64,000 nucleotides of DNA from Sorangium aterium (GTDB taxonomy: Bacteria; Myxococcota_A; Polyangia; Polyangiales; Polyangiaceae), in contig NZ_JAQNDK010000001.1 in the NCBI RefSeq assembly GCF_028368935.1, positions 2,542,001 to 2,606,000 of the forward strand. The letters are read 5' to 3'. The position numbers were made by a program, and so were the translations under genes. The notes beneath the pieces are model-generated. The model did no database searches, was not told the DNA's origin, and saw nothing but the letters and a program-made list of their open reading frames with translations. How positions within the stretch are numbered: position 1 is the stretch's first letter; each line of letters begins with the position of its first letter. Positions 1 to 64,000 of this stretch are shown here, piece by piece.

Positions 1-290
1 GCCGCGCGCGCCGTCTTCGCTGCTTCGCCCCTCGCCACCGCGATCTGCGCCGGCTCGAGCGCCTCCACCACGAGGAGCCCGCGCCCCTCGCCTCCATAGC
101 TGGCGCCGGCCTCCAGCACCACGTCCTCCGGCTCCCCCTCGCGGGTGATCCAGACCGCGCCGGCTGTACAGCTCAGGCGCAGCGGGCCGCCCCGCAGGCG
201 GTGCGTCCACAGGCCCCCCTTCCCCAGATCGATCCGCGACGCCTCCAGGAGGCGCGATGGCGGCTCCGAAACAAGTGAGGTCAATTTCAT
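1..290 (-). CDS. DUF2917 family protein (3' end outside window)
   Basis: The minus strand reads from an ATG at 290 to the window edge, giving about 96 residues without a stop. The start MKLTSLVSEPPSRLLEAS leads into a core with a Trp-Ile-Thr-Arg-Glu-Gly motif and the segments VVLEAGASY and LLVVEALEPAQI. These fit the small DUF2917 beta-barrel family, whose function is unknown. It is transcribed away from the MocR-type regulator that starts at 445, with 154 bp between them. DUF2917 genes are often found near regulators of this kind, so I infer that the MocR protein controls it. The C-terminus is missing only because the window ends. The family call rests on remembered pattern, not on a search. 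Confidence 0.72.
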   Translation of the reverse strand, partial: MKLTSLVSEPPSRLLEASRIDLGKGGLWTHRLRGGPLRLSCTAGAVWITREGEPEDVVLEAGASYGGEGRGLLVVEALEPAQIAVARGEAAKTARA

Positions 291-317
291 GGCCTGAAGG
301 GTGGGGTCAAGCGAGCG

Positions 318-435
318 ACCGGTACAGAGGCAGTCGGTCGGTAATTGAGGCCGGTACAGTTTTCGGAACAGGCGACTGTGCTGGTCCTCACGCCTGGCAG
401 CTGTACCGGTACCGCAGCGCCCGCCCGGCTGTACA
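318..435. promoter_or_regulatory. Cluster of GGTACAG/CTGTACC motifs, candidate MocR operator
   Basis: The divergent intergenic region carries ACCGGTACAG at 318-327, GCCGGTACAG at 350-359, the exact inverse CTGTACCGGT at 401-410 and CTGTACA at 429-435, ten bases before the mocR start. Two direct copies plus inverted copies spaced about 28-32 bp (near three helical turns) are the kind of layout MocR/GabR-like dimers use. The arrangement is seen directly. The binding protein is inferred. Confidence 0.5.
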
Positions 436-444
436 CTTCGTCTT

Positions 445-1905
445 GTGCAGGTGCAGGCGCCCATCGAAGCGGAAGCGGATGACGAGGCCCACCTCTACGA
501 CCGCGTGGCCGCGCACATCGCGGATCTGATCGCGCGCGGCACGCTGCGGCCGGGCGACCGGATCCCGTCGGTGCGGCGGCTCAGCCGGCAGCAGGGGGTC
601 AGCGTCGCGACGGTGCTGCAGGCGTACATGCAGCTCGAGAACCGCGGGCTCATCGAGGCGCGCCCGCAGTCGGGGCACTACGTCCGCGCCCGCCGGGGCA
701 CGGCGCTGCCCGAGCCCCGGGCCGCGCGCGCCTGCACGACCGCCACGCGGGTCAGCGTGAAGAGCCTCGTCTCCAAGGTCTACCGGGCGTGTCGGGACCC
801 GCACATCGTCCCGTTCGGCGCGGCGTGCCCGAGCCCGGAGCTCCTGCCGACCGACAAGCTGAACCGGATCCTCAGCGCGATCGCGCGGAGCGCGGGCGGC
901 GCCGGCGTCTCGTACGATCCGCCGCCCGGCTTGCCGGCGCTGCGGCGGCAGATCGCCCGGCGCTCGGTCGAGTGGGGCGTCGTGCTCTCCCCCGACGACA
1001 TCGTGACGACGGTCGGCGCCATGGAGGCGCTCCACCTCTGCCTGCGCGCGGTCGCCCGCCGGGGCGACACGGTCGCGCTGGAGTCGCCGGCGTACTACGG
1101 GCTCCTCCAGCTCATCGAGAGCCTCGGCATCAAGGCGCTCGAGGTCCCCTCGCACCCCCGCACCGGCATGGACCTCGACGTCCTCGAGGAGATGCTGGCC
1201 CGCCACCGCATCAAGGCGTGCCTCGCGATCCCGAACTTCAACAACCCCCTCGGCAGCGCCATGCCCGACGAGGCGAAGGAGCGCCTCGTCGCGATGCTCG
1301 CGCGCCGCGAGGTGCCGCTCATCGAGGACGACATCTACGGCGACCTGCACTTCGGCGACGTCCGCCCCCGCCCCGCCAAGGCGTTCGACAAGAAGGGGCT
1401 CGTGATGCTCTGCTCGTCGTTCACGAAGACGGTGGCGCCGGGCTACCGGGTCGGCTGGACGGCGCCCGGCCGCTTCCTCGACGAGGTCGAGCAGCTCAAG
1501 TTCGCGCAGAGCGTGGCGACCGCGACGCTGCCGCAGATGGCCATCGCCGAGTTCCTCGAGATCGGCGGGTACGATCACCACCTGCGGACGCTCCGGCGCC
1601 GCCTGGCCGCCCAGGTCGCGCGCATGAGCGAGGCGATCGCCGAGCACTTCCCGCCCGGCACCCGCATCTCGCGCCCCGCCGGCGGCTTCGTGCTCTGGGT
1701 CGAGCTGCCCCCCGGCACGAGCGCGCTCGACGTGAACGAGCGCGCGCTCGAGCACGGCATCAGCGTCGCGCCGGGGCCGATCTTCTCGGCCAAGCACCGT
1801 TTCTCGAACTACATCCGGGTGAACTGCGGCTATCCGTTCACGGAGCTCAGCGAGCACGCGGTCCGGACGCTCGGACGGATCTGCGCCGAGGCCGCCGAGG
1901 GATGA
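445..1905 (+). CDS. MocR-family regulator (GntR helix-turn-helix fused to aminotransferase class I)
   Basis: The 486-residue protein has an N-terminal winged GntR helix-turn-helix (about residues 15-85, with PGDRIPSVRRLSRQQGVS and the wing RPQSGHYVRAR). A fold-type I aminotransferase-like domain follows (about 110-480). The PLP-binding lysine is K328 in SSFTKTVAPGYRVGW. Members of this family sense PLP or an amino acid-PLP adduct and usually act on the divergent neighbour, here the DUF2917 gene. The start is GTG at 445; a second in-frame GTG lies at 451. Length and domain order are normal for the family. The ligand cannot be told from sequence. Confidence 0.9.
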   Translation: MQVQAPIEAEADDEAHLYDRVAAHIADLIARGTLRPGDRIPSVRRLSRQQGVSVATVLQAYMQLENRGLIEARPQSGHYVRARRGTALPEPRAARACTTATRVSVKSLVSKVYRACRDPHIVPFGAACPSPELLPTDKLNRILSAIARSAGGAGVSYDPPPGLPALRRQIARRSVEWGVVLSPDDIVTTVGAMEALHLCLRAVARRGDTVALESPAYYGLLQLIESLGIKALEVPSHPRTGMDLDVLEEMLARHRIKACLAIPNFNNPLGSAMPDEAKERLVAMLARREVPLIEDDIYGDLHFGDVRPRPAKAFDKKGLVMLCSSFTKTVAPGYRVGWTAPGRFLDEVEQLKFAQSVATATLPQMAIAEFLEIGGYDHHLRTLRRRLAAQVARMSEAIAEHFPPGTRISRPAGGFVLWVELPPGTSALDVNERALEHGISVAPGPIFSAKHRFSNYIRVNCGYPFTELSEHAVRTLGRICAEAAEG

Positions 1906-2011
1906 CGCGGTGGACGGCCGCGGCCGCGGCCGGCGCGCCCTGGATGCCGTACCCGCGCTGAAGTAGAACCTTCTCTCTCGATCGAGCGCCCGCCCCGACG
2001 AGCCCACGCCC

Positions 2012-3733
2012 TTGCGCCCCCGACATCCCGCGTCCCTTCCTTCGCCCGCGCCCCCGCCGACGCCCGCCCGCGCCGCCTGGGCGCTCGCGGCCTCGCTCGC
2101 TGTCCTGCCCGCGTGCCGCGCCGGGGCGAGCGCCTCCCACGGCGCGCCGGCGCCGGAGACGCTCCGCGCGCTGCCCGATCGAATCGACGGCAGCACCCTC
2201 CTCGGCGCGGACGCGCAGCGCGCAGCGCAGGCGGGCGCGAGCGCGCTCCGGGTGATCGGCGCGGACATGGCGTCCGACGGCGATCGGCTCGGCGCCTTCG
2301 TCGAGGTGCCCGCCGGCGAGTGCATGCTCGCGATGGCGCGGGTCTCGCCCACGATCAGCGACGTCGACCTGTTCGCCTTCGAGGACGACGGCAGCGCCTT
2401 CTCCACCGACGAGGCCGCCGACGCGCGCGCCTCCATCCTCGTCTGCCCGCCGCACCCGCGGAGGCTCTACATCATGGCGCGCGTGATGTCGGGCGCCGGG
2501 GCGGTGAGCGTCGGCGTGCAGAGCGTCCCGGTCAAGGCGGCCGACGCGGTCGCCCGCGCCGTGGGCGCGCGCGGCAGGTCCGGCGACGAGAGCGGGCGCC
2601 TCGAGTCGTGGCCCGGCCTGGAGGCGAAGATCAGGGCGCGCCGCGCCGCCGTCGGCGCGCGCTGGGACGACGTCCGGCGCGTCGCGCTGCCCGTCGGCTC
2701 CAGGACCGCGAGCCGGATCGGGGCCACCCTCGACGGCGGCCGCTGCCTCGACGTGCTCGTCTCCCCGAGCGACGAGGTCGCCTCGCTCGAGGTGGTCGCG
2801 GAGGACGAGACCGGCAGGGTCGTCGCGCGCGCGCGCGAGCGGGGCCAGGATCGCTCGCTGCTCCTCTGCTCTGCGGTCTCCGTCGAGCTCTCGATCGCGA
2901 TCCGCTCGCGCGGCACGCAGGGCCTCGTGGCCGTGGTCGTGGGCCGCTCGCAGCCGGGCGCCGAGGCGGAGATCTCCGGCGCCACGCCGATCGAGCGCGT
3001 GACCGAGGGCCGCGACCTCGCCGAGGCGCGGGCGGACCACGGCCGCGCGCTCGCCGGCCGGGGCTACGGCGCGCCGCGCGTGTCGACCGGGGCCGCGCGG
3101 CTCGGCAGCCGGACGACGCTGCCGATCGAGCTGCCGGCCGGCTGCGCCCGGATCGACGTGCTGGCCGGCAAGCCGCTCGCCGACGTGCTCGCGGAGCTCT
3201 GGAGCGAGGGCCACGCCCTCCTCGGCCGCGCCCGGGGCGGCGCCCGGGCAACGCTCTTCACCTGCGGGCGCGGCGGCCCCGCCCGCGTCGACGTCGAGTC
3301 GATGGCGCAGCCCGGCCCGTTCGCCGTGGAGGTCCGCAAGGAGCCCGAGGCCCCGCCGGCGCTCGTCGCCCATCCGCTCGCCGCCGCGAGGCTGCTCGGG
3401 CGCATGAGCGCCGCCGGCCCCGCCGACGCCGCGGGGGCGGCCGGCGCGCAGGCGGTGGCGCTCGACGCCGCGCGCCTCAAGATCCTCCCGCTCGCGATCC
3501 CGGCCAACACGTGCGCCGAGGTGATCGCGGCGCTCGACGCCGACGGCGCGGGCGTCGATCTGCGGCTCGTCGACACCTCGACGGGGGAGAGCTCGCTCGC
3601 CAGGGCGCGGCACGTCGTGTCCGACAGCCGCTGCGCCGGCCCGGCGGCCATCCCCGCGTCGATCGAGCTGCGCCTCGCGGACGGCAAGGGAGACGCCCTC
3701 GTGCTGATCCGCACCTCGCCCAGGTCGCGCTGA
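2012..3733 (+). CDS. Lipoprotein with four repeated Cys-pair modules, unknown function
   Basis: This is a 573-residue protein with a TTG start. A hydrophobic leader (residues 21-33) ends in the lipobox LPAC with Cys35, so it should be a lipoprotein. The mature part holds four similar modules of about 110-130 residues. Each has a Gly/Asn-x-Cys near the front (GECM, GGRCLDV, AGCARIDV, NTCAEVI) and a second Cys about 40-60 residues later (LVC, LLLC, LFTC, SRC). A beta-rich stretch with alternating Val/Ala lies between them. The layout recalls PPC-like bacterial beta domains, but I cannot name a family. The gene at 7228-8571 has three modules of the same plan and is probably a paralogue. The paired cysteines suggest one disulfide per module. 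No enzyme motif is seen. Confidence 0.75.
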   Translation: MRPRHPASLPSPAPPPTPARAAWALAASLAVLPACRAGASASHGAPAPETLRALPDRIDGSTLLGADAQRAAQAGASALRVIGADMASDGDRLGAFVEVPAGECMLAMARVSPTISDVDLFAFEDDGSAFSTDEAADARASILVCPPHPRRLYIMARVMSGAGAVSVGVQSVPVKAADAVARAVGARGRSGDESGRLESWPGLEAKIRARRAAVGARWDDVRRVALPVGSRTASRIGATLDGGRCLDVLVSPSDEVASLEVVAEDETGRVVARARERGQDRSLLLCSAVSVELSIAIRSRGTQGLVAVVVGRSQPGAEAEISGATPIERVTEGRDLAEARADHGRALAGRGYGAPRVSTGAARLGSRTTLPIELPAGCARIDVLAGKPLADVLAELWSEGHALLGRARGGARATLFTCGRGGPARVDVESMAQPGPFAVEVRKEPEAPPALVAHPLAAARLLGRMSAAGPADAAGAAGAQAVALDAARLKILPLAIPANTCAEVIAALDADGAGVDLRLVDTSTGESSLARARHVVSDSRCAGPAAIPASIELRLADGKGDALVLIRTSPRSR

Positions 3734-3843
3734 ACGAGCCGGCGCCGAGGCGCGAGCGCGCGAACGCGCGAACGCTCGACCGCCCGCCGCGCCTTGACAG
3801 CGGAGCCCCCGGAGCCCTCAGATAGCGGCCGAGGGGCCGTTCG

Positions 3844-4284
3844 ATGTCCTCGGGTCGCTTCGCCATCGCCACGCACGCCCTCGCGCTGCTCGCCCAGTCC
3901 GACGAGAGCTGCGCGAGCGACGCGCTGTCGGCGAGCATCAACACGAACCCGGCCTTCCTGCGACGCATCCTCGCGCGGCTGTCGCAGGCCGGGCTCATCG
4001 AGGCGCGGGAGGGCCGCTCGGGCGGCTATCGCCTGGCGAGGCCGGCGAAGAAGATCCGGCTGAGCGAGGTGTACGCCGCCGTCGAGCCGGAAGGCGCCAT
4101 CGCGCCGAGCCCGTGCGAGCCGAACGCGAGGTGCCCGATCGGGTCGGGGATCCAGCGGGCGTTCGATGAGGTCGCGGAGGCGGCCAACGCAGGGCTGCTG
4201 CGCGGCCTCGCGCAGAAGACCGTCGCGGACATCGCGCTCCGGGCGCAGCACCTCGGCCGCCCAGCGTCGGTCAAGGCCGGCTGA
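3844..4284 (+). CDS. Rrf2-family transcriptional regulator
   Basis: The 146-residue protein has the Rrf2 winged helix-turn-helix: recognition segment INTNPAFLRRILARLSQAGLI at about 32-52, wing EGRSGGYRLARPAKKI at about 56-71, then LSEVYAAVE. Cysteines C91 and C97 keep the six-residue spacing of the first two Fe-S ligands of IscR-like proteins. The third ligand position (about 103) is not Cys, so a cluster is doubtful. A redox or thiol-sensing role through C91/C97 is possible. It lies about 225 bp upstream of thioredoxin on the same strand, and I infer control of that gene or of itself. Confidence 0.87.
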   Translation: MSSGRFAIATHALALLAQSDESCASDALSASINTNPAFLRRILARLSQAGLIEAREGRSGGYRLARPAKKIRLSEVYAAVEPEGAIAPSPCEPNARCPIGSGIQRAFDEVAEAANAGLLRGLAQKTVADIALRAQHLGRPASVKAG

Positions 4285-4380
4285 TCTCTCGGGCGCCTGG
4301 CCGCGCGGCGACGCCGCGCCCGACCCCCTGCCGCGGACGCACGCGACGGCGCCACGCCTGCGGGCGGCCAAGCCTCGCCC

Positions 4381-4409
4381 CTGGCAGAAACTGAAACCGT
4401 GCATATAAC
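4381..4409 (+). promoter_or_regulatory. Candidate sigma-70 type promoter for trxA
   Basis: CTGGCA at 4381-4386 (4 of 6 to the -35 consensus), a 17-base spacer, and TATAAC at 4404-4409 (5 of 6 to the -10 consensus) lie in an AT-rich island within otherwise GC-rich DNA. They would place the transcript start near 4416, about 93 bases before the thioredoxin ATG. Confidence 0.45.
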
Positions 4410-4508
4410 AGTTGGAGCGAGCGTGGCTGTCGAGGATCGGGCCGGCATCGCGCCGGCGCATCGCAGCCAGGTCCCGCTCAATCCAGAGAAGACCGAAAGG
4501 ACAGCGCC

Positions 4509-4835
4509 ATGGGCAGCAGCAGCAATGTCATCGAAGTCAACGACCAGAATTTCGCTCAGGAGGTCCTGCAGACGGACACGCCGGTGCTCGTGGACTTCTC
4601 GGCATCGTGGTGCGCCCCCTGCAAGCGGCTCGCGCCGATCGTCGACGAGATCGCTGCCGAGACGGCGGGCCAGGTCAAGGTGGTCAAGCTCGACGTCGAC
4701 CAGTCGCCCGCGGCCGCGCAGCGCTTCGGCATCCGCGGTCTGCCGACGGTCGTCGCCTTCCAGAAGGGCGAGCCCGTCGGGCGCCACATCGGCCTCACGA
4801 ACAAGAAGACGCTGCTCGCGCTCCTCGGACGTTGA
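4509..4835 (+). CDS. trxA: Thioredoxin
   Basis: This 108-residue cytosolic thioredoxin has the redox site WCAPCK at residues 34-39 (Ala in place of the usual Gly). The cis-proline is P79 in GLPT, and the usual beta-alpha folding pattern VLVDFSASW/VVKLDVD/PTVVAFQKG is present. AAGGA at about 4496-4501 is a good ribosome-binding site before the ATG. It would reduce protein disulfides using thioredoxin reductase, which is not in the window. It stands alone downstream of an Rrf2 regulator. The gene 3' of it is a kinase 411 bases away and is unlikely to be co-transcribed. Confidence 0.95.
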   Translation: MGSSSNVIEVNDQNFAQEVLQTDTPVLVDFSASWCAPCKRLAPIVDEIAAETAGQVKVVKLDVDQSPAAAQRFGIRGLPTVVAFQKGEPVGRHIGLTNKKTLLALLGR

Positions 4836-5246
4836 GCACGCTGAGCGCGCCGAGCACATCGAGCGCATGAGCCTCGACCGGCGATCGCCCGCGCGGTGAC
4901 GCGCCCCACATCGCGCCCCCCGCGCGACGGAGACGCCACCACAACTCGCGCCAGGACCGCCGAACGCCCGACATCGACCTTCATTTCGCGAGCGGCCCCC
5001 GCCTTCACCCCGGCCGCACGGGATGTGCGCGGCGCGCGGCCGTCGCATTGCGCGTCGGCCGTCTTCTACGGACGCAGCATCCCGTTGACACGACCACCCG
5101 ATACGAGATTTTCTCGTCCGAGGAAGCCCAGCACTCCGCAACGCCGCTCGCTGCCGCCTGTCGAGGCGGTCGAGGGTCGCCACGCGGATCCCTGCCGGTG
5201 TGGGTTTTTCTGGCACGGCGCGACCGAGCCTGGCTTCCCGGACGCC
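4836..5246. other. 411-bp gap between trxA and the kinase gene
   Basis: I see no supported gene here. In-frame codons upstream of the kinase ATG extend to 4896, but that reading is Arg/Thr/Pro-rich without domain features and crosses the promoter-like site at 5085, so it is treated as non-coding. The AT-richer part at 5085-5120 is the likely promoter of the downstream kinase. Confidence 0.5.
5085..5117 (+). promoter_or_regulatory. TTGACA element plus ACGAGA-TTT-TCTCGT palindrome
   Basis: A perfect -35 hexamer TTGACA lies at 5085-5090. Centred about 20 bases downstream is a perfect inverted repeat, ACGAGA (5103-5108), TTT, TCTCGT (5112-5117), sitting where the -10 region would be. The -10 match itself (ATTTTC with a 17-base spacer) is poor, so an activator or alternative sigma factor may be involved. 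The palindrome is a candidate operator. Confidence 0.38.
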
Positions 5247-7220
5247 ATGGCCCTGTTCGACGACGATTTCGAGACGCTCGAGCAGCTCCCCGAGATGCGA
5301 AAATCTCGCGGGAAGGGCGGAGATTCGCACGGCCAGAGCCCCACCCCCGTGAGCCTCGGGCGCGCCCGCGCGGAGCTCACGGATCTGTCCAGCGACGGTC
5401 CCCGCTACGAGATGCGGTCGCTGCTCGGCGTCGGGGGGATGGGCGAGGTCCACTTCTGCAGGGACCGCCGCATCGGCCGCGACGTGGCCATGAAGGTCAT
5501 CCGCGCCGAGCACCAGGGCGACACGACACTGCGCCACCGGTTCCTCCGCGAGGCCCGGGTGCAGGGCCAGCTCGAGCACCCGTCGATCGTGCCCGTCTAC
5601 GACCTCGGCGTGGACAGCAAGGGCTCGGCGTACTTCACGATGAAGCGCCTCCGGGGCCTCACGCTGGCGAGGATCCTGAACGAGCTCCGCGAGGGCGACG
5701 CGACGGCGCTCCAGAGCTTCTCGCGCCGCAGGCTGCTCACCGCCTTCTCGTCGGTCTGCATCGCCGTCGACTTCGCGCACTCGCGCGGCGTGCTCCACCG
5801 CGACCTCAAGCCCGCCAACATCATGCTCGGCGACTTCGGCGAGGTGTACCTGCTCGACTGGGGCGTCGCGAAGCTCATCGACACGCCGCTCCAGACCATC
5901 GACATGGGCGAAGATCCCATGAGCACGCGGACCATCCCGGGCGACGTGCTCGGGACCCTGGGGTACATGTCGCCGGAGCAGGCGCAGGGGTGCGTCGACA
6001 CGCTCGACGTGCGCAGCGACGTCTACTCGCTCGGCGCGATCCTCTTCGAGCTCCTCACGCTCAAGCCGCTGCACCCGAAGAAGGACCGCACCGAGATGCT
6101 CGACTCGCTCATCCACGGCGCCGACGCGCGGGCGTCGGTGCGCGCGCCCGAGCGCGAGGTGCCGCCCGAGCTCGACGCGATCTGCGTGACGGCGACGCGG
6201 CGCGAGCCCTCCGAGCGCTACCCGTCCGCCCGCGCGCTCTACGAGGCGGTCGAGCGGTTCCTCGACGGCGACAAGGACGTGGAGCTCCGCCGCGACCTCG
6301 CGGCGCGGCACGCGGGGCTGGCCGAGGAGCGCGTGACGGAGGCGCTCGCCGGCGGCAAGGAGGCCGAGGGCGCCCGGAAGGCGCTGCTCAGCGAGGTCGG
6401 CCAGGCGCTCGCCTTCGATCCGTCCAACGAGCGCGCCCTGGAGACGCTCCGGCGCGTCCTGACCGAGCCGCCGCGCGAGATGCCGGCGGAGGTGCTCGCC
6501 GAGCTGGACGCGGCCGCGGCGGCGCGGCACCGGCTGCAGCTGCGCGCGGGCATGCGCGCCGAGCTGCTCGCGACGGCGATCGCGACGCTGGTCGCCGCCG
6601 TGTGGCTGGGCATCCGGGAGTGGCAGGTCTTCGCCTTCATCCTGGGCTTCACCGCCCTCGCGGCGCTGATGAAGTTCCTCGCCGCGCGCGTCGTCCACCG
6701 CCCGGCCGCGGAGTGGTACGCCTACGCCGGCTTCGTCTTCAACGTGCTCAGCTTCCTGTGCATCGGCCGCGGCTTCGGCCCGCTGCTCTTCATGCCGATG
6801 CTGCTCGTCATCCTCACGTACGGCAACTCGTTCACGTACCGGACGGCCTACCGCTTTGCCGTCGTCGTGACCAGCTGCGTCGCTGTGCTGGCCGCCGCGT
6901 GGATCGAGTACTCGGGCGTCCTGCCCCGCTCGTACGAGTTCGCGGGCGGCGCGATGGTCATCCTGCCCCAGGCCGTCGAGCACTCGAAGATCGCGACGAT
7001 GACGGCGCTGACGCTGACGACCCTGTTCATGCTGGTCGTGCCGGCGTTCATGATGGGCCAGCACCAGCACGCGCTGCGCGCCGCGGAGCGACGCGCGTTC
7101 CTGCAGGCCTGGCAGCTCCGCCAGCTGCTGCCGGAGCGGGCCCAGCCCGGCGCCGTGACCAACCCAGGCCCGGAGCAGACCCCGCGCCGCCGCCCGAGGC
7201 GCCCCGGCGCCCCGGCGTGA
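5247..7220 (+). CDS. Membrane-anchored Hanks-type Ser/Thr protein kinase
   Basis: This is a 657-residue protein. The kinase domain spans about 53-345: glycine loop LGVGGMGEVHF, ATP lysine K83 (VAMKV), catalytic loop HRDLKPAN (H184-N191) with D186, and the metal-binding motif present as DWG (204-206) instead of DFG. GTLGYMSPEQAQG marks the activation segment end. A helical linker (about 350-440) leads to a C-terminal region with roughly five membrane-spanning segments (about 445-620), then a short Arg/Pro-rich tail. The polytopic C-terminus is unusual, since single anchors are commoner. I chose the ATG at 5247 because the upstream in-frame reading has no protein character. The substrate is unknown. 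Confidence 0.88.
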   Translation: MALFDDDFETLEQLPEMRKSRGKGGDSHGQSPTPVSLGRARAELTDLSSDGPRYEMRSLLGVGGMGEVHFCRDRRIGRDVAMKVIRAEHQGDTTLRHRFLREARVQGQLEHPSIVPVYDLGVDSKGSAYFTMKRLRGLTLARILNELREGDATALQSFSRRRLLTAFSSVCIAVDFAHSRGVLHRDLKPANIMLGDFGEVYLLDWGVAKLIDTPLQTIDMGEDPMSTRTIPGDVLGTLGYMSPEQAQGCVDTLDVRSDVYSLGAILFELLTLKPLHPKKDRTEMLDSLIHGADARASVRAPEREVPPELDAICVTATRREPSERYPSARALYEAVERFLDGDKDVELRRDLAARHAGLAEERVTEALAGGKEAEGARKALLSEVGQALAFDPSNERALETLRRVLTEPPREMPAEVLAELDAAAAARHRLQLRAGMRAELLATAIATLVAAVWLGIREWQVFAFILGFTALAALMKFLAARVVHRPAAEWYAYAGFVFNVLSFLCIGRGFGPLLFMPMLLVILTYGNSFTYRTAYRFAVVVTSCVAVLAAAWIEYSGVLPRSYEFAGGAMVILPQAVEHSKIATMTALTLTTLFMLVVPAFMMGQHQHALRAAERRAFLQAWQLRQLLPERAQPGAVTNPGPEQTPRRRPRRPGAPA

Positions 7221-7227
7221 GCGGGGG

Positions 7228-8571
7228 TCAGTCCATCGGCCAGACCGCGACGACCCAGACCGGCGAGCCGCCGCGCGCGGACACGCGGAGGGCGGCGCTC
7301 TCCTCGATCTCGGAGCAGAACGCGACGCCGGCGCTCTCGCCGTTCTCGCCGGCGTCGTCGCGCCCGGCGCGGTCGCCGAGCTCGACGGAGATCCGGAGCG
7401 CGCGCAGCTCGCCCCGGGCCAGCGCCGCCCCCGCGAAGTAGCAGCGGCCCGGCTCGACCTGGACCGGGACGAGCGTGTCGCCCTGCGCGCCGATCGCCTC
7501 GGCGATCGCCTGCGCGCGCGGCGCGGGCGCGTGGCGGCGGCGCAGCGCGGCGGCCAGGTTGCCGCGGGCGCGCGCGCCGAAGTGCCCCGGCACGAACGCG
7601 GACATCGGCCACTGCGCGTCGGACAGCACGACCTTCACCGGCCCCGCGGCCCCGAGGAAAGGCACCTCGACGACCCCCTGCTCGCCCAGACAGAAATCGA
7701 GCCGCGCGTCGGGCGCGTCGGACCTGTCGCGATCGAGCACCCTGCCCGTGGTCTCCTCGCGCGCCTCGGCGTCGAGATCGGTCGCGCGGCGCAACGTGGC
7801 GCTCGGCACCTCGGCCATCAGGTCGAGGCGGTGGCAACCCTCGGGGAGCCTGACCGAGAACTGCCCCGTCCCGATCGACGAGGCGCGCATGTCGGTCGGA
7901 GCGACGCGCGGCGCCCCTTCCGCCTGCGCGCGCCGCGCGGCCCGCGCGACCCGGGCGTCGAGCGGCCCCGGCTCGGAGGGCCGCCCAGGGTCGCCGCGCG
8001 GCGCGACGGGCCCGGACGCGCGCTCCGGCAGGATGGCCTCGACGCGCTCCAGCGGCCCGCTCGACGCAGCGACGACGACATCGAACGCGCTGCGCGTCGA
8101 CAGCACCTCGACCGCCAAGCGGCGCAGCCCCTCGCGCTCGGCCCCGCACAGCGTGATCGCCGCGACCCCGGTGACGCTGGGGACGCGGCGGTCGTCCTCG
8201 GGCTCCACGCCGCGCAGCCTGTGGATGAGGCCCTCGAGCGCGGGGACGCCGCCCGACGGCCCCTCCGGCGAGAGCGTGAACTCCGCCGTGCGAGGCGCGA
8301 GGAACGCAGCGGTGAGGCACTCGTCCGCCGCCGCGCCGGCCGCGCCTGCGACGCGGGCCGGGCCGGCAGGCGGATCGAGCGCCACGACTCGGGCGCGGCC
8401 GTGCTCGAGGAAGATGGGGGGGAGGCGCGCGACGCGCGCGCCCGAGAGCGACCACATCCGCGCGACGCGCGCGGCGTCGTCGCTGAGATCCGCGCGCGCC
8501 GGCGTCCCCGCGGAGACGCCGGCGAGCGCGGCGAGGAGCGAGAGGACCACGGCGCGCGCCACGCGTGCCAC
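7228..8571 (-). CDS. Secreted protein with three repeated Cys-pair modules, unknown function
   Basis: This 447-residue protein starts at a GTG at 8571, giving a clean signal peptide, MARVARAVVLSLLAALAGVSA with cleavage near PARA. A longer in-frame reading runs to 8871 but overlaps the sulfurylase gene and is Arg/Ser-rich, so it was rejected. Three modules carry the paired cysteines seen in the lipoprotein at 2012-3733: DECLTAAF...ITLC, EGCHRLDL...LDFC and GRCYFAGA...VAFC. Each second Cys is followed by a Val-rich strand. The two proteins are probably paralogues and lie on either side of the trxA/kinase pair. It converges on the kinase gene with only 7 bases between stops. Function unknown. 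Confidence 0.72.
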   Translation of the reverse strand: MARVARAVVLSLLAALAGVSAGTPARADLSDDAARVARMWSLSGARVARLPPIFLEHGRARVVALDPPAGPARVAGAAGAAADECLTAAFLAPRTAEFTLSPEGPSGGVPALEGLIHRLRGVEPEDDRRVPSVTGVAAITLCGAEREGLRRLAVEVLSTRSAFDVVVAASSGPLERVEAILPERASGPVAPRGDPGRPSEPGPLDARVARAARRAQAEGAPRVAPTDMRASSIGTGQFSVRLPEGCHRLDLMAEVPSATLRRATDLDAEAREETTGRVLDRDRSDAPDARLDFCLGEQGVVEVPFLGAAGPVKVVLSDAQWPMSAFVPGHFGARARGNLAAALRRRHAPAPRAQAIAEAIGAQGDTLVPVQVEPGRCYFAGAALARGELRALRISVELGDRAGRDDAGENGESAGVAFCSEIEESAALRVSARGGSPVWVVAVWPMD

Positions 8572-8632
8572 GTGAGGGGCGGCGCGGCCCCGCTCGACGG
8601 CGCCGCCCGCCGCGGCCCTCAGGCGCCCGGGG

Positions 8633-10378
8633 CTACGACGAGCTGCGCATCGACTCGATGAGGATGCGCGCGACCTCCGGACGGGAGAACTCCGGCGGCG
8701 GCAGCTCGCCGCGCTGGAGCAGCTCGCGCACCTTCGTCCCGGACAGGTTGACCTGCGTCGACGCGTCGCCAGGCGCCGTCTTCGCCGTGGCCATCGCGCC
8801 GACCACCGTCGAGTAGAACGCGTTCTCGAAGTTGAGCGTGGTGATGCCGAGCTCTCCGGGGCTGAAGGCATTGAAGATCTCCTGCGCGTCGTACGTGCCG
8901 TAGTAGCTGCCGACGCCGGCGTGATCGCGCCCCACGATGAAGTGGGAGCAGCCGTAGTTCTTCCGCGCCAGCGCGTGGAAGATCGCCTCGCGCGGCCCCG
9001 CGTAGCGCATCGCCGCCGGGTAGATCGAGAGCAGCACGCGGTCCTTCACATAGTACTTCGCGATGAGCTCCTCGTAGCAACGCATCCGCACGTCCGCCGG
9101 GATGTCGTCCGACTTGGTCGCGCCGACGAGCGGGTGGATCATCAGGCCGTCGCAGATCTCCAGCGCCGTCTTGGTGATGAACTCGTGCGCCCGGTGGATC
9201 GGGTTCCGCGTCTGGAACCCGACGATCCGGCGCCAGCCCTTCTCGGCGAAGTACGCCCGCGTCGTCGCCGGGCTCCGGTCGTACGCCGGGAACGCCGAGT
9301 CGACGGGCCGCTCCAGCACGCGGATCTCGCCGCCGACGTACACGGGGCCCGTGCTCATCAGGTAGGCGACGCCCGGGTGCTTCGTCTCGGTCGTCCGGAA
9401 CACCTCCTGCGCCTCGAGCTCCTTGTTCGGCCGCCACTTGTCGCTCAGCTCGATGACCGCGACGATGCGCCCGTCGCGCGCCCGGAGCGCCGCCTCGGAG
9501 CCCACGCGGAGCCCCTCGGCCGCCTGCTCGGAGACGGCGAGCGTGATCGGCATCGACCACGGAAGGCCGCTCTCGAGCCGCATCTCGCGCACGACGCGCA
9601 GGTAGTCCTTCGAGTTCATGAAGCCGCGCAGCGGGGAGAACGCCCCGACCGCGATCATCTCGACGTCGCTCTCGGTCCGCTCGTCGAGCTCGATGACCGG
9701 CAGCCCCTTCGCCCGCTCCGCGAGCGACGCCTTCGCCGCGCCCTCGACCCACCGGTTCACGAGCTCGCCGCCGTGCGGCGCGATGAGCCCGCGCGCGCCG
9801 CCCGCGGCCGCCCCCGCGGCGGCCGCGCCGGACACGGCGACCGCGGCGCCGCGGCGCGGGACGTAGCCGAGCTCCTCGAGCTTGGCGAGGATCTTGGCGA
9901 GGCTCTCCTCCTTCGTCTCCTTGCCGGTGTCGACGACCACCTCGGGGCTCTCGGGCGCCTCGTACGGATCGTCGATGCCCGTGAAGTTCTTGATCTCGCC
10001 CGCGAGCGCCTTCTTGTAGAGCCCCTTCGCGTCGCGCTCGGCGAGCACGGGGATCGCGCAGGAGCAGAACACCTCGACGAAGTGGGGGATCTGGGCCCGC
10101 TGCTCGTCACGGATCGCCTTGTAAGGGCTGATGGCGGCCGTCATCGCGCACGCGCCCGACCGGGCGATGAGCTTCGCCACGTATCCGATTCGCCGGATGT
10201 TCGTATCGCGGTCCTCCTTCGAGAACCCGAGGCCCTTCGAGAGGTTGGTGCGCACCTCGTCGCCGTCGAGCACCTCCACGTGGACGGAGCGGGCGCGGAG
10301 CTCGGCCGAGAGCATCGCCGCGAGCGTGCTCTTGCCAGCGCCGCTCAAACCGGTGAACCAGACAACAAAACCTGACAT
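8633..10378 (-). CDS. Bifunctional adenylylsulfate kinase / sulfate adenylyltransferase
   Basis: This 581-residue fusion handles sulfate activation. The N-terminal APS kinase (about 1-175) has the P-loop GLSGAGKS (10-17) and the DGDEVRTNL and SPYKAIRDE segments. An Ala/Gly-rich linker (about 177-200) leads to a homo-oligomeric type ATP sulfurylase (about 200-581), with the nucleotide motif [12 protein letters not shown] and [16 protein letters not shown]. Order kinase-then-sulfurylase is one known bacterial arrangement. It would make APS and PAPS from sulfate and ATP. An AGGAG ribosome-binding site sits 8 bases before the ATG. It lies 129 bp downstream of the cysteine operon on the same strand, so the two form one sulfur-assimilation locus. 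Confidence 0.93.
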
Positions 10379-10507
10379 TTAGGCAACTCCTTCGATGATC
10401 AAGTGACGACTACGGACTCGGCCGCTCCGGGCCTCGGGTGCGGACCCCTCGACGAGCGGAGGAGGGCTGCGCGAGAGCGCGCGGACGCGCGCCCCGGCGC
10501 GATGAGC

Positions 10508-11074
10508 TCAATCGACGACGGAGAACGTCGACGCGACGAACGCGGCGCCGTCCCACACGAAGAGGCGGTGCTCGGCGATGCGGGGCGCCTCCTCCGGACG
10601 CCCTTCGCCGGAGCCGCCGCGCACGCTGGTGACGAGGAACGCGAGCGGGAACGCCGGTCCGGGCCCCATCACGATCGGGGCCCCTTCCTCGGCCGGCGGC
10701 TCGCCGCCGCTCATCATGGCAGCGTCCGTCGGGCTGAAGTAGGCGCCGGCGTCGAGGTGAGAGTGATAGAGCACCTTCACCGGGCGCCCCGCCGAGGCGC
10801 CCTTCTCGACGGCGTCGGAGAAGCGCTTGCCGTTGAAATCGAAGAACGTCCGCGCCGTCCGGAAGTACCGCTCCGGATCGACGGCGTGGAGCTTGTTCGC
10901 GATGTTGTCCATCCGGACGTGCTCGTCACAGAGCAGCGGCTCGTCCGCGGGCCCCTTCAGGTACCCGCAGGCCTCCTCGTCGCGCGCGTAGCCCGCGAGC
11001 GCCTCGTCCTCGACCGCCTTGAGCACGCTCGCCTTGAGGACCACCCCACCGGCGGTCCACGGCTGTGGAGACAT
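10508..11074 (-). CDS. mec: JAMM metalloprotease, CysO-cysteine peptidase (Mec-like)
   Basis: This 188-residue protein carries a full JAMM zinc motif: Glu34 in EEACGYL, then H104-S-H106 with Ser114 and Asp117 in HSHLDAGAYFSPTD. In actinobacteria the Mec enzyme cuts cysteine from the C-terminus of the sulfur carrier CysO. Here the same gene neighbours (cysM and cysO) are in one operon, so the same reaction is inferred. The chosen ATG at 11074 overlaps the cysM stop as TGATG. In-frame ATG/GTG codons further upstream lie inside cysM. It is somewhat longer than the actinobacterial enzyme, with an extra region between the Glu and His parts. Confidence 0.85.
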   Translation of the reverse strand: MSPQPWTAGGVVLKASVLKAVEDEALAGYARDEEACGYLKGPADEPLLCDEHVRMDNIANKLHAVDPERYFRTARTFFDFNGKRFSDAVEKGASAGRPVKVLYHSHLDAGAYFSPTDAAMMSGGEPPAEEGAPIVMGPGPAFPLAFLVTSVRGGSGEGRPEEAPRIAEHRLFVWDGAAFVASTFSVVD

Positions 11075-12024
11075 CACCATAAGTAACGCTTCTCCCATTT
11101 CATGGGCGCAAAATAGCGGTCGCCCCGGTCGGGGACAATCGCCACGACGCACCCTCCTTGCTGTTCGCGGTGCAGGCGCTTCGCGATCTCGAAGGCCGCG
11201 AAGATCGCCGCGCCGCCCGAGTGCCCCACGTGCAGCGCCTCCTCGCGCGCGAGGCGATCGGACATGTCCCAGCCGTCCTCCGTCGTGATGCGCATCGTCT
11301 CGTGGTACGCGCCCTCGTCGTGGATGGCGGGCACGAGCGAGCTCGGCAGGTGCTTGAGCCCCTCCAGCCCATGGAGCGCCTCCGTGGGCTCCACGGCGAT
11401 GCAGCGGATCGGGCGGTGGTGCTCGCGCAGCCGCCGGCTCGTCCCGACGATGGTGCCGCTCGTGCCGACGCCGGCCACGAAGTGCGTGATCCTGTCGCCG
11501 ACCGCCTCCAGGATCTCGCGCGCCGTACCGTGGTAGTGGGCGAGCGGGTTGTCCTCGTTCGAGTACTGATCCGGGTAGAAGTACCGCTCCGGATCCTTCT
11601 CGACCAGCGAGCGCACGAGGCGGATGGCGCCGTCGGAGCCCTCCATCGGGTCGCTGAAGATGAGCTCCGTGCCGAACGCGCGCGCGATGTCCTTGCGCGC
11701 CTTCGACACGTTCGACGGCATGACGAGCGCCACCTTGAAGCCCATCGCCGCGCCGAAGAGCGAGTAGGCGACCCCGGTGTTGCCGCTCGTCGAGTCGATG
11801 AGCGTCTTCTGGCTGGTGAGGCGGCCGTCCGCGGCGGCGCGGGTCATCATCCGCAGCGCGGCGCGATCCTTCACCGAGCCGCCGGGGTTCGCGAACTCGA
11901 GCTTGGCGTAGACCTCGACCGACGGCGTCTCGCGGCCCACGCGCGAGAGGCGCAACAGCGGCGTGTCGCCCACGGCGTCGACGACCGACCCCAGGCGCCG
12001 GGAGCGGGCGAGCGAGTGCCTCAT
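11074..12024 (-). CDS. cysM: Cysteine synthase (CysM-type, probably CysO-dependent)
   Basis: This 316-residue fold-type II PLP enzyme has the PLP lysine K52 in NPGGSVKDRAAL, STSGNTGVAYS as the substrate loop, and GVGTSGTIVGTSR for phosphate binding. The sequence ends in KWEKRYLW. Its length, ending and placement beside a CysO-like carrier and a Mec-like protease fit the mycobacterial CysM, which uses O-phosphoserine and thiocarboxylated CysO as sulfur donor rather than free sulfide. Its start overlaps the upstream stop as ATGA (12021-12024). A second, different cysteine synthase is in the same operon at 13639-14709. Substrate preference is inferred from context. Confidence 0.85.
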   Translation of the reverse strand: MRHSLARSRRLGSVVDAVGDTPLLRLSRVGRETPSVEVYAKLEFANPGGSVKDRAALRMMTRAAADGRLTSQKTLIDSTSGNTGVAYSLFGAAMGFKVALVMPSNVSKARKDIARAFGTELIFSDPMEGSDGAIRLVRSLVEKDPERYFYPDQYSNEDNPLAHYHGTAREILEAVGDRITHFVAGVGTSGTIVGTSRRLREHHRPIRCIAVEPTEALHGLEGLKHLPSSLVPAIHDEGAYHETMRITTEDGWDMSDRLAREEALHVGHSGGAAIFAAFEIAKRLHREQQGGCVVAIVPDRGDRYFAPMKWEKRYLW

Positions 12025-12371
12025 GACGGGTCGACCTCCCCCGCGCTCCCCTGCCCCGCGCTCCCCGCGGCGCTGCCCTGAGCCAGCGCGGCGCGCATCG
12101 CGGCGAGCGCCGCGCGCGCGCCCGCGAGCACGGCGCGCGCGGCGGGCGAGGCGACGAGCTCCGCGGGCGCGAGCGCGGCGAGGTCGATCGCGCCCTCCGC
12201 GAGCGCGCCGAAGCCGGCGCCGCGCGCGTAGCGCTCCGCCACCTCGTGCGCGAGCGGCGGCGCGTCGCTGCCGCCGCCGAGCACGCGCGCCGTCGCCGCC
12301 TTGAGCCTCGCCTGTCCCTCTGGACCGATCTCCGCGAGCAACACCTGGCGGAGATAGCGCGGGTCGTCCAC
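12021..12371 (-). CDS. Stand-alone E1/MoeB N-terminal segment-like protein
   Basis: This 116-residue protein has a GTG start one base after the cysO stop. Residues 4-32 (from PRYLRQVLLAEIGPEGQARL to the stretch ending ARVLGGG) match the N-terminal helix and first strand of MoeB/ThiF/HesA enzymes, where the pattern is RYxRQxxLxxxGxxGQxxL. That segment is missing from the MoeB-like protein of the same operon. The remainder (AHEVAERYARGAGF, then Ala/Leu-rich helices) looks like a degenerate E1 continuation without a working glycine loop. Arg8 would correspond to E. coli MoeB Arg14, which reaches ATP across the dimer. I infer that it completes the shortened E1 in trans; a decaying duplicate is the alternative. 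Confidence 0.7.
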   Translation of the reverse strand: MDDPRYLRQVLLAEIGPEGQARLKAATARVLGGGSDAPPLAHEVAERYARGAGFGALAEGAIDLAALAPAELVASPAARAVLAGARAALAAMRAALAQGSAAGSAGQGSAGEVDPS

Positions 12372-12372
12372 C

Positions 12373-12651
12373 TCAGCCCCCGGCGATCGCGGGGACGATT
12401 GCCACCTGGTCGCCGCCCTTCACGGGCGTCTTCAGCCCGTCGAGGAAGCGGATGTCCTCGTCGCCCACGAAGATGTTCACGAAGCGCCGCACGCCCTTCT
12501 CGTCGAGGAGTCGGTCGCGGATGCCAGGGTAGCTCTTCTCGAGGTTCTCGATCAGCTCGCCGACGGTGCCGCCGGCGGCTTTGACCTCGTCCTGCCCCCC
12601 GGTGAGCGTGCGGAGGGGGGTCGGGATGCGGACGGTCGCGGTGTCAGCCAT
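12373..12651 (-). CDS. cysO: Sulfur carrier protein, CysO/MoaD-ThiS family
   Basis: This 92-residue beta-grasp protein has the start MADTATVRIPTPLRTLTGGQ, the segments RFVNIFVGDEDIRFLDGL and GDQVAIVPAIAGG, and an exposed C-terminal Gly-Gly as needed for adenylation and thiocarboxylate formation. The pattern closely recalls mycobacterial CysO. It would be activated by the MoeB-like E1, carry sulfur to CysM, and be released by the JAMM protease. Its ATG lies 8 bases inside the 3' end of the E1-like gene, and its stop is one base from the next start, so translation is probably coupled. Confidence 0.92.
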   Translation of the reverse strand: MADTATVRIPTPLRTLTGGQDEVKAAGGTVGELIENLEKSYPGIRDRLLDEKGVRRFVNIFVGDEDIRFLDGLKTPVKGGDQVAIVPAIAGG

Positions 12652-13642
12652 GGTCTTGCTCTCCAGTCTTGAGGTGGGTCGAGGATCCGCTCTCGCGGTC
12701 CTTTACAGCAGCGGTCGGGGATTCGCCTTCGCGGTCCCCTTCAACGTGGGTCGGGGATCCGCCTTCGCGGTCCCCTTCAACGTGGGTCGGGGATCCGCCT
12801 TCGCGGTCCCCTTCAACGTGGGTCGGGGATCCGCCTTCGCGGTCCCCTTCAACGTGGGTCGGGGATCCGCCTTCGCGGTCCCCTTCAACGTGGGTCGGGG
12901 ATCCGCTCTCCGCCGCGCATGCGACGACGTAGCGGGATGCGTCGATCGTCGCGATCGCGGCGCGCGCCCCGCAGAGGTCGCAGGCGGGCCGCGCGGAGAC
13001 AGGGACGCTGCGCAGCGTGTCCGTGAGGCCGTCGTACGTCGCGATCCGGCCGAAGATCGACGCGTCGCCCGCGAGGATCGCCAGCGCGCGATCCGCCGCG
13101 ATCGCGCCGGCCACGCCGCACACCGGGCCAGCCACGCCGGCCGTGGCGCAATCCGGCGCGTCCCCGGTCGGCAGGTCCTCGAACAGGCAGCGGTAGCAGG
13201 GCGCCCCCTCCCCCGCGACCGCCATCACCGTCGCGCGCCAGCGGATCGCGGCGGCATGGACCACCGGCGTCCTCGTCAGGCGGCACACGTCGGCGATCAG
13301 GAACCGCGACGCGAAGTTGTCGGTCGCGTCGACCACCACGGAGACGCCCGGCATCAGCCCCGCCGCCGCGCTCGGCGCGAAGCGGCCGTAACGGCGATCG
13401 ACGCGGAGCCCGGGGAAGCGACGGCGCAGCGCCTCCGCGAACGCGTCGAGCTTCGGCCGCCCGACGTCGTCGTCGTCGAACAGGATCTGACGATGCAAGT
13501 TCGTCAGCTCGACCTGGTCGTCGTCCGCGACCCGCAGCTCCCGCACCCCGGCAGCGGCGAGCGCGAGCGCGGCGGGCGCGGCGATCCCCCCCGCCCCGAC
13601 GAGGAGGACGCACCCGCGGATCGCCTCGCCGCCGCCGCTCAT
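12644..13642 (-). CDS. MoeB/ThiF-like E1 adenylating enzyme, N-terminally short, with repeat tail
   Basis: This 332-residue protein starts at an ATG at 13642 that overlaps the cysK stop (ATGA). It starts directly at strand one: CVLLVGAGG (11-19). Counterparts of E. coli MoeB Arg73, Lys86 and Asp130 are R51 (NLHRQ), K64 (GRPK) and D108 (DATDN). Zinc ligands are C149/C152 and C221/C224, and the likely active Cys is C165 (DCATAGV). The usual N-terminal RYxRQ helix is absent and no rhodanese domain follows. Instead residues about 247-332 are a 12-residue repeat, GSPTHVEGDREG, five times nearly perfect plus two decayed copies. It would adenylate CysO. Confidence 0.87.
   Translation of the reverse strand: MSGGGEAIRGCVLLVGAGGIAAPAALALAAAGVRELRVADDDQVELTNLHRQILFDDDDVGRPKLDAFAEALRRRFPGLRVDRRYGRFAPSAAAGLMPGVSVVVDATDNFASRFLIADVCRLTRTPVVHAAAIRWRATVMAVAGEGAPCYRCLFEDLPTGDAPDCATAGVAGPVCGVAGAIAADRALAILAGDASIFGRIATYDGLTDTLRSVPVSARPACDLCGARAAIATIDASRYVVACAAESGSPTHVEGDREGGSPTHVEGDREGGSPTHVEGDREGGSPTHVEGDREGGSPTHVEGDREGESPTAAVKDRESGSSTHLKTGEQDHG
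12683..12904. repeat. 36-bp in-frame tandem repeat in the E1-like gene
   Basis: Six contiguous 36-bp units (starting at 12683, 12719, 12755, 12791, 12827 and 12863) encode the C-terminal 12-residue repeats of the MoeB-like protein on the minus strand. The three central units are identical at DNA level. The first (12683) is diverged and the second has one changed base. Such identity suggests recent slippage expansion. The unit length keeps the reading frame. Confidence 0.9.
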
Positions 13643-14709
13643 CGGAAATACTCGTCCAGGCTGAAGTAGCGCTCGCCTGTGTCGCAGAGGACGGTCACCA
13701 CGTTGGCGTCGGGGCCGAGCTCGCGGGCGACGTCGAGCGCGACGCGCACCGCGGCGCCAGCGCTGATGCCGACGAGCAGCCCCTCCTGACGGGCCAGCGC
13801 CGCCTTCGTGTCGTACGCGGCGCGATCGCTGACCGTCCGCACCTCGTCCACCACGCTCGGATCGTAGTTCTCGGGGACGAACCCGGCGGCGAGCCCCTGG
13901 ATCTTGGTGGGCCCGCGCTCGCCGCGCGAGATCGTCGCGCACGACTCGGGCTCGACCGCGATGACGCGCGTCGCCCGGCGGAGCCGCTTGAGCACGCGCC
14001 CGACACCGCTCACCGACCCGCCCGTCCCCACGCCGGCGACGAACGCGTCGATCGTCAGCGACTGCCGGGGACCGGGCCGCCCCGGCGCGTCGAGGCCGGC
14101 CATCGCGTGCAGGATCTCCCGCGCGGTCGTCTCCGCGTGGACGCGCGGGTTGTCGGGGTTGTCGAACTGGCTGAGGATGAGCGCCCCCGGGATGTCCGCC
14201 GCGAGCTCGCGCGCCCGGGCGATGGCCCCCTCCATCTGCAGCTCGGGCTCGGTCAGGACGACCTCCGCCCCGTAGGCCTCGAGCAGCTGGCGCCGCTCCA
14301 GGCTCATGCTCGCCGGCATCGTCAGGATGCAGCGGTACCCCTTCGCCGCGCACACGATCGCGAGCCCGATCCCGGTGTTCCCCGACGTCGGCTCGATGAC
14401 CACGCCGCCCGCGCCGAGCAGCCCGCGCGCCTCGGCGCCCTCGATCATCGCGAGGCAGATCCGGTCCTTCAGCGAGCCGCCCGGGTTCTGCTGCTCGGCC
14501 TTCCCGAAGACGCGCCCCCGGGGCGTCGCCGCGTCGACGCGGCGGATCTCGTAGAGCGGGGTGTCGCCGACGAGGTCGAGGAGGCTGTCGACGACGCGCG
14601 GGTGCGACGGCAGCGGCGGGAGCTGCGCTGCGCGCTCCGCGGGTGCGCCCGGTGCGCCCGGTGCGCCCGGTGCGCCGGTGGATTGTGCGGATCGTTCGGG
14701 GCTGCTCAT
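13639..14709 (-). CDS. cysK: Cysteine synthase A / O-acetylserine sulfhydrylase
   Basis: This 356-residue fold-type II PLP enzyme has the PLP lysine K81 in NPGGSLKDRI, substrate loop EPTSGNTGIGLA, phosphate loop GVGTGGSVSGVGR and C-terminal GISAGAAVR. It makes cysteine from O-acetylserine and sulfide. A low-complexity N-terminal extension with four Gly-Ala-Pro units, from a 9-bp DNA repeat near 14650, precedes the core. It is the second gene of the operon, following the Rrf2 regulator by 9 bases. With cysM downstream, the locus has both a sulfide-dependent and a carrier-dependent synthase. Confidence 0.92.
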   Translation of the reverse strand: MSSPERSAQSTGAPGAPGAPGAPAERAAQLPPLPSHPRVVDSLLDLVGDTPLYEIRRVDAATPRGRVFGKAEQQNPGGSLKDRICLAMIEGAEARGLLGAGGVVIEPTSGNTGIGLAIVCAAKGYRCILTMPASMSLERRQLLEAYGAEVVLTEPELQMEGAIARARELAADIPGALILSQFDNPDNPRVHAETTAREILHAMAGLDAPGRPGPRQSLTIDAFVAGVGTGGSVSGVGRVLKRLRRATRVIAVEPESCATISRGERGPTKIQGLAAGFVPENYDPSVVDEVRTVSDRAAYDTKAALARQEGLLVGISAGAAVRVALDVARELGPDANVVTVLCDTGERYFSLDEYFR

Positions 14710-14718
14710 GGTGTCGGT

Positions 14719-15174
14719 TCAGATCACGTAGGTCGAGCGCTCGGGCCGCCCCTTGCGGCGCACGCCGAGCTCGACGCCGCGCTCGCAGACGTCGGCGATC
14801 GAGACCGAGTCGAAGCAGCGCTCGATCGCGAGCGCCAGATCGTGGAACACGGCCGTGGGCGGGTCGAGCGGCGAGCCCTCCGGCCTGCCGTCGTCATCCG
14901 GCGCGATCACGGCGACCGGCCCCTCCAGGGCGCGGACGACGTCCCCCAGGCTGATCTCGCTCGCGGGCCGCGCGAGGTGATAACCGCCGCGCGGCCCCCG
15001 CTTCGAGCTGATGAGCCCGGCCTTCTTCAGGTCCTGGAAGATCTGCTCCAGGAAGCGCGCAGGGATGACCTCACGCTCCGAGATCTCGCGGATCTGCGTC
15101 GGCCGCCCGTCGTTGTGGAATGCGATATCGAACAATGCGCGCACACCGTAGCGACCCTTGTTCGAGAGCTTCAC
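14719..15174 (-). CDS. Rrf2-family regulator, CymR-like, first gene of the cysteine operon
   Basis: This is a 151-residue protein. The start is taken as the GTG at 15174 because the family begins (M)KLSxKGRYG, here VKLSNKGRYGVRALFDIA. An alternative ATG 27 bases upstream would add nine residues. The winged helix is intact (IPARFLEQIFQDLKKAGL, then the wing RGPRGGYHLARP). Fe-S cysteines of the IscR type are absent. The protein ends in Tyr-Val-Ile. A free C-terminal isoleucine is the feature by which serine acetyltransferase and other partners enter the CysK active site, and Bacillus CymR works as a complex with CysK. I infer that it represses this operon together with CysK. Confidence 0.85.
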   Translation of the reverse strand: MKLSNKGRYGVRALFDIAFHNDGRPTQIREISEREVIPARFLEQIFQDLKKAGLISSKRGPRGGYHLARPASEISLGDVVRALEGPVAVIAPDDDGRPEGSPLDPPTAVFHDLALAIERCFDSVSIADVCERGVELGVRRKGRPERSTYVI

Positions 15175-15494
15175 CGCCAGCCATATGCATTGGTGCATCG
15201 GAGAAGTCAAGAACGGCACATTCAGCGACTTACCCTTCTTTCCGTGCGACACAGCACCCGAACAGCGCACAAAAACCGGCGGTCGCGGCGAAATTACCAG
15301 CAGAGGTTCACCGTTCGCCGCGTCGCCGCGACGCGGCCTCGGCTTCCTGTTGAACCGGATGGGACGGGTTCAGTAGCTTCGAGCTCTATCGAGGCTGCGA
15401 GTCGCCGCGCGTGCACGGAGGGGCGCGCGGAACGTGATCGGCGCGCGGGCGTCGCACGGTTCGGGTTGCGGCGCACCAACCTAGGAGTCGGCCG
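15175..15494. other. 320-bp divergent promoter region with ATGCA-TTGG-TGCAT palindrome
   Basis: No gene is supported. The region is AT-richer than its surroundings between 15180 and 15300 and must hold the promoters of the cysteine operon (leftward) and the acyl-CoA dehydrogenase (rightward). A perfect inverted repeat, ATGCA (15185-15189) and TGCAT (15194-15198) around a 4-base spacer, lies 11 bases before the Rrf2 start. It is a candidate autoregulatory operator. Confidence 0.5.
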
Positions 15495-17183
15495 GTGGCT
15501 TTCTATCAAGACCCCCCCACACTCGGGAACCAGTACGACGACGACCGCGTGCTGCGGTCCTATCTCGCGCGGGCCCTGCCGCGCGAGGTGGCCGCGTCGA
15601 TAACGCCTTCGCTGCGGGAGATGGGCGAGCTCGCCGGCGGCCGCCTGTACCAGCTGCAGCTCGCCGATCGCGCGAACGAGCCGAAGCTCACGTCGTGGGA
15701 CGCCTGGGGAAGGCGCGTCGACCAGGTCGAGGTGACCCAGCTCTGGAAGGAGGCGGCCCGGATCGCGTGCGAGCGGGGGGTCGTCGCGACGGCCTACGAG
15801 CGGGCGCACGGCGCGTTCTCGCGCGTCCATCAGTTCGCACTGGCGTACCTCTTCGACGCGTCGAGCGACGTGTACACGTGCCCGCTCGCGATGACCGACG
15901 GCGCCGCGCGGACGCTCCTCGCGAGCGGCAACCACGCGCTCATCGACCGCGCCGTGCCCCGGCTGACGAGCCGCGACCCTGCCGCCGCGTGGACCTCGGG
16001 CCAGTGGATGACCGAGCGCACCGGCGGCTCGGACGTGGGGCGGAGCGAGACCGCGGCGCGCCTCGGCCCCGACGGGGCCTACCGGCTCCACGGGACGAAG
16101 TGGTTCGCCTCGTCCACCACGTCGGAGATGGCGCTCACGCTCGCGCGCCCCGAGGGCAACCCCGAGGGCAGCCGCGGCCTCGCGCTCTTCTACGTGGAGC
16201 TCGCGGGCGAGGCGGGCCGCCGCGAGGGCGTGCTGATCAACCGGCTGAAGGACAAGCTCGGGACGCGCAAGGTGCCGACCGCCGAGCTCACGCTCGACGG
16301 GGTCCTCGCCACGCCGGTGGCGGGCCTCTCGAACGGCGTCCGAGCGATCGCGCCGATGCTCAACGTGACGCGCACATGGAACGCGATCGGCGCCATCGCC
16401 GGGATGCGCCGGGGGCTCGCGCTGGCGCGCTCGTACGCCCAGAGCCGAGTCCAGTTCGGCACGACGCTGGCGGAGAAGCCGCTGCACATGGACACGCTCG
16501 CCGAGCTCCAGGCCGAGTTCGAGGGCGCCTTCCACCTGACCTTCCGCGCGATCGAGCTGCTCGGGCGCGAGGAGACGGGCTCGCTCACCGACTCGGAGGC
16601 CAAGCTGCTGCGGCTGATCATCCCGCTCGCGAAGCTCACGACCGCCAAGCAGGCGGTGTCGGTGCTGAGCGAGGTGCTCGAGGCGTTCGGCGGGGCCGGC
16701 TACGTCGAGGACACGGGCCTGCCGCGCCTGCTCCGGGACGCGCAGGTCCTCACGATCTGGGAGGGCACGACGAACGTGCTCGCCCTCGACGCGCTGCGGG
16801 TGATCCTGAAGGACGGCTCGCTCGACATCCTCGCGGCCGAGGTGGCGCGCCTCCTGACCGGCGTGGTCGAGCCGAAGCTCGCCGAGGCGGAGACGTCCGC
16901 GTCGCGCGCGGTGTCGCACGCCCGCGCGTGGATCAAGGAGATGGCCTCCGCCGACCGCCCCGGCCTCGAGGCGGGCGCCCGCCGGGTCGCGATCACGCTG
17001 GGCCGGGCGCTGCAGCTCGCCCTGCTCGTGCGACACGCCGCGTGGGCCATCGACCGCGAGCGCAGCCGGACCGCGCTGGCCGCCGCCGTCCAATTCGAGC
17101 GCAACGGCGTCGACTGCATCCGGGACCACGATCGCGACACGATCGAGGCCCTCGCCGAGACGCGACAGCGACCCGACACCTGA
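15495..17183 (+). CDS. Acyl-CoA dehydrogenase family protein, AidB-like
   Basis: This 562-residue protein has a GTG start. The flavin-binding segment WMTERTGGSDVG is at about 171-182, and the C-terminal IWEGTTNV (about 421-428) follows RLLRDAQV as in acyl-CoA dehydrogenases. The long N-terminal region (MAFYQDPPTLGNQYDDDRVLR) and overall length match AidB and the ACDH-11-like group rather than the roughly 380-residue classic enzymes. AidB is linked to alkylation damage responses, and other members oxidise acyl-CoAs. No ETF or fatty-acid genes are adjacent, so the substrate is open. It is transcribed divergently from the cysteine operon. Confidence 0.87.
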   Translation: MAFYQDPPTLGNQYDDDRVLRSYLARALPREVAASITPSLREMGELAGGRLYQLQLADRANEPKLTSWDAWGRRVDQVEVTQLWKEAARIACERGVVATAYERAHGAFSRVHQFALAYLFDASSDVYTCPLAMTDGAARTLLASGNHALIDRAVPRLTSRDPAAAWTSGQWMTERTGGSDVGRSETAARLGPDGAYRLHGTKWFASSTTSEMALTLARPEGNPEGSRGLALFYVELAGEAGRREGVLINRLKDKLGTRKVPTAELTLDGVLATPVAGLSNGVRAIAPMLNVTRTWNAIGAIAGMRRGLALARSYAQSRVQFGTTLAEKPLHMDTLAELQAEFEGAFHLTFRAIELLGREETGSLTDSEAKLLRLIIPLAKLTTAKQAVSVLSEVLEAFGGAGYVEDTGLPRLLRDAQVLTIWEGTTNVLALDALRVILKDGSLDILAAEVARLLTGVVEPKLAEAETSASRAVSHARAWIKEMASADRPGLEAGARRVAITLGRALQLALLVRHAAWAIDRERSRTALAAAVQFERNGVDCIRDHDRDTIEALAETRQRPDT

Positions 17184-17681
17184 ACAAATGGTGGGGTCCG
17201 CCCACTGAACAAATCCCTCCGGTAACCCGGGCACGGCGACGGCGCGAGGCGGGCGTGGCGTCGTGATCCGCGCCCCATCCGCGCGCCTCGACGATTTTTC
17301 CGGGGTCGCGCTGCATTCTGATCATACGGAATTAACGTTTGGTTTCGGACGGTTGCGAATGCCTGTTCGTCCTGGAAGCGGACGGCATTTGTCCTAGCGG
17401 CTTGCGAAGGCACTAGACGGGACAACCTGAACGGGCTTACAGTAATGCGTAGCTGCGGCGCTGAACGCGTGCCCGACGCGGGCGACGTGCGGGCGGGCCC
17501 GTCCATCGAGGCGGGCTCCGCCGGCGCGGCGCCCCCGGTGGGGTGAGATCCGCCTGCGCGTGCCTCCGGCGCGTGCGTGGGACTTCGTCCGCCTCCTGGA
17601 CGGATCGGGCTCGCGTGGCCCCGGGCACGCGTGCGGCGCGCGGTGTGGGCGAGCGCACACGACGAGCTGCGAAGAGGCGAG
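17184..17681. other. 498-bp gap, AT-rich centre, no supported gene
   Basis: Directly after the dehydrogenase stop are two copies of CTGAACAAAT (starting at about 17178 and 17203) flanking GTGGG-GTCCG-CCCAC, a weak hairpin that may end transcription. The stretch 17290-17400 is markedly AT-rich for this genome and probably carries the promoter of the downstream helix-turn-helix gene, though no clear -35/-10 pair stands out. The rest is GC-rich with Arg-rich readings in all frames. Confidence 0.45.
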
Positions 17682-18488
17682 ATGAAGACGCAATACACGC
17701 TGCTGTCCGGCGAGACGGTCGAGTTCCCGACGCCGGCGGGCGAGCTCGGCGCCTTTCTGTCCCGGGTCCTGGTGGCGGCCAGGGATCCGTCGGTGTCCGA
17801 CGTCGAGCTGCTGGATCTCGTGCTCGGCCAGGAGAACCCGTTGCTGGACAGGACCGCCGTCGCGGGCCGGAGCGTCGCGACCGCGGACGTGTACCGCGAC
17901 CCGACCTTCCACGTGATGCTCGACTGCGTCGCGCGGAAGCGCCTGCCGCCCGATTCGGCGGTCCTCACGCCGCGGACGCGCTTCACGATGACGGTGCCGG
18001 ACGCCGCGCAGCAGCTCGGCATCTCGGAGAGCGCTGTGCGCCAGGCGATCTACGCGGGGCGGCTGCGCGCGAGCAAGGAAGGGGGCACCTACTACCTCGA
18101 TCCGCAGTCGGTGGCGGGCTACCGGGTGAGCAAGCGGGGACCGCGGCGCCAGGACCAGATGGCGAAGGGACCGCCCGGGGCCGCGCTCGACGCGCGCATC
18201 GGCTCGGGGCCGGACGCGAGCTTCCGGGTGAAGCACAGCCGCGACGACTTCGAGCTGACGGAGAAGCGCGGCCCCGAGTGGACGGGCATGATCCCGGCGG
18301 GGTGGCGGCGGATCGCGGTGCTGGGCACGTCGAAGGACCGCTCGCGCTACTGGGAGATCGAGCCCGCCGACGGCGAGAGCGTGCTGCACTTCGAGGGGTT
18401 CTACCTGCGCGGCGGCTTCCGCATCGTCGAGACCGTGAGCACGTCGCAGCGGGCCGTGGCGGCGTTCAAGGATTTCGAGCCGCGATGA
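17682..18488 (+). CDS. Helix-turn-helix (excisionase/MerR-like) protein of unknown role
   Basis: This 268-residue protein starts at an ATG with a GAAGAGG ribosome-binding site; longer in-frame readings lack protein character. A helix-turn-helix of the excisionase/MerR-like type is at about 105-150 (TVPDAAQQLGISESAVRQAIYAGRLRASK, then YYLDPQSVAGYRVSKRG). The N-terminal 100 residues and the C-terminal 120 residues (containing MIPAGWRRIAVLGTSKDRSRYWEIEP) are not recognised; the latter may be a small sensor or toxin-regulatory domain. There is no integrase nearby, so a true excisionase role is unlikely. Confidence 0.7.
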   Translation: MKTQYTLLSGETVEFPTPAGELGAFLSRVLVAARDPSVSDVELLDLVLGQENPLLDRTAVAGRSVATADVYRDPTFHVMLDCVARKRLPPDSAVLTPRTRFTMTVPDAAQQLGISESAVRQAIYAGRLRASKEGGTYYLDPQSVAGYRVSKRGPRRQDQMAKGPPGAALDARIGSGPDASFRVKHSRDDFELTEKRGPEWTGMIPAGWRRIAVLGTSKDRSRYWEIEPADGESVLHFEGFYLRGGFRIVETVSTSQRAVAAFKDFEPR

Positions 18489-18579
18489 GCGGCGGCGGCG
18501 GCGGCGGAGGCGCGGTGAGCGGGGGAAACGCGGGCGCGGCGAGCGGGCGACGCGGTCAGCGCGCATCGCGGGCGTCGGG

Positions 18580-20394
18580 TCAGAAGCGGGCCTGGAAGCT
18601 CGTGCCGAGGCCGAAGAAGTCGGGGTTCACGAAGGTGCGCAGGGCCACGGTTCCCTCGGAGGGATCGCGCTCCATGAACGTGCCGTTGTTGTCACGCACA
18701 ACCTGAGCCCACGCCACCGCGGAGAGGATCTTGCTGATATCCCACTTGAGGCTCACGCGGGCCTGGAAGATGGGCACAGCCGAGGCGTTGAAGGGGAGGA
18801 TCGACACATTGCCCTGGTCTCGGACGACGGACGTGCGCGCGATCACCGCGCTCATGGTGTCGACGGACATCGTCCTGAACGCGGCGGGGAACTGCAAGCC
18901 CACGCCAAGGCCAGGGGTAAGCCGCACGGACGCGAGGTAATAGTCGGCGGCGAGCGCGAAGAACAGCTCGTCGGCCGTCGAGGTCTGGGCGGTCTTCGGG
19001 ATCGTCTGGAATGGGATGAAGCTCGGCTGGTTGCGCAGCACGAACGGCAGATCCCGGTAGACGCCCGTGACGCTCGCGCGCGCGTATCCGGACTTGACGA
19101 CCGCCTGGAGGGCGCCGGCGCGTGCCGGCTGATGGGTGGTGACACCGGCAGACTCGAAGTCCTTGAGGTTCTGGAAGAGGTTCGTCGCTTCGAGGCTCAC
19201 CGCCCATGTCGTCTTGCCCGGCGTGTAGAACTCGGGCTTGAAGAGGATCTGCGGCTTGTTTGGATCGTTGCGATAGAGGAGGAAGTCGACCGACTGCGGG
19301 ATGGGCTCGTTCTTCGCGTGCGCGACGACCCGGGCCGAGCCGCCGTAGGTGTAGACCGGGTCGCCGACGACGTCGGACAAGTCGAAGCGGCCCTGCTGGA
19401 AGTAGCCGGCGCCGAGGTCGACGTGGACGTAGGGGTGGAGGTCGGCGCCCCCGCCAAGGAGAAAGCCCCAGTTGGTCTGAGCGATGCGGATCTCTTCGAT
19501 CTCGCTCGTGCCGGGGGTGAGCACCTCCTGGACCTGGTTGAGGCTCGCGACCTTGAACCCCGCATACACGCTGAACCGGTCGGAATCGAGCTGGACCTTC
19601 GCGCCGGGCGCGGTTCCGATGATGCGCGGGAAGATGGACTGGTTGGCGGAGGCGTTCGTCCCGCCCCACGAGATGTCGTAGAGGTAGCCCAGTCGAAACC
19701 GGTCCGTGTCGATGGGCCAGAGCGTGACGCCGATACCGGTCTTCCCCTCTGCCTTGCCATCGGCGTGATAGAAGGCGCGAATGAACGATCCGGCGTCGTA
19801 AAACGCCTGGTTGACGTTGTTGTTGTTCCTGGAAAGCGCGGCGAGGTCGATCCGCAGGACGAGCGAAGCCTCGGTGTCGAGCCGCTCGATGAACCCCGGC
19901 ATCCTCTTGTAGAGCGCGAGGTGCGTCAGGTTCTCGCGCCCGGTGAAGCGGGAGTTGAGGTTGTCGAAGAAGAGCCGGTATTGCTTCCGATCGCCGACGC
20001 TGAGGTTCGGCGAGAGCGGCTGGGCCTGGCCGGTGTCGTGGAGCAGATCGTCGTCCCCGAGCGTCCACGTGAGGCGCGTGTCCATCGCGTCTCCCAGGCG
20101 GACGGGCGGCTCCTCGGCCGCCGGCGGCAGGTAGGGCTCGCGCCGTGGGAGGGTGGGGACGACGGGCGCGGGTGCGGACTGCGAGGTCGGAGACGGCGCG
20201 GCGGCCGCTGGGGCCGGCGCGGCGGGCGCCGGTGCCGGCGCGACCTGGTCCGGGCTCGGCGCCCCCGGCGCTGGCGCCGGTACCGAAGGCGCAGCAGGAC
20301 CGGGCGGCGGCTGCGCCTGCGCTAGCGCCGGCGGCGCGAGCGTGAACAGCAAGGCCCCGGAGACAGCAGGGGCGAGGAGCGCGCTTCGGAGCAT
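18580..20394 (-). CDS. Outer-membrane beta-barrel protein, unknown function
   Basis: This 604-residue protein starts at an ATG at 20394, the last start before a good signal peptide (MLRSALLAPAVSGALLFTLAPPALA, cut near residue 25). An Ala/Pro-rich linker (about 26-85) is followed by a beta-rich body with alternating hydrophobic residues, several YxxG turns and repeated Tyr/Phe girdle residues. The protein ends in FQARF, with the terminal aromatic residue typical of BAM-inserted barrels. It may follow the lipoprotein gene (73 bp upstream) in the same transcript. No transport family is recognised. Confidence 0.72.
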   Translation of the reverse strand: MLRSALLAPAVSGALLFTLAPPALAQAQPPPGPAAPSVPAPAPGAPSPDQVAPAPAPAAPAPAAAAPSPTSQSAPAPVVPTLPRREPYLPPAAEEPPVRLGDAMDTRLTWTLGDDDLLHDTGQAQPLSPNLSVGDRKQYRLFFDNLNSRFTGRENLTHLALYKRMPGFIERLDTEASLVLRIDLAALSRNNNNVNQAFYDAGSFIRAFYHADGKAEGKTGIGVTLWPIDTDRFRLGYLYDISWGGTNASANQSIFPRIIGTAPGAKVQLDSDRFSVYAGFKVASLNQVQEVLTPGTSEIEEIRIAQTNWGFLLGGGADLHPYVHVDLGAGYFQQGRFDLSDVVGDPVYTYGGSARVVAHAKNEPIPQSVDFLLYRNDPNKPQILFKPEFYTPGKTTWAVSLEATNLFQNLKDFESAGVTTHQPARAGALQAVVKSGYARASVTGVYRDLPFVLRNQPSFIPFQTIPKTAQTSTADELFFALAADYYLASVRLTPGLGVGLQFPAAFRTMSVDTMSAVIARTSVVRDQGNVSILPFNASAVPIFQARVSLKWDISKILSAVAWAQVVRDNNGTFMERDPSEGTVALRTFVNPDFFGLGTSFQARF

Positions 20395-20467
20395 GGCGGG
20401 CGGTGGCTTTCCTGGGCCTGGGGGATCCGGCGGGCGCAGCGCGACCGCGGCGAAGGTGAGGAGGTGG

Positions 20468-21913
20468 CTAGTTGGTCTCGGCGTCGTTGTCGTCGAGGCT
20501 GCGCGTCCGGACACAGGCCTCCTTCGAGGGCTTCGTTGCGGGCGCGCAGCCGGGCGCCGCGCAGACGAGGTCGTCCGGGCAGCGGGCTTCGATCGTCCAG
20601 TGCAGCGAGCCGCCCGAGAAGTTCCGGAGCGTGCCAGTCACCGCGTCGATCACCTCGCCCCGGCGGGACGTCGGATCGAAGGCGCTCACCGTGCCCGTCT
20701 GGATCTGGATCATGCTCGATCCGTCCGTGATCTTGTAGTTGCCGCGCGCGGCGTAGCTCGTCCACTCGCTGCACTCGGGGTCGTCCGAGCACGCGTTCGC
20801 GCAGCTCCGCTCGGCCTGGCTGTCGAAATCGACCCGCCCGTCGCCGTTCAGATCGCAGTTCGATTGCTCCGCGGCGAAGACGTTGTCCCTCGCGGGCCTC
20901 GGACCGAAGCGCTCGCTCACGTGGAACCCCTCGACGCGCACGAGCCCGCTCTCGAGGCGCTCCATGGCCGAGGCGCCGGCGAGCGTCGGCCCGTCGAGCA
21001 CCGTCGGCTCCGGGACCAGGCACTCCGCTCCTCCCTGCACGCGCGCGATCTCGTACGAAGGGAACGAGAGCTCGGTGAAGCCGAAGAACTCGTCGACGGT
21101 GCCGGCGAGGTACTCGAGCCGATCGCAGATACGCATGTTGGCAGGTGTGTTGAAATTGTACGCGAAGAGGTGGTTGAAGCCGCTCCCCTCGCCCGTCAGA
21201 TCGGTGACGTAGAAGCCGTCGCTCGAGACGCGCGTGACGACGACCTGCTGAGGAGCCGCGGTGTTGATCTGCATCGCTTCGGTCGGGTAGGGCGTCGCCG
21301 GGCCGCCGCCCTGCACGTCGGCGATGCGCGGCACGGCGTAAGCGACCGGCTTCGAGACACCGGCGCTGAAGGAGCCGCCCTCCTCGGTGTCGTCGTCCGC
21401 GAAGGCGCACCCGGGATCGGCAGGGAAATCGACGAGCACGTCGCCCGGCGCGTCATCGTTGACACCGTTGGCGCACGCCGGGCGGTTGCCCCGGGACGCG
21501 GGCCGGTAGCCGACGTCCTCGACCCACAGCCGGGTGGGTCCGTAGACGGCCGTCACGTGGGCGATCCCCTTGGCGACGCCGCCCCGCAGGCGGATGTTGC
21601 GGCCGACCGCGATGCCCTCGTCCTCGGCCTCGACGTCGAGCACCGCCCCGGGCTCGATGCTGAGCCTGACCATGCCGTCGAAGGGCGCCCGGCGGCCGGC
21701 AGCGTCGCGCGCCTCGATCCTGAACGACCAGGCGTCCACGGTGTCGCCGCGGTTGGCCGGCAACGGCGCCTCGGCGGAGGGCGGCGCTTCCCCGTTCACC
21801 TGCTCGACCTGGACCCAGAAGCTCGAGACGCCCCGGGGCGGCTCGAAGTCGCTGCTGCACCCGGCGAGCGCGGCGGCCGCGAGCGCCGCTCGATGCCGCG
21901 CCCGCGGCGTCAC
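20468..21913 (-). CDS. Cell-surface lipoprotein, unknown function
   Basis: This 481-residue protein has a GTG start overlapping the nucleotidase stop (GTGA, 21910-21913). The leader MTPRARHRAALAAAALAGC has lipobox LAGC with Cys19. The mature protein contains a Cys-containing acidic segment (CANGVNDD...DPGCAFADDDTEEGG), like metazoan-style or myxobacterial surface Ca-binding loops. An EF-hand-like loop DLNGDGRVDFDS appears near residue 340, as do several paired cysteines towards the C-terminus. I do not recognise a catalytic domain. Overlap with the 5'-nucleotidase suggests a joint envelope function. Confidence 0.7.
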   Translation of the reverse strand: MTPRARHRAALAAAALAGCSSDFEPPRGVSSFWVQVEQVNGEAPPSAEAPLPANRGDTVDAWSFRIEARDAAGRRAPFDGMVRLSIEPGAVLDVEAEDEGIAVGRNIRLRGGVAKGIAHVTAVYGPTRLWVEDVGYRPASRGNRPACANGVNDDAPGDVLVDFPADPGCAFADDDTEEGGSFSAGVSKPVAYAVPRIADVQGGGPATPYPTEAMQINTAAPQQVVVTRVSSDGFYVTDLTGEGSGFNHLFAYNFNTPANMRICDRLEYLAGTVDEFFGFTELSFPSYEIARVQGGAECLVPEPTVLDGPTLAGASAMERLESGLVRVEGFHVSERFGPRPARDNVFAAEQSNCDLNGDGRVDFDSQAERSCANACSDDPECSEWTSYAARGNYKITDGSSMIQIQTGTVSAFDPTSRRGEVIDAVTGTLRNFSGGSLHWTIEARCPDDLVCAAPGCAPATKPSKEACVRTRSLDDNDAETN

Positions 21914-24129
21914 TGGCCCACCATCCGCAAGCGGCCGTCGGAGAAGCTGCCGAGCCGCCGGTCGACGCACGCCAGGTACTTGCACTGCTCGCCCGCGGCG
22001 CTGCACGGGGCGAGCGCGCTCTCGCACCGCTCCCGCACCCAGTCGGTCGGGGCCTCGGCGCAGACGTCCCGCTGGTAGGCGGCGACGTCGTCGCGGCAAC
22101 GCGCGAGCACACACGCGCCCCGGGAGCACGGCGCGGCGCCTGTCTTGCACGCCTGCCCCTCGACCACCGACTCGGGGCACGCGCAGACGAAGCCCTCGCC
22201 CACGCCAGCGCAGTCGGCGTCCCGCCGGCACGACGCGAGCTCGCCGCGATCGTCCGCGCCGCACGGGCTGCCCGCGCGGAGGTGGTCGATCAGCGCGTCG
22301 CGCTGCTGCACCTGCGTGTCGAGCTGCGTCGTGTTGCGCTGGAGCACGCGGAACCCGCTGCCGCCCTGGGCGAGGTAGCTCGACGTCGCGAGCTCGTAGG
22401 TCGCGATCGGATCGATCGGCTGCCAGCACCGCCTCGCCTCGACGTCGCAGCTGCCCACCTCGCCGCCCGGACAGTCGGCGTCGCCGTTCGGGCACGCGAT
22501 CGTCGGCTGGCGCGCGCCGATGTACACGTGGGTCGCGACGCCCGGCGCGGCGCCGCCTCCGGAGCGCGCGGCGCAGTCGATGACGACCCGCGCGCCCGCG
22601 ATCTGCGCCTGCGAGACGCACCCGCGGCCGCTCGATCGGCGCGCCACGAAGTCGAAGAGCTCCTGCACCTCGAGGCCGGAGAGCTGCATCTTCGAGATCG
22701 AGTTGTCGAAGGGGAAGACATTGAACATCTGCTCGACCGTCACCGGGCCGGGCGCGAGGTCGGCGCGGATGCCTGTCGTGTTCGTGAGCGCGAAGTCGGT
22801 CTGGATGCCGAGGCGCAGCCACATCGCCCCGGCGATGAGGTTGCCGAGGGGCGAGTCGCCGCCGCTCGTCGAGGCGCCGCGGGAGCCGCCCGGCGCGTAG
22901 CCGACCAGGAGATCGAGGTTCGCGAGCGCGTCGAGCCCCTGCGCGTACGGCTCGAGCGCCGAGGCGACGATCGGATCGGCGGGCACGTCCTCGGTCACCG
23001 GGAAGAGCTCGTACCGATCCGACAGCACCTCGAAGCCGTTCAGCGGGTCGTAGCCGCCCCCGAGCTCGGAGGCGTCCCTGGACAGCACGAGGTCGAGCCG
23101 GCCGACGAACTTCGCGAACGCGCCGGAGTGCGCGAGCACCACGTCGCGTGGCGTACAGTAGCGCCGGCGCTTCGCGCCCTCCCCGGGGGAGCGCTCGTCG
23201 TTCAGGAGGATGTAATGGCTCTGCCGCTCCTCGTCGTAGTACCGCGAGCAGTCGCGCACGCGCTTCGGCGGCTGGAGGACGATGTGGTTGTGCCCGCCGA
23301 GCACGACGTCGATGCCCGTCGTGGTCTCGATCATCCGCTCGTCGCCGTCGAGGCCGAGGTGGGTGACGAAGACGATGACGTCCACCGTGGGGCGGAGCAG
23401 ATCGACGTAGAACTGGGCGACCTCGGTCGTGTTCAGCGGGGTGACGCCGAGCCGGTTCGGCGCCTCGAAGATCGATGGCAGGCTGGAGAGATTGCCCATC
23501 CCGACGACGCCGACCTTGAGGCCCTCGAGGTCGAAGACCGTGAACGGCTGCAGGATGGCGCCGAGCGGAGAGGCGCCGGGCTGCGCGGGGTCCTCGAGCT
23601 GGTAGTTCGCCGCGAGGACGGGGAAGCCGGCGTTCTGCTGGAGCTGGATGCCGAGGTTCAGCGCGCCGCGGTCGAACTCGTGGTTGGCGACGATCATGGC
23701 GTCGACGCCCATCGCGCCGAGGGCGCGGATCTCGGCCTCTCCGGAGTAGAAATTGAAGATCGGCGCCCCCTGGAAGCAGTCTCCTCCGTCGAGGTGCAGC
23801 GCGCGCGACGACCGGGCGCGCTCGCGGCCGAGGAGATGGGACATGCGCGCGGCGCCGCCGACGTTGGCGACCGAGGCGGCCGCGCCGAGGCCGAGCCCCG
23901 CGTCCACCTGGCCGAGCTGCAGGTTGTACGGGAAGAGCCGCGAGTGGATGTCCGACGTGTGGAGCAGCGTCAGGTGCACCTGGCCGACGAGCCGCGTCGG
24001 CGGCGCCTCCTCCTCGCAGCCCGCCGCGCACAGGCCGAGCGCCACCGCGCAGGCGGCCAGCGCGCGCGCCACGCCGGACGCGACCGGCGCCGCAGGCGTC
24101 GGCTCCACCGCACCGAGCACGCCGCTCAC
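21910..24129 (-). CDS. 5'-nucleotidase/UshA-family lipoprotein
   Basis: This 739-residue protein has a GTG start overlapping the ptsI stop (GTGA, 24126-24129). A hydrophobic leader ends at Cys38 (LCAAGC), so it is probably lipid-anchored. The metallophosphoesterase domain has LLHTSDIHSRLF (D60, H62), HLDGGDCFQG, the NHEFDRG variant of GNHE, and GGHNH. The 5'-nucleotidase C-terminal domain is recognisable at about 430-600 (GDSPLGNLIAGAMW, NTTGIRADL, FPFDNSI). A further Cys-rich tail of about 100 residues (at least 12 Cys) is additional to the UshA pattern. It probably releases phosphate from extracytoplasmic nucleotides. Confidence 0.85.
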   Translation of the reverse strand: MSGVLGAVEPTPAAPVASGVARALAACAVALGLCAAGCEEEAPPTRLVGQVHLTLLHTSDIHSRLFPYNLQLGQVDAGLGLGAAASVANVGGAARMSHLLGRERARSSRALHLDGGDCFQGAPIFNFYSGEAEIRALGAMGVDAMIVANHEFDRGALNLGIQLQQNAGFPVLAANYQLEDPAQPGASPLGAILQPFTVFDLEGLKVGVVGMGNLSSLPSIFEAPNRLGVTPLNTTEVAQFYVDLLRPTVDVIVFVTHLGLDGDERMIETTTGIDVVLGGHNHIVLQPPKRVRDCSRYYDEERQSHYILLNDERSPGEGAKRRRYCTPRDVVLAHSGAFAKFVGRLDLVLSRDASELGGGYDPLNGFEVLSDRYELFPVTEDVPADPIVASALEPYAQGLDALANLDLLVGYAPGGSRGASTSGGDSPLGNLIAGAMWLRLGIQTDFALTNTTGIRADLAPGPVTVEQMFNVFPFDNSISKMQLSGLEVQELFDFVARRSSGRGCVSQAQIAGARVVIDCAARSGGGAAPGVATHVYIGARQPTIACPNGDADCPGGEVGSCDVEARRCWQPIDPIATYELATSSYLAQGGSGFRVLQRNTTQLDTQVQQRDALIDHLRAGSPCGADDRGELASCRRDADCAGVGEGFVCACPESVVEGQACKTGAAPCSRGACVLARCRDDVAAYQRDVCAEAPTDWVRERCESALAPCSAAGEQCKYLACVDRRLGSFSDGRLRMVGQ

Positions 24130-26096
24130 CGCGTGGCGCGCTCTCCCGTGAGCAGGTCGTAGAGGTCCGGCGCGAACGCGGCGGCGACGCAGCACTCGAC
24201 CTCCTCCGCCGTCGCGCAGGCGAGCGCCTCCGCCGCGACCGCCTCGGCCTCGGCGACCGTGATGCGCCGGAGCGTCTCCTTGATCTCCGGGATCGCCGCC
24301 GCCTCCATCGAGAAGTCGCGGAGGCCGAGGCCGAGCAGCAGCAGGGCGGCGAGCGGATCGCTCGCCATCGCGCCGCAGAGGGAGACCGGCCTGCCGAAGT
24401 CCTGGCCTGCCTGGATCACCTTCGTGATCAGCCGAAGGATCGACGGATCGAAGGGCGAGGCCAGGTAGGCGAGCGAGCGGCTGGTCCGGTCGACCGCGAG
24501 CGCGTACTGGATCAGATCGTTCGTCCCGAGGCTCAGGAACGCGGCCTCGCGCGCGAAATGGTCGACCATGATCGCCGCCGAGGGCACCTCGATCATCACG
24601 CCGAGCGGGATCTCGTCGGCGCACGCCTGGCCTCGGGCGCGCACCTGCTCCTGCGCGCGGTGCAGCAGCGCGCGCACCTGCCGGAGCTCGCCGAGGCCCG
24701 CGACCATGGGGATCATGATCCGCACGTCGCCGTAGGCGGAGGCGCGCACCATGGCGCGGAGGTGCTCGAGGAAGACGTCGGGGCGCGAGAGCGCGAGCCG
24801 GACCGCGCGGAGGCCGAGCATCGGGTTCATCTCGGGCGGCACCTGGAACGTGGAGACGAACTTGTCGCCGCCGATGTCGAAGGTGCGCAGCGTGACCGGC
24901 TTCGGGCGGAGCGCCTCGACGACGGCGCGGAAGATCTCGAACTGCTGGTCCTCCGAGGGCGGGGACGAGCGGTCGATGTAGAGGAACTCGGTCCGGTAGA
25001 GGCCGATGCCGTCGGCGCCCTGGTCGCGCGCGAGGATCGCCTCGGCAGGGAGCTCGACGTTCGCCCGGAGCGACACCTTGACGCCGTCCTTCGACTGGGC
25101 GGCCCGGTGCCTGGACTCCGAGAGCTCCTTGCCGAGCGCGACGTAGCGTTCGGCGCGGGCGCGCGCGTCCGCGAGCTCGGCGGGGCCGGGGCGAACGACG
25201 ACCGTGCCGCGCAGCCCGTCGATCACCACGACGTCGCCCGTGATCACGCGCTGCAGCACGTCGCTGACGCCGACAACGGCCGGGATCTCCAGCGCGCGCG
25301 CCATGATCGAGGTGTGGCTCGTGCGGGTGCCGACCTCGGTGACGAAGCCGACGACCGGCTCGTCGACCATCGCCGCGGTGTCGGCCGGCGACAGGTCGTG
25401 CGCGATCAGGATCGTCGGCCCGGAGAAGCGCGGGAGCGCCGCGCCGAACGTCGCCGGCATGGCGATCGAGTTCTGCAGCTCGATCAGGCTGCGCGTGGAG
25501 AGCGGCGAGGTGTCGCGCGAGGACGGCGGCTCCTGGGGCGGGAGGCTGAAGGCGCGCAGGAGGCGCTCGCCGACGAACATGACGTCGTGGCTGCGCTCGC
25601 GCAGGTACGGGTCGTCGAGCGCGGCGAAGCGGCCCGCGATCGCCTCGCACGCGGCCGCCACCGCCCACTCGGCGCAGCGGCGCTCCTCGGTGACCTGGCG
25701 CTTCACGGCGTCGGCGAGCGCCTCGTCGCCGAGCATCAGCAGGTAGGCTTCGAGGATCGACGCCTCGGCGCGGTGATCGCCGACGCGCTTCGCCATGTCG
25801 CGCAGCTCGTCCTGCGCGCGCTCGACCGCGGCCTCGAAGCGCTCGAGCTCCGCCGTGATCTCGCTGGAGCCGACGCGGCGGCGCGGGTGGTTCGTCCGGT
25901 GCCCGCCCATCACGACGGCCGCGCCGATGGCGACGCCGGGCGACCCGGCGATGCCCCGCAGCGTCTCCGTCCGGGCGCCGGGCGGCATCGAGTCGACCCG
26001 GGCGCCGGGCGCCGCCGAGTCGCTCCGGACGGCGTCCGCCGGGGCGGGGTGCTCGTCCGGGGCGTCCGACGAGAGCGCGCTCGGGCCGCGCGTCAC
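24126..26096 (-). CDS. ptsI: Phosphoenolpyruvate-protein phosphotransferase (PTS enzyme I)
   Basis: This 656-residue protein is about 80 residues longer than typical EI because of a Pro/Ala-rich N-terminal extension and an insert near 185-205. The phosphorylated histidine is H261 in GTRTSHTSIMARALEIPAVVG. The PEP-binding TIM-barrel domain has GADGIGLYRTEFLY, LRTFDIGGDK, PLGVMIEVPSA, LSLGTNDLIQY and the catalytic Cys C574 in SLCGAMASDP. It lacks the GAF domain of PtsP. It transfers phosphate from PEP to the HPr encoded just upstream. Start and stop overlap the neighbours by 4 bases. No sugar EII permease is present, so a regulatory relay is likely. Confidence 0.93.
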   Translation of the reverse strand: MTRGPSALSSDAPDEHPAPADAVRSDSAAPGARVDSMPPGARTETLRGIAGSPGVAIGAAVVMGGHRTNHPRRRVGSSEITAELERFEAAVERAQDELRDMAKRVGDHRAEASILEAYLLMLGDEALADAVKRQVTEERRCAEWAVAAACEAIAGRFAALDDPYLRERSHDVMFVGERLLRAFSLPPQEPPSSRDTSPLSTRSLIELQNSIAMPATFGAALPRFSGPTILIAHDLSPADTAAMVDEPVVGFVTEVGTRTSHTSIMARALEIPAVVGVSDVLQRVITGDVVVIDGLRGTVVVRPGPAELADARARAERYVALGKELSESRHRAAQSKDGVKVSLRANVELPAEAILARDQGADGIGLYRTEFLYIDRSSPPSEDQQFEIFRAVVEALRPKPVTLRTFDIGGDKFVSTFQVPPEMNPMLGLRAVRLALSRPDVFLEHLRAMVRASAYGDVRIMIPMVAGLGELRQVRALLHRAQEQVRARGQACADEIPLGVMIEVPSAAIMVDHFAREAAFLSLGTNDLIQYALAVDRTSRSLAYLASPFDPSILRLITKVIQAGQDFGRPVSLCGAMASDPLAALLLLGLGLRDFSMEAAAIPEIKETLRRITVAEAEAVAAEALACATAEEVECCVAAAFAPDLYDLLTGERATR

Positions 26097-26377
26097 TCGT
26101 GCTCTCCGAAGCGCGCGGCGATCAGCTCGCCGATGGCGGAGACGGCGTCGGCGGCCTGATCGCCCGTCGCGCTCACCTCGATCTGCGTGCCCATCGAGCC
26201 GCAGAGCAGCAGCACGCCCATCACGCTCTTCGCGTTGGCCGACTGCCCGTCCGGCCCGGTCAGCGAGATCTCGCAGTCGTAACGCCCCGCGAGCTGCACG
26301 AGCTTCGTCGCGGCGCGCGCGTGGAGCCCGCGCACATTGATGATGGTGAACCGCCTCGTTACCGCCTCCGTCGTCAC
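26093..26377 (-). CDS. ptsH: HPr phosphocarrier protein
   Basis: This 94-residue protein has a GTG start overlapping the rapZ stop (GTGA, 26374-26377). The active histidine is H19 in NVRGLHARAATKL. Ser51 in NAKSVMGVLLL corresponds to the classic Ser46 phosphorylated by HPr kinase, which is encoded two genes upstream. Both phosphorylation sites are therefore present. It would pass phosphate from EI to EIIA-Ntr (ptsN in this operon). Confidence 0.94.
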   Translation of the reverse strand: MTTEAVTRRFTIINVRGLHARAATKLVQLAGRYDCEISLTGPDGQSANAKSVMGVLLLCGSMGTQIEVSATGDQAADAVSAIGELIAARFGEHE

Positions 26378-27435
26378 CGCTCGCCCCCCGTCACGCTCGT
26401 GTCCGACGCCGGGCGAGGCTCCGACGGGGTCGCTCCCGGCTGCGCCAGCCGGAGATCCACGCCGGGCGCCCCGGCCATGCCCTCTCCCACCCCCGAGGGT
26501 ACACCACTCGCGCTCACCCGGGCGACGTCCCGGTGCACGACCGTGATGGGCAGCCCCGTCTTCCGCCGCAGGCTGTCGCTGAGCGCGTTGGTGAGCACGA
26601 CGGAGCGGTGCCGACCGCCGGTGCACCCGATGCCGACGGTGAGGTAGCTCTTTCCTTCGCTGGCGTAGCGCGGCATGCAGAACGAGAGGAGCTGCTCTGT
26701 CCTGCAGATGAACTCGAGGGCATCCGCGTTCTTCAGGATGTACTCCCGCACCGGCTCGTCGTTCCCCGTGAGCTCGCGGAGGCCGTGGACGAAATACGGG
26801 TTGTCGAGGAAGCGGACGTCGAAGAGCAGATCGGCGTCGAGCGGGATGCCGTACTTGTAACCGAACGAGACGAACCGGGTGGACATCCGGGGCACCTCGA
26901 CCTTCGAGGGGCGCAGCCGCTCGATGACGACGCGGCGCAGGTCGTGCGTCGACAGCCGGGTCGTGTCGAGCTCGATGGTCGCCCTGGCCCGCAACGACGC
27001 GAGCCGCTCGCGCTCGAGGAGGACGCCGTCGAGCATCGCGATGGCGCCGCTGCCGCCGGTCGTCAGCGGGTGCGGGCGCCGCGTCTCGCTGAAGCGCCGG
27101 AGCAGCGTCTCGTCCGAGGCGTCGAGGAAGAGGATCACCACGTCCCGTCCGTTCCGGATGGAGTCGAGCGCCGCCGTGGCGCCCGCCAGGAAGGAGCCCA
27201 CCCGGACGTCGATGCCGAGCCCGATCCGGGTGATCCCGCCCGACTCGCACGCCTCGACCGCCGGCTGCACGAGCGACGTGGGCAGGTTGTCGACGCAGAA
27301 GAACCCGAGGTCCTCCAGGGCGTGGAGCGCCGTCGACTTGCCCGCGCCGGAGAGGCCCGTGACGACGACGACGCGCCCCGGCGCGCCGTCGGGCCCGTGC
27401 AGGCCGTGCTGCTGCTGATCGCCTGCGTTGCTCAC
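26374..27435 (-). CDS. rapZ: RapZ/YvcJ-family nucleotide-binding protein
   Basis: This 353-residue protein has a GTG start overlapping the hprK stop (GTGA). The Walker A motif GLSGAGKS is at 27-34. The family segments FFCVDNLPTSLV, VILFLDASDETLLRRFSETRRPHPL, FGYKYGIPLDADLLFDVRFLDNPY and TVGIGCTGGRHRSV are all present. The C-terminal extension of about 45 residues after VHRDV is Pro/Ser-rich and not conserved. In enterobacteria RapZ binds small RNAs that control glmS. In other phyla the family sits beside hprK/ptsH as here, with a less certain role. Confidence 0.92.
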   Translation of the reverse strand: MSNAGDQQQHGLHGPDGAPGRVVVVTGLSGAGKSTALHALEDLGFFCVDNLPTSLVQPAVEACESGGITRIGLGIDVRVGSFLAGATAALDSIRNGRDVVILFLDASDETLLRRFSETRRPHPLTTGGSGAIAMLDGVLLERERLASLRARATIELDTTRLSTHDLRRVVIERLRPSKVEVPRMSTRFVSFGYKYGIPLDADLLFDVRFLDNPYFVHGLRELTGNDEPVREYILKNADALEFICRTEQLLSFCMPRYASEGKSYLTVGIGCTGGRHRSVVLTNALSDSLRRKTGLPITVVHRDVARVSASGVPSGVGEGMAGAPGVDLRLAQPGATPSEPRPASDTSVTGGER

Positions 27436-28727
27436 CCTCGCCTCCTCGGCCGCGGCAGGCTCACGGACGACTCCGTGGGGCTGAACCCGGAGCTCGGGCG
27501 ATCGGGGGGCGGCCTGCCCCGATCCGCGGGCGGCCGGAAGGCGCTGCTCGGGGGGTTCGGCGCGTCCACGCCGCGGCCGGGCGGCGGAGGCCGGGGCGGG
27601 CCGGGCGGCGCGGCGCTCCGCGAGGCGCCTTCCTCGGCGAGCCTCGCCGGCGGCGGGATCGACGACTCCTCCGGCGAGCGCTCGCGGAGCAGCTCGCCCT
27701 CGACGTTGCCGAAGAACTCGCGGGCCGCGTGGAACCCGGCGTTCTTCAGGAGCTCGTTGCGGGCGGCGACCTCGAGGATCGACGCCATGTCGCGGCCCGG
27801 GCGCACGGGGATGACGAGCTCCCGGATCTTCACGCCGAGGATGGTGTGGTACCGCTCGTCCAGCCCGAGCCGATCGTACTCGGTGTCCTTCGACCACTCG
27901 ACCAGCTTCACCACGACGTCGATCCGCTTGCGCTCGCGGATCGACGTGACGCCGAAGAGGTCCTTCACGTTGAGGATGCCGAGGCCACGCACCTCGAGGT
28001 GGTACCGGAGGAGCTCCGCCGGGGCCCCGAAGACCATGCCGGGAGGACGGTAATCGCACTCCACGGCGTCGTCGGCCACGAGCCGGTGGCCGCGCATCAC
28101 GAGATCGAGCGCGCACTCGCTCTTGCCGATCGCGCTCGACCCCATGAGAAGGAGGCCCACGCCGAAGACGTCGACGAGCACGCCGTGCAGGCGCAGTCGC
28201 GGCGCCAGGCGATCGTCGAGCAGCGCGTGCAGCGCGGTGATCGTGGCGCTCGATCGCACGGCCGAGACGAGGAGCGGCGTCCCGGTCTCCTCGGCGCACT
28301 GCGCGAGCTCAGGCACAGGGACGAACCCGATGCCGGAGCCGTTCGCCTCGAACGGCTGATCGCCCTGCGTGACGATGACGCAGCACAGGCCGAGCTCGAA
28401 GAAGCCGCGCAGCGACAGGAGCCGGTCTTCGCGGGAGAGCTTGTGGAGGAACGAGAGCTCTGTCTGCCCGAGGATCTGCACCCGCGTCGGCACGATGCCG
28501 TGGAAGTGGCCGACGAGCGCGAGCCCGGACTTCTGGATGCGGGTGTTCATGATGGGCCGATCGAGGCCCGCGGCGCCGGCGATGAGCGTGAGATCGATGC
28601 CGAGCCCCTCGTCGGCCATCAGGCTCCGCACCGCGATGACGGGGCGGTCCGCGCGCCCTCCGCCGGTCGAGGGGGGCATCCGGCCGCCTCCTTCCCCTTC
28701 CTGTCCGCTGCTGCGCGGGCCGCTCAT
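27432..28727 (-). CDS. hprK: HPr kinase/phosphorylase
   Basis: This 431-residue protein has an ATG start overlapping the ptsN stop (ATGA, 28724-28727). The N-terminal domain (about 28-160) is followed by the catalytic domain with H181 in RLHGVLVDVFG, the P-loop MGSSAIGKSECAL (Walker A around 196-203) and the signature LEVRGLGILNVKDLFG at about 244-259. It would phosphorylate and dephosphorylate Ser51 of the adjacent HPr. The last 100 residues are Pro/Arg/Ser-rich low complexity, beyond the normal length of about 310-330. Confidence 0.93.
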   Translation of the reverse strand: MSGPRSSGQEGEGGGRMPPSTGGGRADRPVIAVRSLMADEGLGIDLTLIAGAAGLDRPIMNTRIQKSGLALVGHFHGIVPTRVQILGQTELSFLHKLSREDRLLSLRGFFELGLCCVIVTQGDQPFEANGSGIGFVPVPELAQCAEETGTPLLVSAVRSSATITALHALLDDRLAPRLRLHGVLVDVFGVGLLLMGSSAIGKSECALDLVMRGHRLVADDAVECDYRPPGMVFGAPAELLRYHLEVRGLGILNVKDLFGVTSIRERKRIDVVVKLVEWSKDTEYDRLGLDERYHTILGVKIRELVIPVRPGRDMASILEVAARNELLKNAGFHAAREFFGNVEGELLRERSPEESSIPPPARLAEEGASRSAAPPGPPRPPPPGRGVDAPNPPSSAFRPPADRGRPPPDRPSSGFSPTESSVSLPRPRRRG

Positions 28728-29203
28728 GACACCGACCTCCCTTCCTCGGCGGCGATGAGCTCGAACGCCGCGCGCCCGGTCGAGGCGCCGAGCAGGCGCC
28801 GCCTGAAGCTTTCGTCCCGCAGCAGACGGGAGATGCGCGCCAGCGTCTTCAGGTGCTCGCCCGTAGCGCGCTTCGGCCCGATCACGGCCACGAGGATCGA
28901 CACCGGCGCCCCGTCGATCGCGTCGAAGTCGATCGGCTTCGGGCAGATCAGGACCGCGCCGATCAGCCGATCGACGCCCTCCATCGCGCCGTGGGGGATG
29001 GCCACGCCGCTGCCGACGCCGGTGGACTGCAGGCGCTCGCGCTCGCCGAGCACCCGCTCGATGTCGTCGGCCTTGACCCCCGGCTGTCCTGTCGCGAGCA
29101 GGGCGGCGAGCCGGCGGAGCGCGTCCGCCTTCGAGCGGACGACCCCCTCCTGCTCGCTGGCGACGGATACCTGGTGCGCGGTCAAGATGTCGCGGACTTG
29201 CAT
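28724..29203 (-). CDS. ptsN: PTS EIIA-Ntr (PtsN) domain protein
   Basis: This 159-residue single EIIA domain of the fructose/mannitol (Ntr) type has the active histidine H71 in GVAIPHGAME, preceded by RERLQSTGVGSG and followed by PIDFDAIDGAPVSILVAVIGP. I chose the ATG at 29203 (MQVRDILTAHQVSV), which matches the family start, over an upstream reading from 29251. It is the probable end point of the EI-HPr phosphate relay. It is the first gene of the tightly overlapping cluster; hpf lies 409 bp further upstream. Confidence 0.92.
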   Translation of the reverse strand: MQVRDILTAHQVSVASEQEGVVRSKADALRRLAALLATGQPGVKADDIERVLGERERLQSTGVGSGVAIPHGAMEGVDRLIGAVLICPKPIDFDAIDGAPVSILVAVIGPKRATGEHLKTLARISRLLRDESFRRRLLGASTGRAAFELIAAEEGRSVS

Positions 29204-29612
29204 GCTGATTTCGGCGCTCGGGCGAGGTGAGAGGGCTCTGGAACGGCGCACGTGGCACGGTCGGCGCGGCGCTCGGCCAGGGCCAAGCGAGCCGATGTGG
29301 CCATCGTACCCTGGGGACCTCGGGTACGCGACTCAAGGACGCTATCGCGGCGAGCGTCCCGGAGGGAGCGATCTTCGCGCCGCGGTCGCTGGGCGACCGC
29401 CGCGGCGCTCCGGGCAGGTCGTGCGTGCGCTGGGGGCGAGCCGATAGAGACGAGCGCCCTTCGCCGCCGCGGCGAGAGCTGCGGCTCACGCGGAGGGAGC
29501 GCGCCGCCTCGCCCGCGAGCGGCGGCTCACGGGGCGGGAGCGCGCCGCGCCAGCGGGCGCGGCGGCCCTCGCTCCGGTTCGCGCGCCGCGCCTCGGCGGA
29601 GCGCCCGGTGGT
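29204..29612. other. 409-bp gap between hpf and ptsN with hairpin and 41-bp repeats
   Basis: No gene is supported. It contains an inverted repeat CGTACCC (29305-29311) / GGGTACG (29322-29328), a possible operator or hairpin about 100 bases upstream of ptsN. It also contains two 27-base direct repeats differing at two positions (29481-29507 and 29522-29548, period 41). The promoter of the pts cluster probably lies here if hpf is transcribed separately. Confidence 0.45.
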
Positions 29613-29981
29613 TTACGATCGGGTGCGCCCCGCCGAGGCCACCGCTTCGCGCTCCACCTCCACGGCGTACTCGCCGGCGCTCGTCGCGCCGCGCTTCCGC
29701 GCCATGGTGTGTCCCTTTCCATCGCGGATCTGCCGCTCGAGCTTGTCGTGGACCGTGTCGATCGACGCGTACATGTCCTCACCCCGTTCGGTCGCATGGA
29801 AGGCTAGACTGCCGGAGGAGATGCGAACGTCGGCGACATGCGTCAGACCCTCTACGGAGAGGGTGACCTGCGCCGTCATCGCCTGCCTAAGGAACTTCTG
29901 GAGCTTGGCCACCTTCTCGTGGGCGTACTTCTTCACGGCGTCGGTACCCACCATATGCCGGAACGTGATCGTGATGTTCAT
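29613..29981 (-). CDS. hpf: Ribosome hibernation-promoting factor, HPF/YfiA family
   Basis: This 122-residue protein has the start MNITITFRHMVGTDAVKKYAHEKVAKLQKFL, and ISSGSLAFHATERGEDMYASIDTVHDKLERQI is the second half of the domain. It has the short-form core plus a 25-residue tail and lacks the dimerising C-terminal domain of long HPF. It would bind the 30S subunit in slow growth. An AAGGAAGG ribosome-binding site precedes the ATG. Location next to ptsN resembles the rpoN-hpf-ptsN order of other proteobacteria, but rpoN is not here. Confidence 0.92.
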   Translation of the reverse strand: MNITITFRHMVGTDAVKKYAHEKVAKLQKFLRQAMTAQVTLSVEGLTHVADVRISSGSLAFHATERGEDMYASIDTVHDKLERQIRDGKGHTMARKRGATSAGEYAVEVEREAVASAGRTRS

Positions 29982-30271
29982 CGGGTCCAGCCTTCCTTCC
30001 CTGATGCGTAGATGAAACAATCGACTACGGCTACAGAGCACCCCTCCATCTCCATAGTAACACTGATGTAGAGCTCCAGTCTGCACTCAACGGCGCAGCG
30101 CTTTCGTTTTGTTTGGCGTCGTTCCGTTTCTGCGGGTCTTGCCGCGCCTTGCCCTGACTTGCCGGGAATTGTCGCGGCTTGGCGCCGCTCGCCACCTCTC
30201 GCGCACCTGGTCGTGCCCACGCGTCACCATGGCTTGCCGCGCTGCGTCCTGCGCGGCGAGCGCGCCTCCTC

Positions 30272-30616
30272 TCAACAAGCCTTGGCACGCCCCGCTTGTT
30301 CCAGCGCCCGGCGCACCGTGTGCGGGGCCTGGCCCGAGGCCAGCGCGATCTCGCCGATCGTGGGTGTGCGCCCGAGCTCGGCCGCGAGCCGCCTCGCGCT
30401 CGCGAGGACGGCCCGGAGCACCTCGACATCGCCCGGATCGAGCGGCTCGGCGACGCGGAGGCCCTCCGACTCCAGCCGGTCGATGATGTACTCCACCTCC
30501 TCGTACGAGACCGCCCGCCGGTCGACGACTTCGGCGATGTCGTTGAGGTCCACCCGACCGGTCGACCTATGGCGTGTAAGGAGCTCCTGGATCATGTCGT
30601 CGATGACAGGCGGCAC
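30272..30616 (-). CDS. Small protein resembling sigma-70 region 1.1 plus a sigma-like helix-turn-helix
   Basis: This protein of about 114 residues is read from a GTG at 30616; an internal ATG at 30595 is the alternative. The first 50 residues (IDDMIQELLTRHRSTGRVDLNDIAEVV, then VSYEEVEYIIDRLESEGLRV) have the pattern of region 1.1 of primary sigma factors. The second half (RLAAELGRTPTIGEIALASGQAPHTVRRALEQAG) resembles the helix-turn-helix of sigma region 3 or 4.1-type bundles. Core-binding region 2 is absent, so it is not a working sigma factor. A role in modulating RNA polymerase or sigma access is inferred. Confidence 0.6.
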   Translation of the reverse strand: MPPVIDDMIQELLTRHRSTGRVDLNDIAEVVDRRAVSYEEVEYIIDRLESEGLRVAEPLDPGDVEVLRAVLASARRLAAELGRTPTIGEIALASGQAPHTVRRALEQAGRAKAC

Positions 30617-30964
30617 GGCGCTAGCGTGCCACCTTCGCGCAGGCCGCGCACGCGCCTGGGCGCGCGAAAGCAGGCCCGAAAGCCGAGCGCGAGACCGAGC
30701 TGATCGAGCGTCTCGTCGCCGCGCTCCGCGGCCCTCCCCGCGGCCTCGCCGCGCGGAGCCTGGCCAGCCGGCTCGCCCGCCGCGGGCCCGCCGCCGCGTC
30801 ACGGCTCATGATCACGGCGCTCCACGGTGAACCGCACCTCACCTCGTCTCGCCCCGCTCGCCACGACCGACGTCTTCATCTGTTCAGCGATGTTTCCGCC
30901 AGGATGCGTGAGGCATGATAGAAATGGACGCGTCATCGGGCGGATACACATCAGGAGATCTTCC
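30617..30964. other. 348-bp divergent region upstream of the MpaB-family gene
   Basis: No gene is supported; readings in the GC-rich left part are Arg/Ala-rich. The right part (30880-30960) is AT-richer. TTTCCG, a 17-base spacer and TGATAG (about 30892-30920) form a weak promoter candidate for the rightward gene. An AGGAG at 30953-30957 gives a good ribosome-binding site 7 bases before the ATG at 30965 and decides that start over in-frame codons at 30827. Confidence 0.4.
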
Positions 30965-31831
30965 ATGCGCTGGGCCCCTCCCGAATCGCGATCGCGTTAT
31001 GCGATCCGCGACCATATCGAAGCAAACCTGGATCCGGTCAAGGATCATCAGGAGATTGCATTTCTCTCGACGTGCTATGATTTCTCTTGGGACACGCAGC
31101 ACGCCCTCGAGCTCGCGCTGTTCCGTGTGTTCGGGATCGCCAAGGGCACACCGCTCCTGGTGCAGACAGGGGAGCTCCTCCAGCGCACCCAGAAGCGCTA
31201 CGACGACACGGTCCTCATCCTCTCCGAGATGCTGGAGAACGGATACGACAGCGACCGCGGCCGGGCGGCGCTGCGGCGCATGAACCGGCAGCACGGGCGT
31301 TACGCCATCCCGAACGACGAGTACCTGTACACGTTGTCGACGTTCATCTTCGAGCCCATCCGCTGGAACGAGCGCTTCGCCTGGCGCGCGCTGCTCGAAA
31401 AGGAGAAGCTCGCGGCGTACCACTACTGGAAGCAGGTCGGGGGGCTGATGAACATCAAGGATATCCCGCCGAGCTACGAGGCGTTCGAGCGGTTCAACCT
31501 CGATTACGAGGCGGAGCACCTGCGGTTCTCGGAGGACAACCGGAGGCTCGCCGTCGCGACGCGGGACCTCGTGCTGGGCTGGGCGCTGCCGAGAGCGCTA
31601 TGGCCGCTCGGGGCGCCGGTCCTCCACGCGATGATCGACGATCGCATGCTCGACGCCGTCGGGCTGCCGCGGCCTCCGCCCGGGCTGCGCGGCCTCGTGC
31701 AGGCGGCGCTCCGCGCGCGCGGCCCGCTCTTGCGGGCCATGCCGCGCCGGCGCTCGCCGCGCCTGCTCACTCGGCTGAGGAACCGCACGTACCCGGACGG
31801 CTACCGTATCGAGGATCTCGGCGCGCGGTGA
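30965..31831 (+). CDS. Oxygenase MpaB/DUF2236-family protein
   Basis: This 288-residue all-helical protein has characteristic blocks: ELALFRVFGIAKGTPLLVQTG, ALRRMNRQHGRYAIPNDEYLYTLSTFIFEPIRW and FNLDYEAEHLRFSEDNRRLA. They match the MpaB/latex-clearing-protein-like (formerly DUF2236) family, whose characterised members bind haem and cleave unsaturated chains with oxygen. The start is set by a strong ribosome-binding site. The C-terminal region becomes Arg/Pro-rich. No partner gene is adjacent, and the actual substrate is unknown. Confidence 0.78.
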   Translation: MRWAPPESRSRYAIRDHIEANLDPVKDHQEIAFLSTCYDFSWDTQHALELALFRVFGIAKGTPLLVQTGELLQRTQKRYDDTVLILSEMLENGYDSDRGRAALRRMNRQHGRYAIPNDEYLYTLSTFIFEPIRWNERFAWRALLEKEKLAAYHYWKQVGGLMNIKDIPPSYEAFERFNLDYEAEHLRFSEDNRRLAVATRDLVLGWALPRALWPLGAPVLHAMIDDRMLDAVGLPRPPPGLRGLVQAALRARGPLLRAMPRRRSPRLLTRLRNRTYPDGYRIEDLGAR

Positions 31832-31856
31832 CCAGCGAAGCTCCACGGGCCGGCGA

Positions 31857-31876
31857 GCCCGGCCGCCGCGCCGGGC
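31857..31876. terminator. Hairpin between convergent MpaB-family and kinase genes
   Basis: A perfect 7-bp stem, GCCCGGC (31857-31863) and GCCGGGC (31870-31876), closes a 6-base loop in the 63-bp space between two converging stop codons. There is no T-tract, as is usual in this GC-rich DNA, so its function as a bidirectional terminator is an inference. Confidence 0.4.
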
Positions 31877-31894
31877 GAGCGGGCGCCTGCCGGC

Positions 31895-32950
31895 TCAGGG
31901 CAGCTGGCGCCGCAGGAACTTGAGCGCCTCCCGGGCGGCGCGGTTCACCGGCTCGTAGACGTCCGGGGTCTTCCTGAGCGGCACACCGATCGGCTCGCCG
32001 GGGCGGACGCCGAGGATTCTCTCGACGTCCTCCAGGAGCGATTGCATCGAGTCGTAGCGGTTCTCGGGGGCCTTGCGGAGCGCGGTGGCGACCAGCGCCT
32101 CGATGCGCCGATCGATGCCGGGCCGGATCGTGCTGAGCCGGGGGGCCGGCGTGCAGGCGTGCTGGGCGACGACCACCACGTCGTCCGGCGAGGAGAACGG
32201 CAGCAGGCCGGCGAGCATGCGGAACATGGTGACGCCGAGGGCATAGACGTCGGTGCGGCCGTCGATGGGATCGGCGAGGGCCTGCTCCGGGGCCATGTAG
32301 GGGACGGTGCCCAGCACGAGACCGGCGGCGGTGGTGGGGCCCGTCTTCAGCTTCGCGAAGCCGAAATCCATCATCTTGAGCACGCGCGGGCCGCCCGGGG
32401 AGCGGACGAGGAACAGGTTGTCCGGCTTCACGTCGCGGTGGATGACGCCGGCCGCGTGCGCCAGGGCGAGCGCCGACGCCGCCTGCCGTATCAGCGGAAG
32501 CGCGACCGCCTCGCTCACGGCCACCTCGCGGCGGAGCAGGACGCCGAGCGACTCGCCGGTGAGCAGCTCGAGCACGATGAACGGGGACCCGTCCTTGCGC
32601 TCGCCCGCGTCGAGCACCCGGACGATGTTGGGGTGCCCGAGCTCGGCCGCCACCTCGAGCTCGCGGAGGAACCGCTCGCGCTGGGCCCGATCGGCGGCGA
32701 AGCTGCGGTTCAGGATCTTGATCGCGACCTGCTCCTTCGTGCGGCTGTCCGCCGCGAGGTACACGCGCGACATGCCGCCGGCGCCGATGAAGCCCTGGAT
32801 CACATAGCGATCCTCGAGGATGGCGCCGAACTGCCGCGTCGGCTGCGCGGGCGGCGCGGCCGACAGCGACTGGACGAGGCGCGCGCCGTCGTCGGGGCAG
32901 AAGCCGTACGAGCGATCGGTGTACGCGCGGTGGCAGCGCGGGCAAATCAT
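31895..32950 (-). CDS. Cytosolic Ser/Thr protein kinase with N-terminal zinc ribbon
   Basis: This 351-residue protein begins with a zinc ribbon, CPRC (3-6) and CPDDG (18-22). A complete Hanks kinase domain follows (about 49-310): GAGGMSRVYL, ATP lysine K78 (VAIKIL), HRDVKPDN (171-178), DFGFAK (195-200), GTVPYMAPEQAL. There is no transmembrane segment and no C-terminal sensor, so it is a soluble, minimal kinase. Zinc-ribbon kinases of this kind are numerous in myxobacteria. No phosphatase or evident substrate is beside it. Confidence 0.92.
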   Translation of the reverse strand: MICPRCHRAYTDRSYGFCPDDGARLVQSLSAAPPAQPTRQFGAILEDRYVIQGFIGAGGMSRVYLAADSRTKEQVAIKILNRSFAADRAQRERFLRELEVAAELGHPNIVRVLDAGERKDGSPFIVLELLTGESLGVLLRREVAVSEAVALPLIRQAASALALAHAAGVIHRDVKPDNLFLVRSPGGPRVLKMMDFGFAKLKTGPTTAAGLVLGTVPYMAPEQALADPIDGRTDVYALGVTMFRMLAGLLPFSSPDDVVVVAQHACTPAPRLSTIRPGIDRRIEALVATALRKAPENRYDSMQSLLEDVERILGVRPGEPIGVPLRKTPDVYEPVNRAAREALKFLRRQLP

Positions 32951-33114
32951 GGGACCCGCGTCATGATGGCGGCGGGGGCGGGGATCCTCAAGGGACTTGC
33001 GGGCGGGCGGCGCGCGGCGCAGCTCCGGCGAGGTGGATCGCGGCGCGCACCTCGGCTATGCGTGCGCCTTTCCTCGTCGACGCGACGACTCACCCCGAGA
33101 TCGAGAGACAGCCC

Positions 33115-34146
33115 GTGACCTCACAGAAGCACCCTGCGACCCTCATCCCCGGCGACGGCATCGGCCCCGAGATCGTGGACGCGACGCTGCGCGCCCTCGA
33201 CACGCTCGGCGCGCCTTTTGAATGGGAGACGTGCGTGGCCGGCATGGCCGGCGTCAAGGACGCCGGCGACCCGCTGCCGCGGGCCACGCTCGACAGCATT
33301 CACCGCACGAAGCTCGCGCTCAAGGGGCCGCTCGAGACGCCGATCGGCGGCGGGTACCGCTCGTCGAACGTGCGCCTGCGGCAGGAGTTCAAGCTCTTCG
33401 CCAACGTGCGCCCCGCGAAGACGCTCATCCCGGGCGGTCGCTACGAGAACATCGACATCGTGCTCGTTCGGGAGAACCTCGAGGGTCTCTACGTGGGCTT
33501 CGAGCACTACATCCCGATCGGCAGCGACGAGCAGGCGGTGGCGATCGGCTCCGGCGTGAACACCCGGGTCGGCTCGCGCCGCATCGCCGAGTTCGCCTAC
33601 GACTACGCGGAGAAGCACGGCCGCAAGAAGGTCACCATCGTCCACAAGGCGAACATCATGAAGGCGCTCACGGGCATCTTCCTGGAGACGTCGCGCGAGG
33701 TGAGCAAGGGCTACGAGGGACGCGTGGCGACCGACGAGCGGATCGTGGACGCATGCGCGATGCAGCTCGTGCTGAACCCGTGGCAGTTCGATGTCATCGT
33801 CACGACGAACCTCTTCGGGGACATCCTCTCGGACGAGATCGCGGGCCTCGTCGGCGGCCTCGGCATGGCGCCGGGGGCGAACATCGGCCAGCACGCCGCG
33901 ATCTTCGAGGCGGTGCACGGCTCGGCGCCGGACATCGCCGGCAAGGGCGTGGCGAACCCGATCGCGCTCATGCTCGCCGCCGCGATGATGCTTGACCACG
34001 TGGACCACCGGGAGCTCGCCGGCCGCCTGCGCGCGGGGATCGACGGGGCCCTGAACCTGGACGGGGTCCGCACCCGCGATCTCGGCGGCAAAGCGGACAC
34101 GAAGACGCTCACCGACGCCATCGTGGCGCGTATCAAGAACGGCTGA
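33115..34146 (+). CDS. NAD-dependent isocitrate dehydrogenase-type decarboxylating dehydrogenase
   Basis: This 343-residue protein uses a GTG at 33115, giving the usual short lead to TLIPGDGIGPEI; an ATG at 33058 would add 19 residues. Family motifs: GPLETPIGGGYRSSNVRLRQ with the substrate-phosphorylation-site region, ANVRPAKTL, VRENLEGLYVG, KANIMK (catalytic Lys), TTNLFGDILSDE and the C-terminal EAVHGSAPDIAGKGVANP. The SSNVRLR substrate loop favours isocitrate over isopropylmalate, but homoisocitrate cannot be excluded. It is not in an operon with other TCA genes. Confidence 0.87.
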   Translation: MTSQKHPATLIPGDGIGPEIVDATLRALDTLGAPFEWETCVAGMAGVKDAGDPLPRATLDSIHRTKLALKGPLETPIGGGYRSSNVRLRQEFKLFANVRPAKTLIPGGRYENIDIVLVRENLEGLYVGFEHYIPIGSDEQAVAIGSGVNTRVGSRRIAEFAYDYAEKHGRKKVTIVHKANIMKALTGIFLETSREVSKGYEGRVATDERIVDACAMQLVLNPWQFDVIVTTNLFGDILSDEIAGLVGGLGMAPGANIGQHAAIFEAVHGSAPDIAGKGVANPIALMLAAAMMLDHVDHRELAGRLRAGIDGALNLDGVRTRDLGGKADTKTLTDAIVARIKNG

Positions 34147-34212
34147 GCGGGCGACGTCAGCACGGCGGATCTCGCCCCTTCGCCGCGGCGCAGGCCGCGG
34201 TGGCCCGCGGGG

Positions 34213-35976
34213 TCAGCCGCGGCCCGAGGGCGCTTCCGGGAGGGGGAGCGTGAAGTGGAAGGACGTCGTCTTGTCCAGCTCGCTCTGCGCCCAGATCCGG
34301 CCGCCGTGCGCCTCGACGATGCCCTTGCAGATGTAGAGCCCGAGGCCGGTGCCGGGCGGTCGGCCCCGGGACGGGGGTGACGAGAGCCGCTGGAAGCGCT
34401 GGAACAGCCTTGGCAGCTCGTCCGGGGGGATGCCCGGCCCGCGGTTCTCGATCGCGACCTCGACCTCGGCGTCGCGGAGAGAGAGCGTCACGCGGGTCGG
34501 CGCGTCGGGATCGCCGTACTTGGCGGCGTTGAGAAGGAGGTTCCCGAGCACCTGATCCATGCGCGCCGCGTCCACGAGGACGAGCGGCACGGCCTCGTCC
34601 GCTGTCAGCACGATCGCGCGATCGGGCCTTTCAGCGGCTGCGAGCTCGACGTTCGCGTGGAGCAGGGCGCGCACGTCCGTCGGCTGCCGCTCGAGGGAGA
34701 GGTGCCTCGCCTCGATCTTGGAGGCGTCGAGCAGGTCTTCGGCCATCCGATCGAGGCGGCGGACGTTCGACAGGATCTTCTGGGTCCACGCCGTTGCACC
34801 GGCGGACTCGGGCAGCCGCGACAGCATGCCCGCGTAGGCGGAGATCGCGGAGAGCGGTTGCTTGAGGTCGTGCGCCACGAGGGAGGTCCACTCCTCGCGG
34901 AGCCGCTGGATCTCCCTGAAGTTGGTGACGTCCTCGTAGCTCGCGATGGCCCCATGGATCGCGCCGCCCTCGCCCCGGATGGGCCCAGCGCTCACCACGA
35001 CGGGGACGTAGCTCCCGTCCGTCCTTCGAAACCACAGTTCCTTACACATCGTCCCCTCGCCACGCGCCGCGCGAACGAGGGGCATTTCGGGCAGCAGGAG
35101 CGGCCGCCCCCCTGGTTCACACAAAAGCGCACCTCGCCCCATATGTAGCGCCTCGAGCGGGTGTGGCCCGCCGCAGAGCTCCTGGCAGCGGCGGCTCGCG
35201 AGGAGCGAGGGGCCGCCGCGCTCGTCCAGGATGGCGATGGCGACAGGGAAGTCTTCGATGACGCTGCGCAGCCATCGTCGCTCCTCCGCGAGGCGCCACT
35301 CGACCTCGTGCAAAGCGGCTTCGGTGGGCCCCGGCGCGTCCGCGCCCCGCACGTACTCGGCGCCCCCGGAGCGCGTTCGCGCGCTCGCGGCGGGCTCGGC
35401 GCCCGCGAGCGCGAGCGCGAACAGCGCGCAGAGGGCCTGCACGCGCGGGAGGATCTCCTGCAAAGGTGCGCTGCGGCTCCCGAACGCGCAGAAGAGGACG
35501 CCGAAGAGCCGGTCTGCGCTGAGCAGGGGCGCAGACAGGACCCAGTGGGGCCTCGTGCTGGCCGCGAGCGCGCCCAGGTCGGAGAAGCGCTCGCAGGCGG
35601 CCTGGTCGACCACGGCATGCTCGATTCGGCGGCTCTCCGCGGCGCGCAGCACGAGGGACGACGTGCCTGTGAGGTCCGCGAGCTGCGCGGCGACCGCGCT
35701 CGGCAGGTTGGAGGAGGCGACCAGCCGGATCGGCCGCGCGTGGTGCTCCACTGCGGCGCCGTACAGGAGCGAGAGGTCTGCGTTGAGCGACCGGGCGGCT
35801 TGCTCGGCGATGATCTCGCGGAGCGCTTGCGGCTGAAACTTCCCTGAAAGCGCGGCGGCCGCCTCGACGACGACCTTGGCGAGCTGGGCAGCGGCGGATT
35901 CAGGCTCGCCGTCGTTGTCGCCGAGTTGGTCGTGCGCTGAGATTCCCGCCACGCTTTCCCTCGCCGCCATGCCCAT
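34213..35976 (-). CDS. Soluble sensor histidine kinase with GAF and PAS domains
   Basis: This 587-residue protein starts at the ATG at 35976; a second in-frame ATG lies 6 bases on, and an upstream extension to 36102 has no domain. A GAF-like domain (about 45-200) and a PAS domain (about 225-345) precede the HisKA box with H369 in LVAHDLKQPLSAIS. An HATPase domain follows (NLLLNAAKYG, ENRGPGIPPDE, GTGLGLYICKGIVEAHGG). No membrane segment is seen. No response regulator is adjacent, so it is an orphan kinase. Inputs are cytosolic. Confidence 0.9.
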   Translation of the reverse strand: MGMAARESVAGISAHDQLGDNDGEPESAAAQLAKVVVEAAAALSGKFQPQALREIIAEQAARSLNADLSLLYGAAVEHHARPIRLVASSNLPSAVAAQLADLTGTSSLVLRAAESRRIEHAVVDQAACERFSDLGALAASTRPHWVLSAPLLSADRLFGVLFCAFGSRSAPLQEILPRVQALCALFALALAGAEPAASARTRSGGAEYVRGADAPGPTEAALHEVEWRLAEERRWLRSVIEDFPVAIAILDERGGPSLLASRRCQELCGGPHPLEALHMGRGALLCEPGGRPLLLPEMPLVRAARGEGTMCKELWFRRTDGSYVPVVVSAGPIRGEGGAIHGAIASYEDVTNFREIQRLREEWTSLVAHDLKQPLSAISAYAGMLSRLPESAGATAWTQKILSNVRRLDRMAEDLLDASKIEARHLSLERQPTDVRALLHANVELAAAERPDRAIVLTADEAVPLVLVDAARMDQVLGNLLLNAAKYGDPDAPTRVTLSLRDAEVEVAIENRGPGIPPDELPRLFQRFQRLSSPPSRGRPPGTGLGLYICKGIVEAHGGRIWAQSELDKTTSFHFTLPLPEAPSGRG

Positions 35977-36132
35977 AGCACCTGCGCTGGCACGCGCCGT
36001 TCCACGAGCGACGCGCCCTGCCTGCTCCCAGGGTACAGTATGCGCAGTGCGTCGAGGGAAGGCTTGTGTGCCTGCGCAGCGACGACTCGCGCCGAGCGCC
36101 ATGCGAAGGGGAGAGAGGAGCGCGCAGACTGG

Positions 36133-36576
36133 TCAGCGGGAGGGGTCGAAGCGGCGCTTCGCCCAGCTCACGAGCGGGCTGTTGTCCCGGGTCCGCACAG
36201 CGCCGGGCGCGCCGCGGCGTTTCCGCCAGTCGCCCTCGCGGACGCGTCGGCAGCCGGCGGCCTGCTCCATGGAGAGGAGATAGGCCTCGGCTTCGCGGCC
36301 ATCGGCGAGGCGGATGGTTGCTCTCCGGTGCAAGACCGGGTGTCCGCGGTGCACGTCGAGCGCTGCCAGCGCAGCCGGAGCGATGGCATAGAGCTCGCCG
36401 GTCACGGCGATGAGCCCTCCCTGGACGAGGGCGCCGCTGGTGCCGAGGTCGACGAGCGCGTACTGCGGTGTCGTGGTCGCCACACCGAGCGGGCGAGCTG
36501 ATGCGAGCCATTCGTGTTGGTCCTCGCCCGTCATGAGGTTGTCGTAGACGAAGAGGACGATCTCGTGGGTAGTCAT
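36133..36576 (-). CDS. Gamma-glutamylcyclotransferase-like (AIG2/GGCT fold) protein with altered active site
   Basis: This 147-residue protein starts at the ATG at 36576. The fold pattern is clear: IVLFVYDNLMTGEDQHEWL in place of VFVYGTLM, a central VDLGTSGALVQGGLIAVTGELYAI, and ALDVHRGHPVLHRRATIRLADG. In active GGCTs the LDxxEG motif supplies the catalytic Glu. Here that position reads LDVHRG, so the Glu is replaced and activity is doubtful. The YGTL substrate loop is also changed. It may bind a ligand without catalysis. Confidence 0.68.
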   Translation of the reverse strand: MTTHEIVLFVYDNLMTGEDQHEWLASARPLGVATTTPQYALVDLGTSGALVQGGLIAVTGELYAIAPAALAALDVHRGHPVLHRRATIRLADGREAEAYLLSMEQAAGCRRVREGDWRKRRGAPGAVRTRDNSPLVSWAKRRFDPSR

Positions 36577-37403
36577 TGGCGTGGTCCTCGGACGGGCTCT
36601 GCGGCCCCCCTCCGACGCTCGCAAAGGGAGGGCGCGAGCGCAAGGCTGGTCGGAGCGACGCTGGCGAGGCCGTGATGGTCATGTAGCTCCAGAGGAATGT
36701 TGCACCTGCGCACCTGCGGTTCCTGCGAGCGACTCGCCAGTCCCAAGGGGCATCCACCGGTTCCCACAGCGCCTCATGCTTGCTTGACGCTCGCGTTCGA
36801 TAGGAGTTCGAGCGCAGCCTTGCGCACGGCCCCCGATTCTCCTGCTCAGCGCGAATGCGGCTCTCATTCGACCAAGCATTCACCCTCTGGGAAGGCGACC
36901 TCCACTTCTCGGAGGCGACCTCGATCCCTCCCCGCCATCGATTCAAGATCAACTCGCGCTGAACGAAGATATCGATGGTCGCCAGGTTCGATAAGGCGGC
37001 CGCAAGCGGACTCAAATCATCGCAATTCTATAGGTCTCGACTACCCCGCCCTGATCCGGCACCGCCCTCACCGCGAGCGCGCACGGCAAACGCTCATCGA
37101 CGTCGCCCCCTCTCCACCACCGATCCCCCTGCCACCGTAGCGCCGGCGGGAGGGTCCACGCGGCGGGGGCGGGTGGGCGCGGCGAGCACCGACCGAGGTG
37201 CCATAAGGTCGCAGGGGGCTCTACGTCTCAGGCGCGCCTTGTGTGGCGCGCAACACAACGTCCCAGCGGGCATGGCCCGAAGGGAGACATGCCGGGTGGT
37301 TCTCAGCGCAAGCGCCTCGGTCCCCATCTTGGCGGATGGCCGAGCGCCCGCCCGCCCCCGCCGCGTGGACCCTCCCGCCGGCGCGGCCCACCAGCCCGCG
37401 GGT
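36577..37403. other. 827-bp region without a supported gene, containing a MITE-like element
   Basis: Between the GGCT-like start and the DUF2378 stop I find no convincing coding sequence. The part at 36770-37110 is AT-richer than the genome and has open readings on both strands, but without domain, ribosome-binding site or codon bias, so it may be foreign or decayed DNA. The right end is occupied by the 244-bp inverted-repeat element described separately. Confidence 0.5.
37140..37383. mobile_element. MITE-like element with 40-bp terminal inverted repeats
   Basis: The left arm 37140-37179 (starting GCGCCGGCGGGAGGGTCCAC) and right arm 37344-37383 are inverted copies with a single mismatch over 40 bases. 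They enclose 164 bp without a gene. The interior has smaller hairpins such as TTGTGT/ACACAA near 37240. No target-site duplication is evident and no transposase is present. It could be a non-autonomous mobile element or, alternatively, a structured RNA or terminator downstream of the DUF2378 gene. Confidence 0.55.
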
Positions 37404-38141
37404 CTACCAGCTAACGAGGAATTGAAGCGTCTCCGACCCGCGCACCTCGACCGAGATGGTCGGCTTGGCGCCGTACCCCATGACGAGCGCCTCGAAGTTC
37501 CCCAGCGGGTACTCCAGCGTACCGCGGTGGCTGCTGATGTCGATCTGCACCTCCGACGGCCCCAGCTGCCGCGCCCTGGCCAACGGCCCCTTCACGAGCG
37601 CGCCCAGGCTCCCCGTGTAGCGCATCAGCGCGGCGCCCGGGTCGGTCGCGAGGTGCATCGTGATCCTGCCGAGCGCGCTTTCCCTGAACGCCCCGACCTG
37701 CTGCCGCGCGAGGCGGCGGTAGCCTTCCCGCGAGCTCCGGTTCGGGTGCGAGAGACGCGCGGCCGCGTCGTAGAGGCGCAGGAAGTCGCGCGTCGGATAG
37801 TCCGAGAACGGCAGGTAGAGCCCCCCCCTCGGCGGGCTCGACAACGTCGTCACCACCTGAGCGAAACGCTCCCCGAGCGTCGCCGCCAGCGCGTTGAAGA
37901 ACATCCCCTTCATCGCGTAGGACTCGGGGACCCCCGCCACCACGGCGTCGATGTCGATGTTGCCGAGGAGCGGATCGGAAGGACGCACCTCGAACGAAGC
38001 TCCGTTCGGCCCGACAAGCAGCCCCTCTGTGGACGGTGCGCTCGGCGGCGCGACGCTTCGGGGCACGGCGCGCATGACACCGCTCTTGGGAATGGGCGTC
38101 TCGTTCGCTTGCCGGCGCTGGTCGCTGCGGACCTCTTTCAT
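37404..38141 (-). CDS. DUF2378 (TIGR02265) family protein
   Basis: This 245-residue protein has all the landmarks of the myxobacterial paralogous family: VPESYAMKGMFFNALAATLG, YLPFSDYPTRDFLRLYDAAARLSHP, SREGYRRLARQQ and a C-terminal SSHRGTLEYPLGNFEALVMGYG. Function is unknown. Dozens of copies per genome are common in Myxococcota, which supports the taxonomic placement. It is a single-gene unit. The first 45 residues are unconserved and Ser/Pro-rich. Confidence 0.92.
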   Translation of the reverse strand: MKEVRSDQRRQANETPIPKSGVMRAVPRSVAPPSAPSTEGLLVGPNGASFEVRPSDPLLGNIDIDAVVAGVPESYAMKGMFFNALAATLGERFAQVVTTLSSPPRGGLYLPFSDYPTRDFLRLYDAAARLSHPNRSSREGYRRLARQQVGAFRESALGRITMHLATDPGAALMRYTGSLGALVKGPLARARQLGPSEVQIDISSHRGTLEYPLGNFEALVMGYGAKPTISVEVRGSETLQFLVSW

Positions 38142-38428
38142 ATGGAGCTCGCCGCAAAAAAAGACTCAACACAAAGGCCGCTTGCGGCAACCGCCGCAGC
38201 GAAGGGCACACGACCCATCTAGCAACGGCCATGCCGACCACTCACTGAACGAGTCACCGCGTGAACCCGGGGTTCATGCCAGATTTCCCTTGCATGGATG
38301 AAACGCTGGTTCAGCGGTGCAACCGCGTGAAGATGACCGGGACGGTGTTGTTCTCCGCTCCCGCCGGCGCACGCGTCTGCGGCGGCACACACCCGCCAGC
38401 GTGCCGAGCCGAAGGAACAGCGCGTCAA
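38142..38428. other. Intergenic region upstream of the DUF2378 gene
   Basis: This stretch between the DUF2378 start and a 22-bp repeat array shows no supported gene. It should include the leftward promoter of the DUF2378 gene; the AT-rich stretch at 38150-38180 is the best place for it, but I see no firm -35/-10 pair. Confidence 0.35.
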
Positions 38429-38539
38429 CGCGCCGTGAGGCTCGCGTCAAGATGCCTCGAGGCTCGCCTCGACGTGCCTTGAAATTCGCATCGATACGCC
38501 CGGAGACTCGCCTCGACGCGCCGTGAGGCGTCGCGTTGA
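38429..38539. repeat. Degenerate 22-bp tandem repeat (five units)
   Basis: Units run 38429-38450, 38451-38472, 38473-38494, 38495-38516 and 38517-38539 (the last 23 bp). They share a pattern close to CGCGCCGTGAGGCTCGCCTC followed by GA. Copies differ at several positions, so the array is old. It lies between the DUF2378 gene and the DinB remnant and may have grown from the same kind of slippage as the 22-bp repeat at 38732. Confidence 0.7.
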
Positions 38540-38599
38540 CGCACCGGGAGTGCCGATCTCGCGGAGCTCCGCTCGCGCCGCGGAAGCTCCTCGGCCCTG

Positions 38600-38871
38600 A
38601 AGAACCGTCGAGCGGCGGCGGTTTCACGCGAGCACCGGCGAGCATCGCGTGCGCCTGCCCACGATGAATCTGGTGGACGACGAGGTGGACCCGCGCGCTC
38701 TCCACGCGCTCGACCTGGACGTGATCCGCGTGCAGAAGCCGCACCTCGGCCGCGCAGAAGCCGCACTTCGGCCGCGCAGAAGCTGCACCTCGGCGTCGAG
38801 CGTGTGGGGAGCCTCTGGTTCGACCAGGCGTCGTGCTCTGCCATCGATCGAAGCGTGGTGAGGGGGTTCAT
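38600..38871 (-). pseudogene. DinB-family protein remnant, interrupted and frameshifted
   Basis: From an ATG at 38871 the minus strand reads MNPLTTLRSMAEHDAWSNQRL, the usual first helix of DinB-like proteins. It then enters a repeated 22-base unit, three copies at 38732-38795, which shifts frame. In another frame the DNA then reads HLVVHQIHRGQAHAMLAGAR followed by VKPPPLD (to about 38607), the family's C-terminal metal-binding region with HxxxHRGQ. About 80-90 residues of the middle are missing and the two ends are out of frame. It is therefore a broken gene of what was a putative metal-dependent hydrolase or thiol-transferase of the DinB fold. Confidence 0.75.
38732..38795. repeat. 22-bp tandem repeat inside the DinB remnant
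   Basis: There are three units at 38732-38753, 38754-38775 and 38776-38795 (the last incomplete), each close to GCAGAAGCCGCACCTCGGCC plus GC, with one or two changes each. The 22-base length is not a multiple of three, so each added copy changes frame in the former coding sequence. Confidence 0.85.
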
Positions 38872-38990
38872 GCGCGAGCGTTTCGCGCCTCGCTCGCGCC
38901 CGTGCATCGAGCGAGGCTGCTGACCGGACGCTGTCAGCAGCGCCGCCCTAGGATGCCGGCGCGTGGGGCAGGACCCCCGAGGAGGACCTC

Positions 38991-39386
38991 ATGAACACAG
39001 GACTGGGTGGCGTGATCGTCTATGTGCCCGATGCGGTGGAAGCTGCCGCGTTCTATGAGCGCGCGTTTGGCTTCGAGCGCAGCTTCGTCTCCAGCGGCAA
39101 AGAATACTGCGAGCTGAAGGGCAAGGTGCCGCTCGGGTTCGTGCAGGAGGACTTCGCTCAGAAGAGCCTCCCCGAGCTCGCGAAGAACCGGCCAGGGGAG
39201 CGCCCCGCCGGGCTCGAGATCATCGTCACGAGCGAGGACGTCGACGCGGCGTTCGCGCGCGCCGTGAAGGCCGGCGCAGCGCCTGTATCGGAGCCCCATG
39301 ACAAGCCGTGGGGACAGCGCGTCTCCTACGTTCGCGACCTGAACGGCGTCCTCGTGGAGATCTGCTCGCCGTGGACCTCTCCATGA
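38991..39386 (+). CDS. VOC-superfamily (glyoxalase/bleomycin-resistance fold) protein
   Basis: This 131-residue protein has two beta-alpha-beta-beta-beta halves. GVIVYVPDAVEAAAFYERAFGF opens the first, and GLEIIVTSEDVDAAFARAVKAGAAPVSEP opens the second, ending in YVRDLNGVLVEICSPW with the metal-ligand type Glu. Single-subunit VOC proteins of this size include lactoylglutathione lyase-like and resistance proteins, and the substrate cannot be told. A GAGGA ribosome-binding site precedes the ATG. It stands alone. Confidence 0.85.
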   Translation: MNTGLGGVIVYVPDAVEAAAFYERAFGFERSFVSSGKEYCELKGKVPLGFVQEDFAQKSLPELAKNRPGERPAGLEIIVTSEDVDAAFARAVKAGAAPVSEPHDKPWGQRVSYVRDLNGVLVEICSPWTSP

Positions 39387-39440
39387 GCTCGCCGCAGCTC
39401 ACCTCATGAGCGCGCCGCAGCTCACCTCATGAGCTCGCAC
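39382..39440. repeat. 23-bp direct repeat at the end of the VOC gene
   Basis: Two full units, 39382-39404 and 39405-39427 (one base different), and a partial third to 39440 start within the VOC stop codon. Each begins CATGAGCTCGCCGCAGCTCA. It looks like local slippage duplication of the gene end. Confidence 0.8.
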
Positions 39441-39545
39441 GGACCGTGCGGCCGCGAGCGGCGCAGCGCGCCGTCTGCTGCCCGCCGCAAGAATGCGCTC
39501 GTCTCCCTGACGGTGGTTCTCCTGACAGGCTTTTACGGCAAGTCC

Positions 39546-39574
39546 TTGCCGCGCCTGACACGGCCTGCTTAACC
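39546..39574 (+). promoter_or_regulatory. Candidate promoter immediately before the M15 peptidase GTG
   Basis: TTGCCG (39546-39551), a 17-base spacer and TTAACC (39569-39574) would start transcription about 7 bases downstream, at or just before the GTG at 39582. No ribosome-binding site is seen, so the mRNA might be leaderless. This is an inference from spacing only. Confidence 0.33.
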
Positions 39575-39581
39575 TCCGGCC

Positions 39582-40319
39582 GTGAACGCGAACGGACGGA
39601 CACGGGTGCACCTGCTCGTGGCAGCAGCGATCGCCCTGCTCGCGGCCGGCCCCTCGGGGCTCGGCGGCGGGCCCGTCGCGGAGGCCAAGGAGCCGGCCCG
39701 GGTAAAAAAGGCGAAGAGCTACGAGTGCCGCGTGCAGAGCCCGCAGAAGTTCCTGAAGCGGCGCACCTTCGTCCAGAAGGGGATGCTCAACCCGACGAAG
39801 CACGCCAAAGCGGTCCGCTACCTCGCCGAGCACTACGGCCACGTCGAGACCGACGAGACGCGGCGCCACAACTCCGAGAGCGCCCACTCCCAGGCGACGA
39901 CCGTGCAGTTCATGGGCCTCCCGCTCTCCATCCACGAGAAGATCGCGCCCGCGCTCCACTGCGTCGAGAAGCGGATCCGCTCGACGTGCACCCGCAAGTC
40001 CCGCCGCTACACGCCGCGCGCGGTCGGCGGGTTCCGCACGGCGAACAGCTACCGCGGCGCCGAGATCTCGAACCACCTCTTCGGCATCGCCATCGACATC
40101 GATCCCGACCGGAACCCGTGCTGCGGCTGCGTCGACCCGTGGCCCACGAGCCCGCTGTGCCAGGAGAAGAAGCGCACTGCCTACGAGCGCACGGCGCTGT
40201 CCCGCTGCTGGATCAAGGCGTTCGAGCGCTACGGCTTCGACTGGCTGGGACACGACGACCTCGAGGACACGATGCACTTCGAGTTCCTCGGGGATCCCGA
40301 CCGGATCAAGAAGAAGTAG
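39582..40319 (+). CDS. M15-family D-Ala-D-Ala carboxypeptidase/endopeptidase-like protein
   Basis: This 245-residue protein has a GTG start. The leader VHLLVAAAIALLAAGPSG with cleavage near AEAK indicates export. The zinc peptidase signature is complete: SNHLFGIAIDID (SxHxxGxAxD) at about 165-176 and DTMHFEFLGDP near the C-terminus. Several cysteines (CCGC and others) may form disulfides in the periplasm. It probably trims peptidoglycan peptides; its exact bond is unknown. Confidence 0.85.
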   Translation: MNANGRTRVHLLVAAAIALLAAGPSGLGGGPVAEAKEPARVKKAKSYECRVQSPQKFLKRRTFVQKGMLNPTKHAKAVRYLAEHYGHVETDETRRHNSESAHSQATTVQFMGLPLSIHEKIAPALHCVEKRIRSTCTRKSRRYTPRAVGGFRTANSYRGAEISNHLFGIAIDIDPDRNPCCGCVDPWPTSPLCQEKKRTAYERTALSRCWIKAFERYGFDWLGHDDLEDTMHFEFLGDPDRIKKK

Positions 40320-40329
40320 CGCGCGGCCA

Positions 40330-40818
40330 TCACGCGCCGCGGCCGCCCCCGCGCCGCGAGAGCCGCCGCGCGCGCCGCTCCGCCGCGGCCTCGGCGAGGC
40401 GGCGATCGTCGTCCGTCTCGAGGACGATCGGCGGCACCGCGGTCGGCCTGAGCGACGCGTCGACCGCCACGAACGTCACGAAGGCCGTGACCATGGGCCA
40501 GATGGCGCCCGTCATCGCCTCCTCTCCCTCGACCGACACCAGGATCTCGAGCGACGTGCGGAACGTCGCCGTCACCCGCGCGGCCAGGCGGACGACCTGA
40601 CCGACCTTGATCCCATGATCGAACGAGAGGTCGTCGATGCCCGCGGTGACGACCGCGCTGCCGGTGTGCCGCTGCGCGCAGATGGCGGCGCACAGGTCGA
40701 TCCACGCGAGCACCTGCCCGCCGAAGATCGAGCCGAGCGCGTTCGCGTGCGTCGGCAGGACGTACTCGGTCATCGTCGTGACCGACTCGGAGACGCGCTT
40801 CTCGTGCAGGGCCTTCAC
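40330..40818 (-). CDS. Acyl-CoA thioesterase, hotdog fold (YciA/ACOT type)
   Basis: This 162-residue protein has a GTG start. The hotdog helix carries HANALGSIFGGQVLAWIDLCAA, the motif of cytosolic acyl-CoA hydrolases with the catalytic Asn/Asp pair. VTAGIDDLSFDHGIKVGQVV and AFVTFVAVD follow. The C-terminal 30 residues are Arg-rich. It hydrolyses acyl-CoAs; the chain length is not predictable. It converges on the M15 gene with a 10-bp gap. Confidence 0.9.
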   Translation of the reverse strand: MKALHEKRVSESVTTMTEYVLPTHANALGSIFGGQVLAWIDLCAAICAQRHTGSAVVTAGIDDLSFDHGIKVGQVVRLAARVTATFRTSLEILVSVEGEEAMTGAIWPMVTAFVTFVAVDASLRPTAVPPIVLETDDDRRLAEAAAERRARRLSRRGGGRGA

Positions 40819-40883
40819 CCGGCATGCGTATCACGGGCGCCCCCCCGCGCCAGAGCACGCCGGCCCGCCCGGATCACCCGGCC

Positions 40884-43745
40884 TCAGCTGGAGGTCGAGG
40901 CCCTGCCCGGGCTCGGGAACGACGGCTCTTCGGAGGTGGGCGAGCGGCCAGGGCTCGCGTTGACCGACGACTTCGTGGGGGCCGACTGGCCCGGCGGGCC
41001 CGTCGGGAGCGTGGGCTCGTCCTCCAGGCGCACCGACGTGACCTTCAGCCGCCCGAAGATCGCCTCGGCCTTCTCGTTCATCGCCACCGCCTCGCGCCGC
41101 GCCGCCATGTTCGCAACGAAGCTGCGGTCGGTCGTCAGGAACCGCGCGTAGGCCTGGAACGTGCGCGCGAGCTCGAGTTCGTTCCCCGTCTCCTCGAAGA
41201 TGCTCACCGAGCGCGCGAAATACGCGCGCGCGCTCTTCGTGTGCGCGCTGCCCCAGCCGCCCGCCGCCGTGATCTCGCCGAGCGTCCGGAGCGCGATGCC
41301 GAGGTGCACCTTGCTCCGGACCGACGCGAACAGGTCCACCGCCCGGCTGATCGAGTCGCGCGCCTTCTCCAGATCGCCCCGGAGCATGTAGGCCTTCCCG
41401 AGGGCGCGCCGCACCTCGGCCAGGCCGAGCCGGTCGCCGAGCCCGTCGCAGAGCTCCTCGGCCTGCTGCAGCACGCGCACCGCCTCGTCGGGATCGCCGC
41501 TCCGGTAGAGCGTCCCGCCGATGTTCGTCAGGATCAGCGCCGTGCGGTTGCGATCGCCGACCTGCCGCGCCACCTCCAGCGCCTCCTCGAAGAGCTCGAG
41601 GGCGTGGCGGTGATCGCGCTGGTCCTGCGCGATCATGCCGAGGTTGTTCAGGCTCATCATGACGCCGAGCAGGTCCGAGATCTCGCGCCGGATCGCGAGC
41701 GACCGCTCGAACGTGTTGAGCGCCTGCTTGAACTCGCCGGAGTCCTGCAGGGCGAGGCCGAGGTTGTTCAGCGACAGCGCGATCGAGCGGCGATCCCCCA
41801 TCCGCTCGCGGCGGGCGAGCGCGTCGCGCAGCCATTTCAGCGCCTCCTGGTACTCGCCCCGGAGCCAGTGCAGCTTGCCGATGTCGTCGATCGTCGAGGC
41901 GATCCCCCGCTCGTCCCGCGCGCCCTCGAAGAGGCGGAGCGCGGTCGTGAGGTGCTTGCCGGCCTCGTCGAGCGAGCCGCTCTCGCGGTAGAGGCGCCCG
42001 ATGCGGTTGTGCGCGGCCCCGCCCTTGCGCCGGTTGTCGAGCCGGTAGGCGAGCGTCAGCATCTCGCGGAACGCGGCGAGCGCGTCGTCGATGCGCCCGG
42101 CGAGCTGGAGGACGTCGCCGTAGTCGTGGAGCGCGTCGATGCGCCGCGCGACGTGCGCGTCGCCGAGCAGCGAGAGCCCGCGCGCGTAGTACTCCGCCGC
42201 CTTCGCGTTCGAGTAGCGCCCGCGCGCCACGTCCCCGGCGTCGAGCAGCGAGAGCCCCGCCCGCACCGCGTCGCCGATGCGCTCGCGGTGCGTCGCGAGC
42301 TCGGCGAGGAACTCCTCGCTCGCGCGCACCGCCACCTGCTGCTCCAGCCACTCGGCGATCGCGTGGTGGTACCGCCGCTGGGCCGCGGCGCTCATCCGCT
42401 TCTGGAGCGCCTCGCGCTCCTTGGCGTGCACGAACACATACTCGTCCGAGCCCGCGAAGCTCGACTCGCTCTGCTTGCGCAGGTAGCCGCGGTCGCACAG
42501 CGAGCGCAGCGCGGCGTTGATCCGGTCGAGATCCTTGTCGCTCTGCTCCTCCCCCCACAGCTCGGGGGCCTGACAGCCGGCCCTGCCGAGGACGAACAGC
42601 GCGCCGCTCCAGAACACCGGGCCGATCGTCGCGGCCTGCTCGAGCAGCTGCCGGCCGTCGTGATCGAGCGCGGCGAGGCGGACGTTCACGGCGTCCTCGA
42701 CCGTCATCGGCAGGCGCGCCGTCGACAGCTTCCCGAGGTGCACGCGCCAGCGCGGCCCGCCCGCGGAGTCGGGCGAGAGCTCCTCGATCACGCCCTGTTC
42801 GTGGCAGATGCGGACCATCTGCTCGAGCAGCGCCGGGTTGCCGTTCGCGAAGGAGCAGGCCGCCTCGACGAGCTCCGACGGCACGCCCAGCTGGGGCTGC
42901 GAGTCGGGGCGCTTCGCGTCGACGACGTCGACGACGTCGACGACGTCGATGATGACGAGGTCGTCGCTCCCGCGCGGCGCGCAAGGCGCGAGCAGCGCCC
43001 TCGCCAGCTCCGCCGCGGCGGCCTCGCCGAGCGGCGTGAGCTCCAGGAGCGCGTGGCGCCGGTCGCCGACCTTGCCCCAGTCGTCCTGGCGGGTGAGCAG
43101 CTCGGGGCGGGCGGCGCAGACGATCAGGACCGGGCCCGTGAGGTACTCGATGAGGTAGCGCAGGAGCGCGAGGGAGTCGTCGTGGGCCGCGTGGAGGTCC
43201 TCGAAGACGAGGCACAGGGGGCCGTGGACGGCGTCCGCCTCGAGGAACGCCTTCAGGACGGCGCGGCGGATGAGGTCGGCCTGCGCGGGATCGTCCTGCA
43301 CCGCGCGGGTGAGCGGGCTGTCGCCGAACGCGAGCCCGATGAACTGGCCGAGGAAGTAGATGACGTCGCCGACCTTGCGGTCGCCCATCACGTGCGCGAC
43401 CTGCGAGCGGACCTCGGCGCGGGCCGCGTCCTTGTCCATGCCGTCGGAGAGGCCGAAGCGAGCGCGCAGGAGCCGGGTGAAGACGCCGTACGCGGACGCC
43501 ATGTCGCCCGCGCTGCCCGAGGTGACGCGCAGCGCGGCGGAGCCCTGGCGCCGCCGCTCGAGGAGCTCGCGCACGAGCCTGCTCTTGCCGATGCCCGGCG
43601 GGCCGACGAGCGTCACGGTCCGCGTGGAGCGCTCCCTCTCCACCGCGTCGAGCGCGCGGGCCAGGGCCGACAGCTCCGCCTCGCGCCCGATCAGCGGCGC
43701 GAGGGCGGGCGGCGCCGCGCCAATTGCACTGTCCTCTCGGCTCAT
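40884..43745 (-). CDS. Large STAND-like ATPase with TPR array
   Basis: This 953-residue protein starts at the ATG at 43745; longer in-frame reading is antisense to the divergent gene. Residues 18-300 form an AAA/NACHT-like ATPase with Walker A GPPGIGKS (48-55) and Walker B LCLVFEDLHAAHDD. They are introduced by LIGREAELSAL, as in PknK and LuxR-type MalT regulators. About 560-880 is a run of TPR-like helices (NNLGLALQDSGEFKQAL, NIGGTLYRSGDPDEAV). Neither a kinase, cyclase nor DNA-binding domain is attached. A DVVDVVDVVD insertion (DNA GACGACGTC repeat near 42915-42955) is low complexity. Role: signal-dependent scaffold, inferred. Confidence 0.8.
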   Translation of the reverse strand: MSREDSAIGAAPPALAPLIGREAELSALARALDAVERERSTRTVTLVGPPGIGKSRLVRELLERRRQGSAALRVTSGSAGDMASAYGVFTRLLRARFGLSDGMDKDAARAEVRSQVAHVMGDRKVGDVIYFLGQFIGLAFGDSPLTRAVQDDPAQADLIRRAVLKAFLEADAVHGPLCLVFEDLHAAHDDSLALLRYLIEYLTGPVLIVCAARPELLTRQDDWGKVGDRRHALLELTPLGEAAAAELARALLAPCAPRGSDDLVIIDVVDVVDVVDAKRPDSQPQLGVPSELVEAACSFANGNPALLEQMVRICHEQGVIEELSPDSAGGPRWRVHLGKLSTARLPMTVEDAVNVRLAALDHDGRQLLEQAATIGPVFWSGALFVLGRAGCQAPELWGEEQSDKDLDRINAALRSLCDRGYLRKQSESSFAGSDEYVFVHAKEREALQKRMSAAAQRRYHHAIAEWLEQQVAVRASEEFLAELATHRERIGDAVRAGLSLLDAGDVARGRYSNAKAAEYYARGLSLLGDAHVARRIDALHDYGDVLQLAGRIDDALAAFREMLTLAYRLDNRRKGGAAHNRIGRLYRESGSLDEAGKHLTTALRLFEGARDERGIASTIDDIGKLHWLRGEYQEALKWLRDALARRERMGDRRSIALSLNNLGLALQDSGEFKQALNTFERSLAIRREISDLLGVMMSLNNLGMIAQDQRDHRHALELFEEALEVARQVGDRNRTALILTNIGGTLYRSGDPDEAVRVLQQAEELCDGLGDRLGLAEVRRALGKAYMLRGDLEKARDSISRAVDLFASVRSKVHLGIALRTLGEITAAGGWGSAHTKSARAYFARSVSIFEETGNELELARTFQAYARFLTTDRSFVANMAARREAVAMNEKAEAIFGRLKVTSVRLEDEPTLPTGPPGQSAPTKSSVNASPGRSPTSEEPSFPSPGRASTSS

Positions 43746-43844
43746 CTCCTGGCCTCCACGTCCCCGGGTGCCGCAGCGCCGGACACGATGTCCGGAGCCT
43801 ATACCAGGTTCGGCTTCGGTGGCGTGTGCGGTAAGCTGCCGGGC

Positions 43845-44963
43845 GTGGACGGCGAGGGCACGGGGACGTCGGGGAGCACGGCGCGCAGCGCCGCGGAGAT
43901 CCGCGGGCGTATCACGGCTTGCTTCAGCCTGGCCGAGCTGCGCCGCTTCGCGGAGGAGCTCGGCGTGCCGGACATCCCCTGGGAGCGGGGGATCCAGGGA
44001 GCGGCGTACGAGCTCGTCCGGCGCTTCGAGCAGCGGCGCGAGCTCGGGCCGCTCGTCGACAGGCTCCGCGCGGCGAGGCCGCTCGTGGAGTGGCCCGACA
44101 CGCCGACGGTGCCGTCCGCTGCGTCGAGCGAACCGGCGCACACGGACATCCCCCGGCCGGCGCCGCTGCCGAACCTCTCGCCGATGGTGGCCCCATCGCC
44201 TCCCCTGGAGGTCGCGACGCTGGCGCCGCCGGCGATCGCGCCTACCCCGCGGACGCCGAACGTCACCGGGCCGCAGCCCGAAAAGGCGCCGCAGCCCGGC
44301 GTCGCGGGGCCGGCGCATCTCCCGGCCGGCCCCCCGCGCGCCGGGGCGCCGGCGCGCTGGCCGCGCCGCATCGATTCGCGGCTCGCGCTCGCCGCCCTGG
44401 GGCTCGTGGCGGTGAGCCTCATCGTGGCCTTCCTCATCGGCAGGGCGTCGAGCGCGACGGGGGACGACGCTGTGCGCGGGATCACCGCGTCCGCGAGCGC
44501 CACGCAGAGGGGCGCCCCACCGCCGGCGACGCGGCCGGACGGGGTCGCGTCGCGCGCGGCCGCCGCGATCGACCGCAGGATCGAGAGCCTCGCGCGGGCG
44601 TGCGAGATCCAGCCCGGCTCGGCGGAGGACGTGATGCGCCGCGCCTTCGAGCGCTGCGGTCCGGCGCCTGCCTCGGCGGGGTACCGGACCACCCCGGCGC
44701 AGCGGAGCGATCCGCCTGCCGCGCAGGCGCCGGGCGCGCCGCCGGCGTCTCCGGGGGCGGTGCCCCGTGCGGCGGCCGCGGCTGGCCTTCCGCCCGCCGG
44801 CGGCAATACCGGGTGCCTGGGTGCGTGCGAGCGGCGACACCAGGCGTGCAGGGCGACGCAGTGCGGTAGAGAGCCCACGCAGAGCACGCAGTACCAGCGT
44901 TATCAGGGCTGCCTGTCGGATTGCCTGGAGCAGGCGTCCAAGTGCCGCCTCGGCTGCCTCTGA
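43845..44963 (+). CDS. EAD-like (death-fold adaptor) membrane protein with Cys-rich C-terminus
   Basis: This protein of about 372 residues uses a GTG at 43845; an ATG at 43788 would add 19 residues. Residues about 12-75 (ITACFSLAELRRFAEELGVP, ELVRRFEQRRELGPLVDRLR, RPLVEW) match small helical effector-associated domains, which join sensors to effectors in bacterial conflict and signalling systems. A Pro-rich linker precedes one transmembrane helix (LALAALGLVAVSLIVAFLIG). The outer part is Ala/Pro-rich and ends with eight cysteines within about 45 residues (CLGACERRHQACRATQC). Divergent from the STAND-like ATPase with about 100 bp between them. Confidence 0.68.
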   Translation: MDGEGTGTSGSTARSAAEIRGRITACFSLAELRRFAEELGVPDIPWERGIQGAAYELVRRFEQRRELGPLVDRLRAARPLVEWPDTPTVPSAASSEPAHTDIPRPAPLPNLSPMVAPSPPLEVATLAPPAIAPTPRTPNVTGPQPEKAPQPGVAGPAHLPAGPPRAGAPARWPRRIDSRLALAALGLVAVSLIVAFLIGRASSATGDDAVRGITASASATQRGAPPPATRPDGVASRAAAAIDRRIESLARACEIQPGSAEDVMRRAFERCGPAPASAGYRTTPAQRSDPPAAQAPGAPPASPGAVPRAAAAAGLPPAGGNTGCLGACERRHQACRATQCGREPTQSTQYQRYQGCLSDCLEQASKCRLGCL

Positions 44964-44978
44964 GCCCAGGGCGACGCG

Positions 44979-45605
44979 TCAGAGCGATGGACGGCTGCGG
45001 CGCATCACGTTGACCGTGACGGTCGGCTCGTGCTCGGGGCAGCCGGTGCGACCGGACTGGCTCGGGTCGAAGTCGATGCGAAAGCAGGTCTTGCAGACGC
45101 AGAGATAGGCGTCGTGGAACTCGCGGAAGTTGAGGATGTCCGCGGCGAAGAGGCTCAGGACGATGTCGCTGAGCAGGTCTTCCTCGCACGGGCACGGCTC
45201 CCACGGCGCGAGGCCTCCGGCGCGGCGCACGCGCCCGCCGTCGATGGCCGCGGCGAGGAAGCGATCGTCTGCGACGGGCGGCATGAAGGCGCGAAGCGAG
45301 GCGAGCACCCGGAGCCGCGCCGCGTCGACGAGCTGCTCTATCTCGGATGCATCGGGGGCCGCCGGGACCTGAGGGCCGAGCGCTACCTGCTTGGAGAAGC
45401 CCTCGGTCACGTAGGCCGGCGGCTGCATCCTCCCGGCTGCCACGAGGTGCTTCTCGAACCAGATCGAGAGCGCCCCCGCGCTCCGGGGGGGCCTGCCGAC
45501 GAACGTGAGCGCCGCGAGCAGCGCGCGGCGATCGTGATCGCTGGCGATGAGCGATGCCGCGGACGGCAGCGTGGGAATCGAGGTGTGGGAGTCCTCTTGC
45601 GGCAT
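44979..45605 (-). CDS. Hypothetical protein with Cys-rich C-terminus
   Basis: This 208-residue protein starts at the ATG at 45605, chosen because AAGGGGG sits 6 bases upstream; an in-frame GTG 6 bases earlier is alternative. The N-terminal 100 residues are helical (HDRRALLAALTFVGRPP). The C-terminal part contains CPCEED and CVCKTCFRIDF...GCPEH, a likely zinc-binding cluster. I do not recognise a family. It converges on the EAD-like gene (15 bp between stops). Upstream are overlapping palindromes that may be its operator. Confidence 0.6.
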   Translation of the reverse strand: MPQEDSHTSIPTLPSAASLIASDHDRRALLAALTFVGRPPRSAGALSIWFEKHLVAAGRMQPPAYVTEGFSKQVALGPQVPAAPDASEIEQLVDAARLRVLASLRAFMPPVADDRFLAAAIDGGRVRRAGGLAPWEPCPCEEDLLSDIVLSLFAADILNFREFHDAYLCVCKTCFRIDFDPSQSGRTGCPEHEPTVTVNVMRRSRPSL

Positions 45606-45681
45606 GAACACCCCCTTGATCCGCCCCAGTCTGCCCGAGGACTTCTCTCCGGGTCTAGGCGCGACGACGCCCAGGTCAGAG

Positions 45682-45708
45682 ATTGCGGAACTTCCTGCAA
45701 TGCATTGC
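45682..45708. promoter_or_regulatory. Overlapping palindromes upstream of the Cys-rich hypothetical gene
   Basis: ATTGCGGAA (45682-45690) pairs with TTCCTGCAAT (to 45701) with one bulge. The next palindrome GCAATGCATTGC (45697-45708) is perfect and overlaps it. They lie about 80-100 bases before the leftward start at 45605 and downstream of mepA, so they are candidate operator sites or a small terminator for mepA. Confidence 0.42.
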
Positions 45709-45755
45709 GTTACGGGCTCTTTGCCGCTTTTGTAGTGAACGGCACCCGGCAGATC

Positions 45756-47081
45756 TCAGTCCGTGATCTTGAGCACCCCGCTGTCGTCGAGCGCGCCGCT
45801 CGCGTCCGCGCCGTCCGAATCGGCCTCGATCTCCACCTCGGACGCAGCAGGACGCAGGAACGACAGATCGAGGCCGCCCATCGGCTGCTGCGCCGCCGCG
45901 CGCGAGGCGGCGAGCGGCAGCGCCTCGGCGTCGGCAGCGGCGCGCGGGGCGGCGCGGCGCGCTTCCCGTTCAGGTCGCCTGTCGTCGCGGCGCGAGGGCT
46001 GCTCCGGGTCGCGCCGGCCGGCGCCGGCCTCGCGGGGCCGCTCCGGCGCGGGCGCCGCGGCGGCCTTCGGGGGGCGCGCGGCCTCCGCGCGCGCGGGCGG
46101 TGACGGCGTCCGAAGCGCCCTGTCCGTCTTCCTCGCCATGCGCGCGCGGGCGTGGGAGGGAGCGTTCTTCGCGAGCTCGATGCAGCTGCCGCGCATGGCC
46201 GCGGGGCAGGAGATGCGGACGTGCATGTGGTCGTCGTGCGCCTCGGCGCCCGTGGGCTGCATCATCGCGAGCTGCGCGCGGACGAGCAGCGCGCGGGAGA
46301 CGCCGATCCGCTTGGCGTGGGCGATCAGCGCGGACCGGAGCGGATCGGAGATGAAGATGTGGCTCACGCGGGCGCGGGGATCGGTGAGCAGGTGCTGCAC
46401 GAGCAGCCAGTTGCGCGGCAGGTCGAAGCGCGCCCCGGGCACGTTGGTCGAGACGAGCCGGGCGTCGAACCGCAGGAAGACCGGCGCGTGGACCTGCTTG
46501 CCGCGCGCGTCGAGCGCGTAGAAGCCGAGGTCGACGTCGCGGCCGCTCTCGTGGGAGTTGTGGCGGTGGACGTCGCCGCCGCGCTGGCGCGACAGATCGC
46601 CGACGCCGAGCACGGCGCCCGGGAAGCGCTTGGCCACGCCGCGCGCCGCGCGCTCGATCATGCCGACGAGCGCCGGCAGCCCCCAGCGGACGTCGGCGCC
46701 GGCGTAGGCGGGCACGACGCGGATGTCCTTGCGCGAGGTGTCGAGCCGCACGCCGCCCTCGAGGCGCCCTTCGTTGGGATGGCCGACCGACGAGGCGGGC
46801 GCCTGGGGCGCGGCCTTCTTCGTGGCCGGCTCGGGCGAGCGCGGGCCCGCGTCGCCGGCGCGGGGGCGGTGGCCCTTGACGTCGTCCTTCGCGAGCCGCG
46901 CGCGCGGCGCGCGCTTCGTCGCCCCGCGCGCCTTGGCGGCGGCGGCGGCGTCCCGCGGCTTTGCTTCCGCGGTGGGGCGCGCGTGCGAGCGCGCCGGCGC
47001 ATCCGGCGCCGCGGCGGCCGCCCGGGAGCCGGAGAGGGAGAGCGCCAGGATCGTGAACAGCACGGAGAGCGGTCGAGGCAC
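45756..47081 (-). CDS. mepA: Penicillin-insensitive murein endopeptidase, MepA-like
   Basis: This 441-residue protein has a GTG start and signal peptide (LSVLFTILALSLSGSRAAAA). The catalytic domain spans about 100-300: GHPNEGRLEGGVRL, VGDLSRQRGGDVHRHNSHESGRDVDLGFYA with the zinc-site HxxxxSGRDxD, and DDHMHVRISCP. These match M74 MepA, an LD/DD-endopeptidase of peptidoglycan cross-links. It carries Lys/Ala-rich linker and Pro/Arg-rich tail regions of about 80 and 130 residues that E. coli MepA lacks. These may bind the cell wall. Confidence 0.87.
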   Translation of the reverse strand: MPRPLSVLFTILALSLSGSRAAAAAPDAPARSHARPTAEAKPRDAAAAAKARGATKRAPRARLAKDDVKGHRPRAGDAGPRSPEPATKKAAPQAPASSVGHPNEGRLEGGVRLDTSRKDIRVVPAYAGADVRWGLPALVGMIERAARGVAKRFPGAVLGVGDLSRQRGGDVHRHNSHESGRDVDLGFYALDARGKQVHAPVFLRFDARLVSTNVPGARFDLPRNWLLVQHLLTDPRARVSHIFISDPLRSALIAHAKRIGVSRALLVRAQLAMMQPTGAEAHDDHMHVRISCPAAMRGSCIELAKNAPSHARARMARKTDRALRTPSPPARAEAARPPKAAAAPAPERPREAGAGRRDPEQPSRRDDRRPEREARRAAPRAAADAEALPLAASRAAAQQPMGGLDLSFLRPAASEVEIEADSDGADASGALDDSGVLKITD

Positions 47082-47432
47082 ACCGGTGCGTTACGGGGTT
47101 TCGGTGGGCCGGGCCAAGAAGCCGGCGCCGCCTGGCCGCGCCCTCCGAGGGCCGCTCCTGAAACGTGCACCGAGCGTGCGCCGAATGTGCGCTGAACGAG
47201 CGCTGAACGAGCGCTGGCTGAATGAGCGCTGGCGGACGCGACGAGAGCCTCATGCACCCGGGACACACGCGAGCTTCCGTCGTTCGCCGGAAGCGCGGAT
47301 CACCGCGCGGCGCCGCGTCGCGGCCGGCGCCGCCCGGCCCCTGTGCCGCGCTGCGGCGCCGGCGCCACGGCATACCGCGGCGGCAGCGGAGGCTTTTGCC
47401 TCGCGGCCAGTTGGGCTACCTCTCGGTCGGCC
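47082..47432. other. 351-bp divergent region with 11-bp repeats
   Basis: There is no supported gene between mepA and the CoA-transferase subunit A. It carries an 11-bp tandem repeat (47169-47227) and presumably the rightward promoter of the CoA-transferase/accD/folC group. The right third is Arg/Ala-coding in all frames without domain features. Confidence 0.45.
47169..47227. repeat. 11-bp helically phased tandem repeat
   Basis: Consecutive units at 47169, 47180, 47191 and 47202 are related to GCTGAACGAGC; the last two are identical and the first two diverged. A fifth, with a 4-base insertion, ends at 47227. The 11-base period is close to one DNA turn, so each unit presents the same face. Confidence 0.65.
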
Positions 47433-48191
47433 ATGGACAAGGTCTACAAGAGCGCGCTGGATGCCGTGGGGGACATCCCGGGCGGCGCCACGATCCTCTC
47501 GGGCGGCTTCGGCCTCTGCGGCATCCCGGAGCACTGCATCGCAGCGCTCCGGGAGCTCGGCACGAAGGATCTCGTGGTCGTGTCCAACAACTGCGGAGTC
47601 GACGCCTTCGGCCTCGGGATCCTCCTTCAGAACCGGCAGATCCGGAAGATGATCTCGTCGTACGTCGGCGAGAACAAGGAGTTCGAGCGCCAGTACCTGA
47701 GCGGCGAGCTCGAGGTCGAGCTCACGCCGCAGGGCACGCTGGCCGAGCGCATCCGCGCCGGAGGCGCCGGGATCCCTGCGTTCTACACCCCGACCGGCGC
47801 GGGCACGGCCATCAGCGAGGGCGGGCTGCCCGTGCTCTATGGCCCGGGCGGCGCGGTGAAGAGGTACTCCGAGAAGAAGGAAGTGCGCCAGTTCGACGGC
47901 CGCGACTACGTGCTCGAGCCCGCCATCCGCGGCGACTACGCGCTCGTGAAGGCCTGGAAGGGCGACCGGTTCGGCAACCTCGTCTACCGCCACACGGCCA
48001 TGAACTTCAACCCGATGATGGCGATGGCCGCGAAGGTGACGATCGCCGAGGTGGAGGAGCTCGTCGACGTCGGCTCGCTCGACCCGGACCACATCCACAC
48101 GCCCGGGATCTTCGTGCACCGGATCTTCCAGGGCGAGCGCTACGAGAAGCGGATCGAGCGGCGGACGGTGCGCAAGGCGTCGGCCGCCTAG
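47433..48191 (+). CDS. scoA: 3-oxoacid CoA-transferase subunit A
   Basis: This 252-residue protein starts at the ATG at 47433; an earlier in-frame start at 47343 adds unconserved residues. Family segments: [58 protein letters not shown] and [18 protein letters not shown]. With subunit B downstream (20 bases) it forms a heteromeric succinyl- or acetoacetate-type CoA-transferase. The two likely move CoA between succinyl-CoA and 3-oxoacids for ketone-body or branched-chain breakdown. Confidence 0.93.
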
Positions 48192-48211
48192 GCGCGGGGA
48201 CAGGGGACACG

Positions 48212-48877
48212 ATGGGACTCACGCGGGAACAGATCGCGCAGCGCGCCGCGCTGGAGCTCAGGGACGGCTACTACGTCAACCTCGGCATCGGGATGCCGAC
48301 GCTCGTCGCCAACTACATCCCCGCGGGGATCGAGGTGGTGCTCCAGAGCGAGAACGGGCTGCTCGGCATCGGCCCCTACCCGATCGAGGGCGCGGAGGAC
48401 CCGGATCTCATCAACGCCGGCAAGGAGACCGTGACGATGCTCGCCGGCTCCGCGATCTTCTCGAGCGCCGAGTCCTTCGCGCAGATCCGGGGCGGCCACA
48501 TCGATCTCGCGATCCTCGGGGCCATGGAGGTCTCCGAGAAGGGCGATCTCGCCAACTGGATGATCCCTGGCAAGATGGTGAAGGGGATGGGCGGGGCGAT
48601 GGATCTCGTGGTGAGCGCGAAGCGCGTCGTCGTGATCATGGATCACGCGGCGAAGAACGGCGCGCCGAAGATCCTGGACGAGTGCTCGCTGCCCCTCACC
48701 GGGCGGGGCGTCGTCCACCGGATCATCACCGATCTCGCCGTGCTCGATGTGACGCCCGAGGGGCTCGTGCTGCGCGAGCTCGCGCCCGGCGTGAGCGCCC
48801 GAGAGGTGCAGGAGAAGACACAACCAACGCTCCGGGTCCCCTCCGACGTGAAGGAGATGGACCTGCGGAGCGCCTGA
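48212..48877 (+). CDS. scoB: 3-oxoacid CoA-transferase subunit B
   Basis: This 221-residue protein starts at the ATG at 48212 after CAGGGGAC. The catalytic glutamate is E47 in [23 protein letters not shown] and [26 protein letters not shown] are characteristic. It partners subunit A. The stop is 10 bases from the accD start, so the CoA-transferase and accD are probably one transcript. Confidence 0.94.
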
Positions 48878-48887
48878 GGGCTCGCCG

Positions 48888-49745
48888 ATGACCTGGCCTG
48901 AAAAGACCCTGCCGACGACCGACGCGAGCGAGAAGCGCTCGCTGGGAGCGGGCGTGTTCCGTCGCTGCGACGGCTGCTCGCACACGCACGACGCCGCCGA
49001 GCTCGCGCGCACCTTCGAGGTGTGCTCGCAGTGCGGCCACCACCACAAGCTCGACGCCGACGGCTGGCGGAGGCTGCTGCTCGACGACGGCGAGCTCGCC
49101 GCGTGGGACGAGCACCTCGTCCCGAACGACCCGCTCCGGTTCAGCGACGGCAAGAGCTACAGGGACCGCGTCGCGGCGCTCCACAAGAAGGGCCGCGCGA
49201 AGGAGGCGATCGAGATCGGCCGCGGCAGGCTGGGCGGCCGCGACATCGCCTACGGCGCGTTCGTCTTCGCCTTCATGGGCGGGAGCATGGGCTCGGTCGT
49301 CGGCGAGAAGATCACCCGCCTGTTCGAGCGCGCGACGCGCGAGGAGCTCCCCGTGGTGCTCCTCCAGGCGTCGGGCGGCGCGCGGATGCAGGAGGGCATC
49401 CTCTCGCTGATGCAGATGGCGAAGAGCGTGGCCGCGCTCGAGCGGTACCGAAAGGCGCGGCTGCCGTTCCTGTCGGTGCTGCTCCACCCGACGACGGGCG
49501 GCGTCGCGGCGAGCTTCGCCTTCCTGGGTGACGCGAACATCGCCGAGCCCAAGGCGCTCATCGGCTTCGCCGGCCCGCGGGTCATCGAGAACACGATCCG
49601 GCAGACGCTGCCGGCGGGCTTCCAGCGATCCGAGTTCCTGCTCGACCACGGGATGGTCGACGCCATCGTCCCGCGCCCCGAGATGAAGGCGTACATCGGG
49701 ACGCTGCTCCAGCACCTCACGTCCAACCGCCGGGCGCGGCGATGA
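48888..49745 (+). CDS. accD: Acetyl-CoA carboxylase carboxyltransferase subunit beta
   Basis: This 285-residue protein has an N-terminal zinc finger (C27, C30, C46, C49), followed by the crotonase-fold carboxyltransferase domain with GGSMGSVVGEKITRLFE, QASGGARMQEGILSLMQMAK and GFAGPRVIENTIRQTLP. It pairs with AccA (not in the window) to transfer CO2 from carboxybiotin to acetyl-CoA. Its end overlaps folC by 4 bases (ATGA), a common gene order in bacteria. Confidence 0.95.
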   Translation: MTWPEKTLPTTDASEKRSLGAGVFRRCDGCSHTHDAAELARTFEVCSQCGHHHKLDADGWRRLLLDDGELAAWDEHLVPNDPLRFSDGKSYRDRVAALHKKGRAKEAIEIGRGRLGGRDIAYGAFVFAFMGGSMGSVVGEKITRLFERATREELPVVLLQASGGARMQEGILSLMQMAKSVAALERYRKARLPFLSVLLHPTTGGVAASFAFLGDANIAEPKALIGFAGPRVIENTIRQTLPAGFQRSEFLLDHGMVDAIVPRPEMKAYIGTLLQHLTSNRRARR

Positions 49746-51055
49746 CCTCGGCGGCGCCGCGGCTGCCCGCGCTGCTCGAGGCGCTCGGGCAGCGGGCGCC
49801 GCGGGGGATGGAGCTCGGGCTCGGCCGGGTCCGCGAGGCGCTCTCCGCGCTCGGCGATCCCCACGAAGGCCTCCCCGCGGTGCACGTCGCCGGCACGAAC
49901 GGCAAGGGCAGCGTGTGCGCGATGGTCGAGTCGATCGCGCGCGCGGCCGGGCTGCGGACCGGCCTCTACACGTCGCCGCACCTGTCACGCTTCGCCGAGC
50001 GCATCCGCGTCGGGGGAGAGACGATCGGCGACGCGGCGCTCGCGCGCGCGCTCGCCGCCGCGCTCGAGCGTGTCCCCTCGCCGCTCACGTTCTTCGAGGC
50101 GCTGACGGTGGCCGCGTTCGTGGCCTTCCGCGAGGCGGACGTCGACCTCGCGATCCTCGAGGTGGGCCTCGGCGGGCGGCTCGACGCGACGAACGTGATC
50201 TCGGCGCCGCTCTGCACGGCGATCACGTCGATCGCGCTCGACCACCAGGCCGTGCTCGGCCCGACGCTGGCGGACATCGCCCGGGAGAAGGCGGGCATCC
50301 TCAAGCCGGGCGCGCCCGCGGTGCTCGGCCCGCTCGATCCGGAGGCCGACGCCGCGATCGAGGCGGCGGCGCAGGCGATCGGCGCCGGGCCTCGCCTCCG
50401 CGTCGCGCGGGCGGAGCGCGCCGGGAGCGCGGGCGAGATCGCGGTGGGGCGCGGCGGTCGCGGGGCGCGCGTCGCCGGGCCGGGGCGCCGCGAGATCGAG
50501 GTGGAGCTCGGCCTCCGCGGCGCGCACCAGGCCGAGAACGCGGGCGTGGCGTGCGGCATCGCGTGGCAGCTCGCCGGGCGGTGGCCCGAGGTCGAGCGGG
50601 CGCTCGCGGGTGGACTCGCCGCGGCCCGCTGGCCCGGTCGCCTGGAGCGGATCGACGCGGGCGGCGCCCGTGTCCTGCTCGACTGTGCGCACAACCCGCA
50701 CGGCGCGCAGGCGCTCGCGGCGTGGCTCGACGAGGAGGGTCCGGGGGCAGCGCTCACCACGCTCGTGTTCGGCGCGATGGCCGACAAGGGGTGGGGCGAA
50801 ATGCTACAGATGCTCGCACCACGAGCGCACCGTCGGCTCTATGTGACGCCGAAGGGCCGCGCGGCCGCCCCGCTCGATGCGCTGCGCGAGGTCGCGCCGG
50901 GCGAGGCGATCGGCGATCCGCGCGCCGCGGTAGCGCGCGCGATCGAGACCGCCGGGCCGGGCGGGCTCGTCGTCGTGGCCGGCTCGATCTACCTGGTCGG
51001 CGAGGTGCGCTCGGCGCTGCTCGGCATCGCGGCGGATCCGGTCGTCACGCTCTGA
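49742..51055 (+). CDS. folC: Folylpolyglutamate synthase/dihydrofolate synthase
   Basis: This 437-residue Mur-ligase family enzyme has the ATP loop AGTNGKGSVCAMVE, the substrate loop GLYTSPHLSRFAERIRV, EVGLGGRLDATNV and the second-domain DCAHNPHGAQAL. It adds glutamates to folates, and in many bacteria also joins dihydropteroate and glutamate. It starts within the accD stop. Length is typical. Confidence 0.94.
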   Translation: MTSAAPRLPALLEALGQRAPRGMELGLGRVREALSALGDPHEGLPAVHVAGTNGKGSVCAMVESIARAAGLRTGLYTSPHLSRFAERIRVGGETIGDAALARALAAALERVPSPLTFFEALTVAAFVAFREADVDLAILEVGLGGRLDATNVISAPLCTAITSIALDHQAVLGPTLADIAREKAGILKPGAPAVLGPLDPEADAAIEAAAQAIGAGPRLRVARAERAGSAGEIAVGRGGRGARVAGPGRREIEVELGLRGAHQAENAGVACGIAWQLAGRWPEVERALAGGLAAARWPGRLERIDAGGARVLLDCAHNPHGAQALAAWLDEEGPGAALTTLVFGAMADKGWGEMLQMLAPRAHRRLYVTPKGRAAAPLDALREVAPGEAIGDPRAAVARAIETAGPGGLVVVAGSIYLVGEVRSALLGIAADPVVTL

Positions 51056-51139
51056 AGCGGGCTCGAGCAGCGCGATGTGCAGGCGCGTCGCTGCCGCCGG
51101 CGCGCGCAGCGTGGCACGGGCGATGCCGTCCTCCGCGGC

Positions 51140-52192
51140 ATGGCGTTCAGGAAGCGGCGTTCTCCGGTGCTCTTCTCTGCGGCGGCCCTCGTGGCGGCCG
51201 CGCTCGCGCGGACGGCGTTCCGCGCCCTGCGGCAGCTCGATCTGCGCGGCCGGGTCGTGGTCATCACGGGCGGCTCTCGGGGCCTGGGGCTGCTGCTGGC
51301 CGAGGAGTTCGGCCGGCACGGCGCCCGGGTGGCGATCGCCGGCCGCGACGCGGAGGCGCTCTACCGGGCGGAGCAGCGGCTGCAGGCGCTCGGCGTCGAG
51401 GTGCACGCGGCGGCGTGTGATCTCGGCGACCGCTCCGCGGCCGAGGCGTTCATCGACGGCGTGGCGAGGGCGTTCGGCCGGATCGACGTGCTCGTCAACA
51501 ACGCCGGCGTGATCCAGGTCGCGCCGATGCAGGACCTCCGGGTGGAGGAGCTCGACGAGGCGATGCGCTCGAACTTCTGGAGCGCGGTCCACGCGACGCT
51601 GCGCGCGCTGCCGCACCTGAGGCGGCAGGGGCGCGCGGCGCGCATCGTGAACGTGGTGTCCATCGGCGGGCGCGTCGCCGTGCCGCACCTGCTCGGGTAC
51701 AACGCGTCGAAGTTCGCGATGATGGGCTTCTCGGAGAGCGTGCAGGCGGAGCTCACGCACGGCGGCGCGAGGGGCCCGCGCGTCACGACGGTGATCCCGG
51801 GGCCGATGCGCACGGGGTCGATCTACAACGCCACGTTCGGCGGCAGCCCGCAGCACGAGTTCGGCTGGTTCGGCCTGGCCTCGTCCCTGCCGATCGCGAC
51901 GATCGACGCGCGGCGCGCGGCGCGGCGGGTTGTGGCGGCGGCGCGCGAGGGGCGCGCCGAGGTGAAGCTCGGGCTGTCGTCGCACCTGCTGAGCTGGGCG
52001 CACGGCATCGCGCCACAGGCGACGGTGAGGCTGATGGGCCTCATCAACGCGCTCCTTCCGCCGCCCGGCGGCGGCGAGGGCACGACGAGGGGCCGAGACC
52101 TGCGCACGCCGGCGCAGGGGTCGGTCTTGCTGCGCCTGAGCAACGAGGCCGCTCGGCGCAACAACGAGGCGCCGCCGGAAGCGGCGCGATAG
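51140..52192 (+). CDS. Short-chain dehydrogenase/reductase with N-terminal hydrophobic segment
   Basis: This 350-residue protein starts at the ATG at 51140 (MAFRKRRSPVLFSAAALV). A hydrophobic N-terminal helix may anchor it in the membrane. The Rossmann motif VITGGSRGLGLLLAEEF at about 38-54, NNAGVIQ, and the active YNASK with an upstream Ser (VSIGG) make it a classical SDR. An Arg/Pro C-terminal extension of about 70 residues is additional. The last codons lie within the first unit of a 28-bp repeat array. Substrate unknown. Confidence 0.87.
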   Translation: MAFRKRRSPVLFSAAALVAAALARTAFRALRQLDLRGRVVVITGGSRGLGLLLAEEFGRHGARVAIAGRDAEALYRAEQRLQALGVEVHAAACDLGDRSAAEAFIDGVARAFGRIDVLVNNAGVIQVAPMQDLRVEELDEAMRSNFWSAVHATLRALPHLRRQGRAARIVNVVSIGGRVAVPHLLGYNASKFAMMGFSESVQAELTHGGARGPRVTTVIPGPMRTGSIYNATFGGSPQHEFGWFGLASSLPIATIDARRAARRVVAAAREGRAEVKLGLSSHLLSWAHGIAPQATVRLMGLINALLPPPGGGEGTTRGRDLRTPAQGSVLLRLSNEAARRNNEAPPEAAR

Positions 52193-52378
52193 CGACCGCG
52201 CTGTAACAGCGGCGCGATAGCGACCGCGCTGTAACAGCGGCGCGATAGCGACCGCGCTGTAACAGCGGCGCGATAGCGACCGCGCTGTAACAGCGGCGCG
52301 ATAGCGACCGCGCTGTAACAGCAGTGCGATAGCGACCGCGCTGTAACAGCGGCGCGATAGCGACCGCCGCGCAAAAGC
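52183..52378. repeat. 28-bp tandem repeat array with internal palindrome
   Basis: Seven contiguous units start at 52183, 52211, 52239, 52267, 52295, 52323 and 52351. The first five are identical, the sixth has two changes and the seventh is diverging. A degenerate continuation follows to about 52420. Each of the first six contains the perfect 13-bp palindrome CGCTGT-A-ACAGCG. There are no spacers, so it is not a CRISPR. It fills the gap between the SDR gene and glmM. The 28-base period is not in phase with the helix and not in frame. Confidence 0.92.
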
Positions 52379-52526
52379 GGCGCAGACGCGGCACGATAGC
52401 GGCCACGCCACAAAAGACGCGCGATGGAGGCTGCGTCACCGTCGCCGCGGCGGCGATTGGCCGTAGGCTGTCTTGGCAAAGGTTGCTAAGGGTGGTCTCC
52501 TCAGCCCCACACCACAGAGAGGGACC

Positions 52527-53969
52527 GTGCCGAAGCACACCAAGAAGGATCCTAGGGAGGGCGCTCCGTCGGCGACGGGCGAACCGCAGAAGCAGGCCGC
52601 AGGCCGCAAGCTCTTCGGCACCGACGGGGTGCGCGGCGTGGCGAACCAGCCGCCGATGACGCCCGAGATGGCGCTGCGGCTCGGGCGCGCGATCGCGTTC
52701 GTCGCGAGCCACGGGAAGTCGCGGCAGGTGCGGGTCGTGATCGGGAAGGACACGCGCCTGTCCGGCTACATGCTCGAGACCGCGATCGCGTCCGGCGTGT
52801 GCGCCATGGGCGGGCGCGTGATGCTGAGCGGGCCGATCCCGACGCCGGCGGTCGCGCAGCTCACGCAGAGCATGCGGGCAGACGCCGGGGTCGTGATCAG
52901 CGCGAGCCATAACCCGTATCAGGACAACGGCATCAAGATCTTCGGCCCCGACGGCTACAAGCTGCCCGACACCGCGGAGGAGGAGATCGAGCGGCTCATG
53001 GAGAGCCACGAGCTCGACGAGGCCCGGGTGGTCGGGGCGGCGATCGGCAGCGCGGTGAAGCTCGACGACGCGCGCGGTCGGTACGTCGTGTTCTGCAAGA
53101 GCACGTTCCCCACGGCGCTCTCGCTCGACGGCGTGAAGGTCGTCGTCGACGCGGCGCACGGGGCGGCGTACCGCGTGGCGCCCTCGGTGTTCACCGAGCT
53201 CGGCGCGAACGTGACGGCGCTCGGCGTGAAGCCGAACGGCCGCAACATCAACCGCGAGACCGGCGCCCTGCACCCGGAGCACGTGAAGGCCGAGGTGCTG
53301 AAGCGCGGCGCGGCCATCGGCATCGCGCTCGACGGCGACGCGGACCGGGTGATCATGGTCGACGAGCGCGGCGAGGTCGTGGACGGCGACGCGATCATGG
53401 CGCTCTGCGCGCTCCGGATGCTGCGCACCGGCAAGCTGCCGCGGAACACGATCGTGACGACGGTGATGTCGAACCTCGGGCTCGAGCGGGCGCTCAAGGC
53501 CCATAGCGGGCACGTCGTCCGCACGGCGGTCGGGGATCGCTACGTCGTCGAGGCGATGCGGAACGGCGGCTACTCGTTCGGCGGCGAGCAGTCGGGGCAC
53601 CTCATCTTCCTGGATCACGCGACGACGGGCGACGGCATCGTGGCGGCGCTGCAGGTGCTCGCCATCATGATGGAGGAGGACAAGCCGCTGAGCGAGCTCG
53701 CCTCGAAGGCGATGCAGCGGGTGCCTCAGGTCCTGGAGAACGCGACGTTCGCGACGCGGCTTCCGCTCGACAGCATGCAGCGGACGCGGGTCACCGTGGA
53801 TCGCATCGAGAAGACGCTGGGCGACAAGGGGCGCATCCTCGTGCGCTGGAGCGGGACGGAGCCGAAGCTCCGCGTCATGGTCGAGGGCGAGGACGCTTCG
53901 ACCATCGGGGCGTACGCGCTCGAGATCATCGAGGCCGCGAAGCAGGACGTCGCTGGGGCATCGGCGTAG
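52527..53969 (+). CDS. glmM: Phosphoglucosamine mutase
   Basis: This 480-residue protein has a GTG start at 52527 after AGAGAGGGA; an in-frame codon at 52473 is further from consensus. The phosphoserine is S127 in [15 protein letters not shown]. The magnesium loop is DGDADR, the sugar-binding loop is GGEQSGH and the phosphate-binding C-terminal is [12 protein letters not shown]. It converts glucosamine-6-phosphate to glucosamine-1-phosphate for peptidoglycan. An unconserved hydrophilic N-terminus of about 27 residues precedes [10 protein letters not shown]. Confidence 0.95.
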
Positions 53970-53993
53970 CCAGGGGCGTGGCTGGGGCTGACC

Positions 53994-54145
53994 GGCCCCC
54001 GGAGAGGGTGTCCTCTGCGCGGGGTGGGGGCCCCGCCGAACTCGGCGCACGGATGGATCATCCGGCGTTGCCGGATGATCCATCCGTGCACCTCAAACAT
54101 CGGCCCATCCCCCACCCCGCGCAGAGGACACCCTCTCCGGGGGCC
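53994..54145. repeat. Nested perfect inverted repeats between convergent glmM and ABC gene
   Basis: The outer arms 53994-54030 and 54109-54145 are 37-base perfect inverted copies (starting GGCCCCCGGAGAGGGTGTCC). Nested inside is a second perfect stem, GCACGGATGGATCATCCGGC at 54047-54066 with its complement at 54070-54089 around a 3-base loop. The element lies between two converging stops. It is either a very strong bidirectional terminator or a short non-autonomous mobile element. No flanking duplication is evident. Confidence 0.85.
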
Positions 54146-54176
54146 TACGGCTGTCTGAGGGAGGCCCCGGCGCTGG

Positions 54177-55184
54177 TTACAGCGCGCGGCGCATGAAGAG
54201 GTCTTCCAGCGTCTCGCGGCGCGGCGCCACCTCGACGACCTGCGCGCCCGCCGCGAGCGACGCCCGCAGCACGTCGCGCACGCGCGCCTCGCCCTCCACA
54301 TCGACGACCACGACGTCGCCCCGGCGCGTGGTCGCGAAGCCCTTCGCGCCGAGATCGGCCAGGAGGCCTTCGCTCGCGCCCGCCAGCGTGACCTCGGTGC
54401 GCAGCACGTCGCCCCGCAGCAGCTGGCGGATCGCGCCGCTCACCACCACCTGGCCCTCGCGCAGGATCGCCACGCGATCGCACATCGCCTCGACGTCGCT
54501 CAGGATGTGCGTCGAGAAGAAGATCGTCCGGCCCTGATCGCGCTCGGCGAAGATGAGATCGCGCACCTCCTTGCGGCCGACCGGATCGAGGCCGCTCATG
54601 GGCTCGTCCAGGATCAGCATCTCCGGATCGGCGACCAGCGCGGCCGCCAGCCCCGTGCGCTGCAGCATCCCCTTCGACAGCCGGCGCACCTGACGATCCG
54701 CGGCGTACCCGATCTTCACCTGATCGAGCACCTCCATCGCCCGCCTGCGCAGCGCCGCGCCGCGCATCCCGGAGAGGCGGCCGCAGAGCTCCACGAACTC
54801 GCGCGGGGTGAGGTAGGGGTAGACGTACGGGTTCTCCGGAAGAAAGCCGATCTTCCGGCGCGCCTCGGGCGACGGCACGCGCGCGCCGAACAGGTACGCC
54901 TCGCCGCCGGTCGGGGCGATGAGGCCCGTCAGCATCTTGATCGTCGTCGTCTTGCCGGCCCCGTTCGGCCCTAGGAAGCCGAAGATCTCGCCGCGCCGTA
55001 CGCCGAAGCTCACCCCCTTGACGGCCTCGACCGCCTTCCGGCGCAGGAACCCCACCTGGAACGTCTTCAGGAGGCCGCGGACGTCGATCAGCAGCTCGCC
55101 GTCCGGCGCCCCTTCCCCGACGGAGCTGGCCGGCGCGGCACCCGGGTCGCGCGGCTCGACGATGCGCTCGGCTGCGTTGCTCAT
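54177..55184 (-). CDS. ABC transporter ATP-binding protein
   Basis: This 335-residue protein starts at an ATG at 55184 overlapping the stop of the sigma-54 activator gene (ATGA). Walker A GPNGAGKTT (72-80), signature LSKGMLQRTGLA, Walker B LILDEPMSGLDP and switch THILSD are present. The C-terminal 90 residues fit the accessory domain of CcmA/NatA-type exporters. No permease is adjacent, so its partner is elsewhere. Coupling to the regulator gene suggests joint expression. Confidence 0.92.
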   Translation of the reverse strand: MSNAAERIVEPRDPGAAPASSVGEGAPDGELLIDVRGLLKTFQVGFLRRKAVEAVKGVSFGVRRGEIFGFLGPNGAGKTTTIKMLTGLIAPTGGEAYLFGARVPSPEARRKIGFLPENPYVYPYLTPREFVELCGRLSGMRGAALRRRAMEVLDQVKIGYAADRQVRRLSKGMLQRTGLAAALVADPEMLILDEPMSGLDPVGRKEVRDLIFAERDQGRTIFFSTHILSDVEAMCDRVAILREGQVVVSGAIRQLLRGDVLRTEVTLAGASEGLLADLGAKGFATTRRGDVVVVDVEGEARVRDVLRASLAAGAQVVEVAPRRETLEDLFMRRAL

Positions 55185-56608
55185 GCGCCCTCCTCCCCCT
55201 CGGGGATCTCGCCGGGCGCGCCGTCCCCCGGCCGCGCCCGGCCACGCGCGTTCGCCGCGCTGTACTCGTGCAGCTTGTACTGGATCTTGCGCGGGCTGAT
55301 CCCGAGGATCGTCGCCGCCTTCGAGGTCGAGCCCTTGCACGCCTCGAGCGTGCGCAGGATCGCGTAGCGCTCCAGGTCGTAGATGGTGCTCCCGGGGACG
55401 CGCGGCATCGCGTCGACGGACTCGGTCGGCTCGGACGACATCTGCGCCGGCAGGTGCCGGAGCTCGATTCGCGCGCCGTCGCAGAGCACCGCCGCCCGCT
55501 CGATCGCGTTCTCCAGCTCGCGGACGTTGCCGGGGAACGAGTAGGACGTCAGCGCCGACAGCGCCTCGTCGGTGAAGCCCTCGATCCGCTTGCCGTTCTC
55601 CTGCGCATAGCGGCCGAGGAAGAACGTCGCGAGCTCGGGGATGTCGCTCCGGCGCTCGCGGAGCGGCGGGATCTCCAGGGTGACGACGTTGAGCCGGTAA
55701 TAGAGGTCCTCGCGGAACAGACCCTCGGCGATGCGCTGGCGCAGATCGCGGTTCGACGCGGCGAGGATCCGCACGTCGACCTTGAGCGTCTCGTTGCCGC
55801 CCACCCGCTCGAGCGTCCGCTCCTGCAGGAAGCGCAGGAGCTTCACCTGCGTGGCGAGCGGGATCTCGCTCACCTCGTCCAGGAACAGGGTGCCGCCGCT
55901 CGCCTGCTCGAAGCGGCCCTCGCGGCGGCCGACGGCGCCCGTGAAGGCCCCGCGCTCGTGGCCGAACAGCTCGCTCTCGAGGAGCGACTCGCTCAGCGCG
56001 GCGCAGTTCAGCCGGACGAGCGGCGCCTTCGCCCGCGGGCTGGCGCGGTGGATCATCTCGGCGATGAGCTCCTTGCCCGTGCCCGTCTCGCCCACGATCA
56101 GCACGCTCGCGCGGCTCGGGGCCACCTGCTCGACCAGCCGGAGGACCTTCGCCATGCTCGGGTGGCTCGCGATCACGTGCCCGAACGCGTTGCGCTCGCG
56201 CAGCCGCTCGCGCAGCCGCGAGTTCTCCTGGAGCAGCCGCGCCCGCTCCACCGCGCGCTCGACCACGACCGCGAGCACCGAGAAATCGAGCGGCTTCGTC
56301 AGGTAGTTGTACGCGCCCTTCTTCACCGCCTCGACCGCGCTCGAGATGGTGCCGAACGCCGTCATCACGACGAAGGTCGCGTCCGGCAGCGCGAGCTGCG
56401 CCTTCTCCATCATCCGGATGCCGTCGAGCCCGGGCATCTTCAGATCGGTCAGGACCACGTCGGGCGCGAACTCCTCGAGCTTGCCGAGCGCCTTGAAGCC
56501 GTCGGCCGCGGTCTCGGTCGTGTACCCCTCCTCGCGGAGGATCTCGGAGAGCGCCGCGCGCGCGTTGGCCTCGTCGTCGACGATCAGGATGCGCCCCCGG
56601 GATGCCAT
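55181..56608 (-). CDS. NtrC-family sigma-54-dependent response regulator
   Basis: This 475-residue protein starts at an ATG at 56608 (MASRGRILIVDDE). The receiver domain (about 1-125) has phosphoacceptor D55 in LTDLKMPGLDG. The AAA+ domain (about 145-380) has GETGTGKELIAE, ESELFGHERGAFTGAVGRR (the sigma-54 contact GAFTGA) and GGTLFLDEVSEI. A Fis-type helix-turn-helix ends the protein (ATILGISPRKIQYKL). No histidine kinase is adjacent. It is transcribed with the ABC ATPase gene and divergently from an OmpA-family gene. Confidence 0.94.
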   Translation of the reverse strand: MASRGRILIVDDEANARAALSEILREEGYTTETAADGFKALGKLEEFAPDVVLTDLKMPGLDGIRMMEKAQLALPDATFVVMTAFGTISSAVEAVKKGAYNYLTKPLDFSVLAVVVERAVERARLLQENSRLRERLRERNAFGHVIASHPSMAKVLRLVEQVAPSRASVLIVGETGTGKELIAEMIHRASPRAKAPLVRLNCAALSESLLESELFGHERGAFTGAVGRREGRFEQASGGTLFLDEVSEIPLATQVKLLRFLQERTLERVGGNETLKVDVRILAASNRDLRQRIAEGLFREDLYYRLNVVTLEIPPLRERRSDIPELATFFLGRYAQENGKRIEGFTDEALSALTSYSFPGNVRELENAIERAAVLCDGARIELRHLPAQMSSEPTESVDAMPRVPGSTIYDLERYAILRTLEACKGSTSKAATILGISPRKIQYKLHEYSAANARGRARPGDGAPGEIPEGEEGA

Positions 56609-56950
56609 GGTGATGGCTTTCCTAGCATGCGCGCCTGCCGGATTGGACGGCTGCTCGGCGCCGGCCGAGCGGCGGCGGGGCGCCGGGGCGCTCTGGTCGA
56701 GCACGTTTGCGACCGGGGTGCCCGCGCGGCGGCGCAGCGCCGTGACCCGCGCAGAGGAGGCCGAAAGGCGCGGCATCACCGCGCGGTGATGCCGTACTTA
56801 CCGAGCCGCGCGGCGCGCCTGTCGCGGAGCTGCTGCCAGCGAAAACCGCTGTTTCACGCGCCGCCCGGAGTGATACAACGGGCCGCGCGCGAGGTCTCCA
56901 CCGTCCCGATTGGCGGGCGTTTCCTTGTTCGACCTCGCGGGTGAGGCTCG
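56609..56950. other. 342-bp divergent regulatory region
   Basis: Between the sigma-54 activator (leftward) and the OmpA-family gene (rightward) no gene is supported. It contains a 24-bp perfect palindrome at 56771-56794 and, nearer the rightward start, a GAAAACCGCTGTTTC imperfect inverted repeat at about 56839-56853. A convincing -24/-12 sigma-54 promoter was not found. Confidence 0.5.
56771..56794. promoter_or_regulatory. 24-bp perfect palindrome, candidate operator
   Basis: CGGCATCACCGC at 56771-56782 is followed directly by its exact reverse complement at 56783-56794. It lies about 160 bp from each divergent start. A dimeric regulator, perhaps the adjacent activator itself, is the likely binder; a bidirectional hairpin is less likely between divergent genes. 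Confidence 0.5.
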
Positions 56951-59818
56951 ATGCATACGCTTCGAAAGGTGTTTGCCGACAGGCCCCGGCGCGCTGCGCT
57001 CACGGCGCTGCCGCTCGTCGGCTCGCTCACGCTCGCGGGCGCTGCCGAGGCGCAGCAGCCGCAGCCGCCCTTCGGACCGCAGCCGATGCCGGGCCAGCCC
57101 GCGCAGCCGCCCGGCGCTTTCGGGCCCGAGCAGCCTCCCGCCCAGCCCGGTCCCTTCGGGCCGCAGCCCGCCCAGCCCGGCCCCTTCGGGCCGCAGCCCG
57201 CCCAGCCCGGCCCCTTCGGGCCACAGCCGGGCTTTCCGGGCGACGCTCCGCCGCAGTTCGGCCCGCAGCAGCCTGGCCAGCCGCCGCCGGACGCGAACTT
57301 CTCGTTCGGCGCGCAGGCGTCGGTCGGTGATCAGGGCCTCCAGGCCAGCGCGGCGGCGCCGAGGTCCACCGCGTGGGACGAGGAGGAGCGCGCGCTCTCC
57401 CTCACCGCACAGCCGAACCTGTGGGGCTCGACCGGCCTCCTCAGGACGTCGTACGCGGGCTCGGGCGCGCCGGGCACCTTCCGGGTGTCGTTCCTGCTCG
57501 ACTGGTTCTCCACGAGCGGCTTCCTCTGCGATCCGGCGGAGTCGACGCTCGCCGGTTACCCGATCACGTGCGGTCCTGACGCGAAGGAGGACTCGGCGAG
57601 CCACGTCGGAGCGTTCTTCGCGCTGAACGCGACTCCCCTGCCCTTCCTCGAGGGGTACGCGTCGATCCGCACGTTCGCGAACGCGAACGATCAGGGTCGT
57701 CCGCGGCTGCTGCAGGTGCTCGGCGACACGACGTTCGGCGTGAAGGCGTTCACCCCGACGAAGATCGGCAAGCCGTTCTCCTTCGGCGGCGAGGCGCAGC
57801 TGCTCCTGCTCAACGGGACCGGCGAGGTCGGCCTCGCCGGCGGCGGCACGAGCGCGGTCTTCCGCGGGCTCGCGTCGCTCGATCTGCGCAAGCCGCAGGG
57901 CAAGGGGTTCCCGCTGCGGGTGAACGTGAACCTCGGCTACAAGCTCGACAACTCCGGCGTCCTCGTGGAGGAGGTCGAGAAGGCGCGCGCGAAGGCGTTC
58001 ACGGACGGGCGCGAGCGGCAGCCGATCTCGCGGATTGAGCGGTTCGGGCTCGGCATCAACCGCGTCGACTTCTTCCAGACCCACCTCGGCGTCGAGGTGC
58101 CGCTGCCGAAGGTGCAGCCTTACCTCGAGTACACCCTCGACATCCCGGTGAACCGGCAGGGTTACGAGTGCCACACGAAGACCGTGTCGCGCGGCGACGT
58201 CTGCCTCGGGCTCGACGACTTCGCGTCTCCTGACCCGCAGAACCAGGGCGGACCGGGCTATGCCGCGGCGCCGTCGCGGCTGTCGCTCGGCGTGCGGGTG
58301 ACGCCGTTCGAGAAGGCGTTCCGCGGGCTCTCCGGACACGCAGCGTTGGATCTCGGCCTGTCGGCGACCTCCGTGTTCATCGAGGAGGTCGCGCCGCAGG
58401 CGCCGTGGACGCTCTATCTCGGGATTGGCTATGCGTACGATACGAAGCAGAAGGAGCCGCCGCCGGCCCCTGCGCCGCAGATCGCCAAGGAGCCGCCGCA
58501 GCTCGTGCCGGCGCCGCAGAGCTTCGCGCGCGGCTTCGTGCACGAGCAGAACAAGCCCGACGCGGCCGTGGCAGACGCCATCGTGACGATCGAGGGCGCG
58601 GCTCAGCCGCCGTACGCGACAGGGCCGGACGGCCGCTTCCTCACGAGGCACCTCGAGCCGGGGACGTACACCTTCAACATCCGGGCGAACGGGTACAAGC
58701 CCGGCACCTGCCAGGCGACGATCCTCCCTGGCGGGGCGGCGCCGGGGCAACCCGGGGCGTTCGGTCCGCAGCCCGGCGCCTTCGGTCCGCAGCCCGGGCA
58801 GCCGGGCGCCTTCGGTCCGCAACCCGGACAGCCTGGGCCTTTCGGCCCGCAGCCCGGCGCCTTCGGCCCGCAACCTGGCCCCTTCGGTCCGCAACCCGGG
58901 CAGCCCGGCGCCTTCGGTCCGCAACCCGGTCAGCCCGGCGCCTTCGGCCCGCAACCCGGGCAGCCCGGCGCCTTCGGTCCGCAACCTGGCCCCTTCGGTC
59001 CGCAGCCGGGACAGCCCGGCGCCTTCGGTCCGCAGCCGGGGCAGCCTGGGCCTTTCGGCCCGCAGCCCGGGCAGCCGGGTCCCTTCGGTCCGCAGCCGGG
59101 AGGGCCCGGCGCTGCGCCGAGCCCGACACAGCCGCAGGGGCCGACGTTCGTGGACGTCGACTGCTCCCTCGAGGCGCTGCCCAAGACGGGCAACATCGTC
59201 GGAACGGTGAAGGACGCGGAGAGCGGGGACGCGGTCGCCGGCGCGACGATCCGGCTCGTCGACGCAGCGGGCCGCGAGCAGACGGCGACGGCCGACGGAA
59301 GCGGATCCTTCCGTTTCCCCGACCTGCCGGCCGGCGCCGTGACGCTCAAGGTCGAGGCGCAGGGCTACATGAACCACGTCAACGAGGCCGACGTCCGGAC
59401 GAGCGAGGACACGCGCGCCACCCTCACGGTGAACAAGCGGCCGAAGATCTCGCTCGTGAAGGTGCTGGGCAACGAGATCAAGATCTCGCGGCAGATCCAC
59501 TTCGAGACCGACTCGGCGAAGATCCTCGGCGACTCGAACTCGCTGATGGAGGAGATCGCGGACGTGCTCCAGCGGAATCCGAACATCCGCAAGGTCGAGA
59601 TCCAGGGGCACACCGACAACACCGGCGGGCGTGAGCACAACCAGACGCTCAGCGAGGCCCGGGCGAACGCGGTGCGCGCCTGGCTGATCCGGGCCGGCGT
59701 GGACGGGTCGCGGCTGCTCGCGAAGGGCTATGGACAGGACCGCCCCGTCGCGCCGAACGTCACGCCCGCCAACAAGGCCAAGAACAGGCGCGTTCAGTTC
59801 ATCATCGTGGAGAAGTGA
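56951..59818 (+). CDS. OmpA-family outer-membrane protein with two Pro/Gly-rich repeat blocks
   Basis: This 955-residue protein has a signal peptide ending near residue 34 (GAAEA|QQ). The first repeat block (about 36-112) has units like PAQPGPFGPQ. A beta-rich region of about 360 residues (120-480), probably a barrel, follows. Next come a carboxypeptidase-regulatory-like fold (about 515-595), a second repeat block of PGQPGAFGPQ-type units (about 598-717), and a second such fold (about 745-835, NIVGTVKDAESGDAVAGATI). An OmpA peptidoglycan-binding domain closes it (about 845-955, IHFETDSAKIL, IQGHTDNTGG, NRRVQF). It likely links outer membrane and cell wall. Confidence 0.87.
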   Translation: MHTLRKVFADRPRRAALTALPLVGSLTLAGAAEAQQPQPPFGPQPMPGQPAQPPGAFGPEQPPAQPGPFGPQPAQPGPFGPQPAQPGPFGPQPGFPGDAPPQFGPQQPGQPPPDANFSFGAQASVGDQGLQASAAAPRSTAWDEEERALSLTAQPNLWGSTGLLRTSYAGSGAPGTFRVSFLLDWFSTSGFLCDPAESTLAGYPITCGPDAKEDSASHVGAFFALNATPLPFLEGYASIRTFANANDQGRPRLLQVLGDTTFGVKAFTPTKIGKPFSFGGEAQLLLLNGTGEVGLAGGGTSAVFRGLASLDLRKPQGKGFPLRVNVNLGYKLDNSGVLVEEVEKARAKAFTDGRERQPISRIERFGLGINRVDFFQTHLGVEVPLPKVQPYLEYTLDIPVNRQGYECHTKTVSRGDVCLGLDDFASPDPQNQGGPGYAAAPSRLSLGVRVTPFEKAFRGLSGHAALDLGLSATSVFIEEVAPQAPWTLYLGIGYAYDTKQKEPPPAPAPQIAKEPPQLVPAPQSFARGFVHEQNKPDAAVADAIVTIEGAAQPPYATGPDGRFLTRHLEPGTYTFNIRANGYKPGTCQATILPGGAAPGQPGAFGPQPGAFGPQPGQPGAFGPQPGQPGPFGPQPGAFGPQPGPFGPQPGQPGAFGPQPGQPGAFGPQPGQPGAFGPQPGPFGPQPGQPGAFGPQPGQPGPFGPQPGQPGPFGPQPGGPGAAPSPTQPQGPTFVDVDCSLEALPKTGNIVGTVKDAESGDAVAGATIRLVDAAGREQTATADGSGSFRFPDLPAGAVTLKVEAQGYMNHVNEADVRTSEDTRATLTVNKRPKISLVKVLGNEIKISRQIHFETDSAKILGDSNSLMEEIADVLQRNPNIRKVEIQGHTDNTGGREHNQTLSEARANAVRAWLIRAGVDGSRLLAKGYGQDRPVAPNVTPANKAKNRRVQFIIVEK
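58743..59105. repeat. In-frame Pro-Gly-Phe repeat block of the OmpA-family gene
   Basis: About fourteen units of 24 or 30 bases encode FGPQPGAFGPQPGQPG-like sequence. Unit lengths alternate between 8 and 10 residues, always in frame, and synonymous sites vary, showing both slippage and longer-term retention. A second, shorter block of related units (FGPQPAQPGP) lies at about 57056-57286 in the same gene. Confidence 0.88.
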
Positions 59819-59904
59819 GCCAGGTCCGCCGCCGGGCGGGCCCCGCATCCGGCCGCGCCTCGGCGTCGCTTGTCGGCGCCGGGGCGCTGCGATAGGGCAC
59901 GCGC

Positions 59905-60663
59905 ATGATCAAGCAGGTCGTCGCGACCGCGCTGGCGGTGGTCGTGGGTTGCGCGGCGCCCACCCCGGCGCCCGATGCCCGGCCAGCCGAGAGCGCCCGG
60001 CCCTCCTCGGTCGGCGCCGCGCCCACGGCGGCAGCAGCGACGCCAGGCGCCAGCGCGGCCGAGGCGGCGTCAGCGCCTCGGCCCGAGGACGCAGGCGCGC
60101 CGGAGCCGCCGCAGGACGGGGGCGGTCGCGCGGCCGAGGCGCCCGCGGCCGACGCGTCGCCCGGCCCAGGAGCGGAGGCGAGCGCCGGCGCCGACCCCAG
60201 CGCCGCGACATCCGCCCGCGCGGACAACAAGATCCTGCCGGCGCTCGAGAGCGAGGAGCTCACGGCGCGAGCCAGGGCGTTGTTCGACGCCATCGTGAAG
60301 AAGGAACCGGCGCTGGCCGACCCCTTCTGGTTCCCCAAGGAGCCGTTCATCCCGCTCAAGGACGTGAAGGACCCCGGCAAGTACTGGGACAACCTCCACG
60401 CCGCTTACGCGAACGACGTGAAGTCGATGCATCGGAAGCGCAAGAGCTGGGAGGGGGCGCGGTTCGTCGGCTTCGTGGTGGGGTCCAAGCCGAAGTGGGT
60501 GCCTCCTGGGGACGAGGTCAACAAGATCGGCTATTACCGGTCCTTTCACGGCAAGCTGAAGTACGAGATCGACGGGAAGCCGGCGGGCCTGGACGTCCAC
60601 ACGATCATCTCGTGGCAGGGCCGCTGGTACATCACGCACCTCGGCGACTTCAAGAAGCACTAG
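59905..60663 (+). CDS. Lipoprotein, unknown function
   Basis: This 252-residue protein has the leader MIKQVVATALAVVVGC with lipobox VVGC, Cys16. An Ala/Pro/Gly-rich linker of about 90 residues precedes a globular C-terminal domain of about 145 residues (ARALFDAIVKKEPALADPFWFPKEPFIPLKDVKDPGKYW, then YYRSFHGKLKYEIDGKPAGLDVHTIISWQGRWYITHL). I do not recognise the domain; the ending resembles small SH3-like or NTF2-like folds. It follows the OmpA-family gene on the same strand by 86 bp, so an envelope role is likely. Confidence 0.7.
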   Translation: MIKQVVATALAVVVGCAAPTPAPDARPAESARPSSVGAAPTAAAATPGASAAEAASAPRPEDAGAPEPPQDGGGRAAEAPAADASPGPGAEASAGADPSAATSARADNKILPALESEELTARARALFDAIVKKEPALADPFWFPKEPFIPLKDVKDPGKYWDNLHAAYANDVKSMHRKRKSWEGARFVGFVVGSKPKWVPPGDEVNKIGYYRSFHGKLKYEIDGKPAGLDVHTIISWQGRWYITHLGDFKKH

Positions 60664-60717
60664 GCGTCCGCGCCCGTTCTTGTGGACGCTGCGCGGGCGC
60701 GCCGCCATGGTCTCCGC

Positions 60718-61719
60718 GTGGCGCCGCTCGTCTCCGTCTTGCTCCCGTACCGGCAGGCGGAAGCGACGATCGAGGAGGCGCTGGAGAGCGTGCTCGCCGA
60801 GCGCGCCGTCGACCTGGAGGTGGTCGCCGTGGACGACGGCTCGACGGACGGCGGCCCAGCGAGGGTCGCGCGCGTCGCGCAGCGCGATCGCCGCGTCCTC
60901 CAGATCGCGACGGGCGGCGTGGGGATCGCGCGGGCGCTCTCGCGCGCGGCGGAGGCGGCGCGCGGCGAGCTCCTCGCCCGCATGGACGGAGACGACATCT
61001 CGGTCGGCGAGCGGCTCGCGCGGCAAGCGGAGACGCTCCTCCGGGATCCGCGGCTCGGCGTCGTCGGGGCCCGCGTCGAGGCGTTCGCTGCCGGGCCGAT
61101 CGGCGAGGGCATGCTGCGCTACGTCGACTGGCTGAACTCGATCGTCACCCCGGAGGACCACGCGCGGGAGATGTTCGTGGAGTCGCCGCTGTGCCACCCG
61201 TCGGTGACGCTCCGGCGGAGCGCGCTGGAGCAGGTGGGCGGGTTCCGGGAGGTCCCGTGGGCGGAGGACTACGATCTGTGGCTGCGCCTCGACGCGGCGG
61301 GCGCGCGGATGGCGAAGCTCCCGGAGCTCGGCCTGCGCTGGCGGCACCGCGAGGGGCGCGCAACGTTCGCCGATCCGCGGTACGCGATCGCGAGGTTCCT
61401 CGAGGCAAAGGCGCACTACCTCGCGAGGAAGCTGGGCCCGGCGCGCCCGGTGGCCGTGTGGGGCGCGGGAAAGACAGGCCGGCGGCTGGCGAGGGCGCTC
61501 GCCCGGAACGGCGTGACGCCCGCGCGGTTCGTGGACATCGACCCGCGCAAGATCGGCCGGATCGCGCAGGGCGCGCCGATCGTCGACCCGTCGCGGCTGG
61601 AGCGCGGCGCAGAGACCCTCGTCGTCGCCGTGGGCGCGCGAGGGGCGCGCGCGCTCATCCGCGGCCACCTCGCGGCGCGCGGCTTCGTCGAGGGCTCCGA
61701 CTACGTGTGCGCCTCCTGA
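60718..61719 (+). CDS. Family 2 glycosyltransferase with C-terminal Rossmann-like domain
   Basis: This 333-residue protein has a GTG at 60718 giving MAPLVSVLLPYRQAE, the usual GT-A start. GT2 features: VAVDDGSTDGG (about 36-46), ARMDGDD (the DXD region, about 83-89), SPLCHPSVTLRR and AEDYDLWLRL. From about residue 240, VAVWGAGKTGRRLARALARNG and FVDIDPRKIG form a nucleotide- or CoA-binding type Rossmann domain that most GT2 enzymes lack. Sugar donor and acceptor are unknown. It is not in a polysaccharide cluster. Confidence 0.87.
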   Translation: MAPLVSVLLPYRQAEATIEEALESVLAERAVDLEVVAVDDGSTDGGPARVARVAQRDRRVLQIATGGVGIARALSRAAEAARGELLARMDGDDISVGERLARQAETLLRDPRLGVVGARVEAFAAGPIGEGMLRYVDWLNSIVTPEDHAREMFVESPLCHPSVTLRRSALEQVGGFREVPWAEDYDLWLRLDAAGARMAKLPELGLRWRHREGRATFADPRYAIARFLEAKAHYLARKLGPARPVAVWGAGKTGRRLARALARNGVTPARFVDIDPRKIGRIAQGAPIVDPSRLERGAETLVVAVGARGARALIRGHLAARGFVEGSDYVCAS

Positions 61720-61780
61720 GCGAGCGCCGGGCGACCCTTTGCAACCGCGCGCTCTTTTGGGAGGATTCGATCCCACAGCG

Positions 61781-62503
<723 letters not shown>

Positions 62504-62504
62504 T

Positions 62505-62525
62505 CGCGGCCGCGCTTCGGCCGCG
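62505..62525. terminator. Hairpin between convergent aat and rbfA
   Basis: A perfect 8-bp stem CGCGGCCG (62505-62512) and CGGCCGCG (62518-62525) closes a 5-base loop, right after the aat stop and 18 bases from the rbfA stop. It is a likely shared terminator, though without a T-run. Confidence 0.5.
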
Positions 62526-62542
62526 CGCCGCTCGACCCCGCG

Positions 62543-62914
62543 CTAGGAGCGCTCGCCCGAGCCGTCCTTGATCTCTCGGAGCAGCTCCTCGATCCGCCGC
62601 TCGGCGTCGGGCCCCTCGTCGTAAAAGAAGCGCAGCGTCGGCACCACGCGCAGCCCCATCGTGCGGGCGACGTCCCTGCGCAGCCGGCCCGAGGCCGCCT
62701 CCAGCCCCTTGAGCAGGGCGCGGCGCGCCGCGGCGTCCTCCGCCCCGAACTCGTGGCGCACGTGGACCTTCGCGCTCTGCAGGTCGTCGGTGATCTCCAC
62801 GCGCGACACGAGAACGCCGGCGATCCGCGGGTCACGCAGATCCCGGAGCAGGTTGGACAGGTCCTCACGGAGCCGCTCGGCGACCCGCGTCGCCCGCTTC
62901 ACCACGCCGCTCAT
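62543..62914 (-). CDS. rbfA: 30S ribosome-binding factor A
   Basis: This 123-residue KH-type protein has RATRVAERLREDLSNLLRDLRDPRIAGVLVSRVEITDDLQSAKVHV and MGLRVVPTLRFFYDEGPDAERRIEELL. It assists 30S maturation at the 16S 5' end. The ATG overlaps the upstream ylxP-like stop by 4 bases (62911-62914). The order infB-ylxP-rbfA is conserved in many bacteria. Confidence 0.95.
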   Translation of the reverse strand: MSGVVKRATRVAERLREDLSNLLRDLRDPRIAGVLVSRVEITDDLQSAKVHVRHEFGAEDAAARRALLKGLEAASGRLRRDVARTMGLRVVPTLRFFYDEGPDAERRIEELLREIKDGSGERS

Positions 62915-63306
62915 TCGTCGTCCTCTGCGTCCTCGAGCATGTCCGAGGGCGCTCCCAGATCTCCATCGTCACGGCCGAGCGCCTGCTCGATGCCGCCCTG
63001 CACCCCAGCGCCGCCATCGCCGAACGGCACGATCTCTGTCGCCCGATCCGTGAGGACGGCGTGCGGCAGCGACCCCGCCATCGCGGCCACGTCCGCGAGG
63101 ACCTTGTCGCACATGACCGCCGAGTTCGAGACGACCGCGACGCCGAGCGTCGCCCGCCTCGGATCGTCGAGCACGCCGACCTCGGCGATCGACACGCGCA
63201 TCCGGCTCTGCGCCCGCTCCTTCAAGGAGCGCACCACGCTGCGCTTGTCCTTGAGGGAGCGGGCCCCGACGATATCGAGACGGAGACGGAGGACGCCCAC
63301 GAACAT
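62911..63306 (-). CDS. DUF503/YlxP-like protein
   Basis: This 131-residue protein's core (MFVGVLRLRLDIVGARSLKDKRSVVRSLKERAQSRM, then VSIAEVGVLDDPRRATLGVAVVSN) matches the DUF503 family found between infB and rbfA. YlxP is implicated in ribosome assembly in firmicutes. A 40-residue acidic Gly/Asp tail is extra. It starts 10 bases after the infB stop. Confidence 0.9.
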   Translation of the reverse strand: MFVGVLRLRLDIVGARSLKDKRSVVRSLKERAQSRMRVSIAEVGVLDDPRRATLGVAVVSNSAVMCDKVLADVAAMAGSLPHAVLTDRATEIVPFGDGGAGVQGGIEQALGRDDGDLGAPSDMLEDAEDDE

Positions 63307-63316
63307 CGGATGAGGC

Positions 63317-64000
63317 TCAGAGCTTCGTCTTGACCTCTTCGATCTCGAAGCTCTCGATGATGTCGCGCTCCTTGATGTCCGAGTAGCCCTCGAGCGAGAT
63401 ACCGCACTCGAACCCCTCGACCACCTCTTTCACGTCATCCTTGAACCGGCGCAACCCGGACAGGCGACCCGTCCAGACCACGGCGTTGTCCCGGATGAGG
63501 CGCGCCTCGCCGGTGCGCTTGACCGAGCCGCTGATGGCCATGCAGCCGGCGACCGTGCCCGCCTTCGTGATCTTGAAGACCTGGCGGACCTCGGCGCGGC
63601 CGAGGACCTTCTCCACCTTCGTCGCGGGGAGGAGTCCCTCCATCGCGCTCCGGATGTCGTCGACGGCGTTGTAGATGATGTTGTAGAGCCGGATCTCGAC
63701 GCCCTCGTTCTCGGCCAGAGCGCCCGCCTTGCCGGCCGGCCGGACGTTGAAGCCGACGATGATCGCCTTCGACGCGACCGCCAGGTTGACGTCGCCCTCG
63801 GTGATGCCGCCGACGGCGCCGTTCACGATCGTGACCTTCACCTTCTGGGTCGAGAGCTTCGCCAGCGCGTGGATGATCGCCTCGACCGAGCCCTGCACGT
63901 CGCCCTTGATGATCAGCTTGAGCTCGAGCTGATCGGCCTCCTGCAGGTTCTTCGTGATGGACTCGAGCGAGACGCGCGAGTCCTGCGGGATCAGCGTCTT
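63317..64000 (-). CDS. infB: Translation initiation factor IF-2, C-terminal part (5' end outside window)
   Basis: The window holds the last 227 codons, all of them open from the edge. Domain 3 (LIIKGDVQGSVEAIIHALAKL, VGGITEGDVNLA) and domain 4 (GRAEVRQVFKITKAGTVAGCMAISG, the fMet-tRNA-binding region with SGSVKRTGEARLIRD, ISLEGYSDIKERDIIESFE) are complete. The G domain and N-terminus lie beyond 64000. It heads the infB-ylxP-rbfA group on the minus strand. Confidence 0.96.
   Translation of the reverse strand, partial: KTLIPQDSRVSLESITKNLQEADQLELKLIIKGDVQGSVEAIIHALAKLSTQKVKVTIVNGAVGGITEGDVNLAVASKAIIVGFNVRPAGKAGALAENEGVEIRLYNIIYNAVDDIRSAMEGLLPATKVEKVLGRAEVRQVFKITKAGTVAGCMAISGSVKRTGEARLIRDNAVVWTGRLSGLRRFKDDVKEVVEGFECGISLEGYSDIKERDIIESFEIEEVKTKL

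Follow-up and report, generated by a model that had tools for sequence, protein, structure and literature searches.

How can an adenylating enzyme of the MoeB/ThiF type work when it is encoded without the helix that carries its arginine finger? The question is raised by a gene cluster in the window (the whole stretch of Sorangium aterium DNA that was analysed, 64,000 nucleotides), where a short E1 is encoded close to a small protein, here called the fragment, which bears a finger segment of its own (Table 1). In E. coli MoeB, the finger comes from the neighbouring subunit, Arg14 contacting ATP across the dimer, while Arg73, Lys86 and Asp130 come from the core. The finger of ThiF is also supplied by the neighbouring subunit, as stated in a passage of a recent paper (PMC13139853). 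The original prediction held that the fragment completes the active site in trans, making a heteromeric E1 for the sulfur carrier CysO.

Table 1. Genes and sites of the cluster, in gene order (positions are those of the window)
Feature	Position	Strand	Remarks
Rrf2-family regulator	14719..15270	minus	head of gene run
CysK-type cysteine synthase	13639..14709	minus	
Short E1 (MoeB/ThiF-like adenylyltransferase)	12644..13642	minus	332 aa, without N-terminal RYxRQ helix
CysO-like sulfur carrier	12373..12651	minus	ThiS family, C-terminal GG, between E1 and fragment; name CysO based on operon
Fragment (putative inactive mini-E1 protomer)	12021..12371	minus	116 aa, GTG start
Arg8 codon of fragment	12348..12350	minus	aligned with MoeB Arg14 / ThiF Arg11
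Cysteine synthase	11074..12024	minus	top model cysM, score under that model's cut-off
JAB/JAMM peptidase	10508..11152	minus	called Mec+-like by position
APS kinase / ATP sulfurylase fusion	8633..10378	minus	
Uncharacterised protein	7228..8595	minus	without Pfam match; secreted-looking by eye; start codon approximate

Anatomy of the short E1 and the fragment

The CysO, CysM and JAMM genes are clustered in the window, their names being given by best model and gene order. The genes had been described as a single overlapping operon, and this holds in part: the ATG of the E1 gene overlaps the CysK stop codon, the E1 and CysO genes share 8 nt, and the ATG of the CysM gene overlaps the stop codon of the fragment gene (4 nt shared), but the CysO and fragment genes are separated by a gap of 1 nt. 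A 36-bp tandem repeat forms the 3' end of the short-E1 gene.

As had been noticed, the short E1 begins at the first Rossmann strand and has no RYxRQ helix, its PF00899 match starting at position 23 of the 238 profile positions, and the core ATP-site residues R51, K64 and D108 are present and align with residues 73, 86 and 130 of MoeB. Among the canonical features of MoeB and ThiF, equivalents of GxGG, Arg73, Lys86 and Asp130 were found, but the chain has no RYxRQ/H finger helix of its own. The helix is not hidden upstream of the gene, because in relatives a stop codon lies 4–18 codons before the matched domain (4 in L064, 9 in L074, 10 in L023, 13 in L069, 14 in L026, and 18 in both L037 and L039). 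The E1 reading frame in the window itself is open far upstream. In an unrooted tree of 62 rows (32 short E1s, two of which are the same gene, and 30 full-length E1s), one 100/99 branch parts the short E1s from all full-length E1s included, and this separation, together with the upstream stops in relatives, rules out a truncated or mis-started gene. G16, G18, G19, D40, D42, N48, R51, K64 and D108 are each kept in all 105 short E1s, and both CxxC pairs are kept as well (C149, C152 and C221 each in 104 of the 105, C224 in 100). The only E1 domain that Pfam recognised in the window E1 is ThiF, with no rhodanese domain, catalytic-cysteine half-domain or UFD found. The short E1 also matches the catalytic subunit of the NEDD8 E1, with the match beginning at the Rossmann strand (E 1e-11), as well as ThiF and MoeB.

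The fragment bears the finger-helix segment that had been noticed in it (PRYLRQ...GPEGQ). Pfam gave nothing for it even at a threshold of E 1, and standard annotation therefore likely misses it and takes the short E1 for an ordinary MoeB. In NCBIfam, ThiF/MoeB/UbaA models account for the five top hits (E 4e-5 to 2e-4, all under the cut-offs), each located where the E1 domain begins. When 60 fragments were combined into a profile, it matched Uba4, ThiF and MoeB close to the N-terminus (E 1e-9 to 1e-6) and also picked up two subunits that bear the finger, SAE1 (E 0.03) and, weakly, APPBP1/NAE1 (E 0.44), again near their N-termini. Profile position 5, which is Arg8, corresponds to residue 14 in MoeB and, in the ThiF chain 1zud_1, to residue 11, as taken from match ranges of equal length. 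Across 109 fragments, the finger position is occupied by Arg in 106, by Lys in two and by Ala in one, the following residue is Q or H in every case, and GxxGQ is kept in 106–107; Y..AG, which lies outside the finger, is kept too. The ATP loop is eroded, but its first two glycines remain Gly in 64 and 59 of the 109, which makes a loss of ATP binding by the fragment probable rather than certain.

The predicted fold of the fragment (pLDDT 84.8, pTM 0.72) comprises an arginine-finger helix, a degenerate beta-alpha-beta unit and a C-terminal helix. Residues 1–100 align structurally with ThiF, MoeB, Uba4 and SAE1, the E1 rows scoring Z 4.5–7.5 in a VIA-align set of 32 chains, in which values below 8 count as middling and lumazine synthase, too, reaches Z 4.7; one remoter E1-like row scores Z 2.2, and the best Foldseek E value is 0.36. 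In its predicted fold, the fragment resembles an internally deleted E1 protomer. That it might be the N-terminus of a frameshifted E1 was ruled out, as CysO intervenes and the fragment possesses a C-terminal helix of its own.

Co-occurrence and coupling of the two genes

The fragment is almost always present where the short E1 is kept, as expected if the two belong together: it was found in 104 of the 106 short-E1 genomes examined (83 of 84 within the host family and 21 of 22 outside), in a sample that includes many fragmented MAGs and related genomes and whose counts are non-independent events. One of the two exceptions is a contig end and the other is real, G269 being a single contig of completeness 100 with a short E1 whose ATP-site residues are intact, and without the fragment. 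Fragment relatives are spread over several families of the order and are also found outside it.

With full-length and short E1s assigned by a profile criterion, no separate fragment was found in the DNA available for 57 named full-length-E1 loci, nor in 23 host-family genomes without a short E1. A full-length E1 of the same family is present in 22 of these 23, and all 23 fragment-profile matches in them are the starts of full-length E1s. In the same genomes, ten further sequences were matched more weakly by the E1 profile (E 5e-35 to 1e-20) and not by the fragment profile; the seven inspected (two in G040 and one in G070 were left out) all carry residues ahead of the Rossmann strand and resemble other E1 families. 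The arrangement of E1 and fragment is not a local decay, and the link between them, from co-occurrence and conservation, is beyond chance.

One natural fusion exists, as L113 encodes E1 and fragment as a single chain. Because mixed alignments of E1 and fragment rows put the fragment sequences onto the E1 part, only E1 rows were used to fold the fusion, and the model gives its fragment portion a pLDDT below 60. Partial correlations of distances over 71 genomes gave r 0.54 for E1 and fragment, 0.22 for fragment and CysO (one of 500 permutations as high) and 0.10 for fragment and CysM, the last being an imperfect mirror-tree control, since the CysM rows are best hits, among which there may be CysK sequences; CysO tracks E1 with r 0.25. 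In G026 and G027, CysO and fragment stay adjacent and E1 lies away on another contig, and in 14 genomes that yielded no CysO, E1 and fragment are kept as neighbours. Reciprocal conservation, the fusion, the survival of the pair without CysO, and G026 and G027 all point to a two-part E1, and in these soil bacteria related to Sorangium the short E1 and the fragment very probably function as a pair.

A probable finger in trans and other readings

From anatomy, conservation, linkage, one fusion and a predicted fold, we infer that the pair is probably a bacterial E1 of two different subunits encoded by two genes, the ATP site of which receives Arg8 from an inactive mini-protomer. The short E1 would do the chemistry, binding ATP and the carrier (CysO here) and adenylating the carrier's C-terminal glycine. 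The fragment, catalytically dead, would dock at the place of the second subunit of the MoeB homodimer, and its N-terminal helix would put Arg8 onto the triphosphate, a contact with ATP that homology suggests. Activated CysO would be sulfurated and then used by CysM, and the JAMM peptidase would free cysteine. Against this reading stand G269, the reportedly non-essential finger of MoeB and ThiF and its lack in TcdA, the low confidence of the fragment portion in the fusion model, the middling fold matches, the loop glycines retained in many fragments, the distances of CysO that also track E1 and fragment, the uncertain substrate of pairs without CysO, and the Lys or Ala of three fragments.

The main rival to a finger acting in trans is that the fragment is an obligate structural partner, which fills the place of the second protomer and maintains the solubility or folding of the short E1, with Arg8 of little catalytic weight. 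Passages of a 2026 paper are consistent with such a role: inactive yeast Tcd1 is required for the stability of Tcd2, exchange of the Tcd1 finger Arg for Ala cut the product ratio by only 26%, the finger arginines of MoeB and ThiF are stated to be non-essential, and TcdA is described as lacking such an arginine (PMC13139853). The conservation of GxxGQ and Y..AG, beyond the finger, fits as well. However, a purely structural partner has no need for an arginine in 106 of 109 fragments when the protein has otherwise lost much of its ATP loop, and we regard this role as unlikely.

It is less probable by some distance that the short E1 acts alone and that the fragment serves, for example, CysO, CysM, the secreted-looking protein or a full-length E1. 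G269 has a short E1 and no fragment, the adjacency of CysO and fragment persists in G026 and G027, and the distances of these two are linked; yet E1 and fragment adjoin in the 14 genomes that yielded no CysO, they are fused in L113, the fragment tracks E1 more than CysO or CysM, and 22 of the 23 genomes without a short E1 have a full-length E1 and no separate fragment. Hardly credible is a functionless, decaying relic of a second E1 gene, which the resemblance to an internally deleted E1 and the longer, apparently dead E1s sharing the slot in relatives might suggest, but which is at odds with near-invariant residues, an open reading frame, a confident predicted fold and the occurrence of relatives beyond the host family.

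Known systems, origin and substrate

A finger lent by the fragment would have counterparts in eukaryotes, where the arginine of the SAE1 and NAE1 systems is supplied by the inactive subunit. SAE1–SAE2 (SUMO) and NAE1–UBA3 (NEDD8) each combine a catalytic and an inactive adenylation subunit, as outlined in a part of PMC12355090, and here likewise a catalytic subunit without its own finger helix was found beside a presumably inactive partner with a finger Arg and without a full ATP loop. In contrast to these heterodimers, the Sorangium-type partner is of ~100–116 aa rather than a full inactive adenylation domain, and the pair sits in a bacterial sulfur-carrier operon. Yeast Tcd1–Tcd2 (ct6A) similarly consists of two E1-like paralogues, of which the inactive one offers an arginine finger, but both are full-length (> 400 residues), the substrate is tRNA and the system is eukaryotic (PMC13139853, in part). 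The E. coli MoeB and ThiF homodimers have the same ATP-site residues and finger helix, with all parts on one polypeptide, whereas in Sorangium they are split over two genes. The mycobacterial CysO–CysM–Mec+ pathway, described in a section of PMC3227635, also has CysO-like, CysM-like and JAMM genes together; mycobacterial MoeZR, however, is one chain with a rhodanese domain, unlike the window E1 with its ThiF domain only. A literature search, largely at the level of abstracts and so leaving absence unproven, found no bacterial two-gene E1 of this sort. If true, the proposal would provide a bacterial parallel to the passage from homodimeric to asymmetric two-subunit E1s, with longer, apparently dead E1s surviving in relatives, and the split enzyme would be a clean test of the E1 arginine finger, which could be separated and changed without touching the catalytic chain.

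As to origin, the fragment slot of L093 and L124 holds longer E1s that appear dead (199 and 243 residues, counted from the match to the stop codon) and that sit on a very long branch in the E1 tree, and the operons of L153 and L162 each contain two full-length E1s, of which the second follows CysO. Judged by synteny only, the fragment probably derives from a second operon copy of E1. The gene would have been duplicated within the operon, with reciprocal loss thereafter, one copy losing the finger helix and the copy after CysO losing the core, in an order that we infer.

CysO is the likely substrate of the E1 in the window. Of the predicted heteromeric E1 for CysO, the two-part enzyme is supported by co-occurrence, conservation and fusion, but CysO is too narrow for all pairs, and because the pair survives in the 14 genomes that yielded no CysO, its substrate is uncertain. 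We suggest, tentatively, a heteromeric bacterial E1 that may have arisen by reciprocal decay of two operon copies, following the logic of SAE1–SAE2 with a finger subunit of ~100 residues, and that CysO-less lineages might keep for another substrate, linked to an uncharacterised secreted protein family. An uncharacterised secreted-looking protein follows the pair in 10 of the 12 CysO-less genomes with enough downstream sequence, and relatives of the uncharacterised protein of Table 1 are found both downstream in CysO-type operons and directly after stand-alone E1–fragment pairs.

Anatomy of the two halves

The MoeB/ThiF-like E1 of the operon (short E1, 332 residues) had been noted to begin at the first Rossmann strand without the finger helix, in agreement with its PF00899 match, which begins at profile position 23 of 238, and the proposed core residues R51, K64 and D108 do align with MoeB residues 73, 86 and 130, which are named in PMC12355090. 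The finger segment had been assigned to the 116-residue product of a nearby gene (the fragment). A Pfam search with the fragment gave no match and its NCBIfam matches are weak, all to the starts of E1 domains; a 60-row fragment profile bears the assignment out, as its hits to Uba4, ThiF and MoeB (E 1e-9 to 1e-6) lie close to the N-terminus of each protein, and Arg8 falls opposite residue 14 of MoeB and residue 11 of ThiF, the arginine fingers named in PMC13139853.

Features of the operon and of related loci
Feature	Position	Strand	Remark
Rrf2 regulator	window 14719-15270	minus	operon-like run
CysK	window 13639-14709	minus	operon-like run
Short E1	window 12644-13642	minus	PF00899 match
36-bp tandem repeat, 6.5 copies	window 12674-12906		inside 3' end of E1 gene; codes GSPTHVEGDREG repeats
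CysO	window 12373-12651	minus	best model and gene order; SAMP1 model score under cut-off
Fragment	window 12021-12371	minus	weak NCBIfam matches
CysM	window 11074-12024	minus	best model and gene order; cysM model score under cut-off
JAMM peptidase	window 10508-11152	minus	operon-like run
APS kinase/ATP sulfurylase	window 8633-10378	minus	operon-like run
Secreted-looking protein	window about 7228-8595	minus	no Pfam match; secreted-looking by eye
Relatives of secreted-looking protein	L239:59-1345; L231:1230-2495; L097:5802-7238		secreted-looking by eye
Two-frame short E1 of a relative	L018 ~2480-3270		one-contig genome (G100)

The AlphaFold2 model of the fragment (mean pLDDT 84.8, pTM 0.72) contains helices 4-11 and 16-25, strand 27-32, helix 39-52, strand 56-60 and helix 76-104; Foldseek ranks E. 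coli ThiF first among its PDB matches (E 0.36, probability 0.99). With VIA-align, residues 1 to ~100 align with Uba4 (Z 7.5, 103 residues, rmsd 4.0), ThiF (Z 6.3, 96 residues, rmsd 3.5), MoeB (Z 5.9, 95 residues, rmsd 3.4, chain 7-217) and 3kyc_A, taken as human SAE1 from chain names in the profile search (Z 5.9, 90 residues, rmsd 3.3, chain 14-323). The 90-100 aligned residues span long chain ranges, as would be expected of an E1 protomer that has lost its central part; the Z values are only intermediate, and the profile matches are firmer evidence than the fold.

The S. aterium genome (13.47 Mb, 7 contigs) encodes a second, full-length E1 with a normal finger helix at its start, a putative MoeZ-like protein on contig C3. 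Among the named loci listed, a close relative is Sorangium cellulosum So0008-312 (E1 85% identical). The 36-bp unit of the E1 gene occurs nowhere else in the genome (search allowing up to 3 mismatches), and its copy number varies among Sorangium relatives, with many copies in L018, few in L096 and no array in L020. The stretch IRWRATVMA is present twice in L018, and its two-frame E1 reflects either a duplication that shifted the frame or a mistake in the assembly.

Co-occurrence and linkage of short E1 and fragment

Searches covered 108 Polyangiaceae genomes, and loci were pulled for 91, of which 84 encode a short E1 (in G097 truncated at the start by the edge of the contig), 84 a fragment and 83 both. 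The sole fragment without short E1 (G035) lies on a contig ending just past CysO. Profile re-search of 23 family genomes without short E1 (17 without pulled loci and the 6 of the 91 with neither part) gave 23 fragment-profile matches in 22 genomes, each the start of a full-length E1, and no match in G017. Outside the family, a short E1 is encoded by 22 of 27 genomes with loci, which were taken mostly from the top hits in a phylum sample of 282 genomes and so are non-random, and 21 of the 22 have the fragment. Among the best 80 of at least 584 GTDB loci encoding relatives, a short E1 is present in 23, accompanied by the fragment in all but two: L100, the contig end of G048, and L165, from G027, whose fragment is on another contig; none of the 57 full-length-E1 loci among these 80 has a separate fragment within the up to 4 kb searched on either side. 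The three sets overlap, so that their counts are not independent.

The original prediction had named such co-occurrence as a check, and a missing fragment beside a retained short E1 as counter-evidence. The fragment accompanies the short E1 in 83/84 and 21/22 genomes; of the two exceptions, G048 has its locus on a contig ending inside CysO, and G269 is a real one, a single contig of completeness 100 in which CysO is directly followed by CysM and the fragment profile strongly matches just one place, where a full-length E1 begins. G269 is a natural test case for activity without the finger. By profile search its genome has no fragment, and its short E1 (L082) keeps intact ATP-site residues.

The commonest gene order in the loci compared is E1-CysO-fragment. 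In G027, CysK-E1 is on a different contig from CysO-fragment, as is the E1 of G026, which lies near a contig end, and in both the side on which the partner is expected carries 1.2 kb or more of other sequence. E1 and fragment stand alone in 14 family genomes, with matches 23-142 nt apart; one of these pairs (G028, locus L113; a MAG, one assembly) is a natural fusion in a single open frame of 356 residues from a Met. In mirror-tree comparisons (71 genomes, 500 permutations), fragment distances track those of E1 (partial r 0.54; 0/500 permutations as high) more than those of CysO (0.22; 1/500) or CysM (0.10; 52/500), and CysO and E1 distances are also linked (0.25; 0/500).

Reciprocal conservation, mechanism and origin

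In short E1s, G16, G18, G19, D40, D42, N48, R51, K64 and D108 are each present in 105/105. Among 109 aligned fragments (105 genomes and four named loci), Arg occupies the finger position in 106, with Lys in 2 and Ala in 1, the following residue is Gln or His in all 109, and the GxxGQ motif keeps its glycines in 106 and 107 and Gln in 107. The glycine loop of the fragments is eroded, its first two Gly being kept in 64/109 and 59/109 and the last in just 12/109; the third loop Gly, the Pro after the loop and the Asp after strand 2 (53/57, 57/57 and 55/57 in full-length E1s) each fall outside the four most frequent residues at their positions in fragments. The losses are complementary, each half keeping what the other has lost.

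The finger of each MoeB chain enters the ATP site of its neighbour. The same is described for ThiF (PMC13139853), and in a heteromeric E1 the short E1 would retain the ATP site, while the fragment would retain the finger helix and enough fold to dock. The main rival is a structural role, because PMC13139853 describes the fingers of MoeB and ThiF as non-essential and Tcd2 stability as requiring Tcd1; against this, Arg8 is near-invariant although fragment columns average 29% identity, which argues that the arginine itself matters. Among the closest parallels to the proposed heteromeric E1 are SAE1-SAE2 and NAE1-UBA3 (PMC12355090) and yeast Tcd1-Tcd2, in which Tcd1 supplies Arg59 to Tcd2 (PMC13139853). 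Heteromeric E1s are already known; a literature search found no example of a two-gene bacterial E1 with a ~100-residue finger subunit.

Two Nitrospirota loci (L153, L162) have the order CysK, full-length E1, threonine-synthase-like gene, CysO, second full-length E1, and L093 and L124 the order CysK, short E1, threonine-synthase-like gene, CysO, apparently dead E1 (199 or 243 residues, match to stop), CysM; most other loci retain just the ~100 residues of the fragment. As the slot after CysO thus holds a full-length, an apparently dead or a ~100-residue E1, duplication followed by reciprocal loss is suggested as the origin of the pair. In the tree a single branch (100/99) parts the short E1s included from the full-length ones, in keeping with a single origin of the former, and the dead copies are left unplaced. 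The gene preceding CysO in these four loci is named threonine-synthase-like by sequence. The fragment reading frames of two relatives hold tandem repeats, PSLSTTPSLSTT and AVSDRAVSDR (L070, downstream of the fragment match, and L024).

Substrate and the secreted-looking family

An E1 for CysO, as originally proposed, accords with the window, where CysO lies between E1 and fragment and the other neighbours are genes of the CysO-CysM-Mec+ pathway (PMC3227635), and is too narrow for all the pairs: the loci of the 14 stand-alone pairs gave no match for CysO, CysK, CysM or JAMM, nor was there a CysO match genome-wide (E up to 0.001), which suggests a further use of the pair. In contrast to MoeZR, which has a rhodanese domain, the window E1 gave no rhodanese match in a domain search.

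The secreted-looking family is found downstream in these operons and directly after stand-alone pairs. A member follows the fragment in 10 of the 12 CysO-less genomes with at least 900 nt downstream, the other two being G042 and G107, and in an alignment of 29 members Cys occupies three columns without exception and a fourth column in 24.
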